From Clostridiaceae bacterium (GTDB lineage: Bacteria; Bacillota; Clostridia; Saccharofermentanales; DTU023), in contig DUPV01000050.1 of the NCBI GenBank assembly GCA_012838135.1, positions 1-46,405 on the forward strand: a DNA stretch of 46,405 nt, in the 5' to 3' direction. The position numbers and the translations under genes are program-made. Every line of letters begins with the position of its first letter. The stretch's first letter is position 1. This document shows, piece after piece, positions 1 to 46,405 of the stretch. The notes under the pieces are model-generated. The model did not search any database. It was not told where the DNA came from and was given only the letters and a program-made list of their open reading frames with translations.

Positions 1-60
1 TTCATAGTTTGTCTGCTGTTCAATTTTCAAGGTCCGTGGCCGCACCCGTTTTTTGAGTGC
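1..60 (-). promoter_or_regulatory. 5' leader of an rRNA operon (rRNA gene lies off the left edge)
   Basis: Read on the minus strand, this stretch contains CCTTGAAAATTGAACAG close to the window edge. That resembles the boxA-like 'CTTTGAAAACTGAACA' element found before 16S and 23S genes in Firmicutes. It lies directly downstream of a near-consensus promoter (67-95). I infer that a 16S (or 23S) rRNA gene starts left of base 1 on the minus strand. No mature rRNA sequence is present in the window. Confidence 0.6.
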
Positions 61-66
61 TTGACA

Positions 67-95
67 ATCATAGCAAACACTTTTTTCCTTGTCAA
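67..95 (-). promoter_or_regulatory. Near-consensus sigma-A promoter, probably of an rRNA operon
   Basis: On the minus strand TTGACA (plus 90-95) and TATGAT (plus 67-72) are separated by exactly 17 bases. The first hexamer is perfect and the second has one mismatch to TATAAT. Transcription would start near base 60 and run left into the boxA-like leader. Such a strong promoter followed by a boxA-like element is typical of rRNA operons. Confidence 0.75.
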
Positions 96-286
96 CTCTT
101 TTCCTGCGCTCTTCTTTCCTTTTTTTTCACTAACCACAACTTGGCCGGGCGTTTGCTTTACAGGCTTATGCTTTTTTCCTGGCTTCTCTTCAGCCTTTTC
201 TCCCCCGGAAACATCTGCGGCTTCTGTACAAAAGCTTGGAAGCCGGTCGTTGCCAGAGGTCAAGAACTCCTGCAGAACAGTCAGAG

Positions 287-315
287 ATTATAGCTGAACA
301 ATACAATTTTCTCAT
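287..315 (-). promoter_or_regulatory. Possible second upstream promoter of the rRNA unit
   Basis: A perfect minus-strand TATAAT (plus 287-292) has ATGAGA (plus 310-315; 4 of 6 matches to TTGACA) 17 bases upstream. rRNA operons often have tandem promoters, so this may be the distal one. The 547 bases before etfA hold only this site, the promoter and leader to its left, and the etfA terminator. I see no convincing gene there. Confidence 0.35.
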
Positions 316-416
316 ACACGGTATAGGCGTAACCTTGCCGGCAAAGCAGTTGAGGATATCGGCTTTGAAAACAGATGACTATAGATTTGATGCTCGCCGT
401 CATACTGTTTTATAAA

Positions 417-451
417 GTAAAAGAGCTGCGTTCCATCAGGACCGGCAGCTC
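417..451 (-). terminator. Rho-independent terminator after etfA
   Basis: GAGCTGC (423-429) pairs perfectly with GCAGCTC (445-451). On the minus strand the hairpin is followed by CTTTTACTTT. It lies about 100 bases beyond the etfA stop codon and would end the bcd-etfBA transcript before the rRNA promoter region. Confidence 0.65.
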
Positions 452-547
452 AAGATTCTTAAATTATTGCATTAAGCTATTTTTGTTTTCTTCTTGTTTC
501 ATATTTCATAAAGCCGAATAACTTGAAGAAAACTTGTACTAATAGGA

Positions 548-1555
548 TTACATCTTTTTCTTCTTCTTAATTCTTTCGGTCAATTTCGGGACAATCGTAA
601 GCAAATCGCCTACAATCCCATAATCTGCAACCCTGAAAATCGGTGCATTCTCATCCTTATTAATCGCTATGATAACATCTGATCCTGACATCCCTGCAAG
701 GTGCTGGATTTGTCCGGAGATTCCACATGCAATATATACTTTAGGACCGACAGTTTTTCCGGTTTGCCCTACTTGATGAGCATGCGAAATCCAGCCTGCA
801 TCAACTGCTGCACGTGAAGATCCTACCGTACCGCCTAACACTTCCGCTAACTCTTCTATCAATTTAAAATTTTCCGGCTTGCCGATTCCACGACCGCCGG
901 AAACAATAATTTCTGCACCTTCCAAATCAACATAACCTGCATCTTCATCTACTATTACCTCCACAATTCGGGAAAGAATTTTTTCTTGTGGAAAGTCTAT
1001 ATCCTTGGTAATAACTTCAAAGTTAGGAGAAATTTCGTATTCTTGCTTCTCAAAAACACCCGGGCGAACTGTTCCCATCTGCGGTCTATGCTCTGCACAG
1101 ATAATCGTAGCCATGAGATTTCCGCCAAAAGCAGGACGGGTCCATTGAACCTCTTTCTTCTCAACATCAAAAGCCAATGCAGTACAATCTGCCGTTAAAC
1201 CCGTATGTAAACGACTTGACATACGTGGGCCCAAATCTCTTCCCTGGCTGGTAGCTGAAATTAAAATCACATTCGGTTGATATTCATTGACGGTTTGAAC
1301 TATCGCATTGGTGTATACATCCGTATTATATTCCGCATATAAATCACCGGTAATTGTAATGGCAGAAGTAGCACCGGATTTTTTGACTTGCTCGATAGCT
1401 TTGTCCACGTTCTTGCCGACGATCAAAGCAATGACTTCCTCATTTACCTGATCTGCCATCACACGAGCTTGTCCTAAAAGTTCCAACCCGCCATTTTTCG
1501 CAGAGCCATCTTCTCTCGTTTCTATATAAACCCAAAAATTCTTATTATCAAACAT
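548..1555 (-). CDS. etfA: Electron transfer flavoprotein, alpha subunit
   Basis: EtfA pairs with EtfB to carry electrons between flavoprotein dehydrogenases and their partners in the cytoplasm. The N-terminal half is the Rossmann-like ETF domain. The C-terminal half has the FAD-binding signature, including SGGRGIGKPENF, a GSSRAAVDAGW stretch, and the run from HQVGQTGKTVGPKVYIACG to SGQIQHLAGM. Length (335 residues) is usual. I place the start at the ATG at 1555, six bases after a GAGGGG ribosome site; an in-frame GTG at 1561 lies inside that site. The tail KKKKK is lysine-rich. It is the last gene of the bcd-etfB-etfA series and follows etfB by about 15 bases, so co-translation is likely. In butyrate-forming Clostridia this heterodimer works with butyryl-CoA dehydrogenase. 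Confidence 0.95.
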   Translation of the reverse strand: MFDNKNFWVYIETREDGSAKNGGLELLGQARVMADQVNEEVIALIVGKNVDKAIEQVKKSGATSAITITGDLYAEYNTDVYTNAIVQTVNEYQPNVILISATSQGRDLGPRMSSRLHTGLTADCTALAFDVEKKEVQWTRPAFGGNLMATIICAEHRPQMGTVRPGVFEKQEYEISPNFEVITKDIDFPQEKILSRIVEVIVDEDAGYVDLEGAEIIVSGGRGIGKPENFKLIEELAEVLGGTVGSSRAAVDAGWISHAHQVGQTGKTVGPKVYIACGISGQIQHLAGMSGSDVIIAINKDENAPIFRVADYGIVGDLLTIVPKLTERIKKKKKM

Positions 1556-1570
1556 ATCCACCCCTCACCG

Positions 1571-2380
1571 TCAATACAATTTAACTTTTTCAAGCTCTGC
1601 GGCAAATTTCTCAAATGCCTCATCAGGATTGTCTTCTCTGATGATAATACCATCCGTCTTGACATCCGGTGTAAAAGATTTCACAACTCGAGTTGGTGAA
1701 CCATTTAAACCGATTTTTGTATCGTCTATTCCTGCTAAATCATCATAATTGATTTCTTTAATTTCCGCTCTCTTGGATTTCATTTTATTTTTAATGGAAG
1801 CAAAGCGCAAATCATCTGTTTTAGTAAACGTAACCAGCACCGGAAGTTGAGCTTCGACAACCACTTTTCCTTCATCAAGCTCACGAGTAATCAACGCCTT
1901 ATTCTTTTCTTCATTTAAGCTAATATTTATGGCGTAAGTAATTTGATGCAACCCGAGATGTTCTCCCAATTGTGGTCCTACCTGAGCAGTATCTCCGTCA
2001 ATCGCTTGCTTACCACAAAAAATCATATCGAAAGAACCTTCTTGTTCTACTATCTTCGCTACAGATTGAGATAAAATATAGCTCGTTGCATAGGTATCAG
2101 ATCCGCCAAATTTACGATCCGTAATCAGATAAGCCGATTCTGCTCCGACCGCTAAGCAATCTCTCAATATTGATTCCGCTTGCTGCGGTCCCATGGAAGC
2201 AACAACAATTTTTACATTGTCAGGATCTTTATCCTTCAGCTGCAACGCTTGCTCTAAAGCATAAGCGTCATAGGTATTCAGGATACTCGGAACACCGGTC
2301 CGAATCAACGTTTTCTTTACCGGATCAATTTTTATTTCTGTGGTATCCGGCACTTGTTTTACGCAAACTAAAATATTCAC
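1571..2380 (-). CDS. etfB: Electron transfer flavoprotein, beta subunit (probably the bifurcating type)
   Basis: EtfB forms the ETF heterodimer with EtfA. The sequence opens with VCVKQVPDTTEIKIDP and has the central run FCGKQAIDGDTAQVGPQLGEH plus a SDTYATSYILSQ segment. From memory these match EtfB of anaerobes such as Acidaminococcus and Clostridium, where ETF-Bcd uses NADH to reduce crotonyl-CoA and ferredoxin together. That subgroup assignment is inference and needs a tree. The gene is 269 residues, a usual length. A hairpin at 2432-2458 separates it from bcd upstream, so it may be partly uncoupled from bcd. The etfA start follows closely. Confidence 0.95.
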   Translation of the reverse strand: MNILVCVKQVPDTTEIKIDPVKKTLIRTGVPSILNTYDAYALEQALQLKDKDPDNVKIVVASMGPQQAESILRDCLAVGAESAYLITDRKFGGSDTYATSYILSQSVAKIVEQEGSFDMIFCGKQAIDGDTAQVGPQLGEHLGLHQITYAINISLNEEKNKALITRELDEGKVVVEAQLPVLVTFTKTDDLRFASIKNKMKSKRAEIKEINYDDLAGIDDTKIGLNGSPTRVVKSFTPDVKTDGIIIREDNPDEAFEKFAAELEKVKLY

Positions 2381-2431
2381 TAAACCCCTCCACTCTTAAT
2401 TCTTAATTCCTGTTCTATTAGAAAAATAGTC

Positions 2432-2458
2432 AGGTTTGCTGAACTAACCAGCAAACCT
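2432..2458. terminator. Hairpin between bcd and etfB, possible partial terminator
   Basis: AGGTTTGCTG (2432-2441) and CAGCAAACCT (2449-2458) form a perfect 10-bp stem with a 7-base loop. On the plus strand TTTTTC follows directly. On the minus strand, the direction of bcd, the hairpin is followed by GACTATTTTTC, a delayed U-run. It may reduce read-through from bcd into etfB, or protect the bcd mRNA end. Confidence 0.5.
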
Positions 2459-2517
2459 TTTTCACTGTACCTTATTTAGCGGACAATCGGTTCGGCACTC
2501 CACAACAGAATGATCCA

Positions 2518-3669
2518 TCATATACTATCTACTCTATTTAAATGTCCCCAGATAACCATCTTCATAACTTCAGAGGTACCTTCATAAATTTCAGTGATTT
2601 TTGCATCTCTCATCATGCGTTCTACCGGATATTCTCTCGTGTATCCGTATCCGCCGAACAACTGTACTGCCTGCCATGTAACCTCGCGAGCTGTTTCTGA
2701 ACATAAGAGCTTAGCCATTGCTGCTTCTGTTGAATAAGGAACTCCTTCATCTTTCAGGCAAACTGCTCTGTATAACGTCAATTTGGAACTCTCAATACGT
2801 GAATACATATCTGCTAATCTAAATTGAGTATTTTGGAATTTCGCAAGTGGTCTGCCAAACTGTTCGCGTTCTTTAACATAAGCTAAAGCTGCGTTAAATG
2901 CTCCCTCTGCTATACCCAATGCTTGAGCACCGATACCTAAACGTCCGCCATCCAGTGTCGCCATTGCAACACCGAAACCTTTATTCAGTTCACCCAGCAG
3001 ATTTTCTTTCGGTACTTTGACATCTTCAAAGATTAGCTCATAAGTTGCTGAAGCACGAATTCCCATTTTTTTCTCTTTTGTACCAAAGCTGAATCCCGGC
3101 ATTCCCTTTTCCAGAATAAATGCACTGATACCTCTATTGCCCAGCTCTCTGTCCGTCATAGCAAAGATTATATAAATATCAGCATAGTATCCGTTAGTTA
3201 TGAAAATCTTGCTCCCATTTAATAAATAATAATCACCTTTATCTTCTGCTTTCGTTTCTTGTCCGGCTGCATCAGTACCTGCTCCCGGTTCTGTCAAGCC
3301 GAATGCTCCTAATTTTTCTCCGGTTGCTAACGGTATCAAATATTTTTGTTTTTGTTCTTCTGTTCCATAATTGTAAATCGGCCAAGCTGCCAGTGATGTG
3401 TGTGCTGACACAATAACACCTGTACTGGCACATGCTTTAGAAATTTCTTCTACTGCTACGACATAATCTAAATTAGTCATACCTGAACCACCGTACTCTT
3501 CCGGAAATGGAATGCCTAAAAATCCCAATTCAGCCATTTTAGCTACCATTTCCTCCGGAAATCTTTCTTCTTCATCAATTTCCGCCGCAATAGGTTGAAT
3601 TTCTTTTTCCGTGAATTCTCTAACCATTTCCTGCAATAATTGTGTTTCATCCGTAAATTTGAAATCCAT
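2518..3669 (-). CDS. bcd: Short-chain acyl-CoA dehydrogenase (butyryl-CoA dehydrogenase type)
   Basis: This FAD enzyme interconverts enoyl-CoA (crotonyl-CoA) and acyl-CoA (butyryl-CoA). All three acyl-CoA dehydrogenase domains are present in 383 residues, the length of the Megasphaera butyryl-CoA dehydrogenase. Visible signatures are FGLTEPGAGTDA, FITNGYYADIYI, QAVQLFGGYGYTREYPVERM and IYEGTSE near the end. The Glu of YEGT (residue 363) is the family's catalytic base. The start ATG follows an AGAGAGGG ribosome site. It is followed by etfB and etfA, so it likely forms a Bcd-Etf complex. No crotonase, thiolase or hydroxybutyryl-CoA dehydrogenase lies in the window, so the rest of the butyrate route must be elsewhere. 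Exact acyl chain preference cannot be read from sequence. Confidence 0.92.
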   Translation of the reverse strand: MDFKFTDETQLLQEMVREFTEKEIQPIAAEIDEEERFPEEMVAKMAELGFLGIPFPEEYGGSGMTNLDYVVAVEEISKACASTGVIVSAHTSLAAWPIYNYGTEEQKQKYLIPLATGEKLGAFGLTEPGAGTDAAGQETKAEDKGDYYLLNGSKIFITNGYYADIYIIFAMTDRELGNRGISAFILEKGMPGFSFGTKEKKMGIRASATYELIFEDVKVPKENLLGELNKGFGVAMATLDGGRLGIGAQALGIAEGAFNAALAYVKEREQFGRPLAKFQNTQFRLADMYSRIESSKLTLYRAVCLKDEGVPYSTEAAMAKLLCSETAREVTWQAVQLFGGYGYTREYPVERMMRDAKITEIYEGTSEVMKMVIWGHLNRVDSI

Positions 3670-3699
3670 AATATCCCTCTCTTTTTATTATATTTGTAT

Positions 3700-4032
3700 T
3701 CAATGCATCTTGTCATTTTCAACTGTAATTGCAAAAATATTATAGTTTATTTTTGCTAAAAAGTTAAATTGAATCAATAAAACGTTATTCTCGGATTTTG
3801 TCTTTAAGACTGTTAATTGCCGGATTGTATAATCAACTGATTTTCTACTACTTCCCGATGGTTCAATTAATTGCTCTGTAAAAAGGACATAAACAGGCGT
3901 ATTTATCAATATTTTATCTCCGGGTTCTGAGAAAGCACGCACTCCTGCATATAAACCTTGGACTACGCCATTTAACTGAACAATCCAAGACGGATCAATC
4001 TCTAAATTGTGCCTGGTTTTCAGCCATAACAC
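3700..4032 (-). pseudogene. Remnant of a MalY/PatB-type aminotransferase (cystathionine beta-lyase family)
   Basis: The open frame begins WLKTRHNLEIDPSWIV and continues with AGVRAFSEPGDKILINTPVY. This is the stretch found around residues 75-125 of MalY/PatB C-S lyases, which normally span about 390 residues. After TPVY the similarity fades within about 20 residues. The PLP-binding lysine and the whole large domain are missing. Upstream minus-strand sequence carries stop codons and no recognisable N-terminus. I read this as a decayed internal fragment, not a functional gene. Confidence 0.7.
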
Positions 4033-4197
4033 AACTCATCACTTTTATTAAAATATTAAACCAAAAACAGCTATCTGCTAATTATAGTATATAGAGCCTC
4101 GATTGTTTTTAACACAAAATTTTTTTGATGTTTGATAGTTTCTGCAAATTCATATTGATCATTGTAGGTTGATCAAGTCCAATTCAAGCAAACAGGT

Positions 4198-4638
4198 CTA
4201 ATCGAAATCGCATATACCGCATAAAGTCGGGTCACAGTATAAACAACTACCTGAACAAGAACAGTTTATTATTTCTTCCTCACTGGGAAAATGATGGTGC
4301 TCAATTTTACTTGCTTCTTCAACCAGACTGGCAAAGCTTATATTGTTCAAACTCTCAAACCAAACTGCAAATTCTTCCTTGGTCGGCAGGGATGAACACT
4401 TGATAAATTTATCATTCAAAACCGTAATCGGAAAAGCCTCATCTCCTATTTCAGATAGCTTTTCATAAATAATAGTATCTGTCAAAAATCTGCCGGGCGA
4501 ATCTTGAAAACTGATCATCTCAAAAGGAATGCCGTCACGCTTTGCTATTGCTGCATAATCGAGATAATCTTCATAAGACTCCTTTTCTTCCAGAGGAATT
4601 AAAAAAGGTACTGTATAATAAATCAATAATTTATTCAT
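4198..4638 (-). CDS. ArsD-like thioredoxin-fold protein with a cysteine-rich C-terminal tail
   Basis: The body resembles ArsD, the arsenic metallochaperone: a beta strand, a long helix, then DSPGRFLTDTIIYEKL, EIGDEAFPITVLNDKFIKC and LPTKEEFAVWFE, matching ArsD's 'NP.V..LL...G.EALP...VDG.......YP...EL..WL'. The N-terminal CC...C metal site of ArsD is absent; TVPFLIPLEEKE stands there. Instead the last 20 or so residues carry six cysteines (CSCSGSCLYC and DPTLCGICDFD), a possible metal site. No arsA, arsB or arsR is nearby. I start at the ATG at 4638, after AAGGATG, and not at the longer upstream frame. Length is 146 residues. Function is unknown; metal or metalloid handling is a guess. Confidence 0.6.
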   Translation of the reverse strand: MNKLLIYYTVPFLIPLEEKESYEDYLDYAAIAKRDGIPFEMISFQDSPGRFLTDTIIYEKLSEIGDEAFPITVLNDKFIKCSSLPTKEEFAVWFESLNNISFASLVEEASKIEHHHFPSEEEIINCSCSGSCLYCDPTLCGICDFD

Positions 4639-4864
4639 AAAATCATCCTTGACAATTTGTTGTAACAAAACTTGATTACCTTTTAATTTACAGTATTTTT
4701 CACAAAACAACTGTAACAAGTAATACAAGGTGAACTTCACAACAAAGCAAGGTTCTACAGATCAAGGTAATAATTGAGAAAGAACTTCATTTAATCCAAC
4801 TATTCTCTGTTTTTTGAATTTCAGACTTTATCAGCTTATTAAATTATTTGCTTACACAAATATA

Positions 4865-5551
4865 TTATTTTACGATTCTTGTTAACGTACTGAAAATTAT
4901 TTTTATGTCATATAGAATAGATGTTTTTTCAATACTTTTTAAATTATACTTCATCTTTTCCGGTAAAATTACTTCAATATACATTTTGTCAGCATCTTCT
5001 GCATTTGTTAAAATTTGTTCTTCATCCTTATACTTAATACTTGTCTCTGATGTGACACCTGCCGGTAGTAACAGCGTTGCCAGCATTTCATTGCTATAAG
5101 CATCAACATATTTTTTTACCTCCGGTCTGGTTCCTACAAAACTCATATCACCTGTTAGTATGTTTATAAGTTGCGGGATCTCATCTAATCTATATTTTCT
5201 AAGAAATTTACCGGCTTTGGTGATTCTTGTATCATCGGAAACCGTTATCTGTGTACCAAGTTTATCAGCATCTTTTACCATTGTTCTAAACTTAAATATC
5301 TTAAAAATTCTGCCATATTGAGTCACTCTTTCTTGCCTGTAGAATATTCCGCCTCGTGAATCAATAGTAATAATCAATCCTATTATCAACATAATGGGGA
5401 ATAGAAGAATCAATAAAGATAAAGAGCCTATCACGTCTAATAGTCTTTTTATAAAGAGAGTCCATTTTTTATTAAATAAAATATCATAATATGGCTTTAT
5501 TTCCTCTTTTTTCATAAAGTTCGGCAATTTTTCCCAATTTTTAAATATCAT
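4865..5551 (-). CDS. Sugar-1-phosphate transferase to undecaprenyl phosphate (small monotopic PGT)
   Basis: Enzymes of this bacterial sugar transferase family load the first sugar-phosphate onto undecaprenyl phosphate at the inner membrane, starting capsule, exopolysaccharide or glycoprotein glycan synthesis. Visible features are a basic stretch and one hydrophobic re-entrant segment near residues 36-62 (RLLDVIGSLSLLILLFPIML), the FKFRTM motif, KAGKFLRKYRLDEIPQL with the catalytic Asp-Glu pair, and SFVGTRPEV. At 228 residues it is the short PglC/EpsL-like form without the extra membrane domain of WbaP. It stands alone: no glycosyltransferase, flippase or other polysaccharide gene is adjacent, so the sugar and final product are unknown. 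Confidence 0.88.
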   Translation of the reverse strand: MIFKNWEKLPNFMKKEEIKPYYDILFNKKWTLFIKRLLDVIGSLSLLILLFPIMLIIGLIITIDSRGGIFYRQERVTQYGRIFKIFKFRTMVKDADKLGTQITVSDDTRITKAGKFLRKYRLDEIPQLINILTGDMSFVGTRPEVKKYVDAYSNEMLATLLLPAGVTSETSIKYKDEEQILTNAEDADKMYIEVILPEKMKYNLKSIEKTSILYDIKIIFSTLTRIVK

Positions 5552-6006
5552 AAAACCTCAAAACTATTAAGCCTTATTTTCATAAAGATCTTGTTTTATT
5601 TAATTTGCTAAGTATACACAATCCTATCTCAAAATAAAATTTGTATTTGAACAAAACTGTATCATATGTCTATTGTCTATTATTTTATTAATTTAGCAAG
5701 TTATTTGAATTAATGGCAATTAAAACTGCTTCCCTATCACCTGATTATATTAATAAAATAAGTACGGCAAGCAGAAAACTCTCTCTCTTTGATACGCCTT
5801 TATAATAATAAAACTTTTATGATATTAACAATTTAAAAGACTACCTCAAATTGTTTTTCATTTTGAGATAGTCCTATTGAAACAATTTATATCAATTTTT
5901 GATTTTGCATAGAAAAGGAAAGTTTTTGCAGATTCTTCCCTTTATTGTTTACTTTATTGTTTATTTAATGAATATTAAAAATATTGCTGACCATATTAAA
6001 ATATAA
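5552..6006. other. Intergenic region between the sugar transferase and gap
   Basis: This 455-base stretch is very AT-rich. Apart from the terminator of gap at 5835-5873 I find no open frame with a credible ribosome site and no RNA gene. The promoter of the sugar transferase must lie in its left part, but I cannot pick hexamers with confidence. Confidence 0.5.
5835..5873 (-). terminator. Rho-independent terminator after gap
   Basis: GACTACCTCAAA (5839-5850) faces TTTGAGATAGTC (5862-5873). On the minus strand all 12 positions pair, one as G-U, and the stem is followed by TTTTAAAT. On the plus strand the same position would be a C-A mismatch, which supports minus-strand use. It lies about 135 bases beyond the gap stop codon. 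Confidence 0.75.
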
Positions 6007-7086
<1,080 letters not shown>

Positions 7087-7306
7087 TTATTCCTCCTAAT
7101 TTCGTTAAAAACAATGCACCGCATTATTTTTATATTATAATATACTAACCTTTATTAATTTTACCTTATCAATTTTACTCGATAATGCTTTGATTTTCAA
7201 ACCATTTTGCAACTTTGAAGCTTTTAACGATCAAAACATCAAATTTGCTAAATTCATTCGAGCAAACAATCAGTTTTTAGTCATTATTACTTGCAAATCA
7301 TGTGAC

Positions 7307-8773
7307 TCAGGCTTTTAAAATCGGATTACGGGCAGCTTTGGTTTCATCCGGTCTGGTAATCGGCTTATCATGCGGCGCATTTTTTAATAACTCAGGATTT
7401 TCGACCGCTTCTTCTGCAATTGCATTGAATGCATCCGCCAATCCTTCCAAACCCTCCAAGGTTTCCGTATCTGTCGGTTCAACCATCATCGCTTCCGGTA
7501 CAATTAATGGAAAATATACCGTAGGCGGATGATAACCGTAATCAATCAGGCGTTTTGCAATGTCAGTAGTTATTACGCCGTACTTCTCCTTTTGCCAAGC
7601 AGCAGTAATAACAAACTCATGCATTGCCGGCTCATTATAGGGAACATGGTATGAATTCCGCACACGTTCCAAAAGATATCTCGCATTGGCAACAGCCGCT
7701 TCCGAAACTTCAGCTAAACCTTGTCTGCCATAAGCCAGAATATAAGCATATGTTTTAACACAAACCGAAAAAGAGCCGGTAAATGCCCTCACTTTGCCGA
7801 TTGATTGAGGACGATCATAGTCTAAAATAAATTTAGCACGATTAGAATTGTCTGTTTTTTTAATTACCGGTTTCGGTAAAAACGGTTCCAATATTTTCTT
7901 AATTCCGACCGGACCAGCACCGGGTCCGCCACCGCCATGCGGTGTACCGAATGTTTTATGAACATTGAGATGCACAACATCAAACCCCATATCACCCGGC
8001 CTGGTTTGCATCAAAATCGCATTGGCATTTGCACCGTCGTAATAACATAAACCGCCGGCAGCATGAACTAATCCGGTAATTTCTTGTACATCTTTTTCAA
8101 ACAAGCCTAAAGTGTTGGGATTGGTTAGCATGATACCTGCAACTTTGTCATCAATTTTTTGTTTCAAATCTGCAACATCAATTAAACCGTCAGTATTTGA
8201 TTTAATCTCTCTGATCTCAAATTCCGCCATAGCAGCTGATGCCGGATTGGTTCCATGAGCAGAATCAGGAATTAACATCACTTTCCGTGCAAAATCTCCG
8301 TTTGCTTCATGGTAAGCTTTAATCATCATAATTCCGGTCAACTCACCATGAGCTCCTGCCGAAGGCTGAAAAGTAAAATAATCCATGCCTAAAATATCAT
8401 TTAACTGTTGTTCCAAATTATAAAGTAAAGTCAAATTACCTTGGACAGTTTCCACCGGCTGGAGCGGATGTGTATTTCTGAACCCGGGCAAGTTAGCCAT
8501 ATTTTCATTGACTTTCGGATTATATTTCATCGTACAGGAACCCAAAGGATATGGACCGTTTTCGACTCCGAAGTTCTTCGAAGACATATTCGTATAGTGG
8601 CGCAAGACCTGAATTTCAGATAAATTCGGTATATCCAAATCTTCTTGTCGCAAGAGATCTTCACCATAAAATTCTGCAAAATTCGGCTTTATCACATCAC
8701 ATTTTCGCAAAATACGATTTGCATTATCTCCGGTCTCCGGCAAATCGAAAATTAAATTTGTCTGATATTTCAT
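7307..8773 (-). CDS. gcvPB: Glycine dehydrogenase (P-protein), subunit 2
   Basis: The PLP-containing half of the split glycine decarboxylase passes the aminomethyl group of glycine to lipoyl GcvH. The lysine that binds PLP is Lys273 in HLNVHKTFGTPHGGGGPG, followed by the glycine-rich loop; SAGAHGEL and DSAHGTNPASA are also typical. Length is 488 residues from the ATG at 8773, which has a GGGAGG site six bases upstream. A longer frame reaching 8797 would put that site inside the gene, so I reject it. The gene starts one base after the gcvPA stop, so the two subunits are translationally coupled. It is the last gene of the aldolase-gcvT-gcvH-gcvPA-gcvPB series. Confidence 0.96.
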   Translation of the reverse strand: MKYQTNLIFDLPETGDNANRILRKCDVIKPNFAEFYGEDLLRQEDLDIPNLSEIQVLRHYTNMSSKNFGVENGPYPLGSCTMKYNPKVNENMANLPGFRNTHPLQPVETVQGNLTLLYNLEQQLNDILGMDYFTFQPSAGAHGELTGIMMIKAYHEANGDFARKVMLIPDSAHGTNPASAAMAEFEIREIKSNTDGLIDVADLKQKIDDKVAGIMLTNPNTLGLFEKDVQEITGLVHAAGGLCYYDGANANAILMQTRPGDMGFDVVHLNVHKTFGTPHGGGGPGAGPVGIKKILEPFLPKPVIKKTDNSNRAKFILDYDRPQSIGKVRAFTGSFSVCVKTYAYILAYGRQGLAEVSEAAVANARYLLERVRNSYHVPYNEPAMHEFVITAAWQKEKYGVITTDIAKRLIDYGYHPPTVYFPLIVPEAMMVEPTDTETLEGLEGLADAFNAIAEEAVENPELLKNAPHDKPITRPDETKAARNPILKA

Positions 8774-8774
8774 G

Positions 8775-10130
8775 TCAGCCTCCCAGTACGTTTTCATTCC
8801 GAATTAAGTTAGATACCAAAGTCACAAAATCATCCATTGCTTTTTTTGATTTTTTCTCGGTGACTGCCAGTAACCATATATCGTCTGATAATGCTAAACC
8901 GCCGATTACTCGATGTTCTAATAGTTTTTTATTTAATAAATCAAGTGAACCGCCATATTTTAGTTTGAGAGCAAATTCTCTGAAAAACGGTTTGTTGTAA
9001 ACTAGCTCAAATAAGCCTGTCTGAATTAATTTTCCTTGTAAATAAATCGCTTTAGCCGCAGATTGTTCTGCCACTTCTTTCAAACCGGAACTTCCGTTGA
9101 GTGCTAAATAAATTGTAGCTGCAGTTGCCAGCAGAGCTTGGCTTGTACAGATATTGGAAGTGGCTTTTTCACGACGAATATGCTGCTCTCGGGCTTGCAG
9201 CGTCAAAACATAAGCAATTTTCCCCTCTGTATCTGTAGTCTGACCGGCAATTCTGCCCGGCATCTTGCGCATCAACTTTTGTTTTGCTGCCAGAAAACCT
9301 ACCGCAGGTCCGCCGAAATTCAAGGGAATTCCTAATGGTTGTGCTTCACCGCATGCAATATCTACGCCAACTTCTCCGGGCGATCTAAACATTGCCAGGC
9401 TGATTAAATCGCAGGAAACAACCGACAAAGCCTGATTTTGTTCCGCCTTTTTTACTAATGCTCTCATATCTTCGACTATACCGAAAAAATTCGGGCTTTG
9501 AATCAAAAATCCGGCATAATCATCACCGGAAGGATATGTTCCTGCCGCAGTGCCTTGCTCATTCAAAGCACCCACCTCTACTGCCAGACCGGCAGCATGG
9601 AAGTATGTTTTGATTGTTGCTAAATATTCCGGATTCAATCCCTCGGAAACCCATACTTTTGATTTTTTCGTCTGACGACAAGCTAAAAGCAAAGCTTCAG
9701 CTGCTGCTGAGGCACCATCGTATATCGAAGAATTTGAAACATCAAGTCCGGTTAAGCGACAGATATAGCTTTGCCATTCAAAGATAGCTTGGAGAGTACC
9801 TTGTGACATTTCCGCCTGATATGGTGTGTAGGAAGTTAAAAATTCCTGTCTGCCGATCAGATGATCAATCACAGCCGGGGTGTAATGATCATAAAAACCG
9901 GCACCTAAATATGAATCATATTGATCAACTCTTTGATTGCGTTCGGCCAAGTTAGTCAATTGAGCAATTATTTCCTGTTCACTTAAACCTTGAGCGTTTA
10001 AGCCGGAAAAATTCATGTTTTTAATTTTTATTTCATCCGGAATGATATCGAATAAATTTTCTAATTTTAATCCGACTGACTCCAAAAGTTCAGTACGTTT
10101 TTCCCTGCTAATAGGTATATATCCACTCAT
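8775..10130 (-). CDS. gcvPA: Glycine dehydrogenase (P-protein), subunit 1
   Basis: This subunit completes the heterotetrameric P-protein with GcvPB; its own PLP site is degenerate. Typical family stretches are YIPISREKRTELLESVG at the start, FLTSYTPYQAEMSQGTLQAI, SIYDGASAAAEALLLA, PLNFGGPAVGFLA and MPGRIAGQTTD. Also present is TLQAREQHIRREKATSNICT. Length of 451 residues is normal for the split form found in Firmicutes and archaea. It sits between gcvH (108 bases upstream) and gcvPB (one base downstream). The route releases CO2, NH3 and a methylene-tetrahydrofolate unit together with GcvT, GcvH and lipoamide dehydrogenase; no lipoamide dehydrogenase or lipoate ligase gene is in the window. 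Confidence 0.96.
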   Translation of the reverse strand: MSGYIPISREKRTELLESVGLKLENLFDIIPDEIKIKNMNFSGLNAQGLSEQEIIAQLTNLAERNQRVDQYDSYLGAGFYDHYTPAVIDHLIGRQEFLTSYTPYQAEMSQGTLQAIFEWQSYICRLTGLDVSNSSIYDGASAAAEALLLACRQTKKSKVWVSEGLNPEYLATIKTYFHAAGLAVEVGALNEQGTAAGTYPSGDDYAGFLIQSPNFFGIVEDMRALVKKAEQNQALSVVSCDLISLAMFRSPGEVGVDIACGEAQPLGIPLNFGGPAVGFLAAKQKLMRKMPGRIAGQTTDTEGKIAYVLTLQAREQHIRREKATSNICTSQALLATAATIYLALNGSSGLKEVAEQSAAKAIYLQGKLIQTGLFELVYNKPFFREFALKLKYGGSLDLLNKKLLEHRVIGGLALSDDIWLLAVTEKKSKKAMDDFVTLVSNLIRNENVLGG

Positions 10131-10238
10131 ATGTTTCTCCGATCGATAATGTATGTTCCGTTAATTAAAGACGAAGAAATCCCAAGAGTTCTTATTATCT
10201 TCAATTTATCTTCAATCAAACAGAACTATATGTGTGAA

Positions 10239-10616
10239 TTATTCAGTAATTTCTTGATATTTTTTAGCATCCAACAAATCTTCAATTTGTTCAGGATCTG
10301 ATACTTTGATTTTTATAATCCAAGCAGCATAAGCATCTTCATTGATCAATTCCGGTTCTTCCTCCAGATCCTCATTGAATTCCAACACTTCACCGTCAAC
10401 CGGCATGAAAAGATCTGATGCAACTTTGACTGATTCAACACTGCCGAAAATTTCACCCTTTTCTAATTTTTCACCAACTGAATCAGCTTCTACATAAACA
10501 ATATCTCCCAACTCCTCTTGGGCAAAATCCGATATTCCGATTGTTGCGGTATCACCGTCGAACAAAATCCATTCATGTGAATCTACGTAATAACGATCAT
10601 CTCTATACTCAGCCAT
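10239..10616 (-). CDS. gcvH: Glycine cleavage system H protein
   Basis: This small cytoplasmic carrier shuttles the aminomethyl group between P- and T-proteins on a lipoyl arm. The lipoylated lysine is Lys64 in GSVESVKVASDL, within the expected beta hairpin. The family opening DSHEWILFDGDTATIGISDFAQEELGDIVYVE spans residues 12-43. Length is 125 residues, as usual. The ribosome site GGAGG lies just before the ATG. The gap to gcvT (122 bases) is longer than elsewhere in this set, but I see no clear terminator or promoter in it. Confidence 0.97.
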   Translation of the reverse strand: MAEYRDDRYYVDSHEWILFDGDTATIGISDFAQEELGDIVYVEADSVGEKLEKGEIFGSVESVKVASDLFMPVDGEVLEFNEDLEEEPELINEDAYAAWIIKIKVSDPEQIEDLLDAKKYQEITE

Positions 10617-10738
10617 ATTTTTCCTCCAAAGTTGTAAAATTTAATTATTTATACATATTGAACCGAATTGTTTGGTCTTAGCTTACTTGATCATGTTTGA
10701 TTCGCTGCCGACTAAATAATACAGTATTAATAAAATTT

Positions 10739-11824
10739 TTATACAAAAGGTGTTGTTGTAATCTTATAAATGTGATTTTTACGCCTGATTGCAACTTCAA
10801 CTTTTGTCGTATTTTCTGCCAAATCTGTTGAAACTAATGCAAAAGCAATGCCTTTATTCAAAGTCGGAGAAAAGCTGCCGGATGTAATATAACCTATTTC
10901 TTGGTCTTGTATAAAAACCCTATAACCGTCACGCGGTATCGATTTATCTTGAGAAATCAGCGCAATCAACTGCCTTTGTTGTTTATCCACCATAGCTTTG
11001 CCGACAAAGTCACGCTCTAATTCAACAAATTTACCCAAGCCGGCTTCTAAAGGATTAATTTCCGAACTCAATTCATGCCCGTATAAAGGCAATCCTGCCT
11101 CCAATCTTAAAGCATCACGTGCTCCCAAACCGCAAGGTTTGACATTTTCCTTTAATAAGTTCTGCCACAGCTTGATTGTATCGGTAACAGGCAAATAAAC
11201 CTCATAACCGTCTTCACCGGTATAGCCGGTTCGAGAAACAACCATGCGCTTATCATCTAGCGGAAAACTCACCTGCCTGAATCTCTTTAAAGCTTCAACT
11301 CTTTCCGAGATATTTAAATCAGGATAGATTGGAGCTAATGCATTTATAGTCGGAGTTAAGCTACCCGTACCCTGAATTGCAATTAAACCATAATCAGCCG
11401 TTTCATTAATTATTAAAATCTCGTTTTGCCGATCATACTTTGTCAACATCACTTCTAAATAGGCAAAATCTTTATCCGTATTCGCAGCATTGACTACTAA
11501 CCAATAATCATCTGTATCCAATTGATAAACCATTAAATCATCTGCAACACCGCCATCTTCATAGCAAAGAAATGCATAGTTGGTCAATTCCGGATTTTTA
11601 TGGCTGATTTTGCGCGATAAAACATAATCCAGAAATTCTCCGGCACCTGCTCCTAAAATTCTGATTTCTCCCATATGTGATACATCAAACATCCCCTGAG
11701 CTTGACGAACAGTCAGAGTTTCATCTTTGATTCCGGTATATTGCACAGGCATTTCCCAACCGGCAAAATCGACCATTTTTGCATTAAGCGCAAGATGCTC
11801 ATCATAAAGTATCGTTCTGTTCAT
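10739..11824 (-). CDS. gcvT: Aminomethyltransferase (glycine cleavage T protein)
   Basis: GcvT takes the methylamine from lipoyl-GcvH, gives the methylene to tetrahydrofolate and frees ammonia. Family features are KMVDFAGWEMPVQY near the start, FDVSHMGEI, the catalytic-region RTGYTGEDGYEVY, then CGLGARDALRLEAGLPLYGHE, and the C-terminal barrel with GYITSGSFSPTLNKGIAFA. Length of 361 residues is normal. The start ATG lies 22 bases after the aldolase stop, so the two are probably cotranscribed. I looked for a tandem glycine riboswitch in front of gcvT and in front of the aldolase and did not recognise one. Confidence 0.96.
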   Translation of the reverse strand: MNRTILYDEHLALNAKMVDFAGWEMPVQYTGIKDETLTVRQAQGMFDVSHMGEIRILGAGAGEFLDYVLSRKISHKNPELTNYAFLCYEDGGVADDLMVYQLDTDDYWLVVNAANTDKDFAYLEVMLTKYDRQNEILIINETADYGLIAIQGTGSLTPTINALAPIYPDLNISERVEALKRFRQVSFPLDDKRMVVSRTGYTGEDGYEVYLPVTDTIKLWQNLLKENVKPCGLGARDALRLEAGLPLYGHELSSEINPLEAGLGKFVELERDFVGKAMVDKQQRQLIALISQDKSIPRDGYRVFIQDQEIGYITSGSFSPTLNKGIAFALVSTDLAENTTKVEVAIRRKNHIYKITTTPFV

Positions 11825-11846
11825 TACTTACCCACTTTCCGGTAAA

Positions 11847-12614
11847 TTAACGCTTCAAATCTTTAAATGTTTTTAAGAGAGAACTTGCCCCTTGATAAAT
11901 AAAAGCAGCATCAATACCGCCTAAAAACAGACGATAGCCCATATCATAATATGTCTGCATATTGCTTTCTGATGCAAATATGCCGGATGCAACATTATAT
12001 TTTTTGCAAGTTGTGGCAATTTTTTCTATATTAGCCTGAACTTCCGGATGATCAACCTCTCCCATAATATTCATACTGTAACTTAAATCTACAGGTCCTA
12101 CAAAAGCCACATCAATGCCCGGAACCGACAGGATTTCTTCTAAATTTTTTACTGCAGAATGATGTTCAATTTGTAAAATTACCAGAATATTTTTATTTGC
12201 ATTTTTTATATAGTCAGGATCACCTCCACCACTAAAATACAAAGCTGCACGACCTGCACCTACTCCACGAACACCTTCCGGGGGATATTTACAGTAAGAA
12301 ACAACTCTCTCGGCAGTTTCTTTATCGTTTACCATGGGTATCATAATACCGCCTGCACCCGTATCCAGCGCTCTTTTAATTAAAGCCATATCATGCCAAG
12401 GCACTCTAACTAATGGTACTGTATTTGTTTTTTGGATCAGGCTGACCATTACTCCGACCTTTTCTAAATCCATAGAACCATGTTCTTGATCAATCATAAT
12501 ACAGTCCGCTCCTACACTGGATAAAATTAAAGAAGTGTCGTAACTTGTTGTCATTTGCCAAGTTCCAAAAGCGGCTTCTCCCTTAAGTAATTGTTCTTTC
12601 AGTGGATTTTTCAT
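11847..12614 (-). CDS. HpcH/HpaI-family class II aldolase
   Basis: Members cleave 2-keto-3-deoxy or 4-hydroxy-2-oxo acids, with pyruvate as one product, using a divalent metal in a TIM barrel. Visible are FGTWQMTTSYDTSLIL, the DQEHGSMD motif (general base His), LVRVPWHD, the GAGGIMIPMV strand, GVRGVGAGRAALY, a QIEHHSAVKNLEEI segment with the metal-binding Glu, and DVAFVGPVDLSYS. Length of 255 residues is normal. It has a strong AAGGAGATG site. Unusually it is the first gene of the glycine cleavage operon, followed by gcvT after 22 bases. Its true substrate is unknown. A link such as supply of glycine or pyruvate from a hydroxy-keto acid is only a guess. Confidence 0.88.
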   Translation of the reverse strand: MKNPLKEQLLKGEAAFGTWQMTTSYDTSLILSSVGADCIMIDQEHGSMDLEKVGVMVSLIQKTNTVPLVRVPWHDMALIKRALDTGAGGIMIPMVNDKETAERVVSYCKYPPEGVRGVGAGRAALYFSGGGDPDYIKNANKNILVILQIEHHSAVKNLEEILSVPGIDVAFVGPVDLSYSMNIMGEVDHPEVQANIEKIATTCKKYNVASGIFASESNMQTYYDMGYRLFLGGIDAAFIYQGASSLLKTFKDLKR

Positions 12615-12890
12615 AGTTCATCTCCTTTTTTCAATTTAACAGAACTCTCTCAATCTCTATCAATGATCTTCCTCATTAATAAATTTTAAAATATCGTCCA
12701 GACCACCGTCAAGTACTCAGAAGAGTTTCTCAGTACTGTTTAGAGGGATGTATTTCCTGCATTTAATATGGGTCATAATATTTTTGGAGAAACCGATACA
12801 TTATCTGAGTGTTAGCTAATGCAAAAGTTTAATAATTAAGAAAAATTAAAAATGATCATCTTTTGTTAATTAAATCCTAAACTTTAATAA
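12615..12890. other. Divergent intergenic region between the aldolase/gcv operon and the ABC system
   Basis: This AT-rich stretch must hold the promoter of the aldolase-gcv operon, which I cannot fix. At 12711-12736 an imperfect palindrome has AGTACT at both ends and AGAA/TTCT inside; it has no U-run, so it is not a simple terminator. A 19-codon minus-strand run (12660-12716) looks like a protein C-terminus but is closed by a stop on its 5' side. Confidence 0.4.
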
Positions 12891-12920
12891 TTGTTTACTT
12901 TGTTCAGCTTAACATATAAT
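12891..12920 (+). promoter_or_regulatory. Promoter of the ABC exporter operon
   Basis: TTGTTT (12891-12896) and a perfect TATAAT (12915-12920) are 18 bases apart. The ATG of the ATPase gene follows 26 bases after the -10 box, with a GAGGTG ribosome site between. The -35 is weak, so an activator may help. Confidence 0.55.
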
Positions 12921-12946
12921 AGAATTAATCTAAGCGAGGTGTACAA

Positions 12947-13726
12947 ATGACCGATATTTCTACAATTAATCCCCACACCAATATATTTTTGCTTCAAAAG
13001 CAAAATGCAGTAAATATAAAAAAGCAAGATATTATCATTAAAGTTGATGACTTAAAGAAAGTATATCGAGTAGGAAAACAACCCGTCTTTGCATTAAATG
13101 GAGTATCTTTCGAAATCGAACGCGGCGAGTTTTGCTCGATTGTGGGCACATCCGGTTCCGGAAAATCAACCTTACTTAATTTGATGGCAGGTCTTGAACC
13201 GCCAAGCAAGGGTAGTATCATTATCAATAATTTGCCGATTGTCGGTTTAAGCGAAAAAAAACTGGTTGATTTCAGACGAGATCAGGTAGGCTTTGTCTTT
13301 CAATCTTTTAATTTAATTCAGACCATGACAGCTTGGGAAAATGTAGCATTACCTTTGATTTTTCGTGGCACACCAATCAGCAAACGTAAAAAAATTGCAA
13401 TTAGAATACTCAATAAATTGGGTCTGAATACCCATGTTTATCATAAACCGAATGAATTGTCCGGCGGGCAACAACAGCGCGTCGGTATTGCCAGAGCTCT
13501 GGTCGTAAATCCGGCAATTGTTTTTGCCGATGAACCTACAGGAAATCTTGACTCAGCTACCAGTGCGGAAATATTGCAATTAATGCAAAAAATATCAAGA
13601 GAAAATAATCAAACTTTAATTATGGTCACTCATGATGAACATTTAGCTCAATATGCGGATCGAATTTTTCGTATTTCTGACGGTAAAATAATAGCCATTG
13701 AGAAGGGATCTAAAAACAATGAATAA
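12947..13726 (+). CDS. ABC transporter ATPase, MacB/LolD family
   Basis: The cytoplasmic motor of an exporter-like ABC system. Walker A is GTSGSGKST (residues 67-75), the Q-loop is FVFQSFNLI, the signature is [15 protein letters not shown], and Walker B is IVFADEPTGNLDS, with VTHD as the H-loop. The family type (PTGNLDSATS, FNLIQTMTAWENVALPL) belongs with LolD/MacB/FtsE-like ATPases that serve type VII permeases. About 30 extra residues precede the usual start. Downstream, the gene overlaps the next by 8 bases (ATGAATAA), and the third gene is a matching MacB-like permease, so the three form one operon. The cargo is unknown: peptides, lipoproteins or cell-wall stress signals are all possible. 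Confidence 0.92.
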   Translation: MTDISTINPHTNIFLLQKQNAVNIKKQDIIIKVDDLKKVYRVGKQPVFALNGVSFEIERGEFCSIVGTSGSGKSTLLNLMAGLEPPSKGSIIINNLPIVGLSEKKLVDFRRDQVGFVFQSFNLIQTMTAWENVALPLIFRGTPISKRKKIAIRILNKLGLNTHVYHKPNELSGGQQQRVGIARALVVNPAIVFADEPTGNLDSATSAEILQLMQKISRENNQTLIMVTHDEHLAQYADRIFRISDGKIIAIEKGSKNNE

Positions 13727-15479
13727 CATAAAATCGCAAGCTTATAAAACCAACACTGTCAAAAGAATAACAGGCTTATTATTAAGCATTTTTCTATCAA
13801 TGAATATTTTTGCTTTTGGTTATAACAAAACTGTATTCGCCGGAGATATTAATGATTCACCAAAAGCTCCGGAAACAATTTCTCCGGATACCGATTCATC
13901 TTCTTCGACATCTGATCCGACAACTAGTCCAACATCTGATCCGACAATTAGTCCAACAACTGATCCGACAATTAGTCCAACAACTGATCCGACAACTAGT
14001 TCAACAACTGATCCGACAACTACGCAAACTCCTGCACCAATATATCAACCTAAACGAGCTCATATTTTAGTAGGCGAAAAACCGATGCTCGACGGCAATA
14101 CCGGTGATACCATCTCGGTAGAAATTCCCCTAATTAATGTCGGTTCCGGTTATGCTTTCGATGTTTCTGCGACATTGAAAATTGATAATAATGATGACAT
14201 TTTTCCTTTTAAAGTCGAAAAAACGGTTTACAATGCTTCACTTACAAATAAATTTTTCAGTATTAGTGAACTGATCGAAAAAGATAGCTTCACAAATATT
14301 GCAACCGCATCAAGAAGCCTTGATTTTGGCAATTTAAAAATTAAAGATGATTTAGTTTCCGGTTATTATCGCATTAATTTTGAAATTATTTTCAGCGATG
14401 AAAATGGTTTCGGTAAAACCGCCGAACGTTATTTCTTTGTAAAAATCTCAAATCCTGACCTACCGGACGTCAATATGCAGGAACCGGATAATGATCCGAA
14501 TAACAGTTTCGATCCTGGTTCATTTTCACAAGGCGGTTATGTCAGCGGTGTATCCGGCTCTGAAGAAGAAAATAAATCAATTCCTCGTGTAATGAGTACC
14601 GGTTTTACCACTGATCCGGAAAATATACTCGGCGGTACTGAATTTACTGCCAAAATCAAACTGAAAAACACTTCGAAGACTTCCGATGTAAAAAACATCA
14701 GAGTTACTTTAAGCAGTATGGGCGAAAATGCAGCGGTTTTCATGCCTGTAAGCGGCGCTTCCACAATGTATATTGAAAAAATAGAAAAAGATACGGAAAT
14801 CGAACAGGAAGTTAAACTTAAAACAAATGCTGCGATCGAACAAAAGGCTTATCCGCTTGAATTAAAATTTGAATATGAGGATGCTAAAGGTAATCCCTAT
14901 ACTGCCGAAGAATCTATTTCAATTATGGTTTATCAGGAATTGCGTTTTGATTTAAGTAAAATAGAAATCATGCCCGATACTCTGGAAGTGGGCGATGATG
15001 CTAATATTATGTTCAGTGTATTCAACAAAGGCAAAGCAACTCTTTATAACTTAACAATTGTAATTCCGGAGGGTGCTTTGGAAAAAAATGAAATCTTTAT
15101 CGGAAATTTGGAATCCGGAAATTCTAAAGATGTTGATTTTATGGTAAAAGCAATGCAAGCCACATTTGATAACGAAATTCCTTTCCAAATTACATTTGAA
15201 GATGCTGTGGGCAAAGTAACTAAAATCGATAAATCGTTCGAATTATATATCAATGAAGGCGGCAGTTATATGGAAGAATTCCCCGGCGAAGAATTTCCCG
15301 GCGGTGAATTCCCGATGGGAGATAATCCGAACATGATGGGTGAAGAAATGACAAAATTCCCTTGGTGGGGTTGGGCTGCAATTGGAGCAGGCGGACTTAT
15401 TATACTCGGTATCATTGTAAAAATTATACGAATCCGCAAAGCAAAAAAAGAACAGGCTGAAATCGATGAAATGGTATGA
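13719..15479 (+). CDS. Secreted, membrane-anchored CARDB/COG1361-like protein with a TDPT-repeat stalk
   Basis: The start at 13719 overlaps the ATPase stop by 8 bases and follows GAGAAGGGATC. Residues 16-37 form a signal peptide (ITGLLLSIFLSMNIFAFGYN). Next comes a low-complexity Ser/Thr/Asp/Pro stalk made of 8-residue units like SDPTISPT (DNA repeat 13911-14025). The body holds two or three immunoglobulin-like CARDB/COG1361 units with phrases such as GDTISVEIPLINVGSGYAFD, GGTEFTAKIKLKNTSK and LEVGDDANIMFSVFNKG. A Glu/Phe/Gly/Pro-rich stretch leads to a transmembrane helix (WWGWAAIGAGGLIILGIIVK) and a basic cytoplasmic tail. So most of it lies outside the membrane, anchored at its C-terminus. 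Placed between ATPase and permease, it may replace the MacA adaptor. Function not established. Confidence 0.75.
   Translation: MNNIKSQAYKTNTVKRITGLLLSIFLSMNIFAFGYNKTVFAGDINDSPKAPETISPDTDSSSSTSDPTTSPTSDPTISPTTDPTISPTTDPTTSSTTDPTTTQTPAPIYQPKRAHILVGEKPMLDGNTGDTISVEIPLINVGSGYAFDVSATLKIDNNDDIFPFKVEKTVYNASLTNKFFSISELIEKDSFTNIATASRSLDFGNLKIKDDLVSGYYRINFEIIFSDENGFGKTAERYFFVKISNPDLPDVNMQEPDNDPNNSFDPGSFSQGGYVSGVSGSEEENKSIPRVMSTGFTTDPENILGGTEFTAKIKLKNTSKTSDVKNIRVTLSSMGENAAVFMPVSGASTMYIEKIEKDTEIEQEVKLKTNAAIEQKAYPLELKFEYEDAKGNPYTAEESISIMVYQELRFDLSKIEIMPDTLEVGDDANIMFSVFNKGKATLYNLTIVIPEGALEKNEIFIGNLESGNSKDVDFMVKAMQATFDNEIPFQITFEDAVGKVTKIDKSFELYINEGGSYMEEFPGEEFPGGEFPMGDNPNMMGEEMTKFPWWGWAAIGAGGLIILGIIVKIIRIRKAKKEQAEIDEMV
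13911..14025 (+). repeat. 24-bp tandem repeat in the stalk of the surface protein
   Basis: Four full copies and a partial fifth of a 24-base unit (consensus ACTGATCCGACAATTAGTCC plus AACA) start at 13911, 13935, 13959, 13983 and 14007. Each encodes eight residues, (T/S)DPT(I/T)S(P/S)T. Because 24 is a multiple of three, gain or loss of copies only changes stalk length. Copies differ by one to three bases. Confidence 0.9.
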
Positions 15480-16839
15480 TCTGCTTAGTTTAAGTCTAAC
15501 TAATTTATGGCGTCGCAAATTACGTTCTATATTGACTCTGCTAGGAGTCATTATCGGTACAGCATCAATAGTAACCATGCTTTCAATCGGCATCGGACAA
15601 AGTGAGGCAATGATGGCTATGATCGATCAGTCATCTGATTTGACCACCGTTAACGTGAGAAATGATGAAGGCGGCATGATGATTGATTTGCGCGGCAATG
15701 TCAGCCAAATTGAAGCAAGTAAAAAGAAATTAAATATGGAAACGGTAAATGAAATCAGACAATTGCCAAATGTCAAATACGCATCGCCTGTTCTCAATAT
15801 TTCAATTCGTGTTCAGCAAGGTGTTTACGAAAATTATATTTATATTGAAGGTATGACTGCCGATGCACTTGCTACGAAAAAAATCCACATTATAGAAGGC
15901 GAACTACCGGATTTCACAAAAAAACAAGATCATTTACCATTAATTATCGGCAGCGATCTTGCCAACCAATTCTACAATCCGAATTCTCATCATTGGGAAC
16001 CTGCAGAAGTTGATTTAATTAATAAACCAAGTTTTGCAACTTGGGATATAGATGCATATTATAATTCCCAAGGCGGTGAAGGTACACCACCTAAAAAACA
16101 TTTATTACATGTTGACGGAATCATGGGATCACCTGACGAACAATATTGGTCACCGAATTTATATTCGGCTTATACGGAAATTGGACAGCTGGAAGATTTT
16201 TTGCATCAAACATTCAAAGGTAAAGCTTGGCCCGGCCAACCAAAATCCAAAAGCGGCAAACCTGTGGGTGAAGTCATCTACAATAGTATAATTGTCGGTT
16301 CAACCGATTTGGAACATACCAAAGAAATCATGGAACAAATCCGCGATATGGGTTTTCAGGTTGATTCGAATATTGAATTTATCGATTCAATGCGTCAGCA
16401 ATCGGCTAATCAACAAATGATTCTCGGCGGGATAGGCGGTATTTCACTTTTCGTTGCTGCAATCGGCATTGCCAATACCATGATGATGTCTGTCTATGAA
16501 AGAACAAAGGAAATCGGCATATTCAAAGTTTTAGGATGTAGTCTCAAGAATATTCGCAACATCTTCTTGGCGGAAGCATGTCTTATCGGTTTAATCGGCG
16601 GTATTTTAGGAATTGGCTTGAGTTTCATTGTTTCCGCAATATTAAACAATGCATCCGGTCAAGGTATGGAAGCACTCGGAATATATCCTGTAGGTGCAGA
16701 CGGAAGTCCGCTATCAATCATCCCGTTATGGCTGGTTGCAGGAGCAATCGGGTTTGCAACAATTATCGGTATGCTGGCAGGTGTCATGCCCGCTCGTCGT
16801 GCTATGAAATTATCCGCATTAGAAGCCTTAAGAACCTAA
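15466..16839 (+). CDS. MacB-like ABC permease
   Basis: This is the membrane partner of the ATPase two genes upstream. A first transmembrane helix lies near residues 20-42 (KLRSILTLLGVIIGTASIVT). A large extracytoplasmic MacB-PCD domain follows, about residues 45-320. The FtsX-like C-terminal domain has three helices: one near ILGGIGGISLFVAAIGIANT, one at CLIGLIGGILGIGLSFIVSA and one at IPLWLVAGAIGFATIIGMLAGV, ending MPARRAMKLSALEALRT. This is the classic type VII ABC topology in 457 residues. The gene starts inside the end of the surface-protein gene (14-base overlap), so translation is coupled. Extracytoplasmic insert residues rich in Asn, Trp and Pro differ from Gram-negative MacB, fitting a Gram-positive system without TolC. 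Confidence 0.9.
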   Translation: MKWYDLLSLSLTNLWRRKLRSILTLLGVIIGTASIVTMLSIGIGQSEAMMAMIDQSSDLTTVNVRNDEGGMMIDLRGNVSQIEASKKKLNMETVNEIRQLPNVKYASPVLNISIRVQQGVYENYIYIEGMTADALATKKIHIIEGELPDFTKKQDHLPLIIGSDLANQFYNPNSHHWEPAEVDLINKPSFATWDIDAYYNSQGGEGTPPKKHLLHVDGIMGSPDEQYWSPNLYSAYTEIGQLEDFLHQTFKGKAWPGQPKSKSGKPVGEVIYNSIIVGSTDLEHTKEIMEQIRDMGFQVDSNIEFIDSMRQQSANQQMILGGIGGISLFVAAIGIANTMMMSVYERTKEIGIFKVLGCSLKNIRNIFLAEACLIGLIGGILGIGLSFIVSAILNNASGQGMEALGIYPVGADGSPLSIIPLWLVAGAIGFATIIGMLAGVMPARRAMKLSALEALRT

Positions 16840-16946
16840 TTCCTAATCAGATTATTCATTTTTTTCGGTATCGTCTGAATTTTCGGTAATTGTTCAAAGA
16901 TAAAGATTAAACAAATCGAAACTTCCGTTAGCCAATCATCTTTATC

Positions 16947-16985
16947 ATATAAAAGTGAAGACTACTATAACCTTCACTTTTATAT
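16947..16985. terminator. Bidirectional terminator between the ABC operon and alaA
   Basis: ATAAAAGTGAAG and CTTCACTTTTAT form a stem extended by one T-A and one A-T pair at its base to 14 bp, with an 11-base loop. Its A- and T-rich base gives a U-run in both directions. It lies about 110 bases after the permease stop. Confidence 0.8.
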
Positions 16986-17074
16986 TAATAATTCGGAATT
17001 TACTAAACTTAAACTATGAGTCAAAACCAACTTTTCTGCGTTGGACTTGTACACTTTTTATGCTTATCTGATTA

Positions 17075-17110
17075 TTTAACGGTACAACTTAATTGTGCAC
17101 CTTCGTTAAA
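17075..17110 (-). terminator. Hairpin just after the alaA stop codon, weak terminator
   Basis: Two stacked helices: TTTAAC (17075-17080) with GTTAAA (17105-17110), and GGTACA (17081-17086) with TGCACC (17096-17101, one G-U pair), separated by a 3-base bulge. It lies immediately after the alaA stop, but no strong U-run follows on the minus strand. The stronger hairpin at 16947-16985 probably completes termination. Confidence 0.4.
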
Positions 17111-17115
17111 TACCA

Positions 17116-18366
17116 TTACTGATGTTTAAAAAGCAGATGTTGGTCTGTATGATCTTGACGATAGTTCTTCAAAAACTCTGCCAATCTGCCGACTGCTTCT
17201 GTTAATACTTCTGCTTCAGGCAAAAATACTATACGGAAATGATCCGGTTCAACCCAATGGAATCCACCACCCCTAACCAATAAAACATGTTGTTCTCTTA
17301 GAAAATCAAAAACAAATCTCTCATCACTTGTAATACCAAAACGCTCAATGTCCAGTTTCGGAAAAACATAAAAAGCTGCCTGTGGGCGAACATAAGATAA
17401 ACCATCTACTTTATCCAATGCATTGCATACCGCTTCTCTTTGTTCATGTATTCTGCCACCGGGACTAATCATCGCTTTGGTTTCTTCCAGTGAAGTGAGA
17501 GCCGGCGGTACAGCAAGTTGAGCCGGAGTATTCGAACAAAGTCGCATTGACGATAACATATTCAAACCTTCAATATAACTTCTCACAGCAATTTTCGGAC
17601 CTGAAAGACACATCCAGCCGAGACGAAATCCTGCAATCAAATGAGATTTTGAAAGACCGTTTAGAGTAATGCAGAATAAATCAGGAGCTAATGCGGCAAT
17701 AGATGTATGTTTTATATCGTCCATTATCAAACGATCATATATTTCATCGGAAAAAATGATTAGTTTATGCTCACGAGCTAATTTAACAATTTCTAACAAA
17801 ATTTCTTCAGAATATACCACTCCGGTCGGATTATTCGGATTAATTACCACAATGGCCTTGGTTTTATCATTAATTTTGGCACGCATATCGGCAATATCCG
17901 GCTGCCAATTTGATTTTTCATCACAAATATAATGCCTAACCGTTCCGCCGGCTAAGGTTGCCATAGCTGTCCATAAAGGATAATCAGGTGCCGGGATTAA
18001 TATTTCATCGCCATCATCCAAAAGACCTTGCATGCAAATTTGGATTAATTCTGAAACACCATTACCGGTGTAAACATCGTCTGGTGTAACTCCTTCAATA
18101 CCCTTATTCAAACTATATTTGGCAATTGCTTCTCTGGCATCATATAAACCCTTGGAATCGGAATAGCCTTGAGCTTTTCTTAGACCATCAGCAACACCGT
18201 TCAAAACTTCTTGCGGTGCGTGAAAACCGAAAGCGCCCGGATTTCCGATATTCAATTTTAAAATTTTAATTCCTTCATTTTCCATGCGCATTGCTTCATC
18301 CAGCGCCGGTCCTCTTACATCATAAGCTACATTAAACAGCTTTGAAGATTTCTGAAAAGTTCTCAT
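17116..18366 (-). CDS. alaA: Alanine aminotransferase (AlaA type, glutamate-pyruvate transaminase)
   Basis: This PLP enzyme makes alanine from pyruvate and glutamate. The sequence is close to E. coli AlaA throughout: KSSKLFNVAYDVRGPALDEA, ILKLNIGNPGAFGFHAP, AQGYSDSKGLYDAREAI, DDVYTGNGVSELI, the NPNNPTGVVYS motif, FSDEIYDRL and LNGLSKSHLIAGFRLGWM, where the Lys of LSKSH holds PLP. I start at the ATG at 18366, preceded by GAGGAGG. A frame that opens at 18438 would run through the T-box antiterminator and terminator, so it is excluded; the product is 416 residues. The T-box upstream, with an apparent alanine codon, agrees with the enzyme's role in alanine supply. Confidence 0.93.
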   Translation of the reverse strand: MRTFQKSSKLFNVAYDVRGPALDEAMRMENEGIKILKLNIGNPGAFGFHAPQEVLNGVADGLRKAQGYSDSKGLYDAREAIAKYSLNKGIEGVTPDDVYTGNGVSELIQICMQGLLDDGDEILIPAPDYPLWTAMATLAGGTVRHYICDEKSNWQPDIADMRAKINDKTKAIVVINPNNPTGVVYSEEILLEIVKLAREHKLIIFSDEIYDRLIMDDIKHTSIAALAPDLFCITLNGLSKSHLIAGFRLGWMCLSGPKIAVRSYIEGLNMLSSMRLCSNTPAQLAVPPALTSLEETKAMISPGGRIHEQREAVCNALDKVDGLSYVRPQAAFYVFPKLDIERFGITSDERFVFDFLREQHVLLVRGGGFHWVEPDHFRIVFLPEAEVLTEAVGRLAEFLKNYRQDHTDQHLLFKHQ

Positions 18367-18380
18367 AAAAACCTCCTCTA

Positions 18381-18580
18381 AAATAAAAACGCCCAAACAG
18401 ATACTTCTGTTTAGGGCGAACATAGTCCGTGTTACCACCTAAATTCGATCTGCTTCACAGCTGACCGCACTCACTAAGTATTTTTATACTTTTTCCTTAT
18501 ATCGTCAGGACTTACGGCGGAGCTTACTTAGCTGATTGCTGTTCGGTCCGCGGCTCAAAGGCGGCTCGTTTCTGTCCGAA
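18381..18580 (-). ncRNA. T-box riboswitch, probably tRNA-Ala specific, controlling alaA
   Basis: On the minus strand the T-box core AGGTGGTAACACGG lies at plus 18427-18440. It is followed by an intrinsic terminator, CGCCCTAAACAG paired with CTGTTTGGGCG and then GTTTTTATTTT (plus 18381-18418). Upstream, Stem I closes with CGGAC (18574-18578) against GTCC (18508-18511), with an AGAAAC internal loop on its 5' side. The 3' side of the specifier loop reads CGCCGTAA, so GCC (alanine; plus 18516-18518) is the likely specifier. Uncharged tRNA-Ala would favour read-through into alaA. The exact specifier frame is inference; the T-box itself is clear. Confidence 0.9.
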
Positions 18581-18589
18581 TTATGCCAA

Positions 18590-18994
18590 ATAAGTTTTCA
18601 TTGTAACTTAATTTTAAATCATGTAGTCTAAAGTTAAATACTGAATTTTTCAATCTTAAACTTAATATTTAATCTAAAGTCAAGTTAAATTGATTTAACT
18701 TTCATTTCTATGCCTGAAAAACAATTCAATTATTCGGAAATCAACTTCTTCCTTCTCATTGCCTTAAATCATATTAAATTGTAAAACAACTATATCAAAT
18801 CAACCATCTCAATGCAAATTCACTTTTTCATCGATAATAGATTCTTAATAACAAGATCATTTTAACATTTAATTGCATTATTTTGCTTTCTAAATTCCGT
18901 TTTGCTAAAGTCTATTCTGTTCACAACCGATATTGTCACATTTTCAAAATAGACAACTTTGATTTAAAGCCCGGGATTGCAATTATTATCAAAA
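18590..18994. other. AT-rich intergenic region upstream of the alaA T-box
   Basis: No open frame with a ribosome site is visible. It contains a perfect palindrome with 9-base arms AAGTTAAAT and ATTTAACTT around TG (18682-18701). This overlaps a minus-strand TTGACT (18678-18683) that could be the -35 of the T-box transcript. The rest is low-complexity. Confidence 0.45.
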
Positions 18995-19510
18995 TCAGGG
19001 ATCTATAACTTCCACCGGAGTCGTAGTACCTGACGGATAATCAGGATTATCCGGTTTGATCGGATCAGAACCGGTTGGATTTTCATCAACGGGAACCTCA
19101 TAAATCTTGGGTAAAGTTGTGTCGTATTCTTGATGAACAATAATTTTGCTGTTAGGCAAATAACTAAAACGGTAAGTTTTTTGTTCAAAAATTTTCTCGC
19201 TCAATGGACTCAAAAGATAGATTTGATCATTAATGATCAAATTATTACCTTGTACTTCAATTTCCTCACTTTGTGCTTCAATCGTTTTCGTATTGCCCTG
19301 AATTAAGTTTATTAAATCCAATACCTTAGGTTGAGTATCAAGATATATAACAAAAATAAAAATAATAGTGATTAAGACCGGCAGTAAGAATGATATACCT
19401 ACTTTGTTTTGTCTGGTCCAATTGGCTTGCAATCTGTTGATTAACAATGCAAGCAAAGCAATTGCCAGTGTCAGACTGACACCTAATGAAAATAAGAAAT
19501 AAAAAGGCAC
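18995..19510 (-). CDS. Membrane protein of unknown function with extracytoplasmic Pro/Asp tail
   Basis: I do not recognise a family. The 171 residues begin with two hydrophobic segments, about residues 3-24 (FYFLFSLGVSLTLAIALLAL) and 38-58 (GISFLLPVLITIIFIFVIYL), separated by the short charged linker NRLQANWTRQNK. The rest, about 110 residues, should lie outside the membrane if both ends face outward. It ends in a low-complexity tail, NPTGSDPIKPDNPDYPSGTTTP. The start ATG follows an AGGAGCA-like site. It is about 250 bases downstream of ligA on the same strand, but the gap suggests a separate unit. Confidence 0.6.
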   Translation of the reverse strand: MPFYFLFSLGVSLTLAIALLALLINRLQANWTRQNKVGISFLLPVLITIIFIFVIYLDTQPKVLDLINLIQGNTKTIEAQSEEIEVQGNNLIINDQIYLLSPLSEKIFEQKTYRFSYLPNSKIIVHQEYDTTLPKIYEVPVDENPTGSDPIKPDNPDYPSGTTTPVEVIDP

Positions 19511-19764
19511 GTTTATGCTCCTGCTGCTAAATATTATAATTATAATACCATAATCTCATTATCTGAATAGTTCTGACTCAGGCAGTTTTTTTATTATTTC
19601 AATCATTTTAATATTTTTTGCCGGTAAGTTTTAAAATAAAATGAAATATATTTTCAATTTAACTTGTATTTCAAAGCTCATCATGCTGACTATTTAATTA
19701 TTTTAATACGATAATTACTAATTTTAATTTTGTTTATTTTAGCTGAACTTTTCAGATCATTCAC

Positions 19765-21846
<2,082 letters not shown>

Positions 21847-21932
21847 TCAAATTTTATCTTTAATCTTATCAAATCTTATCGGATAAGTTAAGAAAACAGA
21901 TCAGCATCACGTATATTTATAAGGAGTTCACA

Positions 21933-22082
21933 ATAGTCCGGTCGCATCTGCATTACAAGATACAAATTGATGGACAGTCAGTTGACCCTATAACTTATGA
22001 TCAGATTGTTTTTGATGAAATAATTTCTCTCACTAAAGTAAGTTTTTCATGGCTGCGAAAATGGTTGAATAATCCGAATTAA
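21933..22082 (+). CDS. Possible 49-residue small protein with a non-standard ATA start
   Basis: A clean ribosome site AAGGAG (21921-21926) is followed by six bases and then an open frame starting at ATA and ending at TAA (22080-22082). The product would contain HLHYKIQIDGQSVDPITYDQ and a Trp-rich end SFSWLRKWLNNPN, with a varied, protein-like composition. No ATG, GTG or TTG occurs in frame near the ribosome site. It lies between the divergent ligA start and the convergent pdaA-like stop. It could be a real gene with an AUA start, or one whose ATG has mutated. No family recognised. Confidence 0.3.
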   Translation: MVRSHLHYKIQIDGQSVDPITYDQIVFDEIISLTKVSFSWLRKWLNNPN

Positions 22083-22085
22083 TGA

Positions 22086-23330
22086 TTATTTTAATACTTC
22101 AAATCTATAACCCTGAGATATGGTTGATTTAATATATTGGTCCAGTATATCAACGTTGGTTTGAGATACAGAGTGTAAAAGGATTATCGAACCCGGTTCA
22201 TTATGTTCTAAAAGTCTCCTTAAAGAGTCCTCGGGGTCCGGTTGGTTATTTGTATCCCAGTCCCCATAACCATAGTTCCAAAAGGTGGTTTTATAGCCTA
22301 ATTCATGAGCGATTTTAAGAGATTCTACACTGTAGGAGCCTTCGGGAGGTCTCATTAAAGAGGTCTCGGGCTCCATTCCCAATACATTCCTATAGGTGTC
22401 TTCCCAGCCTAAAATATCTTCTTTAATCTCACTTGCTGACGATTTGCCTTGCGGAAGATGGTTAGCTGTATGATTAGACAGGTTATGACCTTCACTAATC
22501 ATTCTATTTGCTAATGCCGGATTATTTGAAAGATACGAAGAGGTTGTAAAGAATGCTGCCTTGACATTGTTAGCCAATAAAATGTCTAAGATCTGGCTTG
22601 TTAAATTTTGGTATTCGTAACCATTATCAAATGTCAGATAGATTATTTTTTCACTGACATTCAATTTGTATATGGCAGAATACTCCTGCATATAGGCTGA
22701 CTGATCAGGATATCCCCATGACCAGGCAAGACTTTGACTCATATCAGGTGTACTTATTTGTTCTTGACTCGAAGTTGGTTCTTGAGCCGAAGTTGGTTCT
22801 TTATCCGAAGTTGGTTCTTGATCCTGATTCACTTTTTTACTTAAAAGTTCATATTCTTCAAGACAAGTATATCGAGTCCAGCCACCCGGCGAATCCGCAT
22901 ATCTGCTTATATTAATGGCATCATTTGTCTTTTTAAAGACATAATAAACTCCTTGTTCATAAGTAGATGATTGTAAGTTATCATCCCTGGCATTATCTGA
23001 AGTCTCATAGACGGGGAAGCTGTTTTTAACGGATATTTTGTCTCCAATATTTAAATCGTATGCCCTTGTGTTTATTTCTTGTTTTTCAGTAACTTTTGAA
23101 CTTTCTTCTTCAGCGCTTGTTTTTATTGTTTCTTCTTGTTTGCTTTCTTGATTTTTAGAATATCCCGTATTTTCTTCTTTAGTAAAAGAAATTTTCGCTT
23201 CTTCTTGCTCACTTGCCCGGTCAACAGAGTCTTCCTGATGAGGATCTTCTCTATTTGATTGATCTCGACAAGCCACACAAAGTAACATATTAATAATTAA
23301 AAGAACTATTATAATTTTATTTTTCAACAT
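22086..23330 (-). CDS. PdaA-like peptidoglycan polysaccharide deacetylase, lipoprotein
   Basis: The N-terminus is a signal with a lipobox-like end (IINMLLCVAC, Cys21), then a Glu/Ser/Lys-rich stretch of about 70 residues. Residues 90-165 resemble an SH3-like wall-binding unit (NIGDKISVKNSFPVY ... GGWTRYTCLEEYE). An EPTS repeat linker follows, then a NodB deacetylase domain. Motifs are IYLTFDNGYEYQNLT, HNLSNHTANH, LMRPPEGSYS, FWNYGYGDWD and IILLHSVSQTN. The TFDNG variant (Asn in place of the second Asp) and the closing HSVSQTN follow PdaA of Bacillus, which forms muramic delta-lactam in spore cortex. So the substrate is probably peptidoglycan. The lipoprotein anchor and SH3-like part are unlike plain PdaA, so a vegetative role is possible. 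Confidence 0.85.
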   Translation of the reverse strand: MLKNKIIIVLLIINMLLCVACRDQSNREDPHQEDSVDRASEQEEAKISFTKEENTGYSKNQESKQEETIKTSAEEESSKVTEKQEINTRAYDLNIGDKISVKNSFPVYETSDNARDDNLQSSTYEQGVYYVFKKTNDAINISRYADSPGGWTRYTCLEEYELLSKKVNQDQEPTSDKEPTSAQEPTSSQEQISTPDMSQSLAWSWGYPDQSAYMQEYSAIYKLNVSEKIIYLTFDNGYEYQNLTSQILDILLANNVKAAFFTTSSYLSNNPALANRMISEGHNLSNHTANHLPQGKSSASEIKEDILGWEDTYRNVLGMEPETSLMRPPEGSYSVESLKIAHELGYKTTFWNYGYGDWDTNNQPDPEDSLRRLLEHNEPGSIILLHSVSQTNVDILDQYIKSTISQGYRFEVLK

Positions 23331-23606
23331 AGAGATTTATTCACTTCCTTCCTGTAGTATCAGGATCCCCGATAACACTTAATCAACAGTATTGTTATCC
23401 CGGGATATTTGTTAAGAACCCTTACTGATCTTTTGTTTTTTATCAGCAACTTCCATTTTTACAACTCACCTGATTTAAACAAATACATAAATTCTTTGTC
23501 TAAACCTATATTATTTAAATAATAAAAAGTTTTATTAAAGTTTACAATACAGAGAATCACATTTAAAAAATGCTCCTGAGAGTATTATGATGAAAATAAT
23601 ATTTTA
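23331..23606. other. Intergenic region between pdaA-like gene and ECF sigma operon
   Basis: It contains the leader of the minus-strand deacetylase gene, with AGGAAGGAAG before its ATG. In that leader GATAACA and TGTTATC (about 23370-23403) can pair, with flanking CCC/GGG; no U-run follows, so a structured leader is more likely than a terminator. The remainder is AT-rich and I see no gene. Confidence 0.4.
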
Positions 23607-23635
23607 TGTAACCTAAGATAATAAAAATCCGCTAT
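23607..23635 (+). promoter_or_regulatory. Candidate ECF-type autoregulatory promoter
   Basis: TGTAACC (23607-23613), 16 bases, then CGCTAT (23630-23635). ECF promoters share an AAC core in the -35 and a CGT-like -10 about 16 bases later, and ECF operons usually control themselves. The ribosome site GGAAGGAGG and the TTG start of the sigma gene follow about 50 bases downstream. Assignment is by pattern only. Confidence 0.45.
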
Positions 23636-23687
23636 ATAGGGTGAAGGCCTTAATAACATAATAAGATGTCGGAAGGAGGAAATCAGA

Positions 23688-24248
23688 TTGGACGATTCAA
23701 AAATTGTAGAGCTCTATTTATCCAGAAACGAATCCGCCATCTCTCAGACGGCACAGAAATACGGAACCAGGATCCGGCGGATTGCAAACAGGATTCTTGG
23801 TAATCAAGAGTCAGCTGAAGAATGTGAAAATGATACCTACCTTGAAGCCTGGAACCGAATACCGCCGCATGAGCCAAGGACATACCTCTTTGCTTTTCTC
23901 GGGAAAATCATACGGCATATTGCTATAGATATATGCAGAAGAAATTCTGCACAGAAAAGACAAGCTCTGTTTGTTGAACTTACACAGGAAATGCAAGAAT
24001 GTATTCCCGGAAAAAGCTATGTTGTGGAGGAAATTGAAGCCGGTGTCTTAAGCGAAATCATCAATGCTTTTCTGGATACTTGTTCAGAAGAACAGCGAAA
24101 TGTATTCGTCAGAAGATACTGGTTTTTTGATACGATTTCTGAAATCTGTAATAGATATGGCTATTCCCAAAGTAAAGTCAAAGTCATGCTGTTTCGTATC
24201 AGAAAAAGACTGAGGACACATTTGGAAAAGGAAGGTTATGCGCTATGA
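23688..24248 (+). CDS. ECF-type RNA polymerase sigma factor
   Basis: This 186-residue sigma-70 family protein has region 2 in the first 85 residues (AQKYGTRIRRIANRILGNQESAEECENDTYLEAWNRI, residues 22-58) and region 4 in the last 65 (CSEEQRNVFVRRYWFFDTI, then a helix-turn-helix ending SKVKVMLFRIRKRLRTHLE). Regions 1 and 3 are missing, as in ECF factors. The start is TTG at 23688, 8 bases after a strong GGAAGGAGG; no ATG is suitably placed. The stop overlaps the ATG of the next gene (ATGA), so the factor and its probable membrane anti-sigma are translated together. The inducing signal is unknown. Confidence 0.88.
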   Translation: MDDSKIVELYLSRNESAISQTAQKYGTRIRRIANRILGNQESAEECENDTYLEAWNRIPPHEPRTYLFAFLGKIIRHIAIDICRRNSAQKRQALFVELTQEMQECIPGKSYVVEEIEAGVLSEIINAFLDTCSEEQRNVFVRRYWFFDTISEICNRYGYSQSKVKVMLFRIRKRLRTHLEKEGYAL

Positions 24249-25417
24249 AAGATTATGAACTTTTAGATGCCATTGGCGGCATCAATCCTGAATATATTGA
24301 CTCAGCAGAAAAAAGCATAAGAAAGGACAAAAAACATATTTGGAAAAAACTCCTTCCGATTGCCGCTTGTCTGTGCCTCGTAATGAGTGCTGTAATACTG
24401 CCATCGATCTTTGGCGGTAATGATGTTAATCCCGAAAAATATAAATACCATATCTCCGGAGCTGAGATGGCTATGGAGTGGCCGTGGGAATACATGACTA
24501 TTGCCGAAAAGTACACTACCGTTAAGTTTAACGACAAGGAGTATGGTATCAAATTATCAAACCCTGTTGGCGAGAATGTACTTGGAGATCCGCTTGGTTC
24601 ATGTGAAGCAACAGGTGTTGATTCATATACCAACAAGAAATATACCGAGACTTTTAAGGTTTATAGAATTAATGGTGTATCTGAAGATAGACTTATTGCG
24701 GCAGGTACCGAAGGAGAGTTTTATGTTTACATGCAGAATGACATCTCAAAACCGGCTACTTTCGGAGATGTTTGGGACCTCTATGGCTTGGATCAGAACT
24801 TGACATTTAATCATTTCACGATTTATGAGGGATACGATGACAAAGGTGAGTTCGAGCTAACTGATGATGCGTATATCGGGGAAATCCTCAGCGAATGCGG
24901 AGATGCAGCTTTGTATGATAAAACAGATTCCTTTGAACGAAGTGACCGTAACTATCTGACCTTTACTGCAACATCTGAAGCTCTGGGCGCATATAAGCTG
25001 GCTGTCTATATCTCTGAGGATGGATATTTTGCAACCAATCTTTTCAGTTACAGCCATATATATTACATCGGCAAGGATGCTGCAGGAAAGATCATCAATT
25101 ATGCAAAAAACAACTCTGAAAAAGCTGAGTCCATTCCGTACGAATTAATGGTATCCGGTATACTAACAGAGATTGACGATGACTACGTATTGATTGATGA
25201 CAGTGCTCTCTGTAACGACGCAGAGGACGGAACGGTATATAAGATCTACACCGACGATATCAGAATCAGAAGATGTGTAGAGTTTGGCGGTATTAAAGTC
25301 GGAGACGCAGTTATCGTAAAATATAACGGTAAAATCTCTGAAAAAAATGAAGTCAACGGAGCATATTCAATGTACACGGGAACGCTTGTTGACGGAGGCC
25401 TTCAAATTCCGGAATAA
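24245..25417 (+). CDS. Membrane protein, probable anti-sigma factor of the ECF pair
   Basis: Residues 1-31 form a short charged cytoplasmic part (YELLDAIGGINPEYIDSAEK). One transmembrane helix follows at about 33-55 (KLLPIAACLCLVMSAVILPS). The remaining 330 residues are outside the cell and rich in Asp, Glu and Tyr, with no cysteine cluster or known enzyme motif. The start overlaps the sigma stop by 4 bases. This gene order and topology is typical of clostridial ECF/anti-sigma pairs in which the short N-terminus binds sigma and the outer domain senses. No zinc-binding HxxxCxxC motif is visible, so it is not of the ZAS class. The role is inferred from position and topology. Confidence 0.7.
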   Translation: MKDYELLDAIGGINPEYIDSAEKSIRKDKKHIWKKLLPIAACLCLVMSAVILPSIFGGNDVNPEKYKYHISGAEMAMEWPWEYMTIAEKYTTVKFNDKEYGIKLSNPVGENVLGDPLGSCEATGVDSYTNKKYTETFKVYRINGVSEDRLIAAGTEGEFYVYMQNDISKPATFGDVWDLYGLDQNLTFNHFTIYEGYDDKGEFELTDDAYIGEILSECGDAALYDKTDSFERSDRNYLTFTATSEALGAYKLAVYISEDGYFATNLFSYSHIYYIGKDAAGKIINYAKNNSEKAESIPYELMVSGILTEIDDDYVLIDDSALCNDAEDGTVYKIYTDDIRIRRCVEFGGIKVGDAVIVKYNGKISEKNEVNGAYSMYTGTLVDGGLQIPE

Positions 25418-25483
25418 TCCAAATTTGTTTTGTACTCTGAAAGAAATGTATGCCATTTTGCATATTTACATTGATCACATTAT

Positions 25484-25636
25484 TTACAATTGGTTTTCCC
25501 AGTCTCGACGACCATATATATCATCCACCAGAGAATAAGCAGCAGATGGATTTTCCAATTGCAGACTGATATAGTCAACAATTTGGTTTAAGTCTTTTTC
25601 AAAAAGAGAAAGAAATCGCAATTTATAGTTTTTCAT
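25484..25636 (-). pseudogene. RelE/ParE-family toxin with an internal deletion
   Basis: The frame starts 14 bases inside the antitoxin gene, as in intact pairs. It encodes 50 residues: the N-terminus KNYKLRFLSLFEKDLNQIVD and ENPSAAYSLVDDI is a normal RelE/ParE beginning, but it passes directly to YGRRDWENQL and stop. YGRRD(Y/W) is the usual C-terminal end of these toxins, which are about 95-110 residues. So about 50 central residues, including the core beta sheet, are missing while the reading frame is kept. The protein should not be toxic. I infer an in-frame deletion. Confidence 0.75.
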
Positions 25637-25892
25637 ATTCTTTGATACGTTCTTTTACTCGACCAAAAACTTCATCCGCTGTGTAGCGTTCTGTTGTCGT
25701 TGCTGCCATGCGATCAGCTTCATCAAGTTTTGCTTCAACATCTTCGGTCAGAGCCGTATACTGTTCTAAACTCATGACAACCATAGTTCCATAGCCGTTT
25801 TTTGTTAAGTAAACCGGCGTACCTTCTTTAACCGTTTTTTCGATTTCTGTGAACCGATTGCGTAAATCTGATACAGGACGAATTACAATCAT
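25623..25892 (-). CDS. Phd/YefM-family antitoxin
   Basis: The 89-residue protein opens IVIRPVSDLRNRFTEIEKTV and continues EGTPVYLTKNGYGTMVVMSLEQY. This is the Phd/YefM DNA-binding fold that also represses its own promoter. The acidic, flexible C-terminal half (VEAKLDEADRM, YTADEVFGRVKERIKEYEKL) would wrap the toxin. I start at the ATG at 25892, eight bases after GGGAGG, and not at an in-frame GTG three codons earlier. The toxin gene that overlaps its 3' end is internally deleted, so this antitoxin may persist only as a regulator or as protection against related toxins. A frameshifted XRE gene lies directly upstream, ending at its start codon. Confidence 0.88.
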   Translation of the reverse strand: MIVIRPVSDLRNRFTEIEKTVKEGTPVYLTKNGYGTMVVMSLEQYTALTEDVEAKLDEADRMAATTTERYTADEVFGRVKERIKEYEKL

Positions 25893-26167
25893 TAAATCCA
25901 CCTCCCATTTGGCATAATTTTATCAAAATTACGCCATTTATACAATTCTTTGATCTCAGGAATGCAATCCGCGATATCGCCGATATTACACTTCAAGTAT
26001 TTGCAAATCCGTGCTACGATTACCATATTGACCGGCTCATTATGGCTTAACCAAGACAACGTAGCAGGGCGAAACCTGCCTCATCACGGAGTTTGGATTT
26101 GTTGATTCCACGTTCTGCAATCTGTTTCCAGAGCTTTTGATAAAAGTCTGAATTTATTTCTCCGTGG
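25892..26167 (-). pseudogene. Frameshifted XRE-family (Cro/CI-like) helix-turn-helix regulator
   Basis: In one minus-strand frame the DNA encodes FYQKLWKQIAERGINKSK and LRDEAGFA. It then shifts to a second frame that reads ATLSWLSHNEPVNMVIVARI, then CKYLKCNIGDIADCIPE and KWRNFDKIMPNGRWI and stop. Joined, these form a typical small HTH regulator (HTH_26 type). The shift lies near 26062-26070, where GCCCTGCT would read correctly as GCCCCTGCT: one missing C. No good start codon is visible either; ATT stands where an ATG would be expected after GGAG. Its stop overlaps the antitoxin start. Confidence 0.75.
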
Positions 26168-26202
26168 CTATATACATTTTAACTATCTACAATAACCAAT
26201 AA

Positions 26203-27497
26203 TCAGGGGTAGGATACACTTGTTGCAACAATTTGATGATCGTTATTTTCTTCGAAAATAATTGTTGTGTACTCGGGATAGGGAATTGTTGTAATATTAG
26301 GATCGGGAAATGTCTCGATATTAGAAAAACTCTGGACGGTTCTATCTTCCGCAAATACTTTTGTTGTTTCAGAAGTTGGATAGTTGGCATTCTCATATTT
26401 GAACTTTGTTGGAGAAATTTCAGAATTCTCTGCAATTACTTTTGTTGTTTCAACAGTTGGATAGTCGTAATTCTTAGATTCGGACTTGGTTGGAGCAATT
26501 TCAGAATTATCTTCAAATGCTATTGAAGCCATGGTATATCTTGTTTCAGTTGGTGGAAACTGATCGGCTTTCACTTTTTGAGCATAAGTGATTTTAGGAT
26601 AGGAAAAGCCAATACCGATAAAAAACAGAATGAAGATGAAAGTTATGGCATACGTTAAATGTTTTTTTGCTTTTCTTGTTTCTTTGTTTTCCAGAGATCG
26701 TGCAATATTATTAATCCGTTTTTTTATTTCCTTAAAAGTACTTGAATATTCCGTTTGAAAAGTCAGGTGCTGTAAAATAACAGGACTCTGATTTTGACAT
26801 GGTGTTTTGACTAATAACGCAGCATATTTTTTGTAACAAGGTGTAGCTATCTTTTGTAAAGCATACTCATCAGCAGCATGTTCGGCATCAATTTTCGAGA
26901 GTTTGATTGCCCAGATAATAAATGGATTGTACCAAAAAAGAGCAAGTATTATGCATCGCAATAAGTTCCATAAAAAATCAAAATGAGCAATATGACCTTG
27001 TTCATGGGCAATGATCATATCAATTTCTCCTTGAGGATAATTTCGATATATATTCTCAGAAATATAGATTTTACTATTTTTACCGATACCTGTGCTGGCA
27101 GCACTCAGACAATATGGTGAAATGAAAATATTGTCCTTCAGCCAATAGCTATTTTGCTTAATATGTTTGCTCTGCCGGTAATTAATACATATAGCGACAA
27201 CAAATATAGAAATAGCAATGAAAAGATATAGAATTAAAATTAGAAAGTTGATCTGCTTAGATGAAGATGAATGTACTATGTTTGCTGTTGCTTTGACGGA
27301 AATATTAGATTGTTCGTATTCATATACGATAGGGAACGGTATAAAACGGATCGGTATTAGTAAGCGAATCAGTGGAAGCAACCATAAAGCGTATCTGGTT
27401 TTGGCGATATGCGCAGAAATTTGATTTTGCGAATGACAGATACCAGAATGATTAAAACAACGATCTGCCACCAAAACTCCAATAATTGTTGAGCCAT
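26203..27497 (-). pseudogene. M56-family (BlaR1/MecR1-like) membrane metallopeptidase gene with a frameshift
   Basis: The partner of BlaI starts at the ATG at 27497, two bases after the blaI stop. It reads AQQLLEFWWQIVVLIILVSV and then RKIKFLRIS, a normal first helix. Near 27403-27412 the frame is lost; the continuation, AKTRYALWLLPLIRLLIPI, is in the next frame and carries on to 26203. One missing base explains this. The long frame (26203-27474) has further helices, the zinc protease motif AHEQGHIAHFD, the third ligand region DAEHAADEYAL, and a helix near ITFIFILFFIGIGFSYP. There is no penicillin-binding sensor domain; instead a Thr/Glu-rich tail with an 81-bp duplication. It is either a recent pseudogene or a sequence error. 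Confidence 0.75.
26351..26512 (-). repeat. 81-bp tandem duplication in the M56 gene tail
   Basis: Two adjacent 81-base copies (26351-26431 and 26432-26512) encode two 27-residue units of the form NSEI(A/S)PTK...YPT.ETTKV(I/F)AE. The best conserved part is the stretch around ACTTTTGTTGTTTCA and GTTGGATAGT on the plus strand. The copies have diverged at about one base in five, so this is not a fresh duplication. Confidence 0.8.
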
Positions 27498-27499
27498 TA

Positions 27500-27874
27500 T
27501 CACTTTCTTCCCTTCTCTTCTAATGATTCAACCAGCTCGAGTAAAGCTTGCTGTTCTTCTTCAGTCAATGCTTGTTCAGGAGAAAAATAACTGATGAGCT
27601 GCAATAAAGAATTGGGTTTCACTTTATCATAAAAAGTTTTAGCTTCTGCTTGAGATGCTTCTTTTTTGGAAATAAGAGGAATATATTGATAGATATCAGA
27701 ATCCTCACATTTCTTGATAGCTCCTTTGGCTTCCAGGCGATTTAAAAAACTGATGACAGTATGCCTTTTCCATGAAGTTTCGGTTTGTAACTTTTCAGTT
27801 AATTGCCGCACGCTTTGCGGTGCCTCTTGCCACAGGCATTCCATAATTTTCCATTCAGCATCTGTTATATTCAT
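27500..27874 (-). CDS. blaI: BlaI/MecI-family transcriptional repressor
   Basis: This 124-residue winged-helix repressor is normally removed from DNA when its BlaR1/M56 partner senses a wall-active agent. The opening ITDAEWKIMECLWQEAPQSV is diagnostic for the family, followed by TSWKRHTVISFLNRLEAKGAI (recognition helix and wing). The Glu-rich C-terminal part serves dimerisation; the N-F cleavage site cannot be fixed here. The M56 gene follows after two bases but is frameshifted, so induction may be lost. No beta-lactamase gene is in the window. I did not find a clear TACAnnTGTA dyad in its upstream region. Targets are unknown. Confidence 0.9.
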   Translation of the reverse strand: MNITDAEWKIMECLWQEAPQSVRQLTEKLQTETSWKRHTVISFLNRLEAKGAIKKCEDSDIYQYIPLISKKEASQAEAKTFYDKVKPNSLLQLISYFSPEQALTEEEQQALLELVESLEEKGRK

Positions 27875-27998
27875 CGTTATTTTGAGCCTTTCTCATCATA
27901 TTTCCGGTTTTTTTGCTGTCATAATCTGATTTATAAGTTTTAGACATATTTTCTTCATCTTTTGTAAATTCGCTGTTCAGATCTTTTATTGTAGCTCT

Positions 27999-30158
27999 TT
28001 ACTTAATAGTGCCGGGATTTCTATTAATAATATACTTTTTCCGTCGGCAATTGTCTACATAAAGCCAGATGCTTAAGCAACAAATACTAATGATCATAAT
28101 CCCTATGCCGAGATTTTTACCCGGGGTATGATAAATCAGCTCTATACTATGTTTCCCTGTTTTGAGCGGGGCTGCCAGCAGATAATCAAAAGCGGTAAAT
28201 GGCGTGATTGATTTATTATCAACCCGGATTTCCCAACCTGCTTCAGCCGCAATACCGGTAAGCAATTGTGCATCTTCGGATAAGATCATTTCACCTTTAA
28301 TTCTATCAGGTGTGAAATGTGTTATTTGCAGGGGAATGATCGATTTTTCTTTGCAGAGATTAAACTTGGCTGTAGTTGGATATTCAGGTAAATCTTTTAC
28401 TGTCAGCAAAAATTTCCTTAAGTCTTTTGCTTGTGTATTCATGCGATCGACATCTTCAATGGCAAATACTAATGGTAAATAATTTGGATTTTCATATAAA
28501 GTTAATTTATCATAACTTTCAATTTTTCTTAGATTAAGATGCTCGACCGGAACAGGCTCATCTTCTTTTTGAATCAGATAACGTATGCTGAAGAGATTAT
28601 TTAAATATTTATTCGGTACATAATTTACACTCACATTTTCAGCATATACTTCCATACCGATATTTTGAAAAAAATCATAACAAGATTTAGACATCAACGA
28701 TGAGTAATAGCCGATACCGTTATAACCGTATCGTAATCCCTGATTATGTTGAGGAAATATAAATTCCATACGATAAAACTCATTATTCTGCGGAGCATAT
28801 TTTTCAACCAGATACTGCATTCCCTTCTCATATTTAATATAAGTTTCATGATTTGCTTTCCAAGTATAATTATGTAAAGTGTATAAAGCATTAAGAAAAA
28901 GCTCAGTCAGTAAAATAATTGCAAATATATTCTTTAGCCATAAAATTTTTTGTTGACGTTTTCTTTGAAAAAAAAGAGTGTTTTTCGTAAAAGCTCGATA
29001 AGCAAAAAGCAACATGACAAAAATGAATAAATAACTTTGTCTTGCCGGTAATTGATTAGGAAAATGCAAACCATGCCACACATAATCAAAAATATTGCAA
29101 TTGAAACTCAAGTAAGCGAAGAGGATAACTGAAATCAAAAGAATACTTTTGCGTTTTTTCTTATTGCTCAAATGGAACAGAATGATTAAAACAACATTAC
29201 TTAAACCGAAATAAATATTTGCTGCCTCATATGCCAATGAGATTTTTTGAAATGGTAATAATTTTTGTAAATAATCGCGAAGCGAATGATAAAATTTTAT
29301 CTTCTGCGGATGACCTAAATCAGAGGCAATAGTCTTTTGCAAAGCCAAATAGGTAGGAATCAAGGAAAAAGCTGTGAGACCTGCAGCCAATATTGAGGCG
29401 AATATAAATTTTATAAAATAGCTGAAACGTTCTGTCCATGAAACTTTTTCTTTGAACATGAGATAAAGCGACCAAAGGCAAGCGAATAGACATAACGTAT
29501 AAGCTAAATAAAAATTTGTATACAAAGCTAAAGCCAAGCTTATAACATAAAGTAGAAAATGACCCTTTAGCCATAAGCGTACGAGAGCAGCTGCCACAAG
29601 AGGCAATAAAATAACAATGTCCAGCCACATGAATTGATTAATAAAGGCCAGAGTGTAAGAAGATAGAGCATAGGCAGTTGCAAAAATAAAAGTATAGCGA
29701 GAAAGTTTAGCAAAATATTGTTTAATGAAATAGGAAAAAGTTAAACCTGCTAAACCGAAACGCAGCAGAACAATGAAATGAATACCCGTAATGCTATATT
29801 TTTCCGGTATAAGATGCAGTATCAACCAGAGCGGGCTATTCGTATAGTATGTTGATTGGGTTAATTGATTATAGCCAAGAGCACCGGTAAATGACCAATC
29901 GGATTTTACAAATATGTTCGGCCTCATTGCTTGCCTTAACATCGGATAATACTGAGCGTAGGCATCCATTGCCATTAGATTGTTATTACCGAACGGACTC
30001 AATCCGATACATATAAAACAAATAAACATAATTATCAAAGGACATAAAAAGCTCAATAAATGTTGTGATTTTCTAAAATTTTTATCATTAATCTTATTTT
30101 TACTCTTTAGCGTATTTTCATTTGTAACTATTTCATTGTTTCTAAGTTTTAAAAACAT
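27999..30158 (-). CDS. YfhO-family polytopic membrane protein
   Basis: The 719 residues carry a dozen or so hydrophobic helices (for example LLSFLCPLIIMFICFICIGL and VLLRFGLAGLTFSYFI), then a soluble outer domain, and a last helix (LGIGIMIISICCLSIWLYV). After the first helix comes NNLMAMDAYAQYYPMLRQ, with an acidic pair typical of GT-C type glycosyltransferase folds. The C-terminal domain contains RMEFIFPQHNQGLRYGYNGIG-like text of YfhO proteins. In Bacillus and Listeria, YfhO-type proteins glycosylate teichoic acids, so a wall-polymer glycosylation role is plausible. It is somewhat shorter than many (about 850). The ATG follows AAGGAG; two palindromes at 30213-30266 lie just upstream. Confidence 0.8.
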   Translation of the reverse strand: MFLKLRNNEIVTNENTLKSKNKINDKNFRKSQHLLSFLCPLIIMFICFICIGLSPFGNNNLMAMDAYAQYYPMLRQAMRPNIFVKSDWSFTGALGYNQLTQSTYYTNSPLWLILHLIPEKYSITGIHFIVLLRFGLAGLTFSYFIKQYFAKLSRYTFIFATAYALSSYTLAFINQFMWLDIVILLPLVAAALVRLWLKGHFLLYVISLALALYTNFYLAYTLCLFACLWSLYLMFKEKVSWTERFSYFIKFIFASILAAGLTAFSLIPTYLALQKTIASDLGHPQKIKFYHSLRDYLQKLLPFQKISLAYEAANIYFGLSNVVLIILFHLSNKKKRKSILLISVILFAYLSFNCNIFDYVWHGLHFPNQLPARQSYLFIFVMLLFAYRAFTKNTLFFQRKRQQKILWLKNIFAIILLTELFLNALYTLHNYTWKANHETYIKYEKGMQYLVEKYAPQNNEFYRMEFIFPQHNQGLRYGYNGIGYYSSLMSKSCYDFFQNIGMEVYAENVSVNYVPNKYLNNLFSIRYLIQKEDEPVPVEHLNLRKIESYDKLTLYENPNYLPLVFAIEDVDRMNTQAKDLRKFLLTVKDLPEYPTTAKFNLCKEKSIIPLQITHFTPDRIKGEMILSEDAQLLTGIAAEAGWEIRVDNKSITPFTAFDYLLAAPLKTGKHSIELIYHTPGKNLGIGIMIISICCLSIWLYVDNCRRKKYIINRNPGTIK

Positions 30159-30212
30159 CGTTAAGATCTCCTTGCAAGTAATAGAGCACGTGTACGAGAT
30201 ATGGTCTTTTAA

Positions 30213-30266
30213 GTAGACGCGCGCCTACAATCAAAATACATCAATTGTAGACGGATGTCTACAATT
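30213..30266. promoter_or_regulatory. Two related palindromes, GTAGRC-N4-GYCTAC
   Basis: Copy 1 (30213-30228) reads GTAGACGCGCGCCTAC, an almost perfect dyad. Copy 2 (30243-30266) has perfect 10-base arms AATTGTAGAC and GTCTACAATT around GGAT. Centres are 34 bases apart. They lie 55-110 bases before the yfhO start and about 165-220 bases before the resolvase remnant. They look like operators for a dimeric regulator, or parts of an old resolvase res site. Confidence 0.6.
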
Positions 30267-30430
30267 GGCTTTAGCTTAACATCCAATAACAGACTTAACG
30301 ATTTTTTCTATGGTTATTAACATATGTGAATGAGAATTATAAGTGTTAAGTTGTGACACATTTTTCAGACATCGTAATATCAGTTCTTTGAACGGTGTCA
30401 TATTATAGTTTCATTAAAGAAAGGAAATTA

Positions 30431-30654
30431 TATGAAATACGGTTATGCTATTGATAACGGTATTAAAATAGAATTTTAAACTTGGGATTATTAGATAATA
30501 GCTCGATCAGTACGCTTTTTAGAAATATGCTTTTAGCTTTCGCACAATTGAAAAAGATATAATTTTAGAAAGAACGCAGGAAGGTAAAGAGATTACCAGA
30601 AGAAATCCAAATTATAGAGAAGCAAAAAATGAAAATATACTTAAAAACAAATAA
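30431..30654 (+). pseudogene. Degraded serine resolvase / site-specific recombinase
   Basis: After AAAGGAAATTAT an ATG opens KYGYAIDNGIKIEF and stops at once; KYGYA is the usual resolvase start (KYGYARVST). Downstream, pieces in shifting frames read NLGLLDNSSISTLFRNMLLA, FAQLKK, then ILERTQEGKEITRRNPNYRE. These match the middle of serine resolvases (LG..DN....L......A.AE.E...I.ERTQEGK...R..P). The catalytic Ser region and the C-terminal HTH are gone. It marks an old plasmid, transposon or integron-like insertion. Confidence 0.75.
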
Positions 30655-30799
30655 GACTTGTTTTAATTTTACTCAAAACAAATTCTTATTCATAGGTTAC
30701 TGACATGTTTTATCGTACACAAAGAGGCTATTTATGTAAAGCTAAGAATGACTGTAATATTTTACATGGGAAATCGCATGTTTGACAAACGTAACAAAC
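30655..30799. other. Intergenic region between the resolvase remnant and phoR
   Basis: I see no open frame and no clear terminator for the phosphate operon here, although the phoR stop is at 30800 and the operon should end in or near this stretch. Confidence 0.35.
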
Positions 30800-32659
30800 C
30801 TAGATTTTCAAAATTACTTTGAAAGTGCTGCCTTTATCGGGTATGCTTTTGACACTGGCTTCGCCGTCATACAATAAAGCAATATGCTTGACAATCGATA
30901 AACCTAAACCGGTACCGCCCAGTATACGGGAACGGCTTTTATCCACCCGATAAAAACGTTCGAAGACTCTTTTGGCAGATTGCTCATCAAAACCATAACC
31001 ATCGTCCTTGACTTTGATTGTGACAAATCTTCCTTTACGCTTCAAATCAATCCAAATGTTACCTTGCTTGCGATGATATTTAATCGCATTTTCCAATAAA
31101 TTCAATAACACTTGCTTAATGCGATCACGATTAGCTTTAACAGGCAAAAATGTCGGATCATCACTCGGAATCAGATTAATTTGTTTTTCGCTGGCTTGTT
31201 CATCTAATTGAACCAAACATTCATCTAACAATTCAACTAAATCAAAATCTTCTAAATCGGAATCGGTATTTAAGCGTTCAATGTCCGACAGACGCAAAAT
31301 ATCATTGATTAAACGTTCTAATCTGGCAGCTTCAACATCAATTATTTCCAGAAAATTGTTAACCTGTTCAGGTGCGGTATTGTTCCGATTGCGCAAAGTT
31401 TCAACAAAACCGCGAATAGATGTCAACGGTGTTTTTAATTCATGAGTTACATTCGCCACAAAGCTTGAACGCAATTCACGGGCTTCATATTCATATGAAA
31501 CATCATTGAATAAAACAACTACATGATCTACATCAACCGGAGAAATCATAACTTGGAAAGCATTGTAGCGTCCGGTTACCTGCAATTGAAACTCTTTACG
31601 TACAGTTTTGCCATTAGCAAAAACCTTTTGGCAAAGATCATCTAATTTATCTTCATGTGTTAACAGTATAAAAGGATAAGGATTTTCTTCAGGATCAATA
31701 TCCCGATTGAATAAAGTTTTGGCATATTTATTGGCAAAAACGATTTGTAAGTCCTGATTTACCACTACCAATGGCTCCATCAGTGAATTAACCATTGCAT
31801 CAAGCCATGCTCGTCCAGCCTGCATTTCTTTGTAGTCCTGTTCAAAATTTGTTACAGTCAGATTAAAATTTTCGGCAAACTTATGATAATCAGCAAAAGT
31901 GTGGCGATCTTCTTCCATCCTGGCAGACAAATCTCCGGACTGAATCTTTGCCAAAACTCGCTCTAAATCAGCTTGATGTTTATCTTGCTTTTTGAATAGT
32001 AAGCTTAAAATTAAATTGAATGTCAACAATGCTACAACACCAATTACTAAGCTGGAAAGCGTAATTGTCGATCCTGCATTGCCTAAGATATCCATCAATA
32101 CGGCAGCCCTGACAATCATGTTATTGTGACTAGATCTAGCTGAAAAATAGAGGCGCTCAACAGATTCTGTATTTGAAAAACGCACATTAGAGTGGCTCTC
32201 TTCACCTGAAATCACACCCCAGACTTCAGGCCTGGCTCGATGATTATTCAATTTATCACCGGGAAAATTGCTGTCTGCAAGGACTTTACCGGTTTCATCC
32301 ATTACAGTAATTCTTAAGTCCGATGCTAATACATTGAAGGTTTCAAATGTAATACCAATCGTTTGTTCAAGTAACTCTTGGTTAACAAGATTATCTTCAT
32401 GATTGCTTTCTTTTGTAAGTTCCGCCTGACTTTTTTCCTTCGTCCTATCTGCCTCGTCAATTAGTGCAAAATCATCAGTTGAACCCGACTTTTCTATATT
32501 ATGACTTAATGCACGATCAAAAAATGATGTAACATTGGCTAAATAATTCTCGTAACTTTGAATAAGTTTTGATCTTAATTCTCGATAATTCAAAATTGAA
32601 ACTATGCTTATTGCTAAAATGATTACAATATTTCCCAATATTCTTAAGCGTTTTTTCAT
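30800..32659 (-). CDS. phoR: Sensor histidine kinase of phosphate response
   Basis: PhoR phosphorylates PhoP when phosphate is short. A first transmembrane helix is at about 9-24, an outer sensor region at 26-195 with LRITVMDETGKVLADSNFP (a PhoR-type Cache/PAS fold), and a second helix at about 200-222. HAMP follows (to about 275), then a PAS domain at 285-385 (MEPLVVVNQDLQIVFANKYA). The H-box is SSFVANVTHELKTPLTSIRG with the phospho-accepting His406. The ATPase part has NLLENAIKYHRKQGNI, DDGYGFDE and GGTGLGLSIVKHIA. Length of 619 residues is near that of Bacillus PhoR. It is the last gene of the pst-phoU-phoPR operon, 39 bases after phoP. Confidence 0.93.
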   Translation of the reverse strand: MKKRLRILGNIVIILAISIVSILNYRELRSKLIQSYENYLANVTSFFDRALSHNIEKSGSTDDFALIDEADRTKEKSQAELTKESNHEDNLVNQELLEQTIGITFETFNVLASDLRITVMDETGKVLADSNFPGDKLNNHRARPEVWGVISGEESHSNVRFSNTESVERLYFSARSSHNNMIVRAAVLMDILGNAGSTITLSSLVIGVVALLTFNLILSLLFKKQDKHQADLERVLAKIQSGDLSARMEEDRHTFADYHKFAENFNLTVTNFEQDYKEMQAGRAWLDAMVNSLMEPLVVVNQDLQIVFANKYAKTLFNRDIDPEENPYPFILLTHEDKLDDLCQKVFANGKTVRKEFQLQVTGRYNAFQVMISPVDVDHVVVLFNDVSYEYEARELRSSFVANVTHELKTPLTSIRGFVETLRNRNNTAPEQVNNFLEIIDVEAARLERLINDILRLSDIERLNTDSDLEDFDLVELLDECLVQLDEQASEKQINLIPSDDPTFLPVKANRDRIKQVLLNLLENAIKYHRKQGNIWIDLKRKGRFVTIKVKDDGYGFDEQSAKRVFERFYRVDKSRSRILGGTGLGLSIVKHIALLYDGEASVKSIPDKGSTFKVILKI

Positions 32660-32698
32660 AGAAAGCTCTCTTGAAAAATCTTGTTAACTCGCATCATC

Positions 32699-33499
32699 TT
32701 AACTTTCATTGCTTTCAGCAAAACGATATCCGACACCTCGTACAGTTTGGATATAAATCGGTTTAGAAGAATCGGTCTCGATTTTGCGACGTAATTGACG
32801 AATATGAACATCAACTGTTCTGGTTTCTCCACTATATTCATATCCCCAAACATGATTTAGTAAATCATCTCTGGTAAAAGCCAAGCCGCTATTTTGCATC
32901 AAAAATTTAAGCAATTCATATTCACGATGTGTCATTGCAACTTCAAGATCATTTACATAAACTCGATGTCTGGCATCATCTAAAGTAATCCCACCTATAG
33001 AGATAATATCATCTTCTGCAAACTCAGATTTACCGACAAGTTGATCAGATTTAAAAGTCTTACCTTCACTCAACGCCACCCTTTCCTTGCTCCGATTGAC
33101 CAGAATTTTCACTCTCGCTAATAGCTCTCTCATCCCGAAAGGTTTTGTTAAGAAATCATCCGCACCGACATTAAAACCTTCCAACTTATCTTTTTCTGTT
33201 GAACGTGCAGTTAGAAACAAGAAAGATGACCAGAAATACTTCTGGTTTTTCCTTAGAGCCTGACAAATCTCAAATCCATCTATGCCTGGCAACATAACAT
33301 CCAGAATAAACAAATCGACATTTCTTTTTTCCCGGCTTAATTTTTGAAATAATTCATCGCCTGATTCAACATGTAAAACTTGATAAGATTCACTTTCAAG
33401 GTTATATCGGACTAATTCGGCTATTGATTGATCATCTTCTACAACAACTACAAATGATTGATCACTCACTGCTGCCTCTGCCTTTTTCATTTGATTCAA
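32699..33499 (-). CDS. phoP: Phosphate regulon response regulator
   Basis: An OmpR-family regulator: receiver domain first, with the acidic pair VEDDQ, phospho-accepting Asp67 in FILDVMLPGIDG, TARS and the lysine of DDFLTKPFGMREL. The winged-helix DNA-binding domain follows (THREYELLKFLMQNSGLAFT, VDVHIRQLRRKIE, IQTVRGVGYRF). Length is 266 residues. The first ATG (33499) or the one three codons later (33490) may be used; either lies inside the end of phoU, so translation is coupled. With phoR next to it and a Pho box before pstS, the operon probably controls itself. PhoP of Bacillus binds TT(A/T/C)ACA repeats, as found at 38952-38990. Confidence 0.93.
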   Translation of the reverse strand: MNQMKKAEAAVSDQSFVVVVEDDQSIAELVRYNLESESYQVLHVESGDELFQKLSREKRNVDLFILDVMLPGIDGFEICQALRKNQKYFWSSFLFLTARSTEKDKLEGFNVGADDFLTKPFGMRELLARVKILVNRSKERVALSEGKTFKSDQLVGKSEFAEDDIISIGGITLDDARHRVYVNDLEVAMTHREYELLKFLMQNSGLAFTRDDLLNHVWGYEYSGETRTVDVHIRQLRRKIETDSSKPIYIQTVRGVGYRFAESNES

Positions 33500-34172
33500 C
33501 TTCTTTTCGGATTTCTGAAGATGTTATATACTCACCTTCAATAAAATAGACAATCCATTCTGCAATATTTTTTGCATGATCGCCTATTCGTTCCAAATGC
33601 TTACAAACCAATAACATTTCAACCATCGCCGGAGCACCTTCCGGATCAAGTTTCATTTGACGTACGAGATATTTCTTTAATTTGCCATAGAGCGCATTAA
33701 CACGAATATCCATCATAACTATTTGCTTTGCTTTGTCTAAGTTGCTTTCAACATAGGCATCTAAGACCGCATGAATCATCTTTAATGTATGTTCGGTCAA
33801 TTTTACAACATCATGTGGTACAACAACACTATAATTTTTATCATTCAAAAAGACAACATGTTCCGCAATATCTTCAGCATGATCGGCTACTCTTTCCAAA
33901 TCGGTAACCAGTTTCATATTAGCTGCAATATTACGCAAATCACTGGCAACCGGTTGTTGACGAGCTATTAACAAGATACATTCTTGAGTTATCTTACGTT
34001 CCTGATCATCAATTATATCATCACGATCAATGACTTTTGTTGCTAATTCAACATCATTTTCAGTTAAAGCAAGAACTGCTAAATGAATGGATTCTTCAAC
34101 ATCAGAACCCATACGGATCATGCTTTGATGTAAGTTTTCCAATTCTTTTTGATAATTTATACGTTGAGACAT
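33462..34172 (-). CDS. phoU: Phosphate transport system regulatory protein
   Basis: PhoU links the Pst transporter to PhoR and damps the Pho response when phosphate is plentiful. The 236 residues form two similar three-helix PhoU repeats: MGSDVEESIHLAVLALTE with RDDIIDDQERKITQ, then DIRVNALYGKLKKYLVRQM. Each has a metal-binding E/DxxxD stretch: TDLERVADHAEDIAEH in the first and KHLERIGDHAKNIAEW in the second. I use the ATG at 34172 after AAAGGAAT, not the frame opening seven codons earlier. It lies between pstB (64 bases upstream) and phoP (overlapping), the usual place. Confidence 0.95.
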   Translation of the reverse strand: MSQRINYQKELENLHQSMIRMGSDVEESIHLAVLALTENDVELATKVIDRDDIIDDQERKITQECILLIARQQPVASDLRNIAANMKLVTDLERVADHAEDIAEHVVFLNDKNYSVVVPHDVVKLTEHTLKMIHAVLDAYVESNLDKAKQIVMMDIRVNALYGKLKKYLVRQMKLDPEGAPAMVEMLLVCKHLERIGDHAKNIAEWIVYFIEGEYITSSEIRKEVESNEKGRGSSE

Positions 34173-34236
34173 ATTCTTATTCCTTTCTCCCATTTCAATC
34201 TTAATATAATCAAAATTCTACCAAGTTTTTCAAAAA

Positions 34237-35022
34237 TCAACCAAATTTTCCAGAAATATAATCTTCAGTTCTTTTATCTCTAGGATTATGAAAAACTTTT
34301 TCCGTAACGTCAAATTCGATCATATCTCCCAAAAGGAAAAAAGCAGTCATGTCACTAACACGTGCCGCTTGGCTCATTGAGTGTGTCACAATGATTATTG
34401 TATACGATTCCTTCAACTCAGTAATCAAATCTTCAATTTTATTTGTTGCAATCGGATCAAGGGCTGATGTCGGTTCATCCATCAGAATAACCTCCGGAGT
34501 CAGAGAAATTGCTCGTGCTATACACAGCCTCTGTTGCTGACCGCCGGAAAGCTTGGTCGCATTGCGATTGAGATGATCCTTCACTTCATCCCAAAGTGCA
34601 GCTTGTTTGAGCGAAGTTTCAACCACTTCATCTAAAATTTTGCGATCCCTGACACCTTGACAACGTAGGCCATAAGCAACATTGTCGTATATCGACATCG
34701 GAAATGGGTTGGGTTGTTGAAACACCATTCCAACATCAGTTCTTAATTGAACAACATCAACTTCTTTACTGTGAATTTCAATATCATGATGGTAAATCTC
34801 TCCCTCAGTTCTCACACCTTCAATTAAGTCATTCATACGATTAAAACAACGTAGTAAGGTTGATTTGCCGCAGCCTGAGGGACCAATAAATGCAGTTACT
34901 TTATTCAAAGGAATCTCCATATTGATTTTCTTCAAAGCGTGAAAATCCGTATAGTAAAGATCAAATTCTCTTATATCGAACGCATTGTCATTATCAGTTT
35001 TTACTTGTATTTGTTGTGTCAT
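34237..35022 (-). CDS. pstB: Phosphate ABC transporter ATPase
   Basis: PstB powers high-affinity phosphate uptake through PstA/PstC. Walker A is GPSGCGKST, followed by the family hallmark [12 protein letters not shown]. The Q-loop is [22 protein letters not shown], the signature [15 protein letters not shown], Walker [17 protein letters not shown] and the H-loop VTHSM. Length of 261 residues is normal. AGGAGT precedes the ATG. The 120-base gap after pstA is AT-rich and I saw no terminator in it. Confidence 0.97.
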
Positions 35023-35143
35023 TTAAATAATTACTCCTTCAATAACAACTTTAGAATAACTTTTATGTTAAGTGAAATCAAATTCTATTATTGTATTTGC
35101 CACCTAAATTGAGGATTATAAAATCCTTATTTAAAATTTAAAC

Positions 35144-36427
35144 TCAAGTTTCAGCTGTAGCTTTTGCTTTTTTATTGTTTTTCTTTTGATCATCTTTATC
35201 TCTTGTCATACGATAAGTAATGTATTTTACACTTACATTCAAAATCAAGACGATAATCAAAATTACAATTGAAATTGCTGAAGCAAGTTCAAAGTTCGGT
35301 TGTTCTCCACTCATAACTGTCCAGATGTGTACTGCTAAGGAAGTACCACGTGAATTCCAAGCAGGATTATCCATGATCGCTGTACCCATAGTAAAAATCA
35401 GAGCTGCCGACTCGCCGATGATCCGACTGATCGACAAAAGTGTTGCACTTAAAATACCCGGCATAGCATTAGGAATGATGATTTTATATATTGTTTGAAA
35501 CTGAGTAGCACCCATTGACAAACTAGCCATTCTATATCCGTCGGGAACATTGATCAAAGCTTCCTCGGTTTGTCTTATAATAACAGGTAAAAGAATAACT
35601 GCTAAGGTTAATGCACCTAACATCGTACTTTGTCCTGTTATACCCATTAAACGAGTAACTTGAAATAACATTGTCATACCCATTAAACCAAAGATAACAC
35701 TCGGAACACCTGACAATAATTCAATCGAAGATCTGATCCAAGCTGTAAGCTTGTTTTTCGGGGCTAATTCATGTAAATAAATTGCAGCAAAAACACCGAT
35801 CGGTAAAGCAATAATCAAGGTTAGGCCAATCAAAAGTAAAGTTGTAATGATAGAACCTTTAAGTCCGCCGCCTTCAGTTTGAGCATAAAAGTCAACTACT
35901 TCCTGAGAATCATTATCCAAGACTGAAACTAATTCTTCAGATGTTTTACCTTGTGTTGCAGTTAAACCGGCAGATTTCTTTTCGCCTTCAAGATTAATAT
36001 AGGATATTTTTTTCAAAAACAAGCCTTCTTCCATACCGAATTTTTCACCTTGTCTGGGTCCTGCAGTAGTGATTTTTCCATCTTGTAAAGGTGATTCAGG
36101 ATCGAGAAAAACAACTTCCATCTGTGATTCTTTTGCCGCATTAATGCTGTCTACAAAGGCCACACCGTATTTTTCCGAAAAGAAGGCATCCTCAGGGAGT
36201 GTATCAGGAGCTGTGAAAGCACCATGTTCATCCCAATCGATATGGTCATAACCAGCCATCAGATTTTCTGAATTATAATTATTTTTCAACAAATCCCAGT
36301 TTAAAGTAGACCAGCCACGTTTAAAAATAAACACGAATATCGCAATCAGCACAAGAGCGGAAATACCAGATGACAGCCAGGTAAAGCCTTCAGCTATTCT
36401 ATCTTTTATTATTCTTATTCTATTCAT
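35144..36427 (-). CDS. pstA: Phosphate ABC transporter permease with a long extracytoplasmic insert
   Basis: PstA and PstC form the channel for phosphate. The C-terminal 240 residues are a standard PstA core: GSIITTLLLIGLTLIIALPIGVFAAIYLHELA, a PSVIFGLMG stretch, the EAA loop (PDGYRMASLSMGATQFQTI then IIIPNAMPGILSA), and SRIIGESAAL. At 427 residues it is well above the usual 280-300. The extra sequence lies between the first helix (about 18-36) and the second (about 195), a roughly 150-residue acidic domain including DHIDWDEHGAFTAPDTLPED. It should be outside the membrane, near PstS. The C-terminus is Lys-rich. The frame is intact, so the insert is real. Its role is unknown. Confidence 0.92.
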   Translation of the reverse strand: MNRIRIIKDRIAEGFTWLSSGISALVLIAIFVFIFKRGWSTLNWDLLKNNYNSENLMAGYDHIDWDEHGAFTAPDTLPEDAFFSEKYGVAFVDSINAAKESQMEVVFLDPESPLQDGKITTAGPRQGEKFGMEEGLFLKKISYINLEGEKKSAGLTATQGKTSEELVSVLDNDSQEVVDFYAQTEGGGLKGSIITTLLLIGLTLIIALPIGVFAAIYLHELAPKNKLTAWIRSSIELLSGVPSVIFGLMGMTMLFQVTRLMGITGQSTMLGALTLAVILLPVIIRQTEEALINVPDGYRMASLSMGATQFQTIYKIIIPNAMPGILSATLLSISRIIGESAALIFTMGTAIMDNPAWNSRGTSLAVHIWTVMSGEQPNFELASAISIVILIIVLILNVSVKYITYRMTRDKDDQKKNNKKAKATAET

Positions 36428-36548
36428 ATTAATATCTCATATTTTCTTACATAGTTTACAGAGATTAGAAAACTAAACAAATTGGTTAGATAAAAATGAT
36501 TAAATTCATTCACAAAAGAATATAAAAATCCTCTAATCAATCAGATAA

Positions 36549-37508
36549 CTAATCTCCCGACTCCATTTTTTTACGTAATGCATTAATCGCTAAGTTGGTG
36601 ATCAGAATAATGATCATTAAAACAATACCGACCGAGAAACGTACGTCATAATCGACACCTACAGTTTCATGTAAGCCTGATAACATTGTTGTGGTTAATG
36701 TTCTGGTTAAATCAAACGGATTCCAAGTCGGACCAACGAAAGCATTACCGGCAACCATTGAAACAGCTGTCGCTTCACCGAATGCTCTGCCTAACCCCAG
36801 GATTAGTCCGGCAAATATACCTGATTTCGCAGATGAAAGTACAACCTTAAAGTTGGTTTGTGTTCTGGAAGCACCAAGTGCTAAAGAACCAAGCTCATGA
36901 CTTTCCGGAACTGCACGAATTGCAACCACTGCCATCGAAGTAATGGTCGGATAAATCATTATTGCCAATAAAAGAATAACTGCCAACATCGAGTTACCGC
37001 CAAAGGTAGTATAGTTAAACCAACCTGCTATTTTTTCAACAATGTCGGTAATAGCACCTGAGGCAAAAACACCGTAAACAACTGATGGAATTGCCGCCAG
37101 TAATTCAACAACCGTAGTTAAAGCATTACTTAATCTTTTCGGAGCAATTTTCACAATCATTAAAGCTGACAATACAGATAAGGGGAAAGCAATTAATCCG
37201 GCAAAAAAAGCCGTGATAATCGTATTAATTACGATGAATAATACGCCGTAAACACCTTGATCACTACGCCATCTCATACCCGTCAGGAACTCTCCCAATG
37301 AAACGGGATTTTCATAGCCCGGTAAGAAAACCTGAATACCACGCGCGGCTACGAAGAAAACAATCAGAATAATCATCAATGCAGCAATCAATCCGCATAA
37401 GCGGAAAATAAATTGCATAGTACGATCGACAGACTTGTAAAGAGAACGGCGCTTTGCAGACCGTTCTCTTATTAAAGTTTTACTTTTATTTTGTTGTTCA
37501 GTAGTCAT
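36549..37508 (-). CDS. pstC: Phosphate ABC transporter permease
   Basis: PstC is the other membrane half of the transporter. The 319 residues include six helices, with LCGLIAALMIILIVFFVAARG first and the PstC signature GIQVFLPGYENPVSLGEFL behind it. Also visible are VELLAAIPSVVYGVFA, TSMAVVAIRAVPESHELGS, the EAA loop ALGASRTQTNFKVVL and GLGRAFGEATAVSMVAG. The N-terminus is basic (RERSAKRRSLYK). It lies between pstS, with two hairpins in the 126-base gap, and pstA. Lower expression than pstS is expected because of those hairpins. Confidence 0.95.
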   Translation of the reverse strand: MTTEQQNKSKTLIRERSAKRRSLYKSVDRTMQFIFRLCGLIAALMIILIVFFVAARGIQVFLPGYENPVSLGEFLTGMRWRSDQGVYGVLFIVINTIITAFFAGLIAFPLSVLSALMIVKIAPKRLSNALTTVVELLAAIPSVVYGVFASGAITDIVEKIAGWFNYTTFGGNSMLAVILLLAIMIYPTITSMAVVAIRAVPESHELGSLALGASRTQTNFKVVLSSAKSGIFAGLILGLGRAFGEATAVSMVAGNAFVGPTWNPFDLTRTLTTTMLSGLHETVGVDYDVRFSVGIVLMIIILITNLAINALRKKMESGD

Positions 37509-37530
37509 AGAAACTCTCTTTTATTCTGCT

Positions 37531-37596
37531 GTTTCAGTAGTTAGAAGAAACTACTGAAACATATTTTAATTTTATTGTTTCAGTAATTACCGAAAC
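37531..37596 (-). terminator. Two tandem hairpins between pstS and pstC
   Basis: GTTTCAGTAGTT (37531-37542) pairs perfectly with AACTACTGAAAC (37549-37560) over 12 bp. A second, related palindrome GTTTCAGTAATTACCGAAAC occupies 37577-37596. The first is followed on the minus strand by AGCAGAATAAAAG, not a strong U-run. They probably stabilise the pstS mRNA 3' end or cut read-through, giving excess binding protein over permease. Confidence 0.6.
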
Positions 37597-37634
37597 TTGC
37601 TTTGAATAAAACTTTCTTTGCTAAGTTATTATAA

Positions 37635-38735
37635 TTATTTAGCAATATCTTCCCAATTGGCAGCTGCACCTGTGAAGATATCAAATAGATTTTGTTTTGT
37701 GAAGTTTTTCACCGGATTATTCTTTTCAACAACTACTACGATAGCATCGTCACAATATTTATCTGCACTGATGGCATCTTTTGTTGGCTCTTCATCTTTG
37801 AATTTACGTGAAGCAAATCCGATATCTGAAGCGTTAGGACCGTCTTTGTCACCGCCTAATGTACGTTTCCAGCCGTCACCTGAACCTGTTTGGTTTACAA
37901 CCATATCAAAGTTACCTGCTAAAGGTTGGAATGCTTCCAAAGCAGCTTTCAATGATTTTTCAACTGATGTTGAACCACCGGTTGTAATAGTGAGGCCTGA
38001 ATTATCTTGATCAACGATCGGATGATCAGCTTTGAGTTCATCCCATGATTTGCTGTCTTCTACATCAACGATTCCGCCGGCACTCAAAACAGCTTCTTTA
38101 CCTTCGGTTGATTCAGTCAAGAATACGATGAAAGCTTTAACTAATTGTTCTAATTCGTCACTTTCGTAGTCACCTGCAGCACGTGTTGTATAGCAGAAAG
38201 GACGGCTTAAAAGATAAGAACCGTCAATTACGGTTTCAACTGAAGGTTCTACGCCTTCATAATTTGCCGGTTGCAGGTTATTGGCTGCAAAGTCAGTTGT
38301 TAATGAAACATAACCAATACCTTGAACGTCATCGCCAACTTTGGTTGCCATATCACCGTTTGAGGAAACTTCATTAGCATTATCGGTTAATTGATCTTTG
38401 AAACCAACAACACTTTCAAAACCTTCACGAGTTCCTGATGCGGCATCACGAGTATAAACATTAATTTGTCCGGTCATTTTGCCACCGTCAGCTGCAGTTT
38501 CTTTTACTTCAACCTCTTTTTCTGTTTCTTTTTCAGTCTCTTTTTTTGTTTCTTTTTCAGTCTCTTTTTTTGTTTCTTTTTCTGTTTCTTTCTCAGTTTT
38601 TTCTTCTTTTTTTACTTCTTCTTTAGTTTCTTTTTCTTCTTTTTCATCTTTTTTGTCGCCACCACATGCGGTTACAACTGAAATCATCATAACTAAAGCG
38701 AGCATAAGAACTAAGATTTTCTTTAAATTTTTCAC
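37635..38735 (-). CDS. pstS: Phosphate-binding lipoprotein PstS, apparently circularly permuted
   Basis: A signal with lipobox precedes Cys24 (VMMISVVTACGGDKK), so it is a surface lipoprotein that feeds phosphate to PstCA. A Lys/Glu/Thr repeat linker follows. The folded part starts with the half that normally comes second: INVYTRDAASGTREGFESV, then GVEPSVETVIDGSYLLSRPF and KAFIVFLTESTEGKEAV. The half that normally comes first follows: ITTGGSTSVEKSLKAALEAF, ASDIGFASRKFKDEE and NLFDIFTGAAANWEDIAK, which ends the protein. Canonical PstS runs IF.G.I.NW directly into REAGSGTR, exactly where this protein has its two ends. I use the GTG at 38735, eight bases after GGAGG, and not the longer frame. 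Length is 366 residues. The phosphate-contact motifs (GSTS, SGTR) are kept. Confidence 0.88.
   Translation of the reverse strand: MKNLKKILVLMLALVMMISVVTACGGDKKDEKEEKETKEEVKKEEKTEKETEKETKKETEKETKKETEKETEKEVEVKETAADGGKMTGQINVYTRDAASGTREGFESVVGFKDQLTDNANEVSSNGDMATKVGDDVQGIGYVSLTTDFAANNLQPANYEGVEPSVETVIDGSYLLSRPFCYTTRAAGDYESDELEQLVKAFIVFLTESTEGKEAVLSAGGIVDVEDSKSWDELKADHPIVDQDNSGLTITTGGSTSVEKSLKAALEAFQPLAGNFDMVVNQTGSGDGWKRTLGGDKDGPNASDIGFASRKFKDEEPTKDAISADKYCDDAIVVVVEKNNPVKNFTKQNLFDIFTGAAANWEDIAK
38515..38600 (-). repeat. Degenerate 24-bp repeat coding for the KETEKET linker of PstS
   Basis: On the plus strand CAGTCTCTTTTTTTGTTTCT plus TTTT recurs with a 24-base period (for example from 38534 and 38558), with partial copies to either side. 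It encodes KETEKETK-like units of the charged linker between the lipid anchor and the binding domain. Copy-number change would keep the frame. Confidence 0.8.
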
Positions 38736-38869
38736 TTTTCTACCTCCAGATAGTATATTGATTAACTTTTTTGTTAGATAATAAGTAATGTTCATTAATA
38801 CTGTTTGTACTTTGTAACTTACTCATTATCACTGCAAAATGTTTTTTAAGTTATAGAAGACTGAAAAAA

Positions 38870-38899
38870 CAGAAGAATAAATAATAAAGCAATTCTTCT
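38870..38899 (-). terminator. Attenuator-like hairpin in the pstS leader
   Basis: On the minus strand AGAAGAAT (38892-38899) pairs with ATTCTTCT (38871-38878), and GTTTTTT follows directly. It lies between the predicted promoter and the pstS start. The stem is only 8 bp and AT-rich, so termination would be partial at best. Confidence 0.35.
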
Positions 38900-38927
38900 C
38901 TTTGATTTTCTTCATAACCAACGTTAG

Positions 38928-38990
38928 CTTATCTGGAGTTTGTTATTACAAGATAAAACAATTGTAAAATCCATGTTAAGAGGATGTTTG
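38928..38990 (-). promoter_or_regulatory. Pho box and promoter of the pst-pho operon
   Basis: Four hexamers spaced by exactly five bases read, on the minus strand, CAAACA, TTAACA, TTTACA and TTTATC (plus 38985-38990, 38974-38979, 38963-38968 and 38952-38957). This fits the Bacillus PhoP consensus TT(A/T/C)ACA with an 11-bp period. A GATAAG (38928-38933) 18 bases downstream could be the -10. It implies activation by PhoP~P under phosphate limitation, with an untranslated leader of about 190 bases. Confidence 0.8.
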
Positions 38991-39060
38991 TCATCTGATT
39001 TTCGGTGAAACATACAATTTTCGAGCTATAAACATCATTCTCTTTGGGATATTTACAGCT

Positions 39061-39786
39061 CTAATCTGCAAGCCGGCAGGCAGAATATAATTTAGTTCGT
39101 TCAGCTTCGGTTAGGATACGGATTTCACCCGGCGCTAAGTCAGGATCAAGTTCTAAATCGGCAATCCGAATTCGTTTCAGATATTTGACTTCGCGTCCGG
39201 TAGATTTTGCCATCCGTTTTACCTGATGATATTGTCCTTCGCAGACTGTAAGATAAGCTTCGAAACCGTCAACCAATTCCAGTTTTGCAGGTTTGAATTC
39301 GGTTCCGTCAAGTATTTTAAAACCTTGAGCAAATTTTTCAACATCTTGCTGGTCAAACGGGCGACCTTGAGTTATTAAATGGTATTCTTTTTCGATTCCC
39401 CATTTCGGTGAACAAATCCGATGTGATAATTGGCCGTCATTGGTTAGCAATAATAAGCCTTCGGTATCTTTATCCAAGCGGCCGACCGGCACAAGGCCTT
39501 TATTTTGCCATTTTTGCGGAATAAATTCAGCTATTGTATCATGACGTGTATCAGTTAGAGCTGTGATAAAACCCGGCGGTTTATTCAACATAAATGTCAA
39601 TGAATTATGAATTTCCGCTTGATTACCATCAACTGAAATTTGGTTGATCGATTGCAGTGAAACTTTTAAACCTCCATCAGTTATAATTTCACCCGCTAAT
39701 TCAACTCTGCCCTCTTTAAGTAATCGCTTTACTTCTCTACGTGTTCCATAACCGGATTTCGCCAAAATTTTATCTATACGTTCCAT
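39061..39786 (-). CDS. RsuA/RluB-family pseudouridine synthase
   Basis: This enzyme converts a uridine in rRNA to pseudouridine. An S4 RNA-binding domain comes first (MERIDKILAKSGYGTRREVK, then LLKEGRVELAGE). The catalytic domain has LTFMLNKPPGFITA and the catalytic Asp105 in VGRLDKDTEGLLLLTND. The C-terminal signature EGQYHQVKRMAKSTGREVKYLKR is also present. At 241 residues with this layout it is nearest to RsuA (16S position 516 in E. coli) or its Bacillus homologue YtzG; target choice cannot be settled by eye. It diverges from the rtcB gene. A perfect 9-bp inverted repeat (AATTCTATT/AATAGAATT, about 39876-39908) lies in the shared upstream region. Confidence 0.92.
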   Translation of the reverse strand: MERIDKILAKSGYGTRREVKRLLKEGRVELAGEIITDGGLKVSLQSINQISVDGNQAEIHNSLTFMLNKPPGFITALTDTRHDTIAEFIPQKWQNKGLVPVGRLDKDTEGLLLLTNDGQLSHRICSPKWGIEKEYHLITQGRPFDQQDVEKFAQGFKILDGTEFKPAKLELVDGFEAYLTVCEGQYHQVKRMAKSTGREVKYLKRIRIADLELDPDLAPGEIRILTEAERTKLYSACRLAD

Positions 39787-39957
39787 TTTATTTTGTAAAT
39801 ATCCTTAATATTCCCATCATTTTTTTGTTCTATTTCCTGTACTCTATACGTTCAGTACCTTATATTATTACTTAATTCTATTTTGGATTCTACTCCGGAA
39901 TAGAATTCATATTATTCATCGGAACACAGCAAATATATTCTGAAGACCAGTGACAAG

Positions 39958-39986
39958 ATGACAATAAAAAAGTTCTATGATATATT
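39958..39986 (+). promoter_or_regulatory. Promoter of the rtcB gene
   Basis: ATGACA (39958-39963) and TATATT (39981-39986) are 17 bases apart, each one base from consensus. The rtcB ATG follows 53 bases later. No sigma-54 type -24/-12 pair is seen, unlike proteobacterial rtc operons. Confidence 0.5.
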
Positions 39987-40039
39987 GCATAAAATCCCCG
40001 GGAATTCTATATCTAATAACTAATGAAGGCAGAACAAAA

Positions 40040-41236
40040 ATGTTAGAAATTAAAGGAAAATTTAATACGGCAATCAGTTTTGCTAAAGTGATCGAAAAAG
40101 ATGCAATTATGCAAATCCAAAGAATGTGTGATTACGAATTTACCAAGGGAAGCAAAATCAGAATCATGCCTGACGTACACTATGGTAAAGGATGTACAAT
40201 CGGCACAACAATGACCATCAAAGACAAAGTCGTTCCCAATATTGTCGGTGTAGATATCGGCTGCGGTATGTACACAGTCAATTTGGGTAAAAATGATATC
40301 GACTTGAAAAGGTTTGATCAGGTTGCACATTTTATTCCTTCCGGTAAAAATGTCTGGGAAAATCGCAGGGAAAAATTTGATTTAACCGTCATGCGTTGCT
40401 ATAGGGATTTGTATGATACTAAAAGAATAGAACGTAGTATTGGTACTCTCGGTGGCGGTAATCATTTTATTGAAATTGACCGAGCTGAAGACGGAACCAA
40501 TTACCTGGTAATTCATAGTGGAAGTAGAAATCTCGGCAAACAAGTTGCAGATCTTTATCAAAAACTTGCCATTGACTTGAACAAAGGTAAAGAAGCCTAC
40601 TTTAAGCAAAGAGATCAAATCATCGAATTCTACAAAACTCAAGGTAGACGTAAAGAAATCCAGGTTGCTCTTAAAAACTTATATTGGACAGAGAAAAAAC
40701 CTACTATACCGGAAGATTTATGTTTCTTATATGGCAAATATATGGACGACTATTTACATGACGTTGAAATTTGCCAAAACTATGCCAAAAGAAATCGAGA
40801 AAAAATGGTTGAAATCATTTTGGAAAAAACCGGACTTACCGGCACAGATGCTTTCCATACTATTCATAATTATATTGATACAGAAGAAATGATTTTACGC
40901 AAAGGGGCAATTTCAGCCAGAAAAGGAGAAAAAGTTCTGATACCGATCAATATGAGAGATGGCTCAATTTTGGCATATGGTAAAGGAAACCCGGAATGGA
41001 ATTACTCAGCCCCACATGGTGCAGGCAGAATTATGTCGAGAACCAAAGCAAAGTCTGAAATTTCTTTAGCTGAATTTAAAAAGGAGATGAAAGGAATCTA
41101 TACCACTTCGGTCAAAGCTTCAACACTTGATGAAGCCCCAATGGCATATAAAGCATTAGAGGATATTATTGACGCTATTAAAGAATCAGTTGACATCATA
41201 GATATCATGAAACCGATTTACAATTTCAAAGCCTGA
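40040..41236 (+). CDS. rtcB: RtcB-type RNA ligase, compact form
   Basis: RtcB joins RNA 2',3'-cyclic phosphate (or 3'-phosphate) and 5'-OH ends using GTP and Mn, in RNA repair. Visible are IMPDVHYGKGCTIGTT, NIVGVDIGCGMYTVNL with the metal-binding Asp and Cys, GTLGGGNHFIEI, IHSGSRNLG and YSAPHGAGRIMSRTKAK, whose His is the guanylation site. At 398 residues from the ATG at 40040 it is shorter than E. coli RtcB (408) and lacks the archaeal intein. A longer frame from 39977 would have no ribosome site and overlaps the predicted promoter, so I reject it. It stands alone, with no rtcA, rtcR or archease. The biological substrate is unknown. Confidence 0.92.
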   Translation: MLEIKGKFNTAISFAKVIEKDAIMQIQRMCDYEFTKGSKIRIMPDVHYGKGCTIGTTMTIKDKVVPNIVGVDIGCGMYTVNLGKNDIDLKRFDQVAHFIPSGKNVWENRREKFDLTVMRCYRDLYDTKRIERSIGTLGGGNHFIEIDRAEDGTNYLVIHSGSRNLGKQVADLYQKLAIDLNKGKEAYFKQRDQIIEFYKTQGRRKEIQVALKNLYWTEKKPTIPEDLCFLYGKYMDDYLHDVEICQNYAKRNREKMVEIILEKTGLTGTDAFHTIHNYIDTEEMILRKGAISARKGEKVLIPINMRDGSILAYGKGNPEWNYSAPHGAGRIMSRTKAKSEISLAEFKKEMKGIYTTSVKASTLDEAPMAYKALEDIIDAIKESVDIIDIMKPIYNFKA

Positions 41237-41341
41237 AACTGAGGAATTTTTTATTTAAGCCAAATCTTCCTTCATTAAGTGATCCTGGGTAACTTTGCAA
41301 TTAAATAATTATTTATTCGGGTTAATGTATAAGATATATTA

Positions 41342-41962
41342 TTATAGAATTAAAGTTTCGCCTCCAATTACATCAATCGCTTCTTGCTCTATACTGAGTT
41401 GCCCGGAATTATTATTAAAAACAGTAACTGAACAATTTTTGATTGATTTGATTAAGTCCCGTCGAGTCAAAATTAAATTGCGTACAACAGAAATTGTATT
41501 ATAGATTAATGCACCATGTGAAAAAGCAATGACTGTTTCATTTTCATGTTGAATGAGCATCTTGTCGAGAAATGTTTTTGCCCGATACGCTACTTGCCGG
41601 ACTGATTCTCCGCCTTTAGGCGGGACGTAATTACCTAAATCATAGAAATAATTGTATAAATCATGACTTTCGTCAATATCTGTATCTTCATAAGCAAAAC
41701 CTTCATATATTCCGAAAGCCATTTCCATAATTAATGGTTCAAGTATTATATCTGCATCATGACCGAAAACTATTTTGGCAGTCTCTCTGCAGCGATTTAA
41801 CGGACTTGAATAGATCGCATCGAATTTTTTGTTTTGCAATATTTCAGCCAATTTTCGAGCTTCTGTTTCACCAGTTTCATTTAGTGGAATATTAACCTGA
41901 CCTTGCAGCTTGTGCCACTTATTCCACTGAGTTTCACCATGCCTTATCATAAACAATCTCAT
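41342..41962 (-). CDS. Histidine phosphatase (phosphoglycerate mutase-like) family protein
   Basis: The RHG motif is MRLFMIRHGETQWN at the very start, followed by GQVNIPLNETGETEARKLAE and IYSSPLNRCRETAKIV. The second catalytic His is in VIAFSHGALI. This is the branch-2-like phosphatase fold (GpmB/CobC/PhoE type), which hydrolyses small phosphorylated metabolites. Length of 207 residues is normal. I use the ATG at 41962, after GAGAGGTG, not the frame opening eight codons earlier. It lies 49 bases after the LarA-like gene on the same strand and could be the last member of the liv-adh-larA series. The substrate cannot be predicted. Confidence 0.88.
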   Translation of the reverse strand: MRLFMIRHGETQWNKWHKLQGQVNIPLNETGETEARKLAEILQNKKFDAIYSSPLNRCRETAKIVFGHDADIILEPLIMEMAFGIYEGFAYEDTDIDESHDLYNYFYDLGNYVPPKGGESVRQVAYRAKTFLDKMLIQHENETVIAFSHGALIYNTISVVRNLILTRRDLIKSIKNCSVTVFNNNSGQLSIEQEAIDVIGGETLIL

Positions 41963-42011
41963 ATTCACCTCTCGGGCAGAATCCAATTCTCTACTCTACT
42001 TAAAAATACTT

Positions 42012-43307
42012 TTACCACAGGTCTCCATTTTCATCGAATTCCAATTCAAACAGATCACTTGCTATCTCTAAATTATCAATATCTTTTATTTCATTTAAAT
42101 ATGCTTCCGACATAAGTATTTCGCCAATATGCAATGTGTTTTTAATACGAATAATCCGCGGATTTTCCTTATCGATTTCATTACATGTTTTTATCAAAAC
42201 TTGAATCAGCTCTTTATCTGATTCCATAATCATCGGGATTTTAGTTGCACTAAAAGTTGTATTTGTTATCGAATTCATATACATGCTATTCAAGTCTAAA
42301 TCATTGGCAATTCTTTCAGTCATGGCCTCCGCCAAACCTATGCCTATAGCATTGCCATGACTTACTTCTGATAAACCAAAAAGACCTACCTTTTGTGCAT
42401 TAATCCCTCCGCTGATGCCGGTACGGATAAATCTTCCGCTGATATTCGGATCCATACCATCACCACTAAAATTTTTGCCAATTTCATCAACAAGTAAAAC
42501 ATCACAATCATCAACTAATATTCTAGGCATATGAGCATATGCATCTTTGAGAAGTTCCGGTTCTTTTTCAAAAATCTCTGAAGAATCTATGCCTTCTAAA
42601 CGATATGTTTCATCATACGCATTTTCAAGAATAGCCAAACCAAATAAGATGTTTGAATTATCTAGAATTGTCCTGCCAAACAACTGTATGTTTTTTGCCA
42701 TATTGTGAAATCCGGATTCATGACACACTTCCGCGCCATATTGTTTGCCTAAACCGATTGCCATCATCTTCAAGAGACCACTTTCATAATCTCCTCTGAA
42801 TGCTGTATGTGGTTTCACCCTGGCACTAACTATGATACCATCAGCTTCGTACGCATATTTATCAATAAAAACTTCTATGCCTTCGGCATTTTTCCCAATC
42901 GGTACTACTTCCATTGAAGATTTAACGGGGCACCCCATTGTTTCCTCTGTAACACCGAATCCGGCTATCATTTCTTTTTGTCCTTCAGCGGTTGCTCCGC
43001 CATGACTTCCCATGGCAGGAATGATAAAGGGATTTGCACCTTGTTTTTTCACGAAATTAACAATTGATTTTGTAATTTCATCAATATTATTGATCCCTCT
43101 GGAACCTACCGTAATGGCTATGCTCATATCCGGCTTAATTTTATTTTTCAGAAGATCTCGGTTCAATGTTTTAAACACAGTATCTTCTATATAAGAACGC
43201 CCTATACAAGGGCGCTCAAATATTTGTTTAGCTTTAAAAAACTTAGGAATTTTCTGATCGGATACAAGCTTAGTTATTGCCGGTCTTTTTCTGTTCTGTA
43301 AGTTCAT
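42012..43307 (-). CDS. LarA-like nickel-dependent hydroxy-acid racemase homologue (DUF2088)
   Basis: LarA racemises lactate using the nickel-pincer cofactor NPN; relatives (LarAHs) act on other 2-hydroxy acids. LarA's key residues appear to be kept: His102 in MGSHGGATAEG, His167 in RVKPHTAFRG, Lys180 in SGLLKMMAIGLGK (the NPN-bearing lysine is Lys184 in Lactobacillus LarA) and His196 in GAEVCHESG. Lys180 and His196 are 16 apart, as in LarA. The 431 residues differ enough from LarA that lactate need not be the substrate. It follows the zinc alcohol dehydrogenase gene by 54 bases, downstream of LivFGM. NPN synthesis genes larB, larC and larE are not in the window. Confidence 0.8.
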   Translation of the reverse strand: MNLQNRKRPAITKLVSDQKIPKFFKAKQIFERPCIGRSYIEDTVFKTLNRDLLKNKIKPDMSIAITVGSRGINNIDEITKSIVNFVKKQGANPFIIPAMGSHGGATAEGQKEMIAGFGVTEETMGCPVKSSMEVVPIGKNAEGIEVFIDKYAYEADGIIVSARVKPHTAFRGDYESGLLKMMAIGLGKQYGAEVCHESGFHNMAKNIQLFGRTILDNSNILFGLAILENAYDETYRLEGIDSSEIFEKEPELLKDAYAHMPRILVDDCDVLLVDEIGKNFSGDGMDPNISGRFIRTGISGGINAQKVGLFGLSEVSHGNAIGIGLAEAMTERIANDLDLNSMYMNSITNTTFSATKIPMIMESDKELIQVLIKTCNEIDKENPRIIRIKNTLHIGEILMSEAYLNEIKDIDNLEIASDLFELEFDENGDLW

Positions 43308-43361
43308 AATCCATAGTCCTCCTTGGAAAACTTGCAGCGAACTTAACTGAAAAATTAATAC

Positions 43362-44390
43362 TTAATCCTGAGCTACTTTTACTAAAATCTTCATAACATC
43401 TAGAGGATTATCATCAATATATTGAAGGGCTTCTTTGTAATCTGCAAAATCATATACAGCTGTAATTGTTTTAGAAACCTCAATTTTATTATTGTACAAT
43501 AAATCGATGGCATCATGAAAATCTTCCCGCACATACATAAAATGCCCTAGTATATTAATTTCTCTCCTTTGAATTAAAGGTACCTCAAATTCAAAAATTT
43601 TGGTAAAATTGCCTGTTACAACAATATCAGAATCAGGACGAGCCACTTCCAATAATTGTTGGAAAACAGCTGGATGTGCAACACAATCAATTATTACATC
43701 ACATTTGCGCTTGCCAAAATTCTTATCAATTGCTTCTTTTAAATCTTCTTTTCCTGTATTTATTGCATAATCCATTCCACACTCTAATGCATATTGTAAT
43801 TTATCATCATTGAGATCCGTAACCATCACTTTTCCTGCACCTAAGGCTTTAGCAGCTTGTGCTACAAAGTGACCTATTGTTCCGAAACCTATAACAAGCA
43901 CATTGCCACCTTTGAGGCGATTGCTACGTTTGACGGCAGCAACTCCTACAGCTAACGGTTCGACTAATGTCAATAATTGCGGATCCATATCTTGAGGTGC
44001 TTTATGCAATAATGCAGGATCTACGGCAACATATTCGGCATTGAAACCATCTGCATGAATACCCATCACTTTTAAATGTTCACAAACATTGAAACGACCC
44101 GTTATACACGGATAACATTCTCCACATGTTAATTGCGGCTCCACTGTGACCAAATCACCAACAGCAAAGTCTTTTACATTGGCTCCGACTTCAACAATTT
44201 CAACAGAAACTTCATGACCCATTACAACTTGATCTTTACAGTATTTATGCGTACCGTGATAAACTGACATATCAGAGCCGCAAATACCGAAATATAATGT
44301 CTTTACTAAAACCTGATTTTCATTAATTGTTGGTTTTTCAACTTCTTCAAATTCAATTTTTGATGGTCCAACTACTCTTGCTTGTTTCAT
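43362..44390 (-). CDS. Zinc-dependent alcohol dehydrogenase (sorbitol/threonine dehydrogenase-like)
   Basis: This medium-chain dehydrogenase oxidises a secondary alcohol with NAD(P). Catalytic zinc ligands are in GICGSDMSVYHG and VMGHEVSVEIVEVG. The structural zinc has four cysteines in CGECYPCITGRFNVCEHL, and the Rossmann fold has VLVIGFGTIGHFVAQAAKALGA. Length of 342 residues is normal. It sits directly between livF (88 bases upstream) and the LarA-like gene, so the three probably act on one substrate. Polyols, threonine-like or sugar-acid compounds are all possible; the sequence does not decide. Confidence 0.9.
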   Translation of the reverse strand: MKQARVVGPSKIEFEEVEKPTINENQVLVKTLYFGICGSDMSVYHGTHKYCKDQVVMGHEVSVEIVEVGANVKDFAVGDLVTVEPQLTCGECYPCITGRFNVCEHLKVMGIHADGFNAEYVAVDPALLHKAPQDMDPQLLTLVEPLAVGVAAVKRSNRLKGGNVLVIGFGTIGHFVAQAAKALGAGKVMVTDLNDDKLQYALECGMDYAINTGKEDLKEAIDKNFGKRKCDVIIDCVAHPAVFQQLLEVARPDSDIVVTGNFTKIFEFEVPLIQRREINILGHFMYVREDFHDAIDLLYNNKIEVSKTITAVYDFADYKEALQYIDDNPLDVMKILVKVAQD

Positions 44391-44478
44391 ATTATATTCC
44401 TTCCTTATTTATATATATTTTTATATTTCTGTATTTCTGTTTTTTATATGTTTTACGCAATTATTATATATTAACCCG

Positions 44479-45204
44479 CTATGAAATACCAAGATAAGCT
44501 TTTTGGACTTCATCGTTTGACAGTAATTCTTCCGAAGTTCCTTCTAAAGTTATTCTTCCGGTTTCAAGCACATATGCTCTTGATGCAATATTCAGAGCTG
44601 CTTTGGAATTTTGCTCTACTACTACTACGGTAATGCCATCCTCGTTAATTTTTTTAATTGTTTTAAAAATATCTTGTACAACAATAGGTGCCAATCCCAT
44701 TGAAGGTTCATCCATCAGAAGTAATTTCGGCTGTGACATTAAAGCTCTGGCAACAGCAACCATTTGTTGTTCTCCGCCGGACAAAGTACCGGCATTTTGA
44801 TTAATTCTTTCCTTTAATCTGGGAAATAAGTCATAACAATATGTTATGGTTTCATCTACTAACTTTTGGTCTTTAATTAAATAAGCACCCATTTTCAAAT
44901 TTTCTTCAACAGTAAGTTGCGGAAAAACCAAGCGTCCCTCCAATACCTGAATCAAACCTAATCCGGATACCTTGTATGGTTCCATGTCATCTATTCTTTG
45001 ACCGTTAAATACAATAGTACCACTTGACGGTTTGCCTAATAGTCCGGAAATTATACGCAATGTTGTTGTTTTACCAGCTCCATTGCTGCCTATAATCGCG
45101 ACGATTTCTCCTTTGAATACCTGGAAAGAAATGTCTTCTATTGCATGAATTTTACCATAATGATAATTTAAATTTTTAACATCCAATATTAATTCGTTTG
45201 ACAT
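44479..45204 (-). CDS. livF: Branched-chain amino acid-type ABC ATPase LivF
   Basis: One of two ATPases of a LIV-type uptake system. Walker A is IGSNGAGKTTTLRII, the signature TLSGGEQQMVAVARALM, and Walker B KLLLMDEPSMGLAPIVVQDIF, all typical of LivF (PSLGLAP), then VVEQN as the H-loop. The start ATG at 45204 follows GGAGG; the frame extends six codons further but would cover the ribosome site. Length is 241 residues. It begins 4 bases after livG ends. The family also moves urea, amides and hydroxy acids, so branched-chain amino acids are not assured. Confidence 0.94.
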   Translation of the reverse strand: MSNELILDVKNLNYHYGKIHAIEDISFQVFKGEIVAIIGSNGAGKTTTLRIISGLLGKPSSGTIVFNGQRIDDMEPYKVSGLGLIQVLEGRLVFPQLTVEENLKMGAYLIKDQKLVDETITYCYDLFPRLKERINQNAGTLSGGEQQMVAVARALMSQPKLLLMDEPSMGLAPIVVQDIFKTIKKINEDGITVVVVEQNSKAALNIASRAYVLETGRITLEGTSEELLSNDEVQKAYLGIS

Positions 45205-45208
45205 AGTT

Positions 45209-45961
45209 TTAACTTCCTCCAAGATAAGCTTCTATAACATCAGGATTCGTCTGAATATCTTCCGGCAACCCCGTCGCTAATTCACTGCCATAATTCAATA
45301 CACAAATTCTATCGACTAAATTCATTATGAATTTCATATCATGCTCAACAACAAGGACTGTTACCCCCCGTTCTCTAATCTTCAATATTAAATTCATCAA
45401 ATTATTTTTTTCAGTTAGATTCATACCGGCAGCAGGTTCATCTAATAATATTAATTTAGGATTACTTACCAAGGCTCTGGCTATCTCTAATAACCTTTGT
45501 TCACCGTAAGACAAAGAAACTGATATATCATTAACTCTGTCACTGATGCCCACGAAGTCTAAAACTTCTAATGCCTTTTCTTTAGCTTCTTTTTCTTCCT
45601 GACGTTGTTTTGAAGTTCTTAACACAGATGAAAATAACCCGGAATTCATTTCTGAATGTTGCCCGACTAAGCAATTCTCCATGGCTGTCATATTACCAAA
45701 TAAATTTATATTTTGATATGTCCTGGCAATACCCTTCTCATTAATTTTATACATAGGCAGGCCCGTTATATTTTCATTATCTAATTCTATTTTTCCTGAG
45801 GTAGGCTTTAAAGAGCCACTAATCATATTAAAACACGTTGTTTTCCCGGCTCCATTTGGTCCTATTAGTCCAAAAATCTCACCTTGATTAATCTCGAAGC
45901 TAAGTTCATTTACTGCAACTAAACCACCAAATTTAATAGTTAAGTCTTTTATATTAAGCAT
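45209..45961 (-). CDS. livG: Branched-chain amino acid-type ABC ATPase LivG
   Basis: The second ATPase of the LIV-type transporter. Walker A is IGPNGAGKTTCFNMISG, then IARTYQNINLFGNMTAMENC as the LivG Q-loop, the signature SYGEQRLLEIARAL and Walker B KLILLDEPAAGMNLTEKNNL, with VVEHDM. Length of 250 residues is normal. The ATG at 45961 follows AAAGGAG; it overlaps the end of livM by 8 bases. LivG and LivF form the heterodimeric motor under the LivH/LivM permeases. Confidence 0.94.
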   Translation of the reverse strand: MLNIKDLTIKFGGLVAVNELSFEINQGEIFGLIGPNGAGKTTCFNMISGSLKPTSGKIELDNENITGLPMYKINEKGIARTYQNINLFGNMTAMENCLVGQHSEMNSGLFSSVLRTSKQRQEEKEAKEKALEVLDFVGISDRVNDISVSLSYGEQRLLEIARALVSNPKLILLDEPAAGMNLTEKNNLMNLILKIRERGVTVLVVEHDMKFIMNLVDRICVLNYGSELATGLPEDIQTNPDVIEAYLGGS

Positions 45962-46405
45962 CTTGGCTAGCTCCTTTCTTATGACCAATATGACTAATTA
46001 ATTTTCTAACAAGCCCATAGAGTCCCTGTGGTAAGAAAGTAACCGCAATTAGAAGGAATAATCCGTATATCAACATTTGATAATCTTGCAGTGATTGCAA
46101 ACCTTCTTGTACAAGCGTAATAACTACTGCTCCCCAGACCGGTCCCCACAAATTGCCATTTCCTCCAAAGACTAGCATTGTCAAAAATAATACAGATTGA
46201 GCATATTGGAAACTCTCCGGACTAATAAAAGTGACTAAATGTGCATACATCGCCCCCGCATATGCTGTAAAAAATGCAGAAAGTGCAAAAGAAATAATTT
46301 TATATTTTTGGACATTTACACCACATCCATTTGCAGCTAATTGGTTATCTCTAATTGCAATAAGAGCACGACCTACACGAGAATTAATAATTCTTTGCTT
46401 TAAAA
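45954..46405 (-). CDS. livM: LivM-type ABC permease, C-terminal part (cut by the window edge)
   Basis: The frame stays open from its stop to base 46405. It opens with SRVGRALIAIRDNQLAANGC and GVNVQKYKIISFALSAFFTA, the conserved cytoplasmic loop and helix of LivM, then YAGAMYAHLVTFISPESF, FLTMLVFGGNGNLWGPVWGA and a final helix (LIYGLFLLIAVTFLPQGLYG). About 150 residues of the expected 320 are present, so the 5' end lies beyond the right edge. An ATG at 46250 is internal and not the true start. livH and the binding protein are presumably further right. Confidence 0.9.
   Translation of the reverse strand, partial: LKQRIINSRVGRALIAIRDNQLAANGCGVNVQKYKIISFALSAFFTAYAGAMYAHLVTFISPESFQYAQSVLFLTMLVFGGNGNLWGPVWGAVVITLVQEGLQSLQDYQMLIYGLFLLIAVTFLPQGLYGLVRKLISHIGHKKGASQDA

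Follow-up and report, generated by a model that had tools for sequence, protein, structure and literature searches.

The gene at the head of a complete pst operon (pstS-C-A-B-phoU) in the 46,405-nucleotide stretch of DNA analyzed here (hereafter the window) encodes a PstS whose two halves stand in reversed order along the chain. PstS is a textbook binding protein, and comparison of sequence, profiles and fold supports the assignment of the window protein as a natural circular permutant of it; we consider it very probable that the gene is such a permutant and that its product serves a working Pst importer as the phosphate-binding lipoprotein. Relatives with the same order form two groups: clade A, comprising the window PstS with its relatives from Erysipelotrichia and Clostridia, and clade B, whose members resemble Streptococcus pneumoniae PstS2 (SP_2084, PDB ID: 4H1X). 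The breadth of this distribution, the existence of intermediates and the pairing with an unusual PstA give the arrangement an interest beyond that of one odd gene. The coordinates of the gene, its parts and its operon are collected in Table 1.

Table 1. Position of the permuted pstS, its parts and the neighboring operon genes in the window
Feature	Coordinates	Strand	Remarks
pstS, circularly permuted, predicted phosphate-binding lipoprotein	37635..38735	-	366 aa counted from GTG (at 38735); stop at 37635-37637; profile and phmmer matches
Ribosome-binding site GGAGGT	38742..38747	-	6 nt 5' of GTG; read from sequence
Lipoprotein signal peptide	38664..38735	-	ends in lipobox V-T-A-C; Cys codon 38664-38666; read from sequence
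Lys/Glu/Thr-rich low-complexity tether	38469..38663	-	separates lipid anchor from folded part
Ordinary C-terminal PstS half, here first	38058..38468	-	most of lobe II, second crossing strand, lobe I end helices; RDAASGTR inside
Crossing strand LSRPFCYT, intact	38184..38207	-	model residues 92-99; AlphaFold2 secondary structure
New bridge, old C-terminus to old N-terminus	37998..38057	-	conserved within clade A
Ordinary N-terminal PstS half, here last	37638..37997	-	lobe I, first crossing strand, first lobe II helix; GSTSV, GSGDG, DIGFASR
Crossing strand DDAIVVVVEKNNPV, intact	37725..37766	-	model residues 239-252; AlphaFold2 secondary structure; compare PhoX hinge strand
Inverted repeat, 13 pairs, in pstS-pstC gap	37530..37561		
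pstC, permease	36549..37508	-	PF00528
pstA, permease with insert	35144..36427	-	427 aa; PF00528 at residues 208-407
PstA extra domain, TM1 to permease core	35867..36310	-	about 110-130 residues; found only with clade-A PstS
pstB, ATPase	34237..35022	-	PF00005
phoU, regulator	33462..34193	-	PF01895, two repeats
Response regulator	32699..33499	-	after phoU
Histidine kinase	30800..32659	-	after response regulator

Order of the halves and position of the cut

When the window PstS is compared with the Pfam profile PBP_like_2 (PF12849, E = 5.5e-24, both profile halves), the match falls into two pieces, with profile positions 130-264 lying upstream of positions 11-126. The NCBIfam model TIGR02136 likewise matches in two pieces that together cover both of its halves (E = 6.7e-39, 133.8 bits), and a phmmer comparison with Clostridium perfringens PstS (4q8r) aligns residues 110-236 of the query with residues 119-237 of the chain and residues 269-384 with residues 5-113. 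Restoring the usual order in silico raised the scores from 138.7 to 151.9 bits for TIGR02136 and from 87.7 to 101.8 bits for PF12849, each match now running as one stretch. The original prediction, that the halves of PstS had been swapped, is borne out by these reversed matches and by the gain in score on re-joining. Its placement of the new ends at the connection NW...-REAGSGTR of ordinary PstS was likewise accurate: the ends lie between ...NWEDI, just past which the chain terminates, and the strand leading into RDAASGTR.

Both the native sequence (133.8 bits) and the re-joined one (151.9 bits) score below the curated TIGR02136 cut-off of 206.6 bits. Because the usual N-to-C order is reversed, we regard the window PstS as a permuted relative rather than as an ordinary member of TIGR02136 or PF12849, and the scoring of the permuted form below the curated cut-off explains why many pst operons seemingly lack a named pstS. 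Since the identical half order is found in dozens of independent genomes, an assembly accident is ruled out. The lipobox pattern is present in most relatives. In a profile search the window gene was the sole PBP_like_2 gene of its genome, which is a draft of 94% completeness, so that a second PstS might be missed.

An AlphaFold2 model of the window PstS, built from an alignment (A1) of 19 relatives, reached a pLDDT of 93.1 and a pTM of 0.88. The top match in a Foldseek search of the PDB was 4H1X, which aligns over its full length and collinearly (E = 1.7e-23, TM 0.77/0.83), as it also does by phmmer; the entry dates from 2012, so the PDB has contained the arrangement since then. The ordinary structures 4gd5 and 1twy fit the model closely over just 87-95 columns (rmsd 1.2-2.1), a forced full alignment with ordinary 4q8r gave an rmsd of 10.8, and the next-best matches were OpuAC proteins at a TM of about 0.47. 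Structure prediction, a check that had been proposed along with the permutation, thus yields a close fit to ordinary PstS half by half and a full fit to permuted 4H1X, and by this half-wise comparison the predicted fold is that of ordinary PstS with a different chain start.

The structural reason originally offered for the break point, that the cut falls where strands cross between the lobes, has to be corrected. We take LSRPFCYT to be a crossing strand on the basis of the type II binding-protein topology; in the model this strand (residues 92-99) and its partner (239-252) are both uncut, and the cut lies in a lobe II loop flanked by the last helix (262-270) and the first strand (7-11). For PhoX, an ordinary protein, a hinge strand at 93-108, a domain II spanning 101-251 and a conserved Arg 159 have been described (PMC5439949), a numbering that puts the site equivalent to the cut inside domain II, well past the hinge. 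In the rearranged chain the new bridge links the two old termini, which come together in lobe I, and new termini were opened in the lobe II loop, so that the lipid tether departs from lobe II and not from lobe I. Permuted PstS offers a natural test of how the order of the chain and the place of its tether affect closing and docking.

Relatives and origin of the permuted order

Half-profile searches, also suggested by the original prediction, uncovered about 100 distinct sampled genes sharing the order: on the fetched loci we distinguished 53 proteins of clade A, 48 of clade B and 51 of ordinary order. The order is not peculiar to the window PstS: PstS2 of S. pneumoniae and a large proportion of Clostridia have it as well. 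Clade A includes members from the genus and family of the window genome, other Clostridia, Helcococcus and many Erysipelotrichaceae. From a class sample of 292 genomes, 41 (the window's own counted) matched collinearly over the full length and a further 14 across the junction, six of the latter being checked; about ten of 299 genomes in a phylum sample have the permuted order. Clade-B genes also occur on a plasmid of Treponema saccharophilum and a plasmid of Monoglobus, directly 5' of pstC-A-B-phoU, where public annotation names them merely 'substrate-binding domain-containing protein' (L156 and L157). No relative was found on viral contigs. At one locus (L033:4491-6593), two permuted pstS genes are adjacent within one operon.

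The order probably came about when pstS was duplicated in frame and in tandem, giving N-C-N-C, and the outer halves were then lost. Intermediates with a duplicated half, which had been proposed as something to look for, do exist and fit a route of duplication, fusion and trimming. One locus (L186:1350-2981) carries a fused N-C-N-C gene of 544 aa, made of two ordinary PstS units that are 74% identical and lying directly 5' of Pst permeases; a second genome of the same family (G630) has N-C-N-C in a 531-aa frame; and genome G052 (L032:4696-7665) encodes a 990-aa lipoprotein of order C-N-C-N-C-N, with units 92-96% identical, also directly 5' of pst permeases. Clade A does not descend directly from the N-C-N-C genes; these and the C-N-C-N-C-N gene are living examples for a circular permutation that proceeds by duplicating and trimming.

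The three permuted units in the single frame of G052 could be taken as a sign that a tandem array (C-N-C-N...) was cut short or wrongly assembled and that the order is not that of a finished single unit. Contigs do end within clade-A pstS in five genomes (G009, G010, G016, G021 and G044; L246-L251), and in G010 two contig-end pieces overlap at model positions 133-216, the pattern expected of tandem units. Such an explanation is nevertheless extremely improbable: the window gene runs intact from its start codon through a signal peptide to a stop and has the operon downstream of it, and single units are present in dozens of relatives.

A finished single unit may have arisen once or, separately in clades A and B and at the same loop, twice. 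Trees built from PstS halves aligned separately place the two clades apart, each with support of 100/99 or 100/100 in the largest tree, and need two changes; none of the bootstrap trees joins A and B, and the bridges between the half profiles have disjoint length ranges (22-28 aa in clade A vs 15-18 aa in clade B). Against this, holding A and B together costs just 1.4-5.3 log units (AU p 0.38-0.46), so that one clade is not rejected, and the break point is equal in the two clades to within a few residues. Neither history can be called proven, as the trees split A from B and the AU test is compatible with one clade; we put two separate origins at slightly below an even chance.

Phosphate import and the PstA insert

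A Pst permease lies directly downstream in 118 of 120 C-N loci with enough 3' sequence, a count in which some loci were fetched twice; the remaining two are a single tandem copy, seen twice. We take the phosphate contacts of E. coli PstS to be T10, S38, D56, R135, S139, G140 and T141. Every one of the 102 permuted units compared from clades A and B has the equivalents of T10 (T or S), S38, R135, S139, G140 and T141, and the D56 equivalent is Ser in the window PstS, as in most ordinary sequences of the set; a list of phosphate-contact residues is also available for PhoX (PMC5439949). We infer phosphate binding by the window PstS itself. The protein would be exported, lipidated and tethered through its charged linker, would use the usual hinge motion to close its two lobes on phosphate, since both crossing strands are uncut, and would hand the phosphate to PstC/PstA.

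The permuted order is compatible with function elsewhere: in encapsulated S. pneumoniae D39 either Pst1 or Pst2 is required and sufficient, and Pst2 sustains growth upon deletion of Pst1 (PMC4913102). PstS2 of this functional Pst2 has the permuted order and belongs to clade B, at about 26% identity to the window PstS (Foldseek). In some genomes no PstS other than a permuted one was found, and in a pathogen a permuted PstS works in the second importer. The long stem branch of clade A (1.1-1.3 changes per column) and the extra domain in its PstA make specialisation possible, and the permuted protein might now bind another ligand (another oxyanion or a phosphate ester) or act mainly as a sensor. 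We consider this improbable, as pstC/A always adjoins, joined in the window by pstB-phoU, the response regulator and the kinase, every phosphate-contact residue is retained, and no other PstS was found in the window genome.

The gap between pstS and pstC holds a strong inverted repeat, and a similar TTTCAGTA motif recurs just upstream of it. The repeat could be an attenuator or a processing site, and permease expression may be lowered relative to pstS.

The PstA adjoining clade-A PstS is about 400-430 aa long. Its permease core starts at residue 174-197 in 65 of 65 complete clade-A-linked PstA (51 distinct sequences), compared with residue 55-74 in ten ordinary operons, 76 in E. coli and, two reading-frame artefacts aside, 51-77 in clade-B PstA. 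The apparent 519-aa PstA at L157 is a stop-to-stop artefact (the annotated pstA is 867 bp), and L214 is a start miscall. The insert is present in 27 of 59 related genomes. In 26 of them it is accompanied by a clade-A PstS, whole or as a piece at a contig end, and in the other (G015) by a weak fragment only, and no clade-A PstS was found in the insert-free genomes among these 59; because the genomes share ancestry, these counts are not independent events. In the phylum-wide sample the insert was found in the window genome alone, which is what a restriction to clade-A operons would predict. The pairing of the insert with clade-A PstS, and its absence from clade-B and ordinary operons, is new in this analysis, and so strict a pairing offers an example in which co-adaptation of a binding protein with its channel can be tested.

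Its position after TM1 indicates that the insert probably lies outside the membrane (extracytoplasmic). The structure model has a confident fold (pLDDT 89), and most of the top 16 PDB matches in a fold search are named PDZ, all at E 0.2 or worse; no Pfam match was found, and profile-profile comparison with 11 PDZ domains gave no significant match. The pattern and the fold ranking suggest that the insert is possibly PDZ-like, a likeness significant in no test. We also raise, as a rather speculative and on present evidence unlikely idea, that clade A is a distinct type of Pst importer, in which the move of the PstS termini to lobe II went along with an extracytoplasmic PstA domain whose role is to keep or position at the channel the tethered PstS, or else the tether or the C-terminus of PstS.

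Comparison with known systems

Other binding proteins are known to be circularly permuted (PMC4990184, PMC2395249), and 4H1X is a structure that has the half order of the window PstS. As the original prediction supposed, the arrangement appears not to have been described as a circular permutation of PstS: a search of open-licence papers, beside which an older account in a subscription journal is possible, returned no description of it and no mention of 4H1X. A virome paper in which permutation and PstS occur together is unrelated to a permutation of PstS.

The closest known counterpart, 4H1X, shares with the window PstS the half order along the whole chain, the break point and the type of operon, but it belongs to clade B, has a shorter bridge and low identity, and clade-B operons have a PstA of normal length. 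Ordinary PstS (E. coli; C. perfringens 4GD5/4Q8R; V. cholerae 1TWY) has both halves, the phosphate contacts and the operon in common with the window protein, whereas its halves are in the opposite order, its tether is at lobe I and its PstA lacks the insert. Among permutants of other families, the OpuAC glycine-betaine-binding proteins belong to a described circular-permutation family (PMC2395249) and have a different ligand and low sequence identity to the window PstS. MglB-2 of Treponema pallidum (TpMglB-2; type Ic, cluster Bc) is a natural circular permutant with two lobes and a lipid tether, for which ligand binding has been shown (PMC4990184); it differs from the window PstS in being a type I sugar-binding protein, cut elsewhere and with a fourth crossing added.
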